Below are positions 1-64,000 of a stretch of DNA of 64,000 nt, one piece after another. The first letter of the stretch is position 1, and every line of letters begins with the position of its first letter. A model generated the notes under the pieces. The model had not been told where the DNA came from and did no database searches. It saw only the letters and a list, made by a program, of their open reading frames with translations. This DNA is from Ceratodon purpureus. Its lineage: Eukaryota > Streptophyta > Bryopsida > Pseudoditrichales > Ditrichaceae. The stretch covers positions 9,726,825 to 9,790,824 of the forward strand of contig CM026432.1 of assembly GCA_014871385.1 (NCBI GenBank), written 5' to 3'. The position numbers and the translations under genes were made by a program.

Positions 1-353
1 CATGATAAAAAATAAAAAAGCAGTGTTGTGTTGCAATCATTTCATCATAGCTGCAATCGTTCAATATTTCCTGTTGGTAGAGGAATCAGAAAGTAACTTA
101 GGCAATGATGAATTTAGATTCCAGGGTTTGGGTTAAAGGGGGTCGTTGTCGTCTTCGGCATTAGGTTTCTTGTTTTCTTCGTGTCTTCGTGTCCGCGTGA
201 GCGTTTCTGTGTTTCTTGAGCGTTCTGATTCTGCTTCAGTTTCGCGTTTGTAGTGTGTGCATTGTTTCTATCGTCTGCGTCTGCTGCGTTTCTAGTGTTT
301 GATCTATTTTCTGTGTCTTTGTGTCTTCGTGCGCATTTGATACGGTGTCGGGG

Positions 354-476
354 TTTAGAGTGTGTGTCTGCGCTCATGTGTTTAGAGTGTGTGTCTGCGC
401 TCATGTGTTTAGAGTGTGTGTCTGCGCTCATGTGTTTAGAGTGTGTGTCTGCGCTCATGTGTTTAGAGTGTGTGTC
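354..476. repeat. 27-bp tandem repeat, about 4.5 copies
   Basis: Four full copies and a partial fifth of a 27-base unit (tttagagtgtgtgtctgcgc plus 7 bases) lie head to tail and are essentially identical. There are no unique spacers, so this is a minisatellite and not a CRISPR array. The unit length is a multiple of three, so open frames run through it on both strands; these are repeat artefacts. It lies 1.2 kb upstream of the recombinase start codon. Confidence 0.95.
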
Positions 477-670
477 TTGGATAGTTTGGGGTTTTGTTGG
501 GATTCTGCTCAAGTTTTAGTGATTTTGGTCGGGGTTTGGGGATTGTGGTCAGGGTTTCTATTGCTACGTCGGGGTTTCAGTTGGGATAATGCTTGGGCTG
601 TAGATATTCTACTTCGGGTTTTGGTGATTGTGGTCGGTGTTTGAGGTTTGTGCTCGGGTTCTTGTGTGCG

Positions 671-1110
671 TCGTTGGTGTTTCATTTGCGAGGTTGGGGT
701 TTCAGTTCGGATACTGCTCCGGTTTTGGAGATTCTGCTCCGGGTTTCTTTGTGCGGCGATCTGATAGTGCTTGCGATGTTTTCTATCAATCGCATTTCCG
801 ATCTTCAGGTGCATTTCCGATCTTCATGTTTTATCTGCGATTGATTTGCTTGTTGATTGTAGTAACTTGATTTTCTTGTTTTTTTTAATTAGGAGATGGT
901 TGCGTACTCTCTACGCTGGTTTCTAATCTTTTGATTGAGTTTCTAACCTATCGTTGGTGTTTCTTTTGCAAGGTTGGGGTTTCAGTTGGGATACTGCTCG
1001 GGTTTTGGAGATTCTGCTCGGATTTCTGTGTGCGGAGATGTTGATAGCGCTTGCGAATGTTTCTGTTGATTCTTGGAGGGCGCTTGCGATGTTTCTTTCT
1101 ATCGATTGCA
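671..1110. repeat. imperfect ~140-bp direct repeat pair upstream of the recombinase gene
   Basis: The stretch from 671 to about 808 (starting tcgttggtgtttc) is repeated from 951 to about 1110 with scattered differences. Both copies share the core gttggggtttcagt, then a ctgctc...gttttggagattctgctc string, then a gcttgcgatgttt-like end. Shorter pieces of the same text occur at 565-620 and 1120-1260. The repeats may be promoter or leader modules, or subterminal repeats of a mobile element. Confidence 0.75.
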
Positions 1111-1271
1111 TCTGATTGCATTTGAGTATTCTGCTCGGATCTTGAGGATTCTGCTCCGGCGAGTCTTCTCTTAATTCTGCTCGAGTTCTAGTTTCTGTTC
1201 CGGCTTTTTAGCGGGGATCTTTAATGGCGGTTGGGATCGTGGTCTCTGTCGATTGCATCTCCGATCTTCAG

Positions 1272-1608
1272 GTATGTTTTGATTTATTTTTCTTTTTCGT
1301 TTCTTTTTCACGTTTGTTGTGGTTTCGAGTGTTAGTTCTTTGATTTGGTTGTTGCTTTTTTTAATGTATACTAACTTGTGTACTTCTTTTTGGTTTCATT
1401 AGTTAATTAGTTCTTATTGGTTGTTAGTTCTTTGATTTTGTTGTCTTGTTTGTTGTTTGTTAGATTCTGCTTTTCTTATACTTTGTGTACTTAGTGTTTG
1501 AATTTATTTTATTGTTTTAATTAATGCATCTGACTTTTAATTTTGTTTTGTTTTGCAGTGGTCTTGGAGCGAGAGATGTCTGAGTTTGAGTTTGTGTTTC
1601 TTGTTTGA
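1272..1608 (+). promoter_or_regulatory. candidate 5' UTR intron and short upstream ORF of the recombinase gene
   Basis: A good donor (cttcag/gtatgt) at about 1271 and a T-rich acceptor ending in ttttgcag at 1558 bound a plausible leader intron, with T-rich sequence between them. Just after it, ATG at 1576 opens a 10-codon upstream reading frame that stops at 1608, before the main ATG at 1646. If transcribed this way, the upstream frame could dampen translation. Both calls rest on signals alone. Confidence 0.4.
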
Positions 1609-1645
1609 TTGATTTTTTTTGTTTCTTTTTTTAAGTCGAGAGATC

Positions 1646-4600
1646 ATGTCTTCTGTAAGGGTTTCTAGTCGCGTCAACAAGGGGAAACGGGGAGTCATGG
1701 GTTCTAGTCGTGTGACAGCGATAGGTCTTGTTTCTGTTTCTGCGAGTGTGTCTCCAGTCCAGAAAAAGAAGAGAGGGAAACGATCTGAAAATTCTCGTCA
1801 CTCTGTTCAGTCTGTGCAGTTTCCTGTGGTTGCTGATGTTGTTACTCCGCCTTGTCATGCTTTACCGGAGTCTGAGTCTGTGCAGTTTCCTGTGGTTGTT
1901 GATGTTGTTACTCCGTCTCGTGATGCTTTACCGGAGTTTGAGTCTGTCAATGCTTTACCTGAGCCTTGTGTCGTAGAGTCTGAGGTTTTAGAGTCGGATA
2001 GTGTTCATGGACTTGATTTGTACAATCAAATGTTTGGGAATATGTGGACTCTTTTGCCACCTAGTCCGATGCATGAGGAGATAGACAATTTTCTTTGTAG
2101 TCCAGATGGGATTTCCAATCAGGTTGTACCTCCGAGTCTAGTTTCTGAGTCTGTTTCTGCGTCTGTTTCTCTGTCTGTGAGTGAGATTACCGAGACTAAT
2201 CCTGCTAATCCTGCTGAGACTAATACTAACGCTGTCGAGACTAGTACTAATGCTGTGCCCGAGACTAATCCTCCCGAGACTAATCCTACCGAGTCTAATC
2301 CTACCGAGTCTAATCCTACCGTGACTAATCCTACCGAGTCTAATCCTACCTACACTAATCCTCCTCTTGTTGATCTTGTTGATTCCGAGAGTGAGAGTTC
2401 TGGTTTCGAAGATCTTGACTCTGTTTCAGCTGATGTAAGTTTGTCCAGTCAGAGTCAGAGCCAGAGTCAGAGTCAGAGTCAGTCTCGATTTCTGTCACTT
2501 GATCCGTCCATGGTGCAACGGGTGAAGGAGTTGAGACGAGGTAATAGTTACAAGAATAATAACTGGGCTATTAATCGCCTGAATGCTTGGAGATCTGAGG
2601 TTGGGAAAGAATTGACCCCCATCGAACAGATGGAATATGGGGCTTTGGCCGATGTTTTATTGGAATTCTTTCTTTGCATTTGCAAAGACAATGGCCAGCG
2701 ATACCCTTCAGGTTCGATTAGAAACTTTCACAAGTCTTTTAATCGAATCCTAAGGAATGCACAGAAAGTGCGGATTGCTCAAACAAAGGTTAATGAAGAG
2801 CCATTCTGTATTGAAACTAATCCTTATTTCTTGGAGGTTAGTGCTGTTGTTGTGGCTTCGATGGAGAAGTCTCGTGACTCTGGTGTGAACAAAACGAGAA
2901 GAAAGCCTAAGTGTTTGACATTCGCTGAAGAGGCTTTACTTTTAAGTCACCAGTCTCAGTCTCTTGAGAACAATGTCGGAGTCTTGAAGAGGATTCTCTG
3001 GTTTAATACTTCTTATTTCCTCATTAGAGGGAATAAGGAGATGCATAGATTGAAGTTCAGAGACTTCACTCAAGGTGTGGACGATTTTGGGCGTAAGTTT
3101 GTTGAGTAAGTGTTCTGACTTTTTGCTTTCTTTAAATTTATTGCTTTCTTTAATTTCGTTGCTTTCTTTAATTTCATTGTTGCTTATTCTTTTTATTATT
3201 AATTAGTGATTTTATTATTCTAAAAATTTAGTTTTCTAATGTTTGATTTATTGTTTGATTTAGGTATAATGAGCGGACTTCTAAGTCCTACGGTATCAGT
3301 TTGAACCGGTGTCAGGATGAGGATTTCCGACCTCCAGTGCGGGTTTACCATCCTGATGTTGTGGAGGTTTTTAAAGTGTACAATATGCACTTGGTGGATG
3401 ACATGAAAAATGGCCATTTATTCCTATCGCCTATTCTGCCTCAGCCTAATAACAGTCAGATTTGGTACAAGAATTCCAATGTTGGTGAACAAAAGCTTGG
3501 AAAATGGTTAAAGCACATGGCTGCGGAGGCTAGGATTGAAGGGGACGTGACTAACAAAAGTGGGAGACGAATTGGAATTACCAGAATGGCCATGAAGGAT
3601 ACTCCTCGTGACGTGATGTGTCAAATCACAAGTCACAGAAGCGCTGCTTCTCTTGATAGGTAAGTCGTTTTTAATTTTTTAATTTTTATTTTCGTTTTTT
3701 TCAATTTTCAATTTGCTTTAGTTTATATTTTACTAATCAGTAAATCCATTGTGAGCAGTTGTTGAATATTGGATTGTTGTTGCTCTTAACTGTTAGATCA
3801 TGCAGCATGCTTAGGGATTGTTTTGGAGTATAATGAGTTGTTGTTTATGCAAGTTGCATCAAAGCCTTAACTGATTATCTATGTTGATTATGTGTTTGTC
3901 TCTATTGATTATCTGATTGTTTATTTTATTGATGCTTTGTATTGTGTTTATTTAGATATGATGATACTCTGTTATTAAAGCGGGAAGCTGCTATGAAAGC
4001 AATAGCGCCGCCAGCTGAAAAGGCCGATGGAGGTTACAGTCAGCTGAAAGAGCAAGTGTTTTCAGAACACTCTCAGCTGTTGTTGGAGGGAGCTCCAGTA
4101 TCGCAGGGAGTGTCTTTTGTTGATAAGCTTGCTCTTGTTGCTTATCAACCTGATTGTCCGTCGTCAATTTCTGAAGTTGATGATTTCGATTTTTGGAGGC
4201 CATATGTTTGTGGCTCAAATTCTGTTTTTCCTTTTATGAAGCCTTTAGCTTCAAATGTCAATATACCTCCATCTGATTGTGGTTTCAATCAGTACTTGAG
4301 TGCACCGAGTCCAGGTTCTAATCTTGAGATTTGAAGTGTTGGAACTGGTTTTTCATTTCGAAATTCTATTTGTCCTTCACTTGATTCTGCAAGTGGATCG
4401 TTTTCTAACTCTGATTCGTATACTGGGTCTCTCAGACCGTATACTGGAGCTTCCAGACCGGATTCTGGAATTCCCAGACCGTACACTGGATCTCCGAGAC
4501 CAAACGTCCAAACGCCCAGGCCATTTTCACAAAATCCGAGAGTATTTTCTCAGACTCCGAGGCCAATCTCTCATCATCCGAGGCCATACTCCAATATTCG

Positions 4601-5372
4601 GAGGCCATATTCTAATATGCCAAGGCCGTATGCTCATACTCCTACTAGGCCTTTTGTGCCGAGTCATAGTCCTGGTCGAGCATATTGTCACAGTGATAGT
4701 CTTGGTCAATCTGAGTCCCAATGTGACTATACACATGCACCTCGTTGTGTATCGGCTTGTGAAATCCACTGTCCAGGAAAGGCTTGTGCAAATGAGCAAA
4801 TGAGGCCTGTTCAAAGTTCTGTAGGCCCTCAAAGAATGGTGAGGCCTATCTATAAAGCTGTACCGAAGAAAGTTCCACCTCAGTTTGCTAAAACTCCATC
4901 TCACATTTTGAGAGATGTGGAGTTTATGCCTACTGGTTCTGATAGGCTGGGTGCTTCTAGAGAACATTCGTCAGATTCTCAAAATGTTTCTAGCTCTGAT
5001 CTATCTAGCGAGTACGCATATGATTCAGAGTTAGATAAATTGTTAACAGACTTTGACTTAGAATTGTTTGAGCGTGGGCAACTTGTTAACAGGAACACAG
5101 GTCAAAGTAACCGTAGGGAAGAGAAGAAGGAGTCGCAAGATTTGGATGCGGTGGTGCGGTCGTTTACTTCTGGAGGTGGAGCTGTTCCAGTTTCATCAGT
5201 GGAGCCCCCAGTTTCTCCGGAGCAGCCTGCGGTGTCAATGGAGCAGCGTGCGTTTAGTAGTGTTCCAGCTCCGTTTAGTGGTGTCACTCATTTCTTTCAG
5301 ATAAACAATGGCATGGAAGTAGACTATGAGAAGTTTATTAGAGGCCTATTGAATGCAAACAATCAAAGTTGA
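1646..5372 (+). CDS. Crypton/ZMYM2-QRICH1-type tyrosine recombinase, frame interrupted by one TGA
   Basis: Three exons fit: 1646-3105, 3264-3659, and 3956 to the TGA at 4332-4334 or, if that codon is ignored, to 5372. The start is the first ATG in frame. Residues 1-280 are low complexity: Ser/Val/Glu-rich, Thr-Asn-Pro-Glu-Ser repeats near 190-240, then a Ser-Gln run at 267-280. Residues about 283-620 resemble a tyrosine recombinase fold: a SAM-like DNA-binding part (NNNWAINRLNAWRSEVG), catalytic Arg461 in LIRGNKE, the box TNKSGRR (585-588, Lys where His is usual), SHRS with His611, and Tyr620 in RYDD. The next 124 residues end at TGA. The same frame then stays open for 345 codons with Pro-Arg-Pro repeats and an acidic tail. 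The family cuts and rejoins DNA through a Tyr nucleophile; animal ZMYM2 and QRICH1 derive from such Cryptons. This copy could be a mobile element, a domesticated gene or a fresh pseudogene. Confidence 0.8.
4332..4334 (+). other. in-frame TGA inside the recombinase reading frame
   Basis: The codon after Leu-Glu-Ile in exon 3 is TGA, followed by AGT. The frame continues without another stop for 345 codons to 5372, still with coding-like repeats. I found no splice pair that would remove the TGA cleanly. It may be a true C-terminus, a recent nonsense change, an assembly error, or a readthrough site; the following base A does not match the strong TGA-C readthrough context. Confidence 0.85.
4420..4660 (+). 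repeat. Pro-Arg-Pro (x-R-P-Y/F) coding repeats
   Basis: In the frame that continues past the TGA, about ten units of 8 residues recur, each carrying R-P followed by an aromatic or polar residue (for example SLRPYTGA, GIPRPYTG, QTPRPFSQ, HHPRPYSN, NMPRPYAH). Their codons differ between units, so the peptide motif has been kept despite base changes. This suggests that the region was translated. Confidence 0.7.
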
Positions 5373-5388
5373 TTCCTGACTGTGCTTT

Positions 5389-5429
5389 CCTCCTCATTGT
5401 AGAAAAAACAGAATAATTGCATGAGGAGG
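5389..5429. repeat. 9-bp inverted repeat 17 bases after the long-frame stop codon
   Basis: cctcctcat at 5389-5397 pairs perfectly with atgaggagg at 5421-5429 across a 23-base A-rich loop. It could form a hairpin in the 3' UTR or mark an element end. The spacing to the stop codon may be coincidental. Confidence 0.6.
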
Positions 5430-7538
5430 TTTTACTGCAAGTCACGGTAGATCTTATTATACTTTCCAAAAATAAAACGTAACAAGTTTACCGATTATAT
5501 CTATTGTTTATTCTGTTTATTGTGTGTATTCTGTTCATTGTTTCTTTTTGGTTTGATTTGTGTGTTTTGCTTGTTGCTGCTTTGATAAATTGGTGCTTGT
5601 TTTGTGTACTAACTTGGATGGTTTCAATCTTATGTGTTTGTTTTTCTTATGTGTTGAGATTGATTCAGGTGGTGTTGTGGGATTTTTTATGTGTTGGTTT
5701 GTGCATGTTTTAGATATAATGTTATGTATCGCACTTGGACAGTAGATTGAGAATAATGGTATGGGGTGATTCTGAGCATTCGAATTCTTGCATTTGGATG
5801 ACTGTTTGGAGTCAATTGTCGTCGAATTGTTTGTTAATTTGACGAATATGATGGATGTTTTTTCTCTTTTCATCTCTTTATTGCGTAGCTTTTCATTCAA
5901 AAGTGAAATGTAAAGCATGATTGTGGCTCCGGAAATTCCGCGGAGCAGCAGGTTACCGCTGGTATCCTTGCTGCTCTCAGCGAGTCAAAAAAAGCCACGT
6001 CGACGTTCTTGAGCCCCCAGTCGGTTACGGTGATGTTCAAATCATACATCATTCATCCCCAACTGACTTGGAGAACACACAATCATCAGGAGTCTGCCTG
6101 GGATTGTGTGCATCTATTCCCTCCATCGTTCATCGCTTCTCGAGAAGCTCCTACGATTCCTGCAACTTGCTGCTGCCAAGCGGACCTGGACTCAGTCTGG
6201 CGGAGCAATATATAACTTAATTCCACTTCCCCGACAACAGCACAGTGACACCACTCACTTAGTCGGCCTTCACCGTGTTAAGAGAGCGAGGGTTTCACCT
6301 GTTTCCGACGGCCTGTGAACCCTTCCAGGAGATGTGTGCAGCCCAATAGCAGCGGTGCATCAGATTGGTGTTTGAGGTGAGTGGTTTTCCTTCTTTGCCG
6401 ATCGCCGTAAACTCATTATAAGCTTTGAGAGCTAGTCGACTTGAAGTTTTCATTGTTTGATCTGTCTCACTCTAAGTTGGAAATCTTTCTTTTGTTTGTG
6501 TGTTGCGGAGGATTTGGGTTGGTGGCTTGATGTTAGCCGATGCTTCTGGTGGTCATCTTCTGGTCTTGCTTTTAGGTGATTGCCAGGGCCCGGTAGTCCT
6601 GTCTCCCTCTCGACCACTTCCACCTCTGTCGGTGGTTTGGCGCTCTCTGTCGGTGGTTTTCCACTCGACTCACGATTTCTGCAAACCCATAATTCTCGAG
6701 GGATTGAGGAAGTTCTGCAGACTAAGCGTGGAGAACCTCGCTACAACCTCTTGCTCCCAGTTTGCATTTTAAGTTACAGCGCTAACAAGACGGATTTTCT
6801 CCATCGGACCGCTAATTTGGGATTTGTTGCAAAATTGATTGGTGGGTGTTTTCCTAGATTCAGACCGTAAAGGTTTCTGAAATGATGTAAGTACAATGCC
6901 ACGTATTTCTTTTGAATGTATTCGGTCTTGACTGCGGTGAGCTTTCGTCCAAGGAACCCTCGAAACAGGTTAAAAGGGGGAGTGCTTGGATGTAGACCGG
7001 AGGTGCATTTTCTGTGGATTTCAGTGACACACTGATAAGTTGAGAGCAACAAATTTTAGCCACTCATGCTAATCATGTGGAATTGTTGGATCCCAGATCT
7101 CGGAGACAAGTTTACAGCCTAGCCCACTATCTCCTCATCAACTGATTGACTTCGCTCAAGACTATATTTTATTCTGGGAGGGGTATCACCTAGCATGATA
7201 TGAATTGCTCTAACTTGATCGCAATAAAAAGTTTATCGATCATATCTCTAAAGCGCTGTGGGAAGAATGGCCACCGGCAAATTGAGCAATTGGCCCGCAG
7301 GTTCAGGACGTCTACTAACATCACACGATTTATGTCGACTTACGAGGTGAAGGTGGTGCTGATTCTAAGTTCGTGATGTTCAAAGAGTTCAGGGGAAGTG
7401 AATCTCGTCTGTTTTGTGAGGAATGTTTACAACACATTAAGCAAGCATTGGTAGTGCAATTGTGCGACCAAAGTGGCTCTTCGTGTGACCATCTTTCACC
7501 CGGTCAATAGATGGTCGTGACCTGAAACTAGTGCTGCC
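5430..7538. other. spacer between recombinase gene and TNL-1
   Basis: From 5430 to 5915 the DNA is T-rich, resembles the recombinase introns, and includes an aataaaa string near 5469. From about 5920 the GC content rises; short frames here show no recognisable domain. A good splice donor (gtttgag/gtgagtgg) near 6377 follows a purine-rich leader-like stretch and may belong to a non-coding first exon of TNL-1. I see no convincing protein-coding gene. Confidence 0.45.
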
Positions 7539-10500
7539 ATGCACGATCAGTCTCTCAAACGTCACCGAGGCCAATGCTCTCCTTCATTTGCAGCCATGGA
7601 CGTGGATTACGACGTGTTCCTGAACCATCGTGGGCCTGATGTGAAAGCTGGCTTCATATCCCACTTGGACGAAGCACTTCGGACTGTGGGGTTGAATCCG
7701 TTTCTGGACAAGGCATCTTTGAGGAAGGGGCATCCTGCTTTCAGTTCCATATATGACGCTTTGGAAGTGGCGAAGATCCATGTTGCAGTTGTTTCGAAAG
7801 GATATGCAGAGTCGAAGTATTGCCTGACTGAACTGGTGGCCATGATGAGGAGCGGAAAACCTGTGATTCCTGTATTCTACGATGTGAAGCCTGTGGACTT
7901 GCGGTGGTTGGAGAATGGCCCATTTGCAAAAGCATTTGAGAAACATAAGTTGAAGAGAACACCAGAGCAAGTGGAGGAGTGGAGGGATGCGCTTCTCAAG
8001 TTGACGGAAATCACCGCGATTTGCTTTCGTCTCTCTGATTACAAGGGGTAAATTCTATCCTAGTTAATGCAAAACAAAGCTATCCAAGTTTAGTTGTGTT
8101 ATGCTTTCTTGAGCAAGTTAGGGTAGAAAGTGTTGAAGGTTTTATTTGGTAAGAGGACAATGTAAAGCCAGGGCTCTCTTGTTACTAGACATGTGTTTGC
8201 AGCATGTATGTGAAGAGTAAAGAAAGGGAGGGAAGCTTTTATGATAGAAGGAAGTTGTTAACGACCTATGTTGCTTTCTTTTGGTTAAGGGTTCTATCTA
8301 GGCACTTCTCATTTTGTTGTAACATTTTTCTAGTTTGGAAAGAAGATATATACTTGAAGGACTACAATATATGAAATTGTTGGAAGGTGACTCACTTGTT
8401 GTTTATTGTAGGAATGAAGCAAAACTAAAACAAGAAGTGGTTGATGTTGTATTGAGCTTCACATGTAGAGTTGAGGCAGTGCCAATTGAGCACCACGTGG
8501 TGGGAGTAGAAGAACAGATGAATGCATGCATCACGACGATCAAGGAGCTTATGTCTGGTCCTACAAGATTCTTGGGCCTCGTTGGTATGGGTGGAATTGG
8601 GAAAACCACTCTTGCTAAAGCAATTTACAACCATTTTGTTGGCTGCAAGAAGTTTCAAGCTATGAGTTTCTTGCAAGTGGATCACAATCCGCTTTCAAAC
8701 ATGGAGGAGGTTGGGTTAAGTTTGTTGAAGAGGTTGCAAAAACAACTACTCAAGGATATTTTCCATGTACCACACAAGAATCAAGGGAGCTATACACATT
8801 GGTTTAATAAGATATCATGTCAAGGGCCAATATTGGTTGTTTTGGATGATTTGTGCAGAAAGAGTGAGTTTGATCAAGTTATTCTTGACATGAGCCTTCT
8901 TGCTCCTGGGAGTTGCATTATTGTCACATCTCGTGATCGACACATATTGAATGAAATTGGTGGACAATGCAACTATTTCCTTCATGAAGTGAGACCATTG
9001 GGGAGTGATGATTCTCAAGAGCTGTTCAACTTGCATGCATTTGGGAATGGCAAAGTTCCTCCAAAGTTCAAGAATTTAGCCAATGATGTAAGCAAAGCTT
9101 GTGGGGGTTTGCCACTAGCATTGAAGGTGGCTGGTTCAAGTTTGAGTGACAAGAAATCGGATGAAGATTTGAAAGGCATATGGCTCGAGGCAGTAGATGC
9201 ATTGAAAGAGGATGCCAATGTCATGAATGTCTTGAGATGGAGCTACAATTGCTTATCAAAACATGAAAAGAAGATGTTTTTGGATATAGCATGCATATTT
9301 TGTGGATGGTGGAAAGACGAGGCCATGGAGATTTGGAAAAGTTGCAAAGAATCTTCATGTTGTGGTTATAAGACACTTCATACATCTTTGGGGAAGTTGA
9401 TTGACAAGTCATTGATTGTCATTGATTTGACCAAAGGAAAAGAACAAGGAGGTGTTTTAAGTATGCATGGCCTACTACAAGAATTGGGAAGGAATGTAGG
9501 AATTGATGATGGAAGTCATATATGGGTGGAGGGAGGCACATGTGGAGTGGAAGACATCAATCAAGTAAGTTTTATATTATGTAGAATTGATAAGTGGTAC
9601 GTATAAAGATACTATTTGAATTGGAAATGACAACATTTTGTAAAAGTGAAGTAAAACTTAGATATAGATCTTGATTCATGGAATGAGATTCATGATTAAA
9701 GCATAACATCTTGTAATCTATTATGTGATTTAGGTAGAGTTTTTACCTTTTTGCTTTTGAATCATTTAATTCAAGTTTCTTTATTAATGTGTTGATATTG
9801 ATGTGATATATTAGGGGCCAAAGAAAGTGAGGGCACTCAATTTTGCAAATGGAGGAGAGCATGAATTGGGGTTTGAATACTTCACAAAGTTGACCAATCT
9901 ACATTTCCTTATATTGGATGGTTGTTTTCTTACTGGTGACCCAACAATTATCTCCAAGAAACTACGATGCTTGCGGTGGAGGCATATGCCAATGATTCAA
10001 CGGCCTCCAATATTGAATCTTACCAACTTGATATCCTTGGACTTTTCTCATAGTACCAAGGCAGCTAGTTTATAGACAGAATCGAATCTTGCTCTAGAGG
10101 TATGTTGTGCTATTTATACTTTTGTTTCCAAATCGTTAAAGTTGCATGTGCTTTTGGTTATAAGGATTGTAATAATAAGAAGTACCTAAATAAATTGGTA
10201 AATTTAGTATTGTTTGATGTCTTGAATTTTGCAACGTTTGACATAAAGTGTAATACAAAAATTTTAACAAAGTTTTATCAAGAACAACAATAGACTTGGA
10301 ATATTATGAATACAATAAATCTTATAAAGCATTAATTCATTCAGAAATCATAATTAAGGTATTAGATTCAATATAAATGAAATTTTGAGAGGTATGTTAA
10401 ATACACTAATTTATTTTATAATATATATTCTTTGTTGACTTTTTATAATTTAAATATTCACAATTGAAGTTCAAATTGGATTCTACCACCGCAATCCATT

Positions 10501-11706
10501 TTTTGGATGCTTGCTTAGACATTTTGGGATTGAATTTTGATAAACCATACTTGTTATGCTTTCCAGGGTTGCCCAAACTTGCTCAATCTTAATATGTGGA
10601 ATTGCACGTCAATCATTACTCTCCCCGATTCCATAGGGCTATTATCTCGACTCCAGCTATTAGACTTTAAGGGATGTAGGAATCTGCAGAAGCTGCCAAG
10701 TACAATTGGACAACTCACACAGCTGGAAAAACTCCGTGTACAAGAGTGTGAAAGCCTAGAATCATTGCCAGATTCCATCCCTACCTTGCCTCGGTTGCAA
10801 CATCTTTTCATTGACACGTGCACATCCATGTCCAAGGTGCCAGAGACAATGGGGCTCATGACGGGCCTTACGAGGTTTAGTACAGACCTTGAGACTGAAT
10901 GGCACGCAGTCGCTGTTGGACAACAACACGGGCTCAAGGATCTCTTAGTAAGGAAGTGCAGTGACGAGGGAATCACATGGCTCGATAGAAACAGTTCACT
11001 TGCCCATCTCCACCACCTTTCCTACTTTTCCTTTCGTGACTGCCCGGCCATGAGCAAGCTCCCATACACCATCGGACTTCTCACGAATCTGGACTGGCTC
11101 TGTTTAAGGCGTTGTCAGAACTTGCGGGAGCTCCCCAACAGCATCGGACAACTCAAACTGCTCACGAAACTGGGCCTGACAAGATGCAGCAGTCTGGAGA
11201 CTCTGCCTGATTGTTTGGGTGCCCTCACGAGTTTGGAAGAGCTATGGATTGCGCAGTGCAGATCTCTCACCAAGCTCCCGGAGTCCATCGGCCACTTGTC
11301 GAGGCTTGAGACGTTGAGGATTGAGGGGTGCGGTGAGTTGCAGCCACTCCCGGAGTCCCTCAGGCAGCTGAGTGGGCTGATGTGGTTACAAATATTGGAT
11401 TGTGGCAGCCTGGAGGGTTTGGGTGTGCTCAGAGTGTTGCAAGGCCTTCGCATTTGGGGATGCACTTCCGTCATCAATCTTTCAGGATCATGTCTAATTG
11501 TTTTGGACAGAAAGCGTTGGGATCCTTCTTGGTACAGATACGACGACGGCAATCAATTTCTTTCCGTGCGCGGAGATTTGACGGAAATGCGAGTGGTGGA
11601 AGCAAATGATTGTGGGTCTCTACGCCTCGTGCAAGATGCTGAGAGTGGACGGTCAATTTTGCAACGAGTCCACAAGGTGGACTGTTGTCAGTTGATCACG
11701 TTGTAG
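7539..11706 (+). pseudogene. TIR-NBS-LRR immune receptor TNL-1, interrupted by a nonsense codon
   Basis: Exons: 7539-8047 (TIR), 8412-9564 (NB-ARC), 9815-10099, 10567-11706 (LRR), all with GT-AG ends. An intact frame would be 1028 residues. Met20 (7596), just before the TIR, is an alternative start. The TIR (about 20-165) has YDVFLNHRGPD and the likely catalytic Glu in SKYCLTEL. NB-ARC motifs follow: P-loop GMGGIGKTT (about 228-236), kinase-2 VVLDDL, RNBS-B IIVTSRDR, GLPLAL, and MFLDIAC. The MHD position reads MHG. The LRR exon has about a dozen LxxLxxLPxxIGxL repeats with Cys-rich spacing. TNLs are cytosolic or nuclear immune receptors whose TIR domain is an NAD-cleaving enzyme in plants. 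In exon 3 a TAG at 10073-10075 replaces the Trp codon kept in TNL-2, so translation should stop at 640 residues, without LRRs. The product could be a truncated TIR-NBS protein, or the gene may be dead. Confidence 0.85.
10073..10075 (+). other. premature TAG in TNL-1 exon 3
   Basis: TNL-1 reads agt-tta-TAG-aca-gaa-tcg where TNL-2 reads agt-ata-TGG-act-gaa-tca. The surrounding frame, exon length (285 bases in both) and splice sites are intact, so a single G-to-A change explains the stop. It falls 27 bases before the exon end. Confidence 0.85.
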
Positions 11707-12030
11707 AACAGAGAGGCAATCTAAATTCTTCAAGACCTGTACACAACCAGCGGACGGGAAGAGCAGAGTGGTTTGGAATGCGGAGTGCGAGTGAAAGGTT
11801 CTCGTGATCCCTGACTTTGAACGTGGAGGCGCAAATGTTGGACGATCTTTTGTGGGTGTCTGCTCCAATAGCAGACTACTTGAAGCGAGTTCTCAAATGT
11901 AAGTGCAACATGGTGATGATTGTCAATCACTATTGAAGTAGTACAATTAGTTTAGTAGCTTCCCCATCTTTTAGGGTCTCAAATTATTTGCACGAGAGAA
12001 CTTTTAAATGTTGGGTTTTGAAAGTGTCTT
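11707..12030 (+). repeat. TNL-1 3' flank, inverted homologue of 60100-60379
   Basis: The 3' flank (from about 11740, including ggaggcgcaaatgttggac, gcagactacttgaagcg and tttgcacgagagaactttt) matches the minus strand downstream of TNL-2 with moderate divergence. The duplication unit therefore reaches about 300 bases beyond the stop codon, consistent with a copied genomic segment rather than a retrocopy. Confidence 0.75.
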
Positions 12031-13877
12031 TGTCGATTTTGAATACCGTCAACCACTGAAACTTGTTCATGGCTTAGTGATATGAAACAGTGAAAGCCTA
12101 GCAATTACGGTGTATGTCTAGTACGCTCCGAAACATGCTGTATCATCCTTCAAACACTGATGTATAGTGGTAAGCTTCAGTATAGCTTACAACCACTCTT
12201 GCAATTGTTGCGAGTTAGAGGAATGTCCCATCCAATAAATTTTTAACCCTTTCAATACACTTTTATCGACATCACATTCTGCTGTAGAAATACTTCAATT
12301 ATGTTCCAGTGGGATACGTAGCTGGCTTTGCGAAGTGATAGCAACAAGTCTGCTAAGCAACATAATGTACTATGGAAAAGGATGCAAGCGAGTACAATGG
12401 ACAATATGTCTGGACACTGAAGGCACTGATTTACAAGATACATGATCAGAACTTAATCCTTTACAAGAGAGTGGTTCTGGATAAACTGCAATTTTTGGGT
12501 GATACTTAAAACTCTGTTTTGAAATTTGTGATACTATTTATAATAATTAACCATCAAATTTAACCATATCTTAGTCAAACAAGTGACTAACAACCTTGGT
12601 AAGATTGGATTGTGAGGTTGGAAGATTATAGAATGTCTTTAAATAGTATAATACAAATTCAAAATGAGATTTTGGAGGGTTTGTGGCTTCAAAGTTAAAC
12701 AAATACTATGGGTTAAATTTTCAAAAATGCAAGCCACTAGCTTCAACAATGATCTATGTCAACATGTGGCCACTTACAATCTTCCATGTTAAGAACAAAA
12801 CTACATATAGTTATTGTGAATTTTATAAGAGTGACTAATTGATGTACGCTTTAGGACAACAATAGACATGTTCAAAAATAGAAAAAGATGGTACTTTGAT
12901 CAAATTTGGAATACATAAACTTATCAAATACGAACAAGAGAACACAATTGAAGAAATTCTATAAAATAAGATAACAAACTTCTAAAACACAAGAAATACC
13001 ACGTAGTTTACACCATTGTATTTGTAAGTATTTTTTGCATTCTCACATATTTACAGTATTGTTGTATTCATTCATAGGTATTTGGATAATTACACAACTC
13101 CAAATAAAAATTTATCTTTCTAGAAGATGTATGTTGTTGAATTCTCTAACTCATAATATCAAAATAAAAAATCCAAATCTTTGCAAATTTTATGTTATTT
13201 GCATCTGGGATACCAGTGACCAGAATGTGGTCGCTTGAACTCTTAATTGTTAAGGTCGAAGGCTTGGAAATGGACCATCTAAGTAGCTTTTGCCCTTTGT
13301 GAAGAAATCTATCAATGGAAAATTTTAGATTATATTTTTGGTTGGAAGATAATTTTAGAACACTTGAGTGGCAATTTTAATTGAAAATTTCTGAATCTCC
13401 CTGAATTAGATTTTTTTTTTTTAAGACGTAAGCCTAGAGGGTGCTATTTGAGCTCATAGGTCTTTCATAACCCGTTCACTTGTAATTCTAAATAAAAATG
13501 GGGAAAACGAAGAGATTGATTCACTCATTTCCTTTTTTCCTTGGTTCATTCACTAACTCTACTAGTCAATTTCAGAACCAACTCATGTCCATTTCACACC
13601 CATCTAGTGGGCGGTTCTTAATGCCCAAACTGTTCTCGAGCCTTCTACCTTAGGACTCCAATGACTCTGACAGTGAAGCCTCCTCGTTTGGCTGTGGAAT
13701 AAAGACATCATTCGCTTAAAAATAAAAATAAATAAAAAAGAGAACCTCGTCATTTGAGTCCTAAAAAAAAATAAAGCACAATAACAGAAATTGCTCCACA
13801 GCTCCGGAATGATGTAAAGGCCTTGACAGTGCTAACAAATTTTAGCCCCTGAAAAAAATCAAAACCGATTTAATCAC

Positions 13878-14100
13878 AAAGGTTGGATAACCTATCACCA
13901 CCACAACACCTAAAACCGCCAACTTCTACACTATTCTTTCATTTCAGGATGGAAATGTAGGTCTTCGGTACACGACTTATCTTTTGGGTGATTGATGCAT
14001 AAGCGATGTACCGATTAACTACATTTCTTTTCTGAAATGAAAGAAAGGTGTAGAAGTTAGTGGTTCTAGATGTTGTGGTAGTGATAGGCTACCTAACCTT
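13878..14100. repeat. long inverted repeat, ~95-base arms, ~33-base loop
   Basis: The arm 13878-13972 (aaggttggataacctatcac ... tcttcggtaca) pairs with 14006-14100 (tgtaccgattaac ... gtgataggctacctaacctt) at roughly 80% by eye, for instance cttctacac...tttctttcatttcag against its complement. The arms are long and nearly continuous, which suits a foldback MITE or an evolutionarily young microRNA/siRNA precursor. No coding capacity is visible. Confidence 0.8.
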
Positions 14101-14313
14101 AATGCCCTCAATCGACACTCACCAACCCCCGATTCAATTCAATAATCGACCGTTGCCTTTAATAGCCGCCCAAGCTCCCCACCCGTCCGATCATCTCCAT
14201 CCCCACTATACGACCGTCCGATCCCTCTCCTATTTGAATCCTCGTTCCCACTCCAACGGCCACGCCCTCCCCCTCCACGGCCCAGATCACTCGACCACTC
14301 CCTATCCACGGCT

Positions 14314-14344
14314 CACGTGCACTCATTTCAGTTGCACGTGCAAC
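14314..14344. promoter_or_regulatory. paired G-boxes, one inside a 14-bp palindrome
   Basis: CACGTG occurs at 14314-14319 and again at 14335-14340. The second lies within the perfect palindrome gttgcacgtgcaac (14331-14344). CACGTG is the core bound by plant bZIP and bHLH factors. The site is 1.3 kb upstream of the tetraspanin start codon, so its target is uncertain. Confidence 0.4.
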
Positions 14345-15652
14345 GGCGACCTTCTTGGCATCCGCCGCACTAATATCAAACGGAAACCAACACACACGTA
14401 AACCCGTCACTATACCCAAAAACCAACACAATATCCACTTATTCATAGATACTAAAAACATAAATGTACATCTTACTTAGATACGTCTTCAACCTGGAAT
14501 TAGTGACGGTTTAGGATAACCATTCATAGACGCAATCAACAGCTCCTGGCAACGTTCGAAAACACGTCAGACAAAATAAAGTCTCAATAAATGTCGAACA
14601 TAATAGCAACGTTATGTACCAGATAAGCACATCGGATTTTCTAGAATCTACAAATTCGACCATGATGGCGTCTGTGACGGTTGTGGGCGTGTGGTGACGG
14701 GATTAGAACCCCAGCCTCCGAATGAGCAACTGGGGCGAAATCATCGGCCGAGGAGCCGATCAAAACGATGGAAACGAGCACGTCTTCGGCAGATAGAGTG
14801 CGAGAATCGTGCAGGTGAGGGACACGATCTCAGCTCACATTCTGGGACACGAATCTCCGGATTTGGTTAAGGTTTCTGCAAGTTAGGCAACGGCGAAGCA
14901 ACCCACAGTTGGGTTCTGATCATCACATTCTTGGAGGAGCATGTCGTTGCGATCTACGCGGCGGCCGATCCGTGGATAACCCAACTGCGCGTTCGTCAAG
15001 AGAATAGCATCTTGAACATCATCCAAAGGAGTTTTCGGTTGCGAAGTTTGGGCTAGAATTCAAGTTTTGGTGGAGATCAGTGTCCATAAGGGTGAGTCGA
15101 TCTCCATTTGCAGCGTTGTTCGGTGTGTTGGTGGGGTTGTTGAGAAGAGAACGTTCTGTTTGTGAGGACAATGCCATCGTGAAGATCTATGTGAAGGAAT
15201 TTTTGTGGCGAGGTTTGGTTCTGTGTCGAAGGGTTAAGGTGGGTTAAGTTGGGTCCGGGTGGGTTAAGTTTGTTGGGGAGTATTTTTTCTGGAGTTTTTG
15301 CATGTGGCAATGTGGGTGTCGGAACTGATCATGTTTTTTGGTGTGAGTGTGTTGGTTAAAGCATCTTTTGGAAGGAGTTTATGTGGGGTGATTTGGTGAA
15401 GAATTTGAGCTGTGGAGGATTTGGGTCTAAGGTTTGGTTTTGGCCGTTTTTTGCAGAGTGTTTCGGTGGGAGCTCGTAATGCGGGGGTGGTTTTGAGGAG
15501 GAATTGGGATTGGGTTTTGGGAGAGGATGGCGTTTTGAAGAGTATTTGGAAGGGTTTGGTGGGGTGGAGCTTGGTAGAGGAGCTTCGGAGTTGGAGTTGG
15601 AGTTGGGGAGGGTTTTGGGAGGGTTTTTGGGTGGTGGGTGAGTTTTTCGAGG

Positions 15653-16918
15653 ATGGCGTGTAGTAATGTGGTGACGGGGGTGCTGAACTTTCTGACCCTG
15701 GTGCTGGCGTTGCCGGTTATTGCCTTCGGGGTGTGGTTGGCGAAGAAGGGTGATTCAGAGTGTGTGCGGTTTCTGCAAACGCCGATCATTGTACTGGGAG
15801 TTTTCATACTGGTGGTGTCGGCGGCGGGCTTGTTTGGGTCCTGGTGCGGGAACAGGATTCTCATGTACTCGTACTTGTTCATCATGTTCCTGCTCATCTT
15901 GCTGCTCTTCGTGTTCACGATATTTGCGTTCGTTGTCACGAATTCCGGGGCCGGGAATGCTGTTTCGGGGAAAGGCTTCAAGGAGTACAGGCTGGGGGAT
16001 TACTCTAACTGGTTGCAGAAGCGGGTGGATAATCCCAAGTACTGGACTAAGATAAAGAGCTGCCTGGCCGATGCCAATGTATGCAGCGACCTCAAGAAGT
16101 ATACTTCAGCTGCTACTTTCAACAAAGCGCCCCTTACTCCTCTCGAGGTTTGTTTCCCTGCTCCTCTACATTCCCAGTAATTCTTCCCTCCTCGTCATGT
16201 AACGGACATGAATCCAAGTACAGGTAAATGTCTAGTTTATACATGGAAGAGGTGACGCTCGCAGAGTCCATGTACCATAGTAGTATTTAGTATTTGCAAA
16301 TCAGAAACGATAATCGTTATCATGTCCGTTTAAACTCCCAGAATTGTCCTGCAGTACACTGCATCTACCGAGATCACTGGGAGTTATCTCTAGACCAATC
16401 CTTTTAATGCTTGAATTGATGAAGGAGCAATTATATGTTTCAGATTTCCTCGAAGTATGCCTTGTGAACTTCGAAACATATTTAGCAGAATGTGAGTGGG
16501 TTGTGAAAATTGTGTCGTATGCTGTGAGACGTAGCCAGGAAACTTGATCACTCGTTTGAGCAGGATACCACTGACGAAAACTTTTGGGTACATCGCTTGT
16601 TTTTTTCAGTCTGGATGCTGCAAGCCACCCACAGAATGCCAGTTTACTTTTGACAATGCTACAACCTGGGTAGGGACTCCTGGGAGCGCCAACACGGACT
16701 GCCGAGCTTGGAGCAATACCCAAACTCAGCTGTGTTTCGACTGCAATTCATGTCGAGCTGGTATGTTGCAGAATGTGAAATCCAACTGGCGGAGGGTTGC
16801 GGTTGTCAACATAATTGTGCTGGTGTTTATGATATTCATCTACTCCTGTGGGTGCTGCGCACTGAAAGCTTCTCGGAGACAGAAGGCTGATCGCAAGTAC
16901 AGATACGGTGAGGCTTGA
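15653..16918 (+). CDS. plant tetraspanin
   Basis: Two exons, 15653-16147 and 16610-16918, encode 267 residues, the usual length for plant tetraspanins. The start MACSNVVTGVLNFLT matches the cytosolic N-terminus and first membrane segment of the family. Hydrophobic segments lie at about 8-30, 42-65 and 72-97, and the fourth at about 225-247. Between the third and fourth is the large extracellular loop, which contains GCCKPP right after the intron and further Cys residues (TEC, TDC, LCFDC, NSC) able to form disulfides. The tail is basic (RRQKADRKYRYGEA). Tetraspanins organise membrane microdomains and partner proteins at the plasma membrane; specific partners cannot be read from the sequence. 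An upstream in-frame GTG run adds five codons but no Met, so the ATG at 15653 is preferred. Confidence 0.93.
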
Positions 16919-19900
16919 GATTCAGAAGGCCTCAACGAAAGGAACTGCCACTAGCATGAAGTTGACGACAAGCCACCAGCCAGAAAACGATTCGGTTTTC
17001 CACACTTCAGCTATTGATATTGTCTGTAAAATATCCCGTTGGGACTCAAGAGCCAACTGCCTAACTTCCCTGCATTAGCGCAATTTTGCACATGCTGACA
17101 GGTTTCTTTTACTTTCTAAAGTGCGTGTGATCCTCTCGGGACAAGTTTTGGTCATATCAGAAATCATGACCGACTCTAGTATTCTTGTAGGTGTGGGTTT
17201 ATCTGTTCAAATAGTACAGTCATAGATGATTCATGACAGTACTTTCCCGGTCGGTTACGGAGAGCTTCAGACTTCAGCTGTTGAAGCATTGTAGGGAAGC
17301 CAACAGCTCTGCTTCACTTTGCGCAGAGCTTTGTTATCGTTTGAACAACGATTCATATATGGTGGGAACATTCGCTGAAAAGTCCAAACTCTGTTTTAAC
17401 ATATTTTGCACTGGTGAATGCTAGCTCGGAGTCTTTTGTCTTTGATTGATTGCCTCGTCCTACATGGAATTTGGATTTTAATTGAATTCTGAGTTGAACG
17501 TTGATAATCTGGACCACTGTAATCAGACGAATCTACTCGAGACTAGCGTATTCCTCCAGATCAGCTGAAGGCTTTTATGCAGAGACTATTCCGAACATGA
17601 ATCAGACTTTTGAGTCGTACCAATATTCCCGATCCAGCACTGATCTGCAGTCTACCGATAGATCAGAGTCCCCGTGCTCATTTTCAATTTTCAATATATA
17701 TCAGAGGTGCAACACTACATTCCCAAGAAAATGGCTACCGTACAAATACAAACATGCTACAAGAAGCGGGCTTCCACTCGCTCAATTCTGTTAAGGAATT
17801 ACTCAGATATACTCCTAGTTGAAGAATGGTGGAGAGATGTTTAGCGCTAAGGTTGACGTACCCATTACCACCACATGACACTTGGCCAAATTGTAGACTC
17901 TCCTTGCACCACCATTTGTTAGGTCCCATCACCACCATTCCCCTGTAGCACCCATGAAACAAGCAAAGCAATGGCAAGGCAGGGTTTGGAATAAATTTGT
18001 AGAATTTGGAATAAATTGTGTGGTGGTTTAACATATTGAGTGGAGTGGTTTTTAGTGAAACCTACAGGTGGGTTATAGGAAAAGTACTACTTTTCACTTT
18101 GAAAATTTGTATCTATTAATCTATGCGAACTTAAATTATGGAAATATACGCGTTATGTAAAAAAACTATCTTCCAATCTAAGAAAATTACTTCCTAAAAA
18201 TAGAACTTCCACAAATAAGCGAAAACCCTTATTTTGGTGGTTATGGGTGCTTCTACCTTACTGTAGTGAAGGTTTGGACTACGATGGAGAAGTCCACGGG
18301 TCATGAAAAAAAGGGCATTTGTGAAATGTGAATGGCCGAAAACGCATCTCTTCACCGGAAGGTGTTTACACTAGGTGAAAACAACAATGGTAGTGAAGTT
18401 TTCTCATGGATGATAAAATGACATGGCCGCCTACATGGCAGCACTTTTTGGACTTGGGCTTTTCCGAAGGAGGAGTTTCTTGTCCGGCCTCTTATTTGTA
18501 TATGTATATATATTGATTGATTTTTCTACAATGGAATAGGACTTGTAGTTCACAAGCAAGACTGATAAACTCAAATGTGGACTAAATTTCCTACACATCT
18601 AAGATTGAATCTTCTGGAACAACCACACAAAGTAGATTCTCCAAATTCTCTTGATAAATATTAATGTTATAGCAGAATGCATTTAAATCCCTAGCAATAA
18701 AATTTACAATTTTCTTAATGATAGTCATCCTCTCTTTCCAACATTTTGTCTTAATTTAGATTATTTATAATCTTATTTTAGAAATTTTGAATATATTTTA
18801 GACTTGCAAATACTAAATTAGTTTGAAGACACTTGAGGCCGCTTGCTAGTTGGACCCCTTGCCATCAAATCGGAAGCTCGAAGCCTATCCGCACTCACTA
18901 CCGAGGTTACCTTGTAGTTATTGTATTGAGAAATCAAAAGAATTTGACTACTATTGTGATTGGAAGAGAGCTCCAAGAGATGTGGAGAGCCCTCACTGGA
19001 TTAGGATTACAAATGGTGCAGAGTGTGTCCCCGCTTTTTATACTTGTACTCCGGTTTTTAGTAGAAACTTGGGGTCTATGGCCTATAGAATGTGAAGATT
19101 TTCCGTCAAAAGTGATTTGACTTGCATACGATGAGAGGAGATAGTAAAAAGGATGGAGAGTATTCCACCTCTCTCAGTGCTATGTGCTCTCTTCAAATCA
19201 GAGTAGTCAAGTCCGTTTCACTGAGGTAACCTCGTCATTGAGTGCGGAGTCTACCGGTTTAAGAGGAGGATGATAAACAATGCGGAGTCTACCGGTTTAA
19301 GAGGAAGGTAATGTTTATCACCAAGGGAAGTCAAATTATTAACCAAAGGAAATGAGAATATCTTTGATGTGGGAAAGACATATTTTATAATCCTCTTGCC
19401 ATAAAAACAATCTTCAATAACTCCCATTCAAAGCATAATGAATCCGTTCATGACCCAATCAAGACACCACTGCCAGACTCGTGACTGTTTTTCATGACCC
19501 TTCACCACACTCAAACGCGAATCAATATCCAAAGTAGAGAGCAATTTCTATCAGCAAGTAGGCAAAATGCACAAAAATCCACCTCACAGTTGCAGTGACA
19601 TATGTCTCATCCCATCACTGTCAGAGAATTACTCTAGAATGAACTCGTCAAAGTTCTTCTATTAACATATTTGCCCTTTCAGAACCAAGGACATGTCACT
19701 TGAGTAATTTCATATAACCATAAATTCTTGTTCTCAAGGGGCCCAGAGAAGACGCCAGTAAAATTCTCACTCTGAAGGCGTGAGTCTTCTTCATCCAGAA
19801 GAGGTGAGAAAATGGAATGGTTTTCCCAGTAGCCTGAAGTTGCAGAATTCTGTAGTTTTTTTATTAGTTTCTAGCAGAACTTAGTAACATATGCCGATCT

Positions 19901-20115
19901 CTACTGGAGAACAATATTTTCGTTTAACATTAGAGGGTAAGGTGACTACCAATACTAGTTCCTTCCAACGTATAAGCCTCCGAAACTTTTCTAATCTGTA
20001 CATGATTCTCAGTGAGAAATCTGCCACAAATGCAGTCTCACCTTCGAACAATCTACCTGCACTAACCCAACCCCGCTCATTTGTCGTCACATCCCTCTCA
20101 GTGGATATATACACC
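16919..20115. other. spacer: tetraspanin 3' region and degraded sequence
   Basis: The 3' UTR of the tetraspanin probably occupies the first few hundred bases. From 17.2 to 18.8 kb only unrecognisable short frames occur. At 18850-19095 an 81-codon Cys-containing frame without a Met start could be a relic exon; I do not recognise it. A 25-base direct repeat lies at 19243-19305. No complete gene is visible. Confidence 0.5.
19243..19305. repeat. 25-bp direct repeat, 38-bp period
   Basis: tgcggagtctaccggtttaa plus gagga occurs at 19243-19267 and again at 19281-19305, separated by 13 bases. The two copies are identical. This is probably a small local duplication within degraded repeat DNA. Confidence 0.85.
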
Positions 20116-23097
20116 TTACAACTCATCGTTCTTTGCCTCATTCTTTTTCTCGATCTCATGTTCTATCTCCTCATGCTTAGCATCGTTAATACGCTGTAGC
20201 TCATCATACTGTTCCGGACTAATACCTATTGAGGATTCTATTGGAGGTATCTGACCAGCTTCTTTGAACAAAGCTATCTTCTCGGCTTCTTTCTGAGCGA
20301 TTGCCAGGTCATTCAGAGGGCCCTCTTCAGGCTTCGCAGGTCCTTGTGCAAAGTAGCCCTCAGGTTTAACATGTTCATGGTGTTTCACCGGCTCCTCAAC
20401 TTTTGCTTCGACAATCTCTTCAACTTTCTGCGGCTCCGCTTCTGTAGTGGTTTCATCTGGTACAACTGGGTTGTCCAACTCTTCTAGTCCTGCTACTTCG
20501 CCAAAAAGGGTTTTAAACAACTCACGTTGACAACGATCACAATTGAAAAACCAGGAATAATGTCCCTCCCCCTCCAGTTTGTGGAGCTCTACTTGTGGCA
20601 GAATTCGTTTCACGTATTCGCTCATGACCAAGGGCACCATTTTGTCCTCAGTTCCCTGTAAACAAATAATGATGAGATCTTAAATCAAAATTGGATCCAT
20701 TTTAATTATAGGTATATCTAGCCATGACCATCAAACAAGTCAGATCAGGAGAACAAAACACGACTGGCAGTACTCTACTGGAGTTTCACTCTGCAGCAAG
20801 TAGGATACCAGGAATTTTTAAAGCCATATCTATGACATCAACTAACAATTCACGAATACTGCACCGTAAAGTTGACACTGAAGAGATGGGGGCATACTCA
20901 CATGAAAAATGTGAATTGGTCCAGAAAAGCCAGGTAACTCTGAGCCCCCGAAGATGCCGAAAATGCGTTTGAAAAAACTCTTCTTGGCCGGCTTGGGACG
21001 AATGTCAGATAATTGGAAGCCCCAATCCTGAGCTTGAAGGATGATGTCCTGTGCATGTGGCTTGGGATCTCCTGAACGCACTGATTCCCTCGTTGCTCGC
21101 TCCCACGCCTCACCAAAAGCGTCCGTCTCTAGCAGAGCTCGATCCTGCAATAAAAGTCAAGCAAGTTGCCATTGAGAGATTGATTTCAAACTATAACGCA
21201 TGATCCATTATAATCAAGGAGGAAAGGGACTCTAGTAAACTCTGTGGTCTACGGTGAAAGAAGTAACGTTTGATCACCTTGGAGTTGACACGTTTTTTCG
21301 TGTTCTTCATGTACTTGTTGACCTTCTTCACCCCGCTCTTGTTAAGTTTTCCAGGAACGAAAGAAGGCAAATTCCGCGCGAACTGGAAGGTCGACTTCAA
21401 ACCACCAATACCAGCCCACATCGCTTTGCTTTCTTCCTTCGTGGTATTCTTGGCGTAAGGGTTCATCAAAGGTCCAAGCATCGCCACTCCTGCGATTCAT
21501 AGCACCAACAACATGAGGAATCAATCAGAAGATACGAATGGAAAGCACAAGCCTTATTTTGTACAGTATTGGTACGCAAGAGAAGTCAGAGGAAAAGAGA
21601 ATTACCGGCCAGTCGATTAGGAATATAATGGAGAGCAGCCCATGCATATGCCGCACCGCCGGAGTGGGCCATGACCCAGAATTTGTTGCCCATGCCCAAT
21701 GAATCAGCAATATCGGCCATGTCCTCCGCTGACGAGTTTAACGTTCTCTTCAAGTGAGGATCGCTTTGTCCAATCCCAGGTCGATCATAGGACACGAAAC
21801 GGACAGAATACTTCTTCAGCAGATCCTCATTGACACCGGAGAGACCTGCAATATGGTCACACACAGAGCACAAATAAGCACAAATATGGGCACTCCAGAA
21901 AATGTCCAAAACAGGAAGAGAACTAAAAACATCATTTGCCTTCATTACAACACATTTGAATCGGAATCTTTTACCATGCAACAGCAGACAATGCCAGGGA
22001 AATGCTTTACAAGAACGTACCCAGAAGCCTAGACGACAAAAGACCATGGGCAAATAAAATGTTATGCTTAGCATCTTCTCTGCTAGCGCCTTGTTCAACA
22101 TACGCAATGTGTCGCCCATTCGGCAACTTAATCTTCTCAGCTACTATCTTCGACACATCCACATTATACTTGGAGCTCCCATCACTTGTGCTCCACCCTG
22201 AAAAGAAAATAAACACGTCAACCACCTCTCAAAGATAACCAACCCCACTGTGATATAAACATATCCCAAATGACGTAAAACGCGGCTGTAGAAGATACAC
22301 AAGAGTTACTTCAACTGCCCCGTTCCCATTTGAATTAAAAGCCGCGAAAACTACTTAAACATTCAAGTTATGAAAGAAAACTATCCAAATGTTAAGACAT
22401 CACAAAACATGGCATAACTCAGTAAACAACATTGGTTGAAATGGCTGTAATTAATCACTTAAATAAACTTGATTCTACATTAGTACCGCAGTCGACAGGT
22501 TACAAATAATTGCAAGAATTAGGGCTTCCAGAATATTCTCTGAGAAACTTAGTACTAACCTGCGAGAAGGATAAACAAGATCAAAACTCCGAGGCTGCCA
22601 GCAAAGTAGGGCGCGACCTTGGCGGGCTCGTAGCCTTCTTCCTTGTTGTAAATCTTCTTAGCCGTGTCCTTGCCGAGTTGCACGGTTTCAGATGCCTTCC
22701 CGACAACCGGCTGCAGCTTACTCCCGACGAGCGGCTTCACCTGTGCAGCGCTTGAACTAACCTGCTCGGCACTCTTGCTCAACATCTCCGTGGACTTCTG
22801 CACATAGGGGTGGTTCACAATCGGCTGCAGCTTCGCCGTTCCCTGCCCTATTGTCTGCCGCACGGTCTCCGCGCTCTGCGCTACATAAGGATGCTCCAGC
22901 AGCGGCTGCACCTTGGATTGCACCATGTCTTTCCATGTCTGCGCGCCCTCGACGGGTTGATCCATCCCTCGCTCCACCACCTCCTCCTTTGCGAATATGT
23001 CTCCGCTCCCGTCTCCGCTCATGGTCACATCCTCCGCCTGCTTCGCCTCCCGCTCCATGGACGACTGCGGCGATGGGTCGAACGCTTCCCCTTCCAT
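20116..23097 (-). CDS. membrane-anchored alpha/beta hydrolase-fold protein
   Basis: Six exons on the minus strand (23097-22560, 22197-22021, 21845-21606, 21489-21278, 21144-20902, 20655-20116) encode 649 residues, with reading phase preserved at every junction. Residues 1-160 are hydrophilic, with two HPYV-containing repeats (about 64-80 and 91-108), followed by one membrane segment at about 162-180. The hydrolase core follows: FAHGLLSSR, SYDRPGIGQSDP, nucleophile elbow MAHSGGAA with Ser300, candidate acid Asp474 in GTEDKMVP, and His502 in EGEGHYS. The triad is complete. The last 120 residues are Glu/Lys-rich and probably helical. This matches plant alpha/beta hydrolases of unknown substrate; the single N-terminal anchor suggests an organelle or ER membrane, but the side is not clear. 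The elbow has Ala where GxSxG has its first Gly. Confidence 0.88.
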
Positions 23098-23504
23098 TGT
23101 ACCCAAAACTCAACCTAACCCAACAACCATACCCACAACTACTTCAGCGCCTCTAACATCAATCCTCCAAAAGAACTCCCTCAAATTACTTCTCCAACAA
23201 AAGCATAGCAAACTGGTGGTTCCACCACCAGATTGCAGCTTCCACCACCTAAACCTCCAACACACCAAATCTCAAAACCAAAACAACCCCAACTATTTCA
23301 GCTAAAAGAACAATCCTCCAAAAACTGACTCACTCTCCACAAAGCCCACCAATCTAACATATAATAAAACCAGGCAGTACTTCCAGCGACATACACAATA
23401 CTTCCAGTGCAATGCTATGTGCAGCAACGATGAAAGAAACCAAACCTTCACATCCCAATCCTACCTTCAATGCTCCAAACCTCTCCTCTCAAACACACAA
23501 CTAC

Positions 23505-23845
23505 TAAAACTCAAAACAAACATTCCCAAAAAGAGTAATCCTCCACAAAAGAGCTATATTCTTCACAACAGAGTACAAAACTCATATCCAGTAAAACCAA
23601 GCTTAGAGATTCTAATACCACCTTCAAGTGACTCCAAAACTCCAAAACTCCAAAACCGAAACCACAACCACAACTACTAAAACTCAAAGACTAATACTCC
23701 AAACAAACGTCCCCAAAACAGTTTTTCTTCACAAAAGAGTCATATTCTTCACAAAAGAGTACAAAACTTATAACCAGTGAAACCAAGCTTACAGATTATG
23801 ATACCACCTTCAAGGGACTTCAATGCTCCAAAACTTCAAACCAAG
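23505..23845. repeat. imperfect ~175-bp tandem duplication
   Basis: Text from about 23505 (aactactaaaactcaaa ... gtacaaaactcatatccag ... accaagcttagagatt) recurs from about 23677 (ending near 23845) with substitutions and small indels. It lies 0.4-0.75 kb upstream of the alpha/beta hydrolase start codon on the minus strand and contains no gene. Confidence 0.7.
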
Positions 23846-24059
23846 CCAACAGCTAGAGCTCAAAGATGAAACGACATGTCTACCAAAGTGAATATGATGT
23901 CAGGTGATGGGAAAATGGTGCCAGTGATGGAGTTGGATGCAATGCGATGTGGGAGAACATGGAAATTATGATGACTGAGGCAGATTTGTGAGAGATTGGA
24001 AACGCATGCATGCATTCATGAGCTTGTTGAAGTGAAGGAGAAGGTGAAGTTTGCCACCT

Positions 24060-24075
24060 GGGAGGGTGGGGAGGG
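24060..24075 (+). promoter_or_regulatory. G-quadruplex motif
   Basis: GGGAGGGTGGGGAGGG has four runs of at least three G with single-base loops, a very stable parallel quadruplex pattern. It lies in a purine-rich stretch about 1 kb upstream of the hydrolase start, on the strand opposite to that gene. Any regulatory role is inferred. Confidence 0.6.
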
Positions 24076-27058
24076 CCGAGGTGGACTCCGGAAGGGGAAA
24101 TGGGGGGGTGCCACGTCGGCTGCCAGGTGGACAGATGGGGGGGAGTAAGAGGTGGGTGGGCGACGAGTGGAATCGTTTGATTCGTCTCCATCTTGTCGTG
24201 GGAATGGAAGAGAAGGGGTCCAACTTCCGAAGGTAAAATTGCCAATGGCATTGAAGTGAGTTACTGTGCTGATAAGACACAAGCAGGTGAGTCGATTTTG
24301 GTGAGTCAGAGAAGCATGGCATGATAGATCGTGGTTCATGTCCCTTTGGAGCTTACTATTTGCGATGGAAATCACAAAGTTGTGAAGTAATAACTAGGCA
24401 GTAGAAGAGGTAGAAACTTTGGATAGATTTCTGTGTGTTAAAAAGATGGCTATTTGTCTGATAATCTTCCTCTGGAGTGAATTGAAAAGCTGTAATGTGA
24501 TGTTATGTTTTGTAACTATGGGAGTGACAAGACACTGTGACATGATGTTAGTTCTCTTCGCAGGGTAAGCTCATGAACCACCTACACATCATGAAATTAA
24601 AAAGCTTTGGTAGATAGGAAATCGTCTTATACCGATCTGGTTCGACATCTCCTCTTCACACACCATTGAGAGTTTTTCAAGTTAGGAAATGGAGTTGCTG
24701 AAGCGAACTAGTGAAAATCTAATGTTTCCTTACTCTTGCGTTGTGATTATATCTTTTCTCTTGATTGTGAGAGTTGGCTACTCTGTTGAAAGGTTGGATG
24801 TTTCATGAACGCGTCACCAGCCAGCTGGTGGGGATTATGGTCACCTGCAACAGCCAATGCATGCAGGCATGTCTATTGACAGAAGTCATGTAGGAGTTCC
24901 GAAACTGTGGAAGGACAAGGGAGATGGAGTATGAGATGTCGGTGTGGAATCCCGGGATCCATGGTTTGATGGATCAGGTGCGGATCAACTGGATATGGAT
25001 TGGGTTGGGTTGTACCGGTGCAGATCTTCTGCCCTTGCCTTGCCTCCTCAGTTTTATGTTGGATTGTTCTTTTGATTGCATTGATATCATGGCTTGCCTC
25101 CCGAAGTTTCCTTGAAAGCACCGCACATAGACAGTAAATTTACTAGACTCGCTGCAACTTGAGGAGTCTTCAGTCTATCAGAGCTCACATCCGACTGTCT
25201 TCAAAAAAATTGGTTTTGCTTGGGCTGATTTGATTCGATAAGTCTCGAAGCTTGTTCACAATCGTGGTGAATTCATGTCGAAGAAGCTACGTTGAAGCTG
25301 ATATGTTCGCTGACGGAACACTATTTCAGCGCCTTTCATGTTCTGGTGTAACTTGCCAGCGTTGGCCAACCCTGTTATCGCTGCTTTACCAAATAAAGTC
25401 TGTAGGAAATCATTGTCCTTTATATCCATAGCTGTTTTTTCAACTAAATATTGACATATCCTGGATCTGGAAGGCAGAGAGGCACCTTTTTCTGCTTTCT
25501 CATGTGCACAGCAGTTACTCAGCTAACTCCACCTGTGAGTGACACCCGGTTTTATCGAAAAAAACCTTTCTTCGGTGCTTTAAGTTCTTTTCTGTGGAAA
25601 GGAATGATGTCTACATTTTTTTGCAATTGAACTGCGTTCGATGTGTTTCAACAACAACAACTAAAACAAAGAAAAAAGAAAAAGAATGAGGAATAATGTC
25701 AAGATTCATGTTCATAAGGTATAAATTATAAATTTGAAAAAATGGAAAAAACCAAAAATAAATAAATGAAATCATGTTGTTAAATTTACATCCAACCTTC
25801 AACAGATTTTCCAGCCTATTGTCGTTGCTCCAACCGACTTCTTATTGTCAGAGGGACTCGGTGTTGAGAGTTGTGACAAGTGTCGCTCTTGTTTTAGATA
25901 TTGTTTGTCTTTGTAAGTTGAGTCATACATGACCTGAGGGACTTCAAAGTCTACATACTCCGTGTACTGTACAATATTTGATCAGTCAACTTGGGCAGAG
26001 TTCGCACCTGGAGCTTCTTGTGCCACTCCTGCTCATTTTGCGACTTCTAAGCTGCTCCTCTCATTTAGAAGCGGCCAGTTGATCCGGTGCACTTCTTTTT
26101 TCGAGGGAAGCATCTCGGCGTTTCGGTGTGGTAGTTGAGGCTCGACAATCGAGAAGTGTTAGTTCCGCCTGGAGACTGGCTCAGCAGAATTGTACATTGG
26201 AACTTCTGATGGCCTGGAACACGGATATCACTACAGTTATGGCATTTTCTATTTATTACAGCAGGTCTTGAATAACGTGTGGAAATAGTTACAGTAGTCA
26301 GATCTCAGAAGTCAGAAATTGGCACTCCATATGCACCACTGGAAGGACATTTCAGATATGTTAGTGCCAGAGAAGAGGACAAGATCAGGCCCAACCTCTG
26401 CATCGCCAACAGACATGAGCTGTATGTACCAACTGGAGATTTGAGACTTATATGATATGCTCGGTGATAACAACATGAAGAAGCCAAAGGTGACCAAATA
26501 TGAGCTCTTATAGCGAATCCAAGATACGTAAAAGGTTTACCCGGAGGTAGACTAGTAAAACGTACAGTGATGGTAGGCAGTGAGTTAATAATCCGGCGTA
26601 CACCACACTTGCAGAAACAAGATATTGCAAGGTGAGTGGATTGTAAAGCGGATACCAGACCTCGCACGTATCCTCGCAATCATATACATAATATGATTCT
26701 CTATTCCTGGTGAAAAGGAAAGAGACAGATACAAACAGATGTCTTCAACAGAAATAATGCAAAGCATTTCAGCTGTAACGAGATGAATAACAAGTCGGAA
26801 GGGATTACAATGATATAGATTGTTGAATCATGGGATCTTATATCTTGATCCTTGTGGAAAGAAGTGGAGACTACGCTAAAACCTCCATAACTGAATCAAA
26901 CCAGGCACCATTTCGTCATTATCATAAAATAGCAAAGGACTGACGTATGTTATGTCTCACAGAATCAAGAGAGTTGAATTCTCTCAGAGTTGTTCCTGCC
27001 CAATCTGGACACTGTAGAAAAGAATTTGACAAACGAAGCTTGGTAGGGATCAGCGCCA

Positions 27059-28498
27059 TCACGAAACTCTGTGAGCGCTCTTGAGGGGAGGAAGATTCTT
27101 CAACTTCAGCTGCTGTTGCATCCACTCCCAGCCTTCCTCACCGACCTCGCCTCCAAGACCCCGGACGACTGCTCCCCCTGTACAGCACCCCATTTTACAG
27201 CAATCTTCGAGCGAAAGGTTATTCAGAACCCCATACAAGAATCCGCTTGCAAATAAATCACCTGCTCCAGTTGTGTCAACTGTGGTGGTCTCCTTAATAG
27301 CTGAGACTCTGACGGTCTCCCCGCGATGACGCGCAATGCAGCCCTTGGCGCCCAACATTACAACTACCCTCTCGCAGTACTTCGAGAGGAAATTCAAGCA
27401 CGTCTCGGGACAAGGATCCTCCTCAGCCTTGATAAGCTCTCGTGCTTCGTCCTCATTGGCAAACACGAGGTCAACTTTCCCAGACTCAAGCAGCCTCATT
27501 AACGTAGGGCGAAAATTCCTCACAACCTCAAAACTGGCAAGATCCATTGACACTTTCACTCCAACCTTCTGACAAAGATCTACTGCATTCTCCAAAAGAT
27601 TCTCTCCATAAAAACCATATCCGTTCAAAACTACCCACTTGGCACCTCTGAAATCTTCCTTGGTCAATTCCTCAGCTTGGAGACGAACAGCATTCAGAAA
27701 GCAGGGCCGCATAGTTCGGTTACCCTCCGCATCTACAAGACAAGCGCACTGCGCCGTAAGCCCCGGCACAGCCCGCAGCCGAGTCAAGTCCACCCCAGCA
27801 TGCGCCATATTCTCAGCGAACATCTGACCTCTGTCATCAACGCCCCGTACCCCCACCAGAGCCGTCTTCACCCCCAAACCATGCGCCAAGCCTCTAATGG
27901 TATTCGCAACACTCCCCCCGGCTAGGGTTTTCACCCCCTGCTCCGCAGCACCATTCGCACTCATCAAGAAGTGAGAATTTACCTCACGCAGGATATGATC
28001 CAGCTCTTCCTCCGTAACACGCATAGACCCACCTCGCTCGCCCGGAACAGACTCAAGCAACGACCAATCTACCCGCGCAACATGGTCCACCAACGCAACA
28101 GGCTGCAAACCCACAACATCCGTCCTCGCCACCTCATGATCAACACCATTCTGCCTCGCAACTCCATTCTCCAGACCCACTACCCCATTCTCATGCCCGT
28201 TCTCTTGAACGCCGCCGTTCATGGCACGCCCCCCATGATTAGGGTTGGAGAATTCGCCCAGCCGAGGCTCACTGGCGCCGTTCTCCCGCACGGAAGTCTC
28301 AGCCACCCGCGAGGACACACCATTGCAGGCGTGACAGCCGCCGCCGCCACCACTTCCACAGGCTCCGTTCTGCGACGACCCAACTCCAACGTTCCCCGAC
28401 TCAGGACCTAATTGGGTGGTTTCTGGGGTGACGAACTGGGTGGGCACACCCTGGGGCTCTTCCGCTGAGGCGTCGTCCTGGGGGAAGACGGCCCCCAT
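27059..28498 (-). CDS. pfkB-family carbohydrate/nucleoside kinase (At1g19600-like)
   Basis: A single exon encodes 479 residues from the ATG at 28498; codons upstream in frame contain no ATG. The first roughly 130 residues are low complexity (Gly/Cys/Asn-rich, repeated ENG and QNG motifs) and differ from the conserved part. The core begins near GLQPVALVDHVARVDW and has the substrate-side motif GGSVANTIRGL, FANEDEA, and the pfkB signature DTTGAGDLFASGFLYG (408-423), whose Asp414 is the expected catalytic base. The family phosphorylates sugars or nucleosides with ATP. The sequence resembles the plant At1g19600 group, whose substrate I cannot assign. The lack of introns contrasts with its neighbours. 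Four Cys lie in the stretch EDCCKMGCCTGG. Confidence 0.9.
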   Translation of the reverse strand: MGAVFPQDDASAEEPQGVPTQFVTPETTQLGPESGNVGVGSSQNGACGSGGGGGCHACNGVSSRVAETSVRENGASEPRLGEFSNPNHGGRAMNGGVQENGHENGVVGLENGVARQNGVDHEVARTDVVGLQPVALVDHVARVDWSLLESVPGERGGSMRVTEEELDHILREVNSHFLMSANGAAEQGVKTLAGGSVANTIRGLAHGLGVKTALVGVRGVDDRGQMFAENMAHAGVDLTRLRAVPGLTAQCACLVDAEGNRTMRPCFLNAVRLQAEELTKEDFRGAKWVVLNGYGFYGENLLENAVDLCQKVGVKVSMDLASFEVVRNFRPTLMRLLESGKVDLVFANEDEARELIKAEEDPCPETCLNFLSKYCERVVVMLGAKGCIARHRGETVRVSAIKETTTVDTTGAGDLFASGFLYGVLNNLSLEDCCKMGCCTGGAVVRGLGGEVGEEGWEWMQQQLKLKNLPPLKSAHRVS

Positions 28499-29662
28499 GG
28501 CTGCTGCTGCTGCAGCTGCTGCAACTTGGGGATGGTCCGGAACGCAGACACCAAGCGCGGAAGAGACGAAGGGATGTGCCTCAGCGCTCACGCTCCAGCG
28601 CCCTTTTGTCCCCCCCAAACCCTTACCGGTGATCGCCCGTGGCGGCCCCTATTGCCGCGCCCTCTGACCGCCCCTCCCCCGTCGCGCCGCATCTCCCTTG
28701 GCGGCTTCCTTGTGGCCACGGATACGGAATATCGAGGATTCGGATATCAATAATCTACGTCGGGCCCACTTCTGCTTTTTGTACTAATTCTGGGGTAGAA
28801 ATTAAAAAACATTGCACTGGTTCCGGGGCATGTCAAGCCGGGGGCACCGGCAGGGAGAATCTATTGGGGACTCGCTTTCCGTGATTTGCAGAAACAGTCT
28901 CTCCAGGCCGGTGGTTGGTTCCTCAGGGTCCCGAACTGGCCACCCGTTTCTGGAATATGCGACGTAACAACTTACAAGTAGCGTGATTTTTGGCGTGTTT
29001 CTGAGATTGGTGAAGGTATTTTCCAGACAGAGAGAATGGAATCCAAAGAGGGGTTGGAGGGAAAGTGTACCTTGAAAGTTGAAGGATTCAGAATTTTTGG
29101 AGTCCGATTCCTGAGGTTGCAGTCCTGGGTTTGGAAAGGAGAAATCCGCTGATTGCGAAATTGTTTATACACGGCTTTTATGATAATTCTGTTCATTACA
29201 AGTTCAGATGACAGTGGACAGCACCGTATCAGCACCATATCATCATGAAAAATCTGGGCTTCTGCGAACAGAAACCGCGTCACTTTCTGCTGACTAGGTT
29301 TAAATGTAGTGCTGCTATCTCAGCAGCTAGGACTACCGACATGGCCACTGAAGTAGAAGTGGACCACATTTTGGACCAAACTAAGGAAAACCAAGTGCTA
29401 AGTAGTCAGCTTAAATACCGAGCCCGTTTCCTCTCTTCGACGAAGGGGAGAACAGTGGAGCACTAGCCTGGGAGACTGTAGCCCTAGTCGAGTGCGGATA
29501 GATGCCCTACATGGCTCAAAAACAGCGGATTAGGTGCTCCTATTACGAGCAAGCTTCAGATTTGTGCTACAAATCCCTCCTAAACGGGTATCCATTGAGT
29601 TGAGAGTAATTTACTTCACGTTTTGATGCTGAAGGACTTGACAGCGGCTCCAAGATGTCGCC
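28499..29662. other. pfkB promoter region and TRAPPC5 3' region
   Basis: A CTG/GCA triplet run spans 28500-28520 at the pfkB start. The GC-rich stretch to about 28720 is probable 5' UTR or promoter. The rest, to 29662, holds no frame with a recognisable domain and likely includes the TRAPPC5 3' UTR. Confidence 0.45.
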
Positions 29663-32185
29663 TCAGCCAAGACGGGCATCTCGCTGCACAACCTGCAAAG
29701 GATCCCGCAAACAAATCCACAAAATGAAAACTAGAAATTTAACTCCCAATCGGCCTTATGAAAACTCGAGGAGCTGCAACTACGAAGGGTGTAAACTCGT
29801 ACTGCGAGAATGCTGCTCCTCCAACAACATTGGGAAAATAAACTGGAAACCTTATATTAACTTTCAGTGGAATCAAAAATCGAGACGTACCTCTTCAGCA
29901 AATTTAATCAGTATGGTTGTGCGGGGCCGAGCTTGGCCCTCAACTGCAACAAAATGAGCTGTTACCCTTGCTGGAAAGCCAGCTCCATCCAAAACTCCCT
30001 GCATGGAATATATTCAAATGGTTGGAACTAAACCAGACAATCGCTCATTCTTGATTCCCGTCATTAAAGTAGTCTTCAGGTGAGTGACTTAAAGGGGTTC
30101 AAAACTTGAATTGAGAGGGCCAAATTACACTGTTACGAACAAAGTCAACTAAATTTTGTTGACAATAATGTAGGTCCAAATGTGTTCAAGATAGAATTAC
30201 CTTGACAATACCAGCCACAAACGTCCCACAATTGAAGCCCCCCATACCTTGTGGAACCGAAACAAACCTGATTCAACCAAACAGGAGTTATTCTTTTGGA
30301 GACAAATAGTCCGCCAGGTCTTCATATTTGCTACTTAACGCATGTAAGCAGCTTGAAAGAGAGAGCTGCAACTGTTTCGAACATATTTCACCCATGTGCT
30401 CGGCTATTTTGAGCAGACATTTTGGATATATGTCTTTACAAACAGGATGTCGAGCTACAAGGATTAAAATTCAAAAATGGCTGAGTTAAAGTTGATAAAT
30501 TAAGCAATTTACGCTGGTGGCTGTACAAGTCCAAAACCAACAACTGCTATGTTCAACAAGAGATGCATGTACAGATATTGAGCGTGAAAGAATTCTGCAC
30601 TAACCACAGCTCTAAGCGCACAGGACAAATTGAACTTCAATCTTGACACCGATAAGCAGCCATGAAATAGAATGAGAAGACACACCTGTTTACAATAAGC
30701 TCCTTTTCGCTTATCATGTACTCATCTTCATGCTCCGTACCTTTTTCTAACGAATCTGCCACCTGAAAGTGATAATCAATCCATCTTTAGTATGGGCTCA
30801 TACAAATGAGCAACAATGTGATACAACAGCTGCCTGGTTGAGATATATCCGTGCTAATTACCTTTCCGAAGAGAGACTTCCACACAGTGCTATGGACAAA
30901 TGAAAGAATTCCGAGAACTCTTGTCTCTCTCCTGTTAGCCTGCCATCACATTCCAAGATCGCTGAGTCAGAAATCCAGTTCCAAGAACATTATTCGTAAT
31001 GTTAGCAGCTAGGATTGAAATAAGCAAATATTTCTTAGACTATGAACATCAGCACTGGACATTGACAGACATAATGTCTGCAACGTTCAGAATGTCCTAG
31101 CTACAAATTCTACCGAGCTCAATTGGCATCTATCAACGGTGAAACAGATGGAAAATTTAGACAATCTAGCGTGGTATACGACCCTTAAAGTATAGGGCAA
31201 AAGACGTATATTAAGTTCGTATCATCTTTTTCAGCTCATACCTTCTCTCTGTGGCATAACAATTCAAGCATCCGAATGCCAACTGCATACCCGGCTTCTT
31301 CCAGCCTGCTCGTCCAAGTTCCACAAGACAAGGAATAACGCCACAGTTGTAAGAAATCTTCCTTTGAAGGCACATCAACTCTAGACGATCAACAATAAAC
31401 AAATAGACTTGCAATTGCAGTAGTCATTCATTATTGCTGCAAACCAAATCCAAAAAGCGGGGAGAAATTTGACCTGTGCTCCAAATCTGAAATATTCTCC
31501 ACTTTCCCTTGGTTGTACTGCACCAGCTCGGAAAACAAAAATGCAAACGCACTGAGGCTCACCTGCACACATGTCATCAACGAGAGATAAGCAAAACAGT
31601 GCTCGGATGTTTATCTCAGAATCAATTTGGACGTTCATCTGCATGCTTAGATCGCAATGTTCATCATTATGCTTAGGTTTTCAATGTTCATCTATACGCT
31701 TAGTACAAAAAGACTCAGAGTAGATTATTCTGCCGCAAATGAGCACGAATCTTCTACTTCCTATTCTCTCTCCATTTCAACAACACGAAAACGAAACCCT
31801 AAACCACTCGAAACTCCTCACCAATTCCGCAACGAAGTTTTCCAACACAGCATCCTGCTCCGCCAAACAAACAACGAATCCTTTTCCCCGCATTCTCTCT
31901 CCACAAAGCAACAAAGAAAACGAAACCCTAGGCGGTAATGGTGAAGAGGATTTGCACACGAAACTCCTCACAAGGATTTCAAACGGCTCCGCAAGATCCA
32001 CCACACGAACAATCAATCCCCTTCCTCGCATTCCCTCGCCATCAAGCGACACAGAAACTAAAACCTCAGCGCTGGCTAAGACGAGATGTTTTAGTAGAAA
32101 AAAGGTGGCTTACCTCGGCCTTGCCCTTCCCGAGCGGCCTGTCCACAACGTTCAAGTTCTGCTTGGCTCTGCCGACCCCTATCAT
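29663..32185 (-). CDS. TRAPPC5: TRAPP complex subunit TRAPPC5/Trs31
   Basis: Eight small exons on the minus strand (32185-32114, 31562-31474, 31305-31242, 30939-30862, 30762-30686, 30267-30201, 29998-29891, 29692-29663) join in phase to give 194 residues, the typical TRAPPC5 length. Matching segments include EVSLSAFAFLFSELVQYNQG, RLEEAGYAVGIRMLELL, RRETRVLGILSFVHSTVWK, SLFGK, DEYMISEKELIVNRFVSVP, FNCGTFVAGIVKGVLDGAGF and RPRTTILIKFAEE. TRAPPC5 is a core subunit of the TRAPP complexes, which activate Rab GTPases in ER-to-Golgi and intra-Golgi traffic. It acts in the cytosol on membranes. The N-terminus is short (MIGVGRAKQNLN...) as in other family members. No anomaly is seen in the coding exons; intron 1 carries repeats. 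Confidence 0.93.
31739..32075. repeat. degenerate ~140-bp repeats in TRAPPC5 intron 1
   Basis: Strings such as cgaaactcctcac, ccgcattctctctcca / cgcattccctcgcca, gaaaacgaaaccctaaacc / gaaaacgaaaccctagg and ttcaaacggctccgcaag recur about every 140 bases, roughly 2.5 copies. The repeats create open frames on both strands that are not genes. The aaaccctaa strings resemble plant telo-boxes. Confidence 0.6.
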
Positions 32186-34001
32186 CGCTTCCGAAGCAGC
32201 TACACCACGGATCCAGGCGCTGTGCAAGAGCGCGCAAGCCGATCAACGCTGTGCGAGTCGAGGCAACACTTGATCGATCAACTCCTCTTCGTCTCCGACA
32301 CTCGTCTCGGCAAGCAGTTCTGTGTCTTTACTCCTCGGTTGATATCCGCGTGATACTGGTGCAATATCATCTTCATACCCTGTCACACATGTACAATATC
32401 CTTCCCATGAATTAGGAAGATTAACAAAAATTTGAGTACAAAAAAAATGGAGTAACATGTACTATAAATCATAATTAGACAACACACAATTGAAATTCGA
32501 ATATAGCAATGCCGTGCTTAATGGGCAACAACCCGAGTATTCTAGTCATATCTCTAATTGAGCAGGTGTTGGATATTCTTCATATATAAAAATCACTTAC
32601 GATTACAAGTTATTACTATTTGCGGCACTTACAACTGGCCTGAAACGAACTATAATTTTCAAATCGACGACCGTTTATAGATTGCAGTATGGATGATAAA
32701 GGAATTTACATAGCACCTCTAGACATTTTTTAATTGAATATGTTTCAGGCCTTTAAGCATATAAGCCAGATGGAGATTTAACGATTTGAAGGACCACTAG
32801 AGATGTTAATATCAAGTGCTTTAAATTGCTAACTTTTGATATAATATCGAATGCCTTAAACCGATAACTTTTGATATGTAGCCATCACTTTAAATCGACA
32901 ACTCTTGAAATGTACGCATGGAGAGGTGGAGTTCCTCCATGTAGTAAATCAAAGTGATTTCACTCACATTTAGTGGGAGAGAAAAGAGAAGACAGAGAAA
33001 GGTTATACAACATTCACAAAATCAAGTTATCAAATGAAAACAAGCTATCTCCACTTTATTTCCACTTTATATAGCTCAACATTTCATTTACAAACATTCC
33101 ATACCAAGTGATTTGTATACCTGAACATTCCATATGCAAACATGGGTTTACCGGTACCACACCAAGTGTTTGGACGCCTTGAGTTGAGAAGTGACCAAGT
33201 GCCCGGGTTCTATCAAGCAAGCAAGTGCAAATTCCACTGAGTTACACTTGAGTCAGGCGTAACTCAGTGCAAATTCCACTGAGTTATATACCGGTAGTTC
33301 TTTCCAAGCTTCAACTCAGTGGAATTCGTTACTATCTAAGCAAAAGCTTCGCCATGGGTAAGGATAGAAAGGGCCTTGAAGAGTGTTCGTAAGCACAATG
33401 ATTTTACACTCAAAAACAGATTAAATATGGTAGGTAGTACGGTAGTCATTGAAGTTACAGAAGCTTGGTTGTAGATTTTTCTGCCATTGCGATCCTGTTA
33501 CTCAGGAAAGTATCCATCTAATTCACACGAGGCATGAATCTCAGCTTGATTCGTCCTAAGACTACCAACTGCAAAACTTCTCGGTAACGTCTAGGAAGGG
33601 CGCACAGGAAACTACACCTTAGAAATGAAAGGAGAAATTGTACAGTGGTTGCAGACTGCAAACCGGACATGCACCGTAACACCGTCTCGTCACATGCTCG
33701 AAAATCCAGTGGACTTCCAACTCAGCATCCACTTGACAGCCTAGTCACGGAACTGTCAGAAAGAAAACACAAGGAGGTTCCCTTGGCTAGCTAGAAAATC
33801 TTTCCACGGTGCCCACATTCAGAGGTGGACACTTCGCATAAGTCAAAACTTCGGCAGTGCTTGGTGATGTCACGTTATCTGAGAAGCAAGCATGATAGAA
33901 CAAGTCCAATCTAGACATAACTCTGCTCCGGGTCCCGGGAACGTTTTCTCCTTGAGGGACTCATGCAGGTGAATGGCCGGCTCATTCCTACCAGGTATGT
34001 T
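32186..34001. other. spacer between TRAPPC5 and the PNPOx-like gene
   Basis: No coding gene is visible. A mosaic of short repeats occurs at 33225-33326: gtgcaaattccactgagtta appears at 33225 and 33267, and the inverted form aactcagtggaatt at 33313. This suggests a decayed mobile element. The TRAPPC5 promoter must lie within the first part. Confidence 0.5.
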
Positions 34002-37000
34002 TCAGTGTAAAAATCGCACTCCCCTGTCCAGAACCTTCTGAAGAGCCAAGATTGCTTGATCAAGAGTCTCGACAGCGTTGGTTTCATCGAATGAAATACG
34101 TCGCACAGTGAACTGTATTTCCAACCAAAAGAAAGAAGTGAGCGCACTGATGTGGAGATGATGTGGACACAAACAAGGTGGAGGGATTATTGACAAGGGC
34201 AGAGAAAAAAATTAAGATTCGTCAACTGTCAGATATGTGAGTATGTATACAACGCATTGTTTGAGATCCATGTAATGGTCTCCTGTTATTCAATATTGTA
34301 AATTTAGATACACGCTAGAAACTAAATGACATGAAATGCTCCGGTGGCGTTTTAATGTGCCAATAAGAGTTATTGCTTGAAAATTATATAAGCATTAATA
34401 CATCACTAGCACCAAATTTTCAAAGGAAATTGCAATTATGACGAAGAGTGATTACCTGTGCACCCTGCCGAACACGAATATCAACACCTTTGCTATCTAT
34501 TGATATCAGAGCAGCATCATCCACTTCCGACTCTAATGCCAACAGCTCCCTCAGCTTCTTCGAAAACCTGAAATTAAGTTCCTGCAGTTCCGGACAGAAT
34601 TCAGAATGCTATCAGAAAGTGGCACAAGCAATGCTTTGAGCTTCTACTGTATAGTCATGTCACGAATTGCGTTGATGACGGGTTTCAATAAGATCAAATC
34701 ATAAAAAGCAGGAAAAAAAATTAAGCATACCTTTAATGTATTTTCAGCCCCATTAACTGCAATAATGTCAGGTCGAGCCCTGTCGTATTCTTTCACGTCC
34801 ACCCATTGCACAGTACCAAACCCTCCCACAAAGTAGATATCACTGCATTTCAAAACCATCAGTCAAATTTCTTTCATATCTTCTGCTTAGCCAACCACGA
34901 CCAACCCACAAGGCACAGTGCTGTTCGGAACAGCTTATGTCAGGATCATTGCATGCTGAAGTAAAGGTAGATGCCACGAGGTTTTATCAACTTCTAGAGA
35001 GACTTCACCTGATATTTTCCATCCGATAAAAAGTGAAGTTACTCCACTGCTGTGACGCCCCTTGCTGATGCTTTGCACGATAATATTGATGTGCGAGCTC
35101 CTGCAACCAATCGAATGTCATTCTGATCAGACACGCCTACATGAAAGTATTAGAGTCGGCCAAACTGTTCCTAATCTAATTCATTAAGATACGGTAGACA
35201 AGGGTGTTGGACAGTTAATATTCAGAGTTACTTAGAAATGCTTCTCAAGCTGGCATGTTACCTGCTGCTCAGCAGGAAGAGGATAGACGTCTCCAAACAA
35301 TGTGACCCTTGCGTTGGCGAGTCCACTCCATCCTGGGATCTGCAAAACATGTGCGTCACAATATGGCAACCAGAAATCAACTACTAAACGGATTAGCACT
35401 AGCAAATCTGTTACCTCTTGAACGTACATGATAAATATTTCTAGCTTTAAGAGAAGCAACTTCCAAGTATGAGAGCAGAAATCAATGACCCGTCCGTGTC
35501 AATTAATGTTAAAACTAGTGTACCTGAACCACCAGAGTGCATCTTGGATCTGCTAGAAGATTTCTTGTGTGGATTGCTAACGGTGACAAAGAGAAAATGG
35601 GATCTGTAGAGAAAGGTCATACGAATCTACTAATTAAACCAAATTGTTCCCAGAAGTATTTGATCAACACATGAAAAAGGAAGGAGGGAGATAATGATAC
35701 TACAAATTAGCAGTCAATCATAAGTTTATGATCACAAATTAGCTTTTGCAAGGAAACACACCGACGGACTACGAGTAACAATGGATTGAAAATAAAAAGC
35801 TAAACAACAAGAGGACAAGTCCATTATTAATTTCTGAAGAGCAAGACATCAATCCGTAATTCAACCTCTACCTCTACACATACTGTAACTTTTGTCCAGT
35901 GAAGGTTTCGAACCATACGTCCACGATTATCCGTTGCAAAGTCCACTAGCGAACCAAAGGGGTAACCTCGCCGGCGATGATGCATACGTGACATGATTGT
36001 GCACAGATGGGCAAAACGAGCCTGCAACAACGCTTTTTAACTGTTAAACTAGCTGAGACATAAGAGGGAGTAGGCCAGGATGCCAGGAAACCAATAAGAT
36101 TATAAGTTGCCTACACTTGTAATGTAGTCACTTGAAGTTCACCAAGTGCCTAAAGATTTGAAACATATAAAGTCCTGATAAGCTTGATCGATACCTATAC
36201 CTGTTCAATGAGGTTGCGTACAGCAATGGCAGGGTGAGGCAACCCATGTGAAGAGGTTGCACTTTGCACACCACCTGAGATAGGCGTTCGAAACAGACCT
36301 GCACGACTGCCACTTGTATTCTGTGTCCCTGCTGTAGCCACAGGCGGGTTCGCCACCCCCTTGGCGCTTCCGGAACTGTCAGAAGGACTGGTGTTCTTCA
36401 CCTGTTGATTGAGGAGGCATCCTCACGTTAGAAATGACAAAAGCAACCATCAAGTATACTAGCTCAAAGCGCGCTCACTACACATCAATTTCTCAATTAT
36501 CCTCGGTGGTTACAGATCTCTCCGAAAAGCACAAATTCGAATGAAACAAAACTGTTACACCTAACCAAGAAAAAGGTGAATATCGTATCAATGACTTCCG
36601 CAATTTTCAATCATGTCACAAAACGCCTCAGTCCGTGCCTCACAAGCAAGTAAAGCTGTAGTCTCCAGAGGCAACTATTAGTTTACCTCCGAGTGAACAG
36701 AGCTTCCATTCTTCTCAGGACTGGGTTTTGAGGAAAGGCCATCTCCCGAGGGTCCATCCTGTTTCAAAGCTGCTGTCGCAACATTGAGAGCCCCGAATCG
36801 CTCCAGGAACCCACATCGACCGTCTGTCCTTCTCAATGACGCCCTTCCTCTGAATCCACCACAAACGCTTGTCAATTGCAATTGCTCAGAAGTCTCTTAA
36901 CTTAAAGTACTCCAAGATTGTAAGCCTCTGCACTCTTAAAACCACAGGAACGCTAACGACCAAGTGTCGCAAAGCTCCCCTAAAATGCGTCTCAAAATTC

Positions 37001-37461
37001 TTCAATACACTCACCACTAAACATGAATTGAAAACAATCGGCCCTCCCAGACCACATTTGTGACACCAACGGTATCACTACAAATGTTTACGAACACATA
37101 ATATCAAAATTCGTGACGCACTCCCTAAACCCCATACGCCAATCACACACACTGGATCACCATAAAAACCTCCAAAACCAACACAACCACCGATCATCAA
37201 ACGCACCAAAACCACAATCCCCCAACCACCAAAAACCCTACACATCCATCAATCACGTCCACAAACTACGTCCACGAGAACAAACACGACGCAATTCACA
37301 CAACAAAGAAGCGAGCCTCACCTGCAACCGCTTCTCAGCACCCGAACGTCCTCCACCCCAGTAAACGACACCGAACTCCTCGAACGAAAAACCTCCACAC
37401 GACCAAATTCCTTCCCGGGATTCACCAACGCGGCAGAAGAGCTCAACGTAGCCACGTCCAT
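34002..37461 (-). CDS. plastid FMN-binding split-barrel (PNPOx-like) protein
   Basis: Ten exons on the minus strand (37461-37322, 36849-36687, 36401-36201, 36021-35919, 35603-35524, 35339-35262, 35100-35009, 34842-34731, 34581-34456, 34112-34002) join in phase to give 401 residues. The first about 60 residues are Ser/Arg/Val-rich with few acids, like a chloroplast transit peptide. The conserved core includes GLFRTPISGGVQSATSSHGL, ARFAHLCTIMSRMHHRR, GYPFGSLVDFATD, SPLAIHTRNLL, DPRCTLVVQIPGWSGLANAR and VTLFGDVYPLP, then ISDIYFVGGFGTVQWVDVKE. The C-terminal part (ALISIDSKGVDIRVRQGAQ) resembles a DUF2470-type domain. This is the plant At3g21140/At1g51560 group, related to pyridoxamine-phosphate oxidases and HugZ-like haem-handling proteins. 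The enzymatic role is unproven. FMN binding is expected from the fold. Confidence 0.92.
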
Positions 37462-37529
37462 GACAAAACCTTCTCTCTCAAACCCTCAAACCCTCCAAAA
37501 CCCTCCCAAAACCTCCGCAAAACCTCGAT

Positions 37530-37538
37530 AAACCCTAA
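37530..37538. promoter_or_regulatory. telo-box upstream of the PNPOx-like gene
   Basis: AAACCCTAA lies about 70 bases upstream of the start codon of the minus-strand PNPOx-like gene, in a CT/AC-rich leader. Telo-boxes of this form are common near transcription starts of plant housekeeping genes. Confidence 0.45.
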
Positions 37539-38005
37539 ACCTCCAAAAACCCGAATCCACTGAACGCAATATCAAAGCTCGTGATTAATCCCGGATTGAT
37601 GAGATTGGGTGTAGTGGGCTGAAGAGGAGGTGAATTGAGATGTTTTTTGAGGGCGAGCGGGTGGAAGTGGAGTCTGGGGATTGGGCGAGAAATTCGAGCT
37701 AATCGTAAGGGATTGGGATCGGAGAGGTGGCGACGCAGCAGGAGGGGCCCAGTGGGAGGGCGATGGGGCCAGGGGAGTGGGGAAGGAGGAATGGCGTTGG
37801 GGAGGGGAGTGGAATGGGCGCATGGAATGATGCTGCAGGCTGTTATTGTTGTTGATGTTGCGATGTGTGCCGGCGTTTTCTGCGTTTTGGAGAAACTGTC
37901 AACTGAGAGAGATGACGGAAGTTTTGCTCGTTCGTTGGGTGGGGGGTTCGTTCAATGGATGGAGGGTTCGTTCGTTGCGCAGGGCTCAATGCGTTGATCT
38001 TTACA

Positions 38006-38227
38006 GTACACAAGAGTTGATGATTAGTGTTATATGCACTAATTTACATAAACATGTTATAAGTTTTTACTGATGATTAAAATTTTTACCCTCTATATTG
38101 GTCAAGATGGGGATCTTTCAATAGTATTGGAAGCAATGCTTTTGGTAAAAAATTATGTCTAGAGTAAAAACTTATAACATTTTCAAATCTTAAAAAAACG
38201 TAACACTAATCAACAATTCTTGTGTAG
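38006..38227. repeat. long inverted repeat with ~75-base arms
   Basis: The left arm (gtacacaagagttgatgatt ... aacatgttataagtttttac, about 38006-38080) pairs with the right arm (gtaaaaacttataacatttt ... cactaatcaacaattcttgtgtag, about 38150-38227). The outer 25 and inner 20 bases match best. It looks like a MITE or other foldback element next to the PNPOx-like promoter. Confidence 0.7.
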
Positions 38228-39196
38228 TGGTCACATTGTGGAATTTTGCAGGTCAAGTGTGGATTTTGTAGGCTAGGTGTGGATTTTGCATTCGTTGCAT
38301 TGGTTGTCAATGATGTTGCATTAAATTATCGTAGGTTACTAGCAGCTTAGGCAGAAAATAATTATTTTCAAGTTTGCCTAAATTTTCTGGAAAATCTTGA
38401 CTTTGTTTGCCCAACTTTGAGATATTATTATCTAACTTGAAATATAGTTTGCCCGACTTTGAGATACTATTGCTCTATAATACTTTGAGAAATTTTAAAA
38501 TGCCCAACTTTGATATATTATTTTTTGAATTGCCTAACCATTTTTTGCACTTTCATTGTTAGGAAAAACAATGTCTAAGCTCCTAGTAACCTATGGTAGT
38601 ATGCAATGACTTAGCTTTGGCACTTCATTTTGTTCATTGAAACTGAGTTTTCTTTTATCATGATTATGTGATATAATAATATGAGGAAATTTAACTTGGT
38701 TCAAGGACTTATAAAAAAATTTGGAGATGTTAATCAAATTATGGAATTTTGTTTCAATTCAATCTACGTACAATGCTTTAGTATTAAAATACTAATTGAA
38801 AATGTGCATATTGCTTGGGCAAATTTTGCTTACCCAATTGAAGCATGCCTAAAGGAAGAGTAAAACCAATTATAAGGTTGCATCCATGGTCTCTCATCCA
38901 TAGTCTCTCGTTTCGAGTTTATCATTTACATTTTTACATCTACAGCTTAAACAATTTTGCTCAAACAATATTGCTTAAACAGTTTTACTTAAACGGTTTT
39001 GCTTAAATGGTTTTGTTTAAACGCTTCTGCTTACATGGTTTACTTACACATCTTCTATAAGATGGTTTTTCTTCATTATTTTTTTTCAATGGATTTGTTT
39101 TCATCTAAATTAAAAGTTAATCAAGTTCCAATTGAAGATTATCAAACCAAATTTATTTGTAGCAAATAAACTCAGTTTTATTTAATGGAAGTCACC

Positions 39197-39250
39197 AAAA
39201 AAATTTAAAAAAATTTAAAAAAATTTAAAAAATTAAAAAATTAAAAAAAT
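39197..39250. repeat. A-rich 10-bp simple repeat
   Basis: Runs of aaaaaaattt recur at about 10-base spacing, then decay into aaaaaatt units. Phased A-tracts at helical spacing are expected to bend DNA. Confidence 0.85.
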
Positions 39251-41931
39251 CTACGTATGTTATCCAACTTTAATGAATTTAATATAAGATCAAAGCATAA
39301 AATACTAATATTAAAGATTATTAGATTTTTTAAAAAAATATCATCATTATAACTATTTAGAATGGTTAAATTTAAAAAATAACTAGAATTATCAATTACA
39401 CTATAGTTCAAGATTAATGAGTTGGGCGATGTGACATGTGTGAACCATCTCACCTCCCCGCTCAGTAATGATAGCCACTTCTGTGGCCAGTGGATAGTTC
39501 TTCGATTTATGATTGCCCTCCATATCAGTACATATCATTGCATAGTTGTATCGATTCCCAGTTGTTGTACCTATTTTGGCTTGGATAAGTTCTATGCTAT
39601 GTATCTTTTTGCAAAATCCAAAAACTAGTAATCTAGGACAGTTAGACGGTAAACTAACTAATTGGACAAGACACGTTTTCAATAATAACCAAAAAATTAA
39701 TTATTCTATGTGAAATTATATAATAGATTTGACGACAAACAATTATTTTGTAATAATGCATTGAAACCAAAGTATTATTAAAACATTGACCATCTTTAAC
39801 TCATAAGCCTTCAATAATCTTATTGATAAGACCATGAAAAAAATAAAATTTCAACATTGAAGTGTCATTTTTTACTGCATTTTTACATCTCTACAAAATT
39901 TGGAGGAATTTCAAATTTTATTTAAAAATAATGATTATATCATAATGTAAGGCACTAGAAATATCCCAAAAAAATCTGAAAGTAAAATTTTACAAGATTA
40001 TAAACAAAAAAATGCAATATACTCCTAACAACATTTTTGATTTATTTTAATTTTCTATTACTCAAACCATTGTTTACCACATTAAAAAATATGGGGTTGG
40101 TTACATTCCATTTAAAATAATAACATTTAAATATTTAATATAATTTTATTTATCAAAGAACTAGAATATAGTCTAGATTGCAAAATCTTGTAAAATAGAA
40201 GGTACAACAAAAGTTTGTTCTTTTTATATCATTCAAAATTAATATTTAATGTTTTTTTTAATAAAAATTAAATAAAATTTATGGATCTACTTTAGCCATC
40301 AATTACAGTAAGTTGCTCACCATTTCTAGACAAGAATTGAACCATCATCTTCTAAGTTCCCCATCTTTTTACAAGCTTCTTCAATATGGAATTGTTGCAT
40401 TTTCCTCTAAGGTAGTATTTTAGAATGGATGTAATCCTCAAAAAACTCGGTAAATCGGTCATGTAGTTGTTGTGCATAATTCCATGAAAAATAAGGTAGT
40501 CAATCTAAACAAAAGTTGTGAATTATTCTAGAAAGTTGCCAACATTCCTTTAATCAAATAGTTGAATGCACGGGGCTCGTTGGCTGATGAAACCGGATCA
40601 AGTTCCAATTGTCGACGTTGATAAGCATAACGCACCTTAATTGCTACCAACTTGTGCACTTCCATCCCTCGAACGGCGATGGCACGAAACTGGAACCGAA
40701 GAACCTAGGCCTTCCGCGCGTCCGCAAAGGATTCTTCACCGTGGACAAGAGCATTCTTCGCTTAAGGACCCTTGGTTGATGCCTTCAACATAACCTACAA
40801 GACGACCTCAATCAGCAACGGAATCCACCTTCTACTAACATCCTTGTCGTTGTAAATCACAACGGACTACATCTCAACTAATGGGTTTTTCTGCCCTACC
40901 ATGATTCTCTAAGTCTTCACTAAATAAACCAACTTGCGAAAATAAACAATGCTAATGCGGCAGCAGCACTGTCTTCTTCGTTATGAACTAAACCGCAAAA
41001 TGTTGATGTGCCATGGACACACATAATTGTTGCATACAAGCCCCTCTTAGTGCGGCTAATAATCTAATTGATCAACTATAATATTGCAGTCACGGAATAT
41101 AAAATGGATTATGTGTTGAGCATGCGTACAAGGAACTCAAGTGTCATGCCATTGTCAAGTCCGGTGCTGCCAATAAACAATGGTAATTTATTCACACAGA
41201 CCAAGTGCAATCTTTGACACAGTTGTTTAGCATTCCACCTTTGTATTGCAAGTCTCATGTCTTTATGGCCACACTCCTACCAATTCCTACGTGCAATGCA
41301 GCATGACACCATTTGTAACAGCTAGAAGCGCGTGTTGTCACTGTCTCGGGCCTTAACAGATGGCTACCGTGTAAGGGCTTTCCATTGACCCTAAATGATT
41401 TTTAATGTCTGTACTTAGGACACGCCTGCTTTGAGCAAATTCTTTAGCTTTTCAAGGCTTGTCTGGACGATGTTCAATGTTTGCTCCTTCCACTCAAGTT
41501 TGTTGCGTTTTGAAATAAAACTCATGTTTGCTATCTTTTCAGGTTGTTCCTCTGGATCTTATAGTACTAATTTGAGCTTCTAAAATGTATGTAAGTGTAA
41601 ATATAATTCAGAAAGATATCCCTAAAAGTTGTGAAGGACACACGATATAAATATACTTAAAACAAGTATAAAAAACTAAAAAAAGTTTCAAGAGATAAAT
41701 TGTTATAAATTTGACCAAATATATTAATAATAACAAAAGGGTAAGGAAGAGCAACAGAAGATGTTTTGTCAACATCTCTATATAGCTAAAAAAAAGTTTA
41801 TAAAGTTAAACAATACAAAAAAGGATTGAATTTCAAAAGAATTCTGTTCATGCTAGTTAGTTAGAAATCCTTTATTCCGAATAATTTTAACACAAATTAT
41901 AAGAATTACAGCCTTTACTATTATTTAATTA

Positions 41932-42009
41932 AAACTATAATAATTAATTATTTTAATTACAATATAAACTATAATAATTAATTATTTTAATTACAATATA
42001 AACTATAAT
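41932..42009. repeat. 34-bp AT-only tandem repeat
   Basis: The unit aaactataataattaattatttt plus attacaatat (split here for length) starts at 41932, 41966 and 42000, with the third copy partial. It is embedded in a longer taatt-rich stretch up to about 42200. Confidence 0.85.
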
Positions 42010-42354
42010 TTAATAAAAAAATGTAATAATTACTTATTCTAACTATAGTAATTACTATTATTTGTCTATTGTAAATTAATTCTTATGGTAATTAATTATT
42101 ATAAATTATAGTAATTAAATTAATTATTATAATTAATTGTTTAAATTAATTAATGTAATGAAAATTACATTAATTACAACAATGAAAACTAAAATTACTA
42201 CAATTAAAATTCTTATGTTGAAATCAATAGATAAATATTCTTCCTTTGTTAAAATTAATAGATAAATGTTGACTTTGTTGATTTGAGTGGCAGAATGGAT
42301 GTAATTTTGCTACGGAGACTCCTTCCTATCTTTGATAGTCGTAGTGATCAAATC

Positions 42355-42454
42355 GTTATTCTTTTACTAAGAGAGGGGTGGAAGCTTAGATGCGTACATA
42401 ACTAAGTTATTCTTTTACAAAGAGAGAAGTGGAAGCTTAGATGCGTACATAATT
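42355..42454. repeat. 51-bp tandem duplication
   Basis: gttattcttttactaagaga and the following ggtggaagcttagatgcgta is repeated from 42406 with four or so substitutions. Two adjacent copies are seen. Confidence 0.85.
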
Positions 42455-43677
42455 AACTTAGCTTATACTAGCAATCAGCTGGTTCAACTAATTTTGCCGT
42501 TGTTTTCCAAATTGATTAAAAAGCCTGATCAGAGATGACGTCAACCTCTAATATTTTGGGTGGTGTGGAACAAGGTGGTATACGGAAGTAGTGAAAAATA
42601 AAATTGCCAATAATCAATCTTTTCTACTTCGGTTTTGATACATCTCAATCTTTTTTACTTGAAGATAATCTAAAAATCCAAATTGAGCTCAATTTTTTTT
42701 ACGGATTAAAGTAAAAGCAAGCTCTAAAGTAAAAAGAACTATAAGGTTTTAGAGATCATATCTTTATGAATTTGTTACATTGCATTGTTTTTGTGACTTC
42801 TTCTTTTTATCAAAAATTTAAATCCTTAACAATTTTTTAATAGTGGATATGATTTTATTTTAGATAGGCCATGTATTGCTATAACTTGACATCATTTCAT
42901 AAGTCATACATTTACAACGTTAACTTCCAAATTTGATCTAAAGTGCCTCATGTCCAAATGTTGATATATGCAAGATTTTTCAATGGAAGAAAAATTAGAA
43001 TGAGTGTTATATTGTAGAAATCAATTGCTTGTTATTACTACCGCAATGTTTTAGCAACTTTTTCCTCCAAAATACCAAGGACTTTAGAGGTTTAATGATA
43101 AATGAGTGCCGTCCTATGATTTTTTTAAATTTTTTTAATTTTTTTTTTTTTGAATTAACATTTTTAATTTTTTTTTTAAATGAAAAACATATGTAATTAA
43201 ATTTTAAATTTATTTTGTTTATTTATTTATTTTTATATGTATTTTTGAAAAAAATTATAAAACTATTTTTTTTATTAATTTAAATGATAGTTTATAGAGA
43301 AAATTGCTGATGATCATCCCCTCAGATAGATGAATTACACATGATCCTGCACAAAACGAATCAAACCATCACGACTCCACAACTTCATGCATTCAATTGC
43401 ATGCCCCAGATCATCTCAACATCACACTCAACTCAACTGCCCTCATGTGCACCTGAATTTCTCTAGACATTTTTTCTAGACATCTTTGGAGAAACTCACA
43501 CATGCCTAGGGTTTGATGGAATCACAATACTCTGGACACAAGTTGATCAAAGCTGAAGTTTAGTTCCTGGCGAAGATCTGGAGCACATAGCTGGAATTCC
43601 GAGCTATGTGCGGAAGTCCGAGCTCAATGGATGAGTTGAATTCAGTAGTTCAAATTTAGTTTTTGAGCGATTTCAGT

Positions 43678-43707
43678 GAAGGAGAAGAAGGAGAAGAAGG
43701 AGAAGAA
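43678..43707 (+). repeat. 9-bp GGAGAAGAA repeat in the leader of the LRR gene
   Basis: Three exact copies of ggagaagaa end 22 bases before the start codon at 43729. Purine-rich GAA tracts are common in plant 5' UTRs. The unit is a multiple of three. Confidence 0.8.
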
Positions 43708-43728
43708 AATAATTTAGGGTGAGGCTTG

Positions 43729-46261
43729 ATGGGGTGTTGTCAGGCCAAGCCCGGGGGGATCAGCAAGGCGGATCGAGCTGCTAGATGGCGCAGTACTGGC
43801 ATTGTTGCGCTTCGCGATTCCAAGATTAAGGTGATGGGTCTTGCTCCACTAGCTGGTACTGTGATTTTTAGAATTGGGTTTGGGGTTTTTTTGAGTTTTT
43901 GGGTGGAATTCACAAAGATTTCGGAATGGTGAAAATTTAGGCATGATTGTGAGAATGTTGGTCGTGGTAGGTTTGTGGGTTTTTTCTATTGAGGTGGAAT
44001 TTGTGGTTTGGTAGTTTGTGCTTGTGTTGGTAGTTTCGTATCCTAGATGATTGTGAGAGTTGATGTGTTTGGTTAATTTTTTTGATGGATCAATGTGTTT
44101 GAGGACTGAAGTGTGGTGGGAGGGTTTTGTTGATTGCAGGAGCTGCCGGTGGATGTGGTGGATATAGCTAGTTCTGTGCGAACCTTAGATGCCACTCATA
44201 ATAAATTGGGTGAGTTTCTTCGTGGAATTGGCTGTTTGATTCTAAATGTTTTAGCTTGTGACAGGGTGTTTTTGGAGTCTTGTTAAAAATCGCGGGGGAG
44301 ACAGAGCTTCGAAGAATATTATTTTGTCTTGTTTTTCTTAGAAATCTAATTCTACGTGAACAAAACTGGAATTGTATCTCGTTTCTGCACTATTTGCGCC
44401 CATCTCCTATGAGTAGGAATTAACGAATCTTTACTGTTATCTCAAATCGCAGGAGTACTACCAGAAGAGATTGGAAACTTTATTAATCTACAGAGATTGG
44501 TGAGATTTTTCTTTCTGTCAAGCGTGATTGGAGGACGGGAATACTTGAATGGGCTTTCAGCTTTTGGTGTTGCTCTGTTGTTGTAACTCTGAGTCCCTTT
44601 TTTGGCTTTCCCTCCAGCTTGCTCACATGTGAAGGTGGTGAATGTGTGCAGATTCTAGCGGAGAATTTATTGGAGAGGCTGCCATCAACTGTCGGCAAAC
44701 TTCGATCGCTTAAGGTTCTTACCCTTGATTCGAACCGCCTCAGCCTGCTTCCAGAAGAAGGTTCCGCACTCAAACATGTGCAAACGTTTCGGTTTCAGCT
44801 AGATATTTGGAGATATAATACGATGTCATCCTGAATACTCTGAATTTTTCAAGTTCATACCTTGTTGATTGCCTTAGCTGTTATTTTACGATGCATTTAT
44901 ATCTTTCATTAAGTTTCTATTAGTCTACCCAGGGAAGTCCTCAAGTTAAGTATGCTTCATGGTATACTGTTGGGAGTGAACCCTTGCACGCTTCATCCTT
45001 TCAGAAGTTATGTATTTATATGTGGCACCCGTGCGCAGTCGGACTACTGCAGCGACTTGAGCGTTTATCAGTATCTCGCAACAACTTGAACTCATTGCCC
45101 TCCACCCTTGGAAACCTCTCCAATGTACAGCAAACGCTTCACATATTTTTTTGTGCTTCTGTTCGGATTTCTTTAATGTTGTAGTTTGTGAAATCTCCAT
45201 GCTACAGTCTGTAATATTCATTAACTATATCAACTCGAGCTGCAAGAATATTTAACATTAGTGATCGTTATCAACGTCATTATTTTGGTATCTAATCGTT
45301 ATGGTTTGTTTGACTTCAGCTGATACAGTTAGATGTGAGCCAAAACCGTCTGGAAACACTCCCCGAGTCAATTGGAAACTGCAAGTCTTTGGAAGAGCTC
45401 ATCGCAAATGGTAACTGATGGAACCTTCAAGCAAATCCTTATGATGCCATCACTTCTCTCATCCATTGCTGTACTGGACCAGTTCGTTAAGTTTGGAATC
45501 ATGTTTTTTGGTGTAAGAAGCCATGACTTACCACTGTTCTATTTCGCCAGACAACCTGCTGCAGGAACTACCAGACTCCGTCAGCAGCTTATCGCACTTG
45601 AAAACTCTCATATTGAGTAATCAGAAATTGAAGCAGGTGCCTTTTCTAAACCATCAATGCTGATATTTCTGGCAATTGCCAGGAATATCATATTATTTTT
45701 CAAAGTTTCCCTCCAATCTTGAAACTAACATGTGGTTTCGATATCAGCTTCCCCCATTGCTACTACGAAACTGTACTGCACTACAAAGCTTGATGCTGCA
45801 TGGGACACTTATAACTTCTGAGCAATTGCATCAGGTCAGTAACATCTAAAACCATTCCTTTTAGAGTTTGATTACCTATGAGGCACTGAAGTAGGAAAAA
45901 GCGAAAAATTGAAACTGAAAATTCTAGAATATTTCTATTAAAAATTTTGGACCACTTTCTTTTGAAATACTTCATAATTTTTTTGTAGGCCGTAGATAGG
46001 TTTGGTTTATAGTCTCAATGATCCACCGTTCATAGGAGTTGAAGAAGCGGAAGTTTGAAGACACTTATATACTTTGAAATTCACGTTGTTGATGACTCGT
46101 CTTTTTGGTGTGTTTATCCTACTGCGTCTCTTCAGATGGATGGCTTTGAAGGTTATGAGGAAAGAAGGAAACGAAAACACGACAAGCAATTGGATGCCAA
46201 CGTAATTATTGACTCTCGTGGCTTTGACGAAGGTGTGGATCTTCATCTTGCTCACAAGTAA
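43729..46261 (+). CDS. LRRC57-like leucine-rich repeat protein, N-myristoylation-type start
   Basis: Nine exons fit in phase (43729-43830, 44140-44209, 44453-44499, 44652-44760, 45039-45124, 45320-45410, 45551-45636, 45748-45834, 46136-46261), giving 267 residues. The start MGCCQAKPGG has Gly2 followed by Cys3-Cys4, a typical dual acylation signal for membrane attachment. About seven LRRs of the LxxLxLxxNxLxxLPxxIGxL type follow (NKLGVLPEEIGNFINL, NLLERLPSTVGKLRSL, NRLSLLPEEVG, NNLNSLPSTLGNLSN, NRLETLPESIGNC, NLLQELPDSV). The end EGYEERRKRKHDKQLDANV matches the basic C-terminal cap of LRRC57 relatives. The likely role is protein-protein scaffolding at a membrane. Exons correspond roughly to single repeats. 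Confidence 0.88.
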
Positions 46262-47990
46262 CATTTTACTTTACATAACGTGGCGAGGAAGACCGCATAC
46301 ATTTTTCAAATGGGAGACATCCTTTAATGAAGAGAAATCATGTTTTCTGTTGAAATTTAACTCGTTACTTCCCATACCTCACCTTTCCCAAGGGTACACT
46401 TCTGAATTCAACCTTTCATTGAAGCATTTTAAGTTCTGGAAATACTGTAGATTCTGGTAATAAGGTTCTTATAAGGGAGAACCTTGGCTTATGCCTGTTG
46501 GTTGCTCAAGTCATACACGTACTCAACTTTTATGTTATTCATTTATGCTGTCAAATTACGAGTGCAATAAAACAACTGAACTGTACTTTATTTCATTATG
46601 ATCTCACTTTGAACTTCTATGGGTGAGGCTACACAACTTTTGCAGCCTCTGTATTGAACTGTCCTCGGTCAAGCTTGCAGTTATTTCATAATTTGCAGTT
46701 AGCAATTTTGACATTTAATCAAACCTCAATTACATGTGCTCAAACTGTGTCTTAGTACAAGAGGCATTACATTTTCTTTCTCAACTTCAACACAGCAGCA
46801 GCATTCTCATCACACATCGCTACTATTTTATGGCTTGCTAAATCATCCCCTTTGCTTATCAGAATCAAACTTGGTCGTCACAACCTAAAAGGACGAAAGT
46901 ATTGACCTTTTGGAAAAATCCTATATCTTTTTCTTTTAAAACTTCAAAATTATACAAATTTTTATAGATTTTGATTTTCCAAAATAACTCTTTTTTTAAT
47001 ACCAAATTTTCAATTAGGAATAGATGAAATGGCAAAAAAATTCCTAATGCATGAAAATTGAGCAATATTTAGCTACAAAGTTATTTCCATTTAAGTTCTG
47101 AATACTCAGTAAAAACAAAAAGTTCTCTTCCTTTGAAAGCCCATGTCAGGTTAAAAGTGGAAGTCACTTCATCATTCAAGCCTAGGAGAAAATTCATATG
47201 GTTGTGGGAAAAAAGAAAGATGGCTTGTTTGACCAAGAATCATTCTTAAATAAGAAGAAAGAAATAGATTTGTTAAATTATAAATTATAGAAAATGAAAC
47301 AAATGATTCTTATTATATTTGATTATTTACAAGCCATCTAAAACTGATTCTGGTGATTTTTAAAATAAAATATTAAAACCAATAAATTCACTTTTGAAGT
47401 TTAACAGATATTTTTTTCAAATTAAAAAATCAATACTTGTTTAAAGGTGTACAATTCTTCCCAAAATAGGAGCAAAATGCATCACTACAAAAATAATCAC
47501 TAAAAATTTATTATCTTAAAGACTCTCCCAAATTATTTATTTTCTTATTATAGATTTTTTTTTTGACAAATCAGCTATCGTAACACCATAGGAAGGTTCG
47601 TTCTCTGTTGAACAAATATTAATTATTTGGAAAAATAAGGTTTGCCCCCCATATTGATTTTCGTTTTTAAACAAAAAATCACTAAAGATATAATAAAATA
47701 TCACAAAAAAATTTTAGTCTATTCTAGTTTTTTTATCTTCATAATTTTCTAAATTTTTCGTTTCTTTTATGAATTATCTATGGTGCTATGGTGCGTCTAA
47801 AACTAGAAACAAAATGCCCTGTAACGTGACTCGACATGCCTAGTCTGCATGGCTTGCATGGAAGCGTCGGCGTCGTCGACCTCGCCACCACGACGATGAC
47901 ATCGTGACCTAAATTATCGCATGCACTGCGCGACTGCAAACGCCGTCGACGCACAGACCATCGATCGATCAGAGCGCGACGGCGGTGGCG
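46262..47990. other. AT-rich spacer before the ATP synthase gamma gene
   Basis: No coding gene is visible. A hairpin element lies at 47218-47339. AT content stays high until about 47830, where a sharp switch to GC-rich sequence with CG repeats begins, which is the probable promoter and leader of the next gene. Confidence 0.55.
47218..47339. repeat. MITE-like element with 11-bp terminal inverted repeats
   Basis: agatggcttgt at 47218-47228 and acaagccatct at 47329-47339 are perfect inverted copies. Just inside, aagaatcatt is also repeated inverted (aatgattctt). The interior is AT-rich and non-coding. The size (122 bp) suits a small MITE; I could not identify a clear target-site duplication. 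Confidence 0.6.
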
Positions 47991-49539
47991 ATGGCGGCAC
48001 CCGGATCAGCTCTCGCATCGTCGTCGCGGCGAGCGCTGCGCCGCTTCCTGGACACTGCATCGGCGCCATGGGGGGCGCTCACGGCGCCGCTGCAGCGCCA
48101 GGGCGCTGGCGTCGCCGACGTGCTCACGCCGGTCGGGGCGCGCGCTGCGTCGAACCAGATCGTGCGCGCGCGCATGAAGTCCGTGAACAACATCAAGAAG
48201 ATCACCATGGCCATGAAGATGGTGGCGGCTTCGAAACTGCGCACCATGCAGGTGAAGGCGGAGAACTCCCGCGGGATGTGGCAGCCGTTCACGGCGCTCC
48301 TGGGCGACGCGCCGTCCATCAAGGCCGAGAAGAAGCTCATCGTCGTGCTCTCCTCTGATAAAGGGCTGTGCGGCGGAATCAACTCCACCTCAGTCAAATA
48401 CACCCGGACCCTCTTCAAGGTAACCCTCTTTATCACATAAATCCCCAAGTTTTGTTCGTAAGTTTTGGATTGCAAATCAAATGGGCTGGTGACATTTTCA
48501 CATCTCTGCTTTGACAATACCTAGCCGATATAGGTTTGGGTTGTGCTTGGTTGTCAAAGTCCATTCTCAAAATATGATAGTTATGACATCCTCTTCGTTT
48601 GAAATTCTTCAGCCCACATTTGTTAGCTCGTGATTTCAAACTCTTCGTTTCCAAGTTTCAACATGTGGGGTGCCAATTTCAGATTTCGAGCTTTGGGAAT
48701 TTTTTGATATCTCTGTGATTATCAGGTGCAAGATGATGTGGAAGTTTTCAGTCGTGTTTTGGTGATGTAGTGTAGAGCTTAGAAATACCCTGGAGAGACT
48801 CAGATGATATTCTCCAGGCCACGTTCTTCAACTCTTTGTGTTGGAAGAGCTAAATTATCTCATAAACGTGACTTCAGCACTGTGTACTTCTGCATTTTTT
48901 TGGCATTGTTTCCTCAATGGCAAGCTGATCGAAGATTGTTTTGATGAATGATTGGCATTAATTCAGCTACACAAGCTGGAGGGTGAGGGAAAGGAAGTCA
49001 AGATGGTGCTCATTGGCGACAAAGGCAAAGGCCAGCTGCAGCGAGAGTATAACAAGACCTTCTCGCAGTTCTTCACAGAGACTCAGAAGGAGGGGATCAA
49101 CTTCACCCAGTGCGCCATGATCTCGGACGAGATCGTGAAGAACAACAAATACGACGTGCTGCACATGGTGTTCAATAAGTTCGAATCTGCAGTCTCGTTT
49201 CTCCCCACGGTGGCCACCATCTTCTCCACTGATATGTTTACAACAGAAGAAGGACTGAAGGTTTGCAAGATGGACGACTACGAGATGGAGGGCGATGATT
49301 CCCAGAGCGACGTGATGATGAACCTCGCGGAGTTTCAGATGGCGGCCGTGCTGTACAATGGGATGCTGGAAAATGCCACCAGTGAGATGGGCGCCAGGAT
49401 GTCTGCCATGGACAACTCCACTCGAAACGCCGGAGATGTGCTCGCTCGGCTGACGCTGAGTTATAACAGGTCACGGCAGAGTGCGATCACAACTGAGCTT
49501 ATTGAGATTATCTCTGGTGCTGCCGCTCTGGAAGGTTAA
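47991..49539 (+). CDS. ATPC: mitochondrial F1-ATP synthase subunit gamma
   Basis: Two exons, 47991-48419 and 48967-49539, encode 333 residues. The first about 50 residues are Arg/Ala/Ser-rich without acids (SSSRRALRRFLDTASAP), a mitochondrial presequence. The conserved gamma N-terminal helix follows: MKSVNNIKKITMAMKMVAAS, then LSSDKGLCGGINS. The C-terminal helix carries ARMSAMDNSTRNAGD and NRSRQSAITTELIEIISGA, the family signature. Gamma is the rotating central stalk of F1 that couples proton flow to ATP synthesis at the inner membrane. No chloroplast-specific regulatory Cys loop is present, so this is the mitochondrial form. Exon 1 is much more GC-rich than the flanks. An alternative start two codons upstream is only GTG. 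Confidence 0.95.
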
Positions 49540-52500
49540 TTGAGTGCCGATGTTGCAAAAGACTTATGGTTTAGGGTTTCGGTAGGTTTTGATTTCTCTG
49601 TTTTTTTGGGATTAATGGCGGCTTCATAATGATTTCTTTTCTCGACTGCAAGTCTGCAACCGACTCATGTGTAGTAATTTCAAGAATCACCATCGAGGGT
49701 TACTTGAATCGTTTCAAGTGATGCTGCTTTAGAACTGGATTAACTTATCTCTGTTTGAGACTATGGTTCATGTAGGGTTTCGATGAACATGATTGTTTTC
49801 TGATTAGCGTCCTTTTGAAGTAGTTTTCCTCTCTGGAATCAACTGCTACCGGCTTCTGTTTCTTGACTGCAACAATTTCTTTGCAAGGATCAGTGTAAGT
49901 TGCTTTTCGACGTTTTGTGAATTTGACTTACTGTGGCGCCTGCATCGAAGTCGAGGTATACTTTTGATGTTTCGGGTTCAGCTGCATAGATGGCCTCTTT
50001 CTGTGATGCTTGCAGTTCTTATGATGTGCAGGTTTTGAAACTCTCAAGCGCAGTTATAGTTTGTTTAGACAACTGGTTACCGAAGAAAGCTTGTTAGATA
50101 CTTGTGATGATGATTCATTGCAAATTAGAGCACATTTCTGTCATATCTGCTATGCTGGGTTTTAATAGGCTTGAGTTGAAAGGAGTGTAGAGCTGGGCAT
50201 TGAATGTAAGACAAACTGCTGGGTGCTCTAAAAACAGTTGGGCGTATTATTTCTGCAGATCACTCTCGGCTAGTGTCCGGATCGCCAATTCAGTCTCCTT
50301 GATTATGGACATGCCACTAATCTCGATTAGAAATCACGACCAGCTGAGTGGGTCTAGGTCTAGCTACTTTTGATTGTGTTTCGTCGCCGCAGACGATCGG
50401 TGTTGCGTCCTATCCAACGATCGAGCATCACACATCCCGCACTCGATGGTGAAGGAGCCTAGGCTCTTTCTTTCCTTGCAGGGCACCAACTCTTCATCGT
50501 TTTCGTAAAGAGGGTACAGTTGGCCTGACGAAAAGAGCAACGCAGGATATGCAGAAGTATTTTGAAAAGCTCCAATTCGTTTTCAGATAATGCATTCCAG
50601 AAGCTGTTCACGCCAACTCTCTGCACATTAGAGCACCCGTCTCTCTAGAACTGCATCGCATGATGTACCAGGTATGGCTATGGCCACAATCAGACAATGT
50701 CTGTGAAATGATTGCGCTTCTAATTGCCATGTCTGATCGGAGGGAGTTTTTTGTCAATGGCCAGGCATTTCCTCAAAGCTCACCCTCGTTGTCCTCGACC
50801 GCCATGCCCGGCGTATCCATGAGTGATAGCATCATCCAACCAACGGCGAATCCACACCACCTTCTGCAGAGCTCACAACAAGGGCAATTTAAGACCACAT
50901 TCCGGAGCCTGTCCTGCCGGCAATTCCTTTGGGATAATGGGGGCTCCAAGGAGAAGAGTAACGTTGACCCCATCAGCTCGTTGAGTACCGGCCCGCCGCA
51001 ATCATTAACAGTTTCTGTCTCGACAAGCAGGGATCGGAACATCCAGCAGAAATTGACAGAGCAGCCTTCGTCTTAGTTACCCCCGTAAGGTCCGATGAGA
51101 AGATCTCATATCAGATTGATGCCGTATCCTTCTTCTAGAAACCAGCATCCATAGTGATCATTTCATATCTTTCCACAGCTATTGAAAGCGTGTGGAGATT
51201 TGAGGTATGCTAAGTTGAATTTTTGTGGAGCAGCAGGAAACTGCGAGTGAGGCGAACCATTACAGTGAAAGCAATTAGCAGCAAGTTGGCTAAGGTTGCG
51301 GAGGATGAGTACTCATAGCTCAAGTATGGGCGGAAGCCGATTAAAGGGCTCTCCGCACCCACGGTATTTTCCCACACGTACTTCTCACATGTGCTGATTT
51401 CATTACGTAAATTTGTGATGTGCTAATTCGACATTCTGTGCATTTGAGTTTTGGATCCTGCATCAAGGTGGAGAAATTTTTATGCATTTGGGTTTAACTG
51501 CATAGATCGAGGGCTCTTTCTTCTGAGGTCGTGTACCTGATGATCTGCTCTTGGTAAATTGCTCTGCTCAAGAGTAGTTAAGGTATAGTTTATTCTAGTG
51601 TATTAACCTGTATTCCAGGTCACTAAATGGGTATTTGAGGCAAACTAGGAGCTTCAACTTCGTCTCAAAGGGCAGGAATTTAGATTGAGATTGAGCACCA
51701 GAGAGCCGCACCTTCTCCAACCTCATCATCACTCACTCACAAGACACATTTCGTGTATCGTCCAGATTTCCCTTCGTCGCTGCTCTGATCTCAACCAGCG
51801 CCAGCACCGTAACCAACCTCCACACTCATCTTTCCTGTCTGAACAGATCATCATTGTCTAGGAGAAAAATTCTGGATTATTCCATCTCATCACCTTCTCT
51901 GCTGATTGATCGGCCCAGCCACTGCATGATCATCCTTTCAGGATATTGTTCAGTCACTGACCTTGCTTACAGCTTCTGGCGGCGGCCGTTGGAACGGAGT
52001 CTGCTATGGTGAGTTACTGGCTGGCCTCTATCGGTGATTGCACTACTGGTGAGCACTGATGAAACCATGCAAGCTTGTGAATTGCTTGAAACCAGAAAGT
52101 TGGATTTAGCCATGGCCGGCAGGGAATACAAACGTAGCAAGAGGGGTTTCTTTTCTTGGAGTTCTGTGGCCTTGTATTTGGAGCTGCAATATAACACATG
52201 GAGTAGTATAATTTTTGTTTTTTATTTAATTTTCTTTTACATCTTGGTATGGCAACAGATTGAATTTGGTCGTCAAAGGACCTGATGCTTCATGGCTTTG
52301 CCTATGGTTTTTGAGATTTCTGGCTCTTGATATGGCGTTGAGACAACCTTCCCATTAGTACATGAATCCAAAGCTTGTGGATTGCACCATGATGGATTTG
52401 TCTGGATTCATCTTTCTTCAAAGTAAGTACTTCAATTTTAAATCACAGATTCCAGCAACTTTAGGGTTTCCTTAGTGTCCTTGAGTTGTAGGAAGTTAGG

Positions 52501-53202
52501 AGCTAAGATTTTTCAGGATAGTTTAGCAGACGTGGAACTTCTCCTGCACTATCCATGTTCAAAATAGTGGAGGTGGGGAAATAAATCTTCATGCATCTTC
52601 TTGTTAACCTTGTCTTCATAATGCGTGTTGATTAGGAAGCATTTGCTATTGTCTAAAGAGGCCGAGAAGAATGTGATGCTCATAGACAGGCGTGGAGGAG
52701 GTCAATTAATTCATGATAATTCCACATGTTAGAGATTCATTCACCAGAGTTGGTGTAGTCTCGGATACTAGGATGGTGAGCAGCGGTAGTAACCCATAGT
52801 AGTAGGTTGGGTCTTTGTCAAGATGTGTTTTCTTTCGTGCACCTCTTTAGTACAGACGTGCACCTTCGAAGAAGAAAATGTCATGAACATTTGTGATTTT
52901 AGAGTGTAAATGTTTTTCGTTTACTTTTCAGGTTGCTCTGCGTATGAAGTCCTGTTCGAATTGCAACATTGTGAACCACCTTGTTTGACAGTGTCATAAA
53001 TCCTTCTTAGTGTTTTTTGCATGCATGCTTAAAGTAATTCTAATTGATTGGCCTGACTGTAAGTGATAAATTCAATAAGTATTAATCTGCCCTGTGCAGT
53101 GCTGCGATTTCCCTGAGCTGGGTATCTTCCTATCATGGTCAAAATAGAAGCAAGGTTTGAGAGTGCTTGTACAAAGGCGTGATCAAAGAGGACGCCAGGA
53201 CG
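49540..53202. other. spacer and probable leader of the Lys-rich LRR gene
   Basis: Mixed-composition DNA. A candidate relic frame lies at 50660-51076. From about 51700 the CT-rich text looks like a 5' UTR, with donors such as tatg/gtgagt near 52008 and an acceptor (ctgtgcag) near 53099, so the next gene probably has one or more leader introns. These are inferred from signals only. Confidence 0.4.
50660..51076 (+). CDS. hypothetical 138-residue frame, possibly a gene relic
   Basis: ATG at 50660 opens 138 codons to TAG at 51076. The product is Ser/Gln-rich with no domain that I recognise. At the stop, another frame (AFVLVTPVRSDEKISYQID) continues the sense for about 20 residues, which may indicate a frameshifted older gene. 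It may equally be chance within a leader region. Function unknown. Confidence 0.2.
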   Translation: MMYQVWLWPQSDNVCEMIALLIAMSDRREFFVNGQAFPQSSPSLSSTAMPGVSMSDSIIQPTANPHHLLQSSQQGQFKTTFRSLSCRQFLWDNGGSKEKSNVDPISSLSTGPPQSLTVSVSTSRDRNIQQKLTEQPSS

Positions 53203-55443
53203 ATGGGTCCCAAAAAGAAAGGCAAGGGAAAGAAGGGCAAAAAGGGAAAGGTTAAAGCGGACCCAGGTTGGGCAAGGGTATAGTTGATTATCATCACCCT
53301 CCTCACCTTGCGATCACTTCATGGAAGCTGAGTTTACATGTAGTGATAAAAAACTATGGAAAGTTTTTGTTTTATTAACCCTGTTTAGAGACTGACCATC
53401 TTTGAAGTAGCTAGCAATATATATCTATCCTGATACTTCAGCTGAATAAACGAGAGTGAATTCTAGAATTTTAGTCATGGATTAGAAGCACTTTCTCATT
53501 CGGACTTTTCCAAGTTAAATGCCTGAGCAACAGTAAACTTGAATGAAGAAGATTTTTTTGTCAGCAGAAGTACAAAACTAAAATGTTCCAAGAATGCCTG
53601 CTACTAGTTCTGTGTGTTGATATATCAAGCCCACAACCCAGTCAGCTGCTTGTATTTAGGTTGTCACTTGTGCAACTACTTGCTCATGCATGTTCTCTTC
53701 AAGCCTTGATCCATCTGAGATTTGAACTGTGACTATGTGTTCATGATGTTAATGATTGCAACAGACTATTGAATGGGGATATTGGAGTAGACCATATGAG
53801 TCGATGCCAAGTGCCGCAGTGAAACCAGCTTTTGGAGTTATTCGAGAGGAGTTTCTAGAAGCCGTCAAGGAGGTCAGTCGAGTCATATCACTTTTCTTGC
53901 TCCCGTTAGAAGCTGATTTATGGATGATTATTATTCTCTGGTGTCTCAATGGCTGGTTTTAGAGTTATCTGCTTCGTAGAACACCATTCTTCAAGTGAGA
54001 AGGATTGTGATTTATAATCTGATTTGTCCTCGTGAATCTGGAAGTAGGTCTCAAACTAGAAAGTATATTTGGCAGAAAGTTGTGTCATTCTTGATGAACC
54101 TACAGAAAGTGATCCTCGAATGTCTGCAGTTAGATATGATTTGGAGCAAGACTCTCACAGAGGACTTCTTGGTAGAGCTGTTCAGTATTCCACGACCTAA
54201 CCTGGTCAGTGCTCGTTATGGTATGCTCTCGTGTATTTTCATGTATTGTATATGGAAATTCTTTCCTGGAAATATGCTGTTTGCGTTTGTTAATTAATAT
54301 GGTAAACACTTGCCAAAACTTGTGGCTATAATAGCGTGGTAAAGCCAGAACATTGAGAAAAGTGAAGAAAGCATGCCTGAATGAATATTACAATGAAAAT
54401 GAAAAGCTGGAAGCATATGAATCTTCCTTTTGAGCACTCCTGCATTTCAAAGTATGACTCAGTTCTACCTCGTGGGTTTCAGGAAATTTTCTGTATCCGG
54501 GGAGCGTATCTTTTGAAGAGGTTCGTATTATCACCGTATGAAGTTCTTACGGGATTGAAACGTCTGGACATCGGCTGCATGGATGAACTCCAGTTTGTCC
54601 TCATACAGGTGCTTTTCTCTGCACGACCTTCGCTTATGTTTTGCTGATTCCTTTATAACTGAAAATTTCATTACAAGAAAATGGTAGATGCTGCATGAGA
54701 GAAGATCGTAGGAGAATGCAAATGATGGTTTATTGTTTCTGGTTGCTCGTGTCTTATCAGATGTATTTGTGGGGCAGTGCAAATCGCTGGAGTGGCTATC
54801 TTTAGCACGCTCAAAGTCTCTCACGAAGGCATTAGTAGAAGCTGAAAACTTACAGGAACTTGTTATTGACAATTGCCTCAAGCTGGCTTCCCTTATGGTT
54901 TGGAGTAGCCAGATGAAATCTATCACAGGCCTGGACGACTCTAAAAAACTCGAAGTTCTTTACCTTGATTGCCCCACCCTGGTCAACTTCAAGCGACCGA
55001 AACTCTATGTAAGTTGTCTCCATGTACTTGTGCCTTTCGAATTTGTTTCCAGTCTTGGAGTCCGAATATTTCTTTCAAGTCTTTGCATTGACATATGACC
55101 TTCACAACGGTATTTAAATTACAATTTTTAGATAATTAATCATCTCTTTCATTTTTGGGAAGCTGAAGTATGGCCTCAAACCTTTCTCAGTTTTGGATGC
55201 TGCCGACAGTGTGTTTATGAACTTCTAGTTGTGGATTGTTTTGTGCAGGTGGTACCAAAGCCCAAAGTGTTTCACCCTACTTTACTTGCACTGCGAAAGT
55301 GGGAGGATAAACAAGAGCCCATACCTGATCAAGAATTTGGGCTACTTGCAAAGGACCTTGTGGTGGATGATGATGCTCTCCGTGAAGATATTGTGTACCC
55401 CAATGTCCCTCGTTTCCCTCGAACTCACCTCCAGGGATTCTAA
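53203..55443 (+). CDS. uncharacterised leucine-repeat (RNI/FBXL-like) protein with Lys-rich N-terminus
   Basis: Six exons fit in phase (53203-53277, 53765-53872, 54106-54204, 54483-54608, 54778-55008, 55249-55443), giving 277 residues. The start MGPKKKGKGKKGKKGKVK is a strongly basic tail. It is followed by TIEWGYWSRPYESMPSAAVK. The middle has irregular leucine repeats of the ribonuclease-inhibitor or F-box LRR style (GLKRLDIGCMDELQFV, KSLEWLSLARSKSL, ENLQELVIDNCLKLASL, KKLEVLYLDCPTLV). The C-terminal part (LRKWEDKQEPIPDQEF ... YPNVPRFPRTHLQGF) is acidic then Pro-rich. I do not recognise a named family. The basic tail suggests RNA or nucleolar association, but that is inference. Exon 3 could start 36 bases earlier at another in-frame acceptor (ggcag). 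Confidence 0.7.
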
Positions 55444-57270
55444 GCCAGTGAGAATTCTACTAAATTAGATATAATCTTTTCTGGCCAGTCTGAATTTTTC
55501 TTCTTCCTGTTTTCTAAGAACTGGAATGCATTCCAGTTTTTTCTAAACAGCAGAGGAAGTTCAAAAGTTCCAAAGTGATCCAACGACAAACATTTCTCAG
55601 AGATGCAGATGTGTTACGGCTATACCACAACACCTACTGCCGGTTGTGATCTTTGAGCAAATTCTGGGAGTGTATATTAAATGAGGAACAAATAGGAGAG
55701 GAATATTGCTTCTTTACAAGAACTAGCATTCAAATAGTGTTGGCATCTACATGGCGGGCTGAATGCAAAGTCTGTCGGAATCAGTAGCAGCACCGTTCCA
55801 ATGTATGGGAGACAGCTGATGCCTTAGTGCTAAAACAAGCAATATTACAAAGGAAGCAATCTTGTGCAAAGTTCGTTTCGTTGAAAACTGATAGCCCTGA
55901 TGTGGACTCAAATTGTTAGGTATGCATCAAGTAATCCGCCTCTCATACAATGCCATTCATGCTGAGATGATCTACTTGCTGATCGTGTTTAGCTACTATC
56001 ATATTCCATTGAAAAGTGGATCAACTTGATGACTCACCAGTGACTCACAGTGACTGGTTAACACCGTGACCTGTGGGTTCCGGTGACTTAGGCTCATTGA
56101 TTTCTCACAGCCAAGTAGCCCCCTCAACTCCTCAGACCATCCTCACTACTCGCACGTGTGGGTTACCATTTGGACAGGTCACCTGTGAAGACACCCTACC
56201 TAAATGTTAGTGGGTCTTACAATTCATTCACCCTAGTAGGCTTCAAGTCACATCTTCACACATAAACGTCGATTCCATTCATCCACAGCCCATCAAATTC
56301 TACAATAATCATTTTTAAGAGCACTGACCAAAGAACACACACAACACAGCTACTTCTAAAAAAACGAAGTCCCTGGTAATTGAAGTAATTGCAGAGTCCC
56401 AGGTAAAAAGTTACTACCCACTTGCAAGGTCACCTCTGATACCCACTCCCCAAAAGAAACTCCACACACCGCAGTGAAATAAAATATCACTCAAATCGGT
56501 TACTCCCTCGTGGTCAAAATAAATAAACATAAAGTTACCATTTGCTTCAAAAAAAATAAAAAATAAAAATAAAAATAAATAAATAAACATTAAAATAAAA
56601 ACATCACCAGTGTCAATAAAATAAAATAAACAAACTGCACATTCACAACATGCCACTTAAGAAACCTGTTCATGAAGAAAACCACGGAGGATTCTTCAAT
56701 TCTGTCTCATCCGAAGACAAGTCGCCGGCCGAGATCACTGTAAGTAAAAGTGTGAAAGAGCAAATGCAACAGCAGATTACCGGACAAGAGACAAGACCCG
56801 AGAAATGCTCATGTGAAATCCAACACAAACTGTTTGATTGCGCTCTGAAACGCCGAACCAGGAAACGAGTTTCCCGAGCTCATTCTGGAATCATCAAAAC
56901 AGTGCTTTGCTTGCTCTCCACTCTGCTCTGCCTTTCCATCCATTATTCTATGCTAGCATAGCATGAGTTTTAAATATATTGTGTAAGTTTTGATCATAGT
57001 TGTGATGTTGCACTGCGGTGCTCCTACAGCACCGGCACATTCTTCTCATGCTACTGCACATCCAACTCCATGTTGATCATCTGGGTTGGAAGAGCATAAC
57101 CGTGAAACAACCATCAGAGTGATCCTTCTGAGTTGCAGTCGATCAGGAGAGCACATAGATTGCATTTGAAAGTTTTGGTTGCAGTGGTTGAGTTGAAGTT
57201 TGGAGTTGGGTAGTTGGGTGGTTGGGTTCATGGTGAGAGGATCGTTGAGAGGATTGTTGAGAGGATTGTA
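55444..57270. other. spacer before the BOU-type carrier gene
   Basis: AT-rich stretches alternate with non-coding text. A simple A/T repeat (aaaataaaaataaa type) occurs near 56560-56630. A 103-codon frame at 56650-56961 is listed separately. The part from about 57120 leads into the carrier leader. Confidence 0.45.
56650..56961 (+). CDS. hypothetical small protein with C-terminal hydrophobic segment
   Basis: ATG at 56650 opens 103 codons (MPLKKPVHEENHGGFF...). The first 78 residues are hydrophilic, with a basic patch KRRTRKR; the last about 22 (IIKTVLCLLSTLLCLSIHYS) are hydrophobic and could form a tail anchor. No family is recognised. A chance frame remains possible. Confidence 0.25.
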   Translation: MPLKKPVHEENHGGFFNSVSSEDKSPAEITVSKSVKEQMQQQITGQETRPEKCSCEIQHKLFDCALKRRTRKRVSRAHSGIIKTVLCLLSTLLCLSIHYSMLA

Positions 57271-57350
57271 AGAGATTGTGAGAGATTGTGAGAGATTGTG
57301 AGAGATTGTGAGAGATTGTGAGAGATTGTGAGAGATTGTGAGAGATTGTG
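57271..57350 (+). repeat. 10-bp AGAGATTGTG repeat, eight copies, carrier leader
   Basis: Eight exact copies of agagattgtg stand immediately before the carrier leader, preceded by three diverged copies (gagaggattgtt type) from about 57235. The array ends 42 bases before the start codon. The antisense frame through it (57143-57698) is a repeat artefact. Confidence 0.95.
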
Positions 57351-57392
57351 AGGGGACAGAGGAGTTTGAGGGGAGAGGGGAGGGAGGGCAGG

Positions 57393-59277
57393 ATGTCGGA
57401 TGCGGTGGTGAAGGATTTGACGGCGGGGACGATAGCCGGCGCGTCGCAACTGCTGGTAGGGCACCCGTTCGACACCATCAAGGTGAAGCTGCAGTCGCAG
57501 CCAGCTCCGTTGCCGGGGCAGGCGCCCAGGTTCAGCGGCGCCATCGATGCGGTAAAGCAGACGATCGCAGCGGAGGGGCCCAAGGGGCTGTACAAAGGAA
57601 TGGGTGCCCCGCTCGCTACCGTCGCCGTCCTCAACGCCGTCCTGTTCACGGCCAGGGGCCAGATGGAGGCTCTCCTCCGCGATGCCCCTGGTGCCCATCT
57701 CTCTGTAAAGCAGCAGATGGTCGCTGGTGCGTGAAATCGTCTCTCACTTCACTTGTTGTATCATGTGATCCGGCCGACCTGGCTCGGCTTCCTCGTCAAA
57801 CATTCCCTTGTGAAGAATTCGGATTTTACTTATTTGCTTCAGGGGTTAAGCTATGGTGTGATCGCTCTTGGCTTAGACACGACACCCCATTATATCAAAT
57901 CCATGTGAATGTATTCATTACTTTCTGTTTGCCTTACATTCTTTTTTCAATATTTGTTTTACTGCACAAGACTGGCTGCCCTAATTTTGTTCCTTTTCTT
58001 CGAATTCAAAAGTATGTGAAAGGTTGGATTTATATTTGCTGCCTTAGTTTCTGATCCGATGGAATTCGTGTCAAAGTCGGGACAAAAGATATCTTGCTGA
58101 TCTTACCATCAAATCATCATATGATCAGACGAAGTCTGAGAAGTGTTGATCACCGAAAGTGCTCTACTCCATTCCGAGGTATCCTTAGTTCTAGACCTAA
58201 TCTCACTTTCTAACTCTGTGTTTGCATATTGGCCAGGTGCTGGAGCTGGAGTGGCATGCTCAATGCTGGCCTGCCCAACTGAGCTTGTCAAGTGTCGACT
58301 TCAAGCTCAAAGTGCGCTTGCCTCTGCCGTGGAGGCTCCTGTTCTTGCTGGCGTTGGCGCTGCTGGTGGAAGCGCGGCAGTCAAGGGAGCTGTTCAGTAC
58401 ACCGGTCCCTTCGACGTTGCACGGCATGTTGTCAGATCCGAAGGAGGAGTTTTAGGGTTGTTCAAGGGACTCACCCCCACTCTCATGCGTGAGGTGCCGG
58501 GTAATGCAGCCATGTTCGGTGCTTACGAAGCCACCAAACAATATCTCGCGGGAGGTAAATCATTCTCTTATCCATAGTATCTGGAACAAACCACTCCGAC
58601 AAATAGTTAGCCTTTATGTTTGATCTTTGTATATACAATTCATGTGTTTACCTCCTCACACACCTGACGAAAATACCATCACTTCTCTTAAAGAAACCAT
58701 GAAGCTCCGCATTCTTTTCTGATTCTTTGACTGTTGCAAAGTGACATTCAAGTGATATGCTCCTATCCACAACATTTGAACTGAATCGGTTGCCACTTCA
58801 ACAACTTAATCAACCTCCATGTTTGATCCCTACATTGGCAGTTGACACTTTCAGTCTTCCCATACTTACCTGAAACCATAACCATAATCACTTCTCTTCC
58901 AGAAAGCATGAAACTACTACATTTTTTTTTCTGATCCTTCTACTGTGTTCCAAAGTGATGATGTCTAATCGACATGCTTTCTTTCAGGCCAGGACACTTC
59001 AAAGCTTGGTCGAGGATCACAGCTGTTTGCCGGAGGCTTGGCAGGGGCGGTGTTCTGGGTATCAGTATACCCAACGGACGTGATCAAGAGTGTGATTCAG
59101 GTGGATGACCACCGGAATCCCAAGTACAAGGGCACCATGGACGCATTCCGGAAGGTGTTTGCAAACGAGGGAGTGAAGGGGCTCTACCGAGGCTTCGGCC
59201 CTGCCATGGCTCGAAGCGTTCCTGCCAATGCAGCTTGCTTCCTTGCCTATGAGTTGGTAAGAGAATCCCTTGGTTAG
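57393..59277 (+). CDS. BOU: BOU-type mitochondrial carrier (carnitine/acylcarnitine-like family)
   Basis: Three exons, 57393-57726, 58237-58554 and 58988-59277, give 313 residues. The donor at 57727 (gtgcgt) is chosen because it restores VAGAGAGVACS across the junction. The protein has the three-fold carrier repeat with the signatures HPFDTIKVKLQ, CPTELVKCRLQ and YPTDVIKSVIQ, followed in each repeat by GLYKGMGAPL, GLFKGLTPTL or GLYRGFGPAM. It aligns throughout with Arabidopsis A BOUT DE SOUFFLE (BOU). BOU sits in the inner mitochondrial membrane and is needed for photorespiratory glycine metabolism; a glutamate-related substrate has been proposed. An Ala/Val-rich insertion (about 145-165) lengthens the second repeat. 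Confidence 0.94.
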
Positions 59278-60099
59278 ATTATTATTCACTGTTTCTCTCG
59301 AAGCTGATCTGATTCATTTTGCGGTTTCTAGATCTGATCACTCATACACCATCAGCTATGTGATTCTTTGCTGGGATTGTCATTCCGAGCAGTTTTAAGG
59401 GCATTGTTTGTTGTCTCTTCCTTGGGCCAGCACATACTTGTACAGTATCAAAAGTTTAGGAATTTTGTATCTCAATCTTGGGACTCGTAAAATTGAACCA
59501 ATTTTTGATACAAGAAGGCTACCATTTATATAAGGAAAGTAATGGATCATTTATGAGGAGTACAATAAAATCTTATGAGTTGTCCAGAGACATGGTACAA
59601 GCATTACTCTGTTGAAAATGTTAATGAGCACTTTTCTTGTGATTGTCTTCAATGTAAGTCAAGTCAAACCATGTCACCGCGTCGCCTGCATCGTCAGTGT
59701 CGTAAGAGAAACTCCACTCGAGACAATCAGTCTTCACCAACTTAGACCCGATTCATCGACACACTTGGGATGATACAAAACAACGCCTGACATCAACTGC
59801 ATCGATGGCAATACCGCCACAAAGCTGCTGAACAATTCATGTTACCCTCAGCCTGACTCCACCGTCGCCAAAAGCGTTACGAGCAAACAAGGCTGCAAAT
59901 GTAAATGCAATCTTATAAAAAGAAAACCCTGACACCAAACAGCATAGTACCTTGCCAGTTTCTACAGAAGCAAAGAAGTGTCAACACCACAATTTCATGC
60001 GAACCCTAGAGTTCTGAACAGAATCGGTCAGCACACATTCGCCAGAACTAACTTTACTCAAAAGGAATTGCGAACTTGGTCAGATCGACCAACTTGTCA
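59278..60099. other. spacer after the carrier gene
   Basis: The first few hundred bases are probably the carrier 3' UTR. The rest shows no frame or repeat that I recognise until the TNL-2 3' flank homology begins near 60100. Confidence 0.5.
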
Positions 60100-60379
60100 C
60101 TTTCATAACCCAACATTCAAAAGTTCTCTCGTGCAAATCATTTGAGCTTCTAAACTAACTGTAGGGAATTTCTAGAAGTCTTTGACAGTCATCACCATGT
60201 TGCACTTACATTTGAGAACTTGCTTCACGTAGTCTGCTATTGGAGCGGACATCCACGAAAAGATCGTCCAACATTTGCGCCTCCACGTCCAAAGTCAGGG
60301 ATCACGTGAACCCTTCACTCGCTCATCCGGTCACCTGCGTTGTGTACGGGTCTTGAAGAAATCAAACTACCTCTCTGCC
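60100..60379 (-). repeat. TNL-2 3' flank, inverted homologue of 11707-12030
   Basis: Read on the minus strand this contains ggaggcgcaaatgttggac, tagcagactacgtgaagc and tttgcacgagagaactttt, matching the TNL-1 3' flank. The pair shows that both TNL genes come from a segmental copy event. Confidence 0.75.
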
Positions 60380-63300
60380 CTACAACATAATCAACTTACA
60401 ACAGTCCAGCTTGTGGACTCGTTGTAATATTGACCGTCCACTCTTAGTATCTTGCACGAGGCGTAGAAACCCACAATCATTTGCTTCCACCACTCGCATT
60501 TCCGTCAAATTTCTGCGCACGAAACGCATTTGATTGCCGTCGTCGTAGTAGTACAGAGAAGGATCACAACGCTTCCTGTCCAGAACAGTTAGACATGATC
60601 CTGAAAGATTGGTGACGGAAGTGCATCCCCAAATGCGAAGGCCTGGCAACACTCTCAGCACACCCAAGCCCTCCAGGCTCCCACAATCCAATATTTGAAA
60701 CCTCATCAGCCCACTCAGCTGCCTGAGAGACTCCGGGAGTGGCTGCAACTCACCGCACCCCTCAATCCTCAACCACCGAAGCTTGGACAAGTGGCCGATG
60801 GACTCTGGGAGCTTGGTGAGGGATCTGCACTGCGCAATCCATAGCTCTTCCAAACTCGTGAGGGCACCCAAACAATCAGGCAGAGTCTCCAGACTGCTGC
60901 ATCTTGTCAGGCCCAGTTTCGTGAGCAGTTTGAGTTGTCCGATGCTGTTGGGGAGCTCCCGCAAGTTCTGACAACGCCTTAAACAGAGCCAGTCCAGATT
61001 CGTGAGAAGTCCGATGGTGTGAGGGAGCTTGCTCATGGCCGGGCACTCAATAAACAGAATTTTGGAAAGGTGGTGGAGATGGGCGAGCGAACTCTGTTCA
61101 TTGAGCCATCTGATTCCCTCGTCACTGCAGTGTACTATAGTGAGTTCCTTGAGCCCGTGGAGTTGTCCAACAGCGACTGCTTGCCATTCAGTCGCAAGGT
61201 CTGTAGCATATAAGGTAAGGCCCGTCATGAGCCCCATTGTTTCTGGCACCTTGGACATGGATGTGCACTCGCATATGATAAGCCGTTTCAACCGAGGCAG
61301 GGCACTGATGGAATCCGGCAATGATTCTAGGCTTCTACATTTTTGTAGATATAGAAATTGCAATTGTGTGAGTTGTCCAATTGTACTCGGTAGCCTCTGC
61401 AAATTTCGACATCTACTTAAGTCCAATACTTGGAGTCGAGATAATTGCCCTATGGAATCTGGGAGAGTAATGATTGATGTGCAATTTGTCATGTTAAGAT
61501 TGAGCAAGTTTGGACAACCCTGAAAAACACAACAAGTATTATGTATCAAAATTCAATCTCAAAATGATAAAGCATCCAAACAATGGATTGCTATTGTAGA
61601 TTGCAATTAGAACTTCAATTGTAAGCATTTTGATTCATGAAGTCAACAAAGGATATAAATTCTAAAATACTTACTTTCTTTTCACTTTTTATGTATTTCA
61701 ATTGCAATGTAAGATTAGCATAATAAAAGTTATGGTTGAAGCATTAAAGGTTTATGATTCAGAAACTAATAAACTCAAATCATTATACATCTTAAGGGGA
61801 AAATTGAAGTATCACAGTGCAAGTCTGTTCAATTACAAATGCAATTGTCATATATGAAAATATACTTATCTTAATTTAATTCTTATTTAAGATATATATT
61901 TCCAAAAAAAATCTCTATGCTTTACATGTAAATAATTCAATCAAACTCCAATTCAAACTAGAATGTAGAATAATGTACCTCTGTTGCTGAATTTGATTCA
62001 GTCCATATACTAGCAAGGCCAGGGCTATTGGAAAAATCCAATGCTACCAAGTTCAAAAAATTCCACATTCGAGGTACATGTTTCAATGGCATGTTCCTCC
62101 ATTGCAACCACCGTAACTCTTTTGAAACCATATCGAAGTTCCCACTTACATCACATCCATCCAATATGAGATAATGTAAGTTGGTCATCTTTGCAAAGCT
62201 CTCACATTCATATTTGCGTTTTCGACTCTTTGCGAGATTCAGCGCCCTTACTTTGTTGTACCCCTGAATAATCAAAACAATAAAAACATCTTTCTTAACT
62301 TTTGCAGATGCACCATTTATGAATTCTACAAGATTCTTAATAATTAATATCATTTGCATATAACAAAATTTTTAAAAATGTACAAAAACATTGTGGATAG
62401 CAAGTAAAAACTTACATCATAGTTCTCTTCAACAACTTTGGCAGCTCTGTTCTCCCACAAATGGCTTCCACTCGATGTTCCAATACTTTGGCCCAATTCT
62501 TGTAGTAGACCATGCATCACCAACTCTTCTTGTCCATAAGAGTTCCTAAGTGCAACTAATGACTTATCAATGAGATTTCTCAAAGTCATGTGAGGGGTCC
62601 CATATCCGAAACATGATGAACATCCCTTACAACTTTTCCAAATCTCTACAACCTCTTGCTTTTCGAGGTTGCAAAATACACAGGCAATATCCACAAACAT
62701 CATCTTCTCTTCAACAGAAAGACAATCATAACTCCATCTTAAAGTGGTTATCACCTTCACCTCTCCCTTTAAAGCATTCACCGCCTCAGGCCAAATGCAT
62801 TCCAAATCTTCATCGCTTTTCTTATCCATCAAGCTAGAGCCCACCACTTTCAATGCTAATGGCAAACCACCACATGCTTTGCTCACATCATTGGCTACAT
62901 CCTTGAATTTCGGAAGAGCTTCTTCACTACGAAATGCATACAAGTTGAAAAGCTTTGTAGCGTCGTTAGTCTCCAAGGGTGTCACTTCATGAAGAGAGAA
63001 ATTCTGAAACTCTCCACTAATAACCTTCAATACATGGCGATCCCGAGATGTAACAATGATGCAACTCCCTTGTCCAAGAAGACCAACATCTAAGATGATC
63101 TCATCAAATTGGCTCCTCTCATGGATGTCATCCAACACAATCAATGTTGAACCTTTGTGTGATAACTTGTGAAACCAATAACTATAACTGTGATCATTGC
63201 AATTCTGAACATGCAAAAGATCCCAAAGTAGTTGATTCTGCAATTTCTCCACCATACCTAAAGAACTCAAAGAACTCAAAGTTGTATTATGATCAACCGT

Positions 63301-63562
63301 CAAAAAACTCATGGCTTGAAACTTCTTGTGATTTACAAAATGGTTGTATATCAACTTGGCAAGAGAGGTTTTACCGACTCCACCCATCCCCACAAGGCCC
63401 AATAAACCTGTGGTATTGGTTATCATCTCCAACTTCTTGACGCATGCATGAACATGCTCTTCTACACCCACCATGCAACGATCAACTTGCAATGCCTCAT
63501 ATGAAGGTGTCAACTTGCTCAATATGGCACACACCACTTCCCGTTTCAATTCTACTTCGTCA
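60380..63562 (-). CDS. TIR-NBS-LRR-type receptor TNL-2, 5' part outside the window
   Basis: Exons on the minus strand: 63562-62416 (NB-ARC), 62263-61979, 61519-60380 (LRR). They join in phase and contain no internal stop (856 residues visible). Exons 3 and 4 have exactly the same lengths as in TNL-1 (285 and 1140). Motifs: P-loop GMGGVGKTSLAK, kinase-2 LIVLDDI, IIVTSRDRHVL, CGGLPLALKV, MFVDIACVFC, and MHGLLQELG (MHG instead of MHD). The LRR exon again has about a dozen LPxxIG-type repeats. The acceptor at 63563-63565 (ctcag) gives the same phase as TNL-1 exon 2. No TIR-coding exon occurs in the remaining 438 bases, so it lies beyond 64000 or is missing. It should act as an NTP-binding immune receptor if complete. 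Confidence 0.85.
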
Positions 63563-64000
63563 CTGAGCTCACAAAATCAGTCATTAGTACTTCATGAGTT
63601 TCATTAATACTGATTCCAACATTCAAACTTAATTAAAATGGACTGAAAATTGGATGAGGCATGCCCTGAAAGAATCGATACAAGTGATAATTTAACTCTT
63701 AATCATGTGACCGGTGTATCATGACACTCCTTACTCTACACTCCTGTATAGTACGATTTGCATGCCTGATAACAAGAATAAACTTTGGGTTTGACATGAC
63801 TCTCTTCCCAAAGAAAAACCCTCTAGCTCTGCATGCCCATGCCTCGACAACAAAAGTACAAGACTGCTGTAACGATAACTCAATAAGAAACTCAACCATA
63901 GCTAGTGATGCCAACAAAGTGGATTGCAGTTCAATCAGGTCAAGTGCAATCCCATCACGAAACAAACTTGCATTCCGAGGGGTACAAACATATCAATTAA
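63563..64000 (-). other. probable first intron of TNL-2
   Basis: By analogy with TNL-1, whose first intron is 364 bases, this stretch should be intron 1. The 88-codon minus frame at 63699-63965 does not resemble a TIR domain. No other feature is seen. Confidence 0.5.

Follow-up and report, generated by a model that had tools for sequence, protein, structure and literature searches.

The recombinase gene and its surroundings

The window (the whole stretch of 64,000 nucleotides analysed here, C12:9726825-9790824 of the 362.5-Mb genome of the moss Ceratodon purpureus) carries at positions 109-6028 what is very probably the remnant of a Crypton-like transposon, which lies, like all of its features described below, on the forward strand, with its left terminus missing and its right terminus intact. 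The original prediction had placed a tyrosine recombinase gene at 1646-5372; this span does hold the gene, but the element around it is bigger. On the left, alignment with the copies C5 and C7 starts at position 109, and a search with the left end of copy C8 gave no match anywhere on C12; on the right, the alignments of C8, C6a, C5, C6b and the window all end at 6028, with unrelated sequence beyond. The repeat-rich 5' leader (109-1645) is 90% identical to copy C5 over positions 109-358 and contains, by eye, a GT..AG intron-like stretch at about 1271-1558; a 27-bp tandem repeat occupies 353-477. Near the right end, a subterminal inverted repeat (AGCAGGTTACC / GGTATCCTTGCT, 5947-5972) precedes the right terminus CCCCCAGTCGGTTAC (6014-6028). 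The predicted setting in a plant genome is confirmed by the TIR, NB-ARC and LRR genes that adjoin the element. Immediately to its right lies a gene of the TIR-NB-ARC-LRR disease-resistance type (7563-11706), an inverted relative of which, with stretches of 86% and 72% identity, is found at the other end of the window (60380-63576).

Translation of the joined exons bore out the proposed model of three exons separated by GT..AG introns and connected in frame. Exon 1 (1646-3105) encodes a low-complexity N-terminal part and the first half of the recombinase core, including R461 (codon 3026-3028); exon 2 (3264-3659) encodes a catalytic part with K585 (3556-3558), R588 (3565-3567) and H611 (3634-3636); and exon 3 (3956-5372) carries the catalytic Y620 (3957-3959), an in-frame TGA (4332-4334) and then a conserved C-terminal part with a C-x3-C-x2-H-C motif. 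A break homologous to intron 1 (3106-3263) is present in the loci L038, L039 and L074, and intron 2 (3660-3955) is absent from L038, L039, L042, L043 and L074, where the sequence SLDRYDD/SLDKYDE is contiguous. R461, R588, H611 and Y620 stand in the joined protein at the residue numbers predicted for them, but the supposed HxxR-type box at 585-588 actually reads K-S-G-R, i.e., KxxR with a lysine at residue 585. Among 11 aligned cores (the window included, some of them nearly identical to one another, and C5 carrying stops), R461 is conserved in 10, and K585, R588, H611 and Y620 are conserved in all 11; thus, the lysine is a trait of the family and not a product of decay. The core has been under purifying selection, with dN/dS values of 0.069 (window vs. 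C6a) and 0.086 (window vs. C5), followed by 0.148 (C6a-C5), 0.228 (window-C8, dS 0.04) and 0.36-0.44 in three close pairs of other families, synonymous sites being saturated in three pairs.

The protein holds together across the exons as far as its frame is concerned, but it is interrupted at codon 745 by the TGA, which the original prediction did not mention; downstream of this stop, 345 further codons of the frame are open as far as position 5372. The C-terminal motif beyond the TGA is also found in L041 and L042, and the long frame was therefore once translated as one protein. At the TGA site, three of the four compared copies have a sense triplet and C6b did not align there; exon 3 is broken by other changes in C6a and C5 and is open to its end in C8. 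Neither readthrough nor an intron spanning the TGA needs to be invoked, since the aligned copies have a sense triplet at this point. With its left end missing and a TGA in frame, the window copy is not expected to be mobilized any longer by the protein it encodes and is probably immobile by its own means.

Profile searches support the assignment of the gene to the tyrosine recombinases. The protein up to the TGA matches PF12012 (DUF3504) with 33.3 bits against a cut-off of 29.7 (E 6e-8), so that a tyrosine recombinase profile is passed at its family cut-off, as the original prediction had anticipated; the same cut-off is exceeded by copy C6a (34.9 bits) and family B (33.8 bits) and is not reached by the relatives L039 and L074. 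Exons 1 and 2 each score about 16 bits when taken singly, too low for the window gene to be picked up by a six-frame PF12012 search of its own genome. This search returned two matches, both above the cut-off and both away from the window gene, and the corresponding search of 14 control genomes returned none. The two regions concerned (C6:84561536-84561748 and C9:6561781-6561993) may represent either elements that have diverged further or genes that have been domesticated. Of the phage-integrase profiles that the original prediction had named for comparison, PF00589 (Phage_integrase) aligns with the C-terminal catalytic part up to the Tyr, but always below its cut-off of 27.1 bits (E 0.055 for the window, 1.3e-4 for L039 and 5.7e-5 for C6a). 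The catalytic part also matches the integrase profile phrog_216 (E 0.0054), and L074 has a sub-threshold match to the QRICH1 domain PF25561 (E 0.0079), the sole hint bearing on the putative SAM-like N-terminal half of the original prediction. An NCBIfam search of the protein gave no family, a PDB sequence search gave a chance-level match only (E 0.52), and no recombinase relatives were found in the viral contig and genome contig collections scanned.

Pfam matches to reverse transcriptase, RNase H or DDE transposase were found neither in the exon pieces nor in 10 further ORFs (86-167 aa) in or across the element. The first two of these bear on the idea that the gene belongs to a DIRS/Ngaro-type retrotransposon, or to a larger YR element whose other genes have been lost; DIRS elements, too, rely on a tyrosine recombinase, and integration via circles is assumed for them (PMC4438587). 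We consider such an origin very improbable, because no reverse transcriptase or RNase H has been detected in the ORFs scanned, because the two ends of the complete copy C8 lie a mere 6.0 kb or so apart, an interval taken up by the recombinase gene with its leader, and because the matched profile is DUF3504, which the DIRS and Ngaro recombinases, as described in PMC3212892, do not match.

Copies, termini and insertion sites

A search of the same genome for copies and shared ends, as suggested by the original prediction, was productive on both counts, with exact ends common to related copies. With 1,161 bp as the DNA query, seven matches were obtained, the window itself among them (98% for C8, 82% for C6, 80% for C5, others partial), and with the 354-aa core as the protein query at least 125 matches at 22-100% identity among 115 of 308 candidates scored, which merge by distance into at least 71 to 73 loci on 14 contigs. 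At least 18-19 of these loci are on C6, which accounts for 110.5 of the 362.5 Mb of the genome and thus shows no excess. In a second recombinase family, L074 (on C4) and L075 (on C2) share 99.6% identity across 3,885 bp, which points to recent movement; no ends of the L074/L075/L076 family were found within 4-kb stretches. The third member, L076 (on C10), is 94-96% identical to the other two, and the family looks recently mobile. Non-autonomous copies also occur: four short ones, of 271-303 bp, possess both ends but carry no gene.

The left terminus GTATTAG-GTAACCGG is present in nearly all of the 25 left ends inspected, with small variants in C6a, L013, L044 and L048, and the flanks differ. 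These ends come from 27 loci obtained with the C8 left end (34 matches, seven of them the other strand of the palindrome described below), two of which were dropped, C7:14393951 as a partial match and C2:18930054 (L062) for want of GTATTAG; the latter is a short copy in which the palindrome end is present. Related copies end on the right in ...GGTTAC, and a search with the right 234 bp gave 20 matches, all 20 reaching query position 233 or 234. The 20 right ends inspected comprise 19 of these matches and L068, the end at C4:21922396 having been left out because it is degenerate and followed by G. The inverse of the right end, GTAACCGACTGGGGG, stands near the left end of complete copies, which have 15-bp inverted repeats near both ends.

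A palindrome of about 90-92 bp occupies 13 of the 15 left ends examined (C7 and C5 are without it), with pairing at 29-41 of 44-46 positions by a rigid mirror count, as against at most 0.49 in shuffled sequences of the three copies tested. The fold of the C8 palindrome has a z of -15.2, and between C8 and family L084 both palindrome arms differ in matching ways. At the left end of L012 (on C7), GTATTAG is directly joined to GTAACCGACTGGGGG and the palindrome is absent. Junction-like sites of the form GGTTAC-GAACTAG-GTAACC or GGTTAC-GGACTAG-GTAACC occur at C1:26843225, C6:32095075, C7:9995638, C2:9516533 and C9:5700349, one such site lying 1.7 kb downstream of the L038 recombinase gene; they may mark termini or tandem junctions belonging to other families.

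Joining the flanks of 11 insertions and searching the genome with them yielded, among the 40 of 170 candidates scored, three empty sites for two of the insertions. The flanks abut exactly in L100, the empty site of the short copy at C4:7462716, and in L101, one of two empty sites of the family-B copy on C2; the other, L102, has a 1-nt gap at the junction plus other differences. For the C5 insertion the two flanks occur close together but in swapped order, hence without an empty site. Neither duplication nor loss of target sequence was seen in the three empty sites of the two elements (L102 with its 1-nt junction gap), as is expected of tyrosine recombinases and not of DDE transposases. A DDE cut-and-paste transposon is rejected, as these sites show no target-site duplication, and the scanned ORFs are without a DDE match; the moss transposon Lanisha, EnSpm-like in the account given by PMC12730594, was also considered and rejected, as the marks of the DDE type are missing here.

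The insertions favour a particular target. In the left flanks, G at -5 (17/25), T at -3 (17/25), A at -2 (18/25) and C at -1 (16/25) are preferred (p 2e-6 to 2e-5 each), and the right flanks have a purine at +1 in 20/20 cases (p 2e-6) and never a C at +2. On average, 2.72 of the four specified bases of GNTAC are matched in the left flanks vs. 0.68-1.32 at 16 control offsets, with all four present in 5/25, so that the direct repeat is a degenerate one only. The preferred target is thus close to GNTAC^R, as is the junction of the element itself, and since the GNTAC of the left flank corresponds to the GTTAC of the right end, the element sits between two similar short sequences.

Nature of the element and a proposed mechanism

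Overall, the dozens of loci with exact common ends and unrelated flanks, the empty sites for two elements and the recent copies support the first of two options offered by the original prediction, a Crypton-like family of mobile elements. We are highly confident that the window contains a defunct Crypton-like DNA transposon copy, the single gene of which encodes a DUF3504-type tyrosine recombinase. The proposed link to Cryptons is drawn from the matches to the DUF3504 and integrase profiles; as the element departs from Cryptons in two defining features (the His of the tetrad and the lack of terminal inverted repeats), it is filed as Crypton-like.

The second option, a domesticated DNA-binding gene, is not supported for this locus. 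A non-mobile host DUF3504 gene, comparable to the animal ZMYM2 or KIAA1958, could account for the low dN/dS of the core, for the introns and the long low-complexity flanks and for the absence of a left terminus from the window copy, yet it is exceedingly improbable here. Such a gene should be single-copy with degenerate catalytic sites, whereas at least 71-73 related loci exist, with near-identical copies at other loci, exact common ends, unrelated flanks and empty sites; the gene in the window is truncated and has a TGA in frame; and the catalytic Tyr and second Arg are kept in 11/11 cores, both having been lost in all animal DUF3504 genes covered in PMC3212892.

For the Crypton-like transposon, the termini suggest how movement may have proceeded. 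The recombinase would cut at both ends and join them into a circle, the junction of which would read ...GGTTAC-GTATTAG-GTAACC..., a site made up of inverted repeats on either side of a 7-bp spacer; this circle site would then be exchanged, presumably by strand exchange, with a GNTAC^R sequence of the chromosome. The large left palindrome, together with the GGTTACC repeats of the two ends, would serve the recombinase for binding. Long palindromic DNA sites are used by relatives of the tyrosine recombinases in integron attC sites and in the sites of phage telomere resolvases, to which the moss palindrome is likened here by description. A more far-reaching reading by analogy, which we regard as quite unlikely, would set these elements apart as a plant lineage of their own among the tyrosine-recombinase transposons, marked by a lysine box in the active site; their conserved left palindrome of about 92 bp would be an attachment site, maybe recombined as a folded hairpin like integron attC, with the consequence that a target need have no more than about GNTAC^R in common with the element. 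With ends, target preference and empty sites all readable, the site model of a eukaryotic YR transposon is directly testable, and this in a land plant.

Relation to Cryptons and other tyrosine recombinase systems

Domesticated DUF3504 genes (ZMYM2/3/4, QRICH1, KIAA1958, KCTD1, WOC) share the DUF3504 profile with the moss genes; unlike the former, which lost the Tyr and the second Arg according to the description in PMC3212892, the latter keep both residues, are multicopy and have mobile ends. The DIRS/Ngaro elements, together with the plant ALOG domains reported as derived from them in PMC3537659, are alike in belonging to the tyrosine recombinase superfamily and in providing a recombinase-derived domain in plants, whereas the moss element is without a reverse transcriptase match, corresponds to a different profile and keeps the whole core.

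Cryptons have been described from fungi, oomycetes, a diatom and animals and divided into the groups CryptonA, F, I and S, with a catalytic tetrad R-H-R-Y, in those parts of the work of Kojima and Jurka (2011, PMC3212892) that bear on this comparison. The same source characterizes them as lacking terminal inverted repeats, as having boundaries that are hard to define and as lying between short direct repeats of 4-6 bp at their termini, and it gives inverted arms around a 6-8 bp spacer as the usual layout of a YR site, to which the joined moss ends come near. In PMC4438587, Crypton is tabulated in all groups, land plants included, without detail in that table; no paper describing moss Cryptons was found in the literature searched, a body outside of which most subscription journals and the Repbase reports fall.

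The moss elements are unlike these Cryptons in having Lys for the first catalytic His (11/11 cores) with R, R and Y in agreement, in having 15-bp inverted repeats near their ends and a left palindrome of about 92 bp, and in residing in a land plant; this group does not figure in the descriptions of PMC3212892 considered here. That the moss elements form a superfamily of their own among the tyrosine-recombinase transposons, beside the Cryptons as a sister group and not within them, is an unlikely though not negligible alternative: the replacement of HxxR by KxxR in every aligned copy speaks for it, as do the inverted-repeat ends and large left palindrome, which the account in PMC3212892 does not describe for Cryptons; against it stand the DUF3504 profile, which was built from Crypton-derived genes and is passed by the window protein, C6a and family B, and the presence at the ends of a short and degenerate direct repeat, the pattern published for Cryptons. 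The Crypton-like reading is in keeping with the remaining features that the moss elements share with Cryptons, i.e., a tyrosine recombinase gene as the only gene found, similarity to DUF3504, insertion without target-site duplication, a short degenerate terminal direct repeat and the occurrence of non-autonomous derivatives, which the relevant passages of PMC3212892 report for CryptonI and CryptonA.
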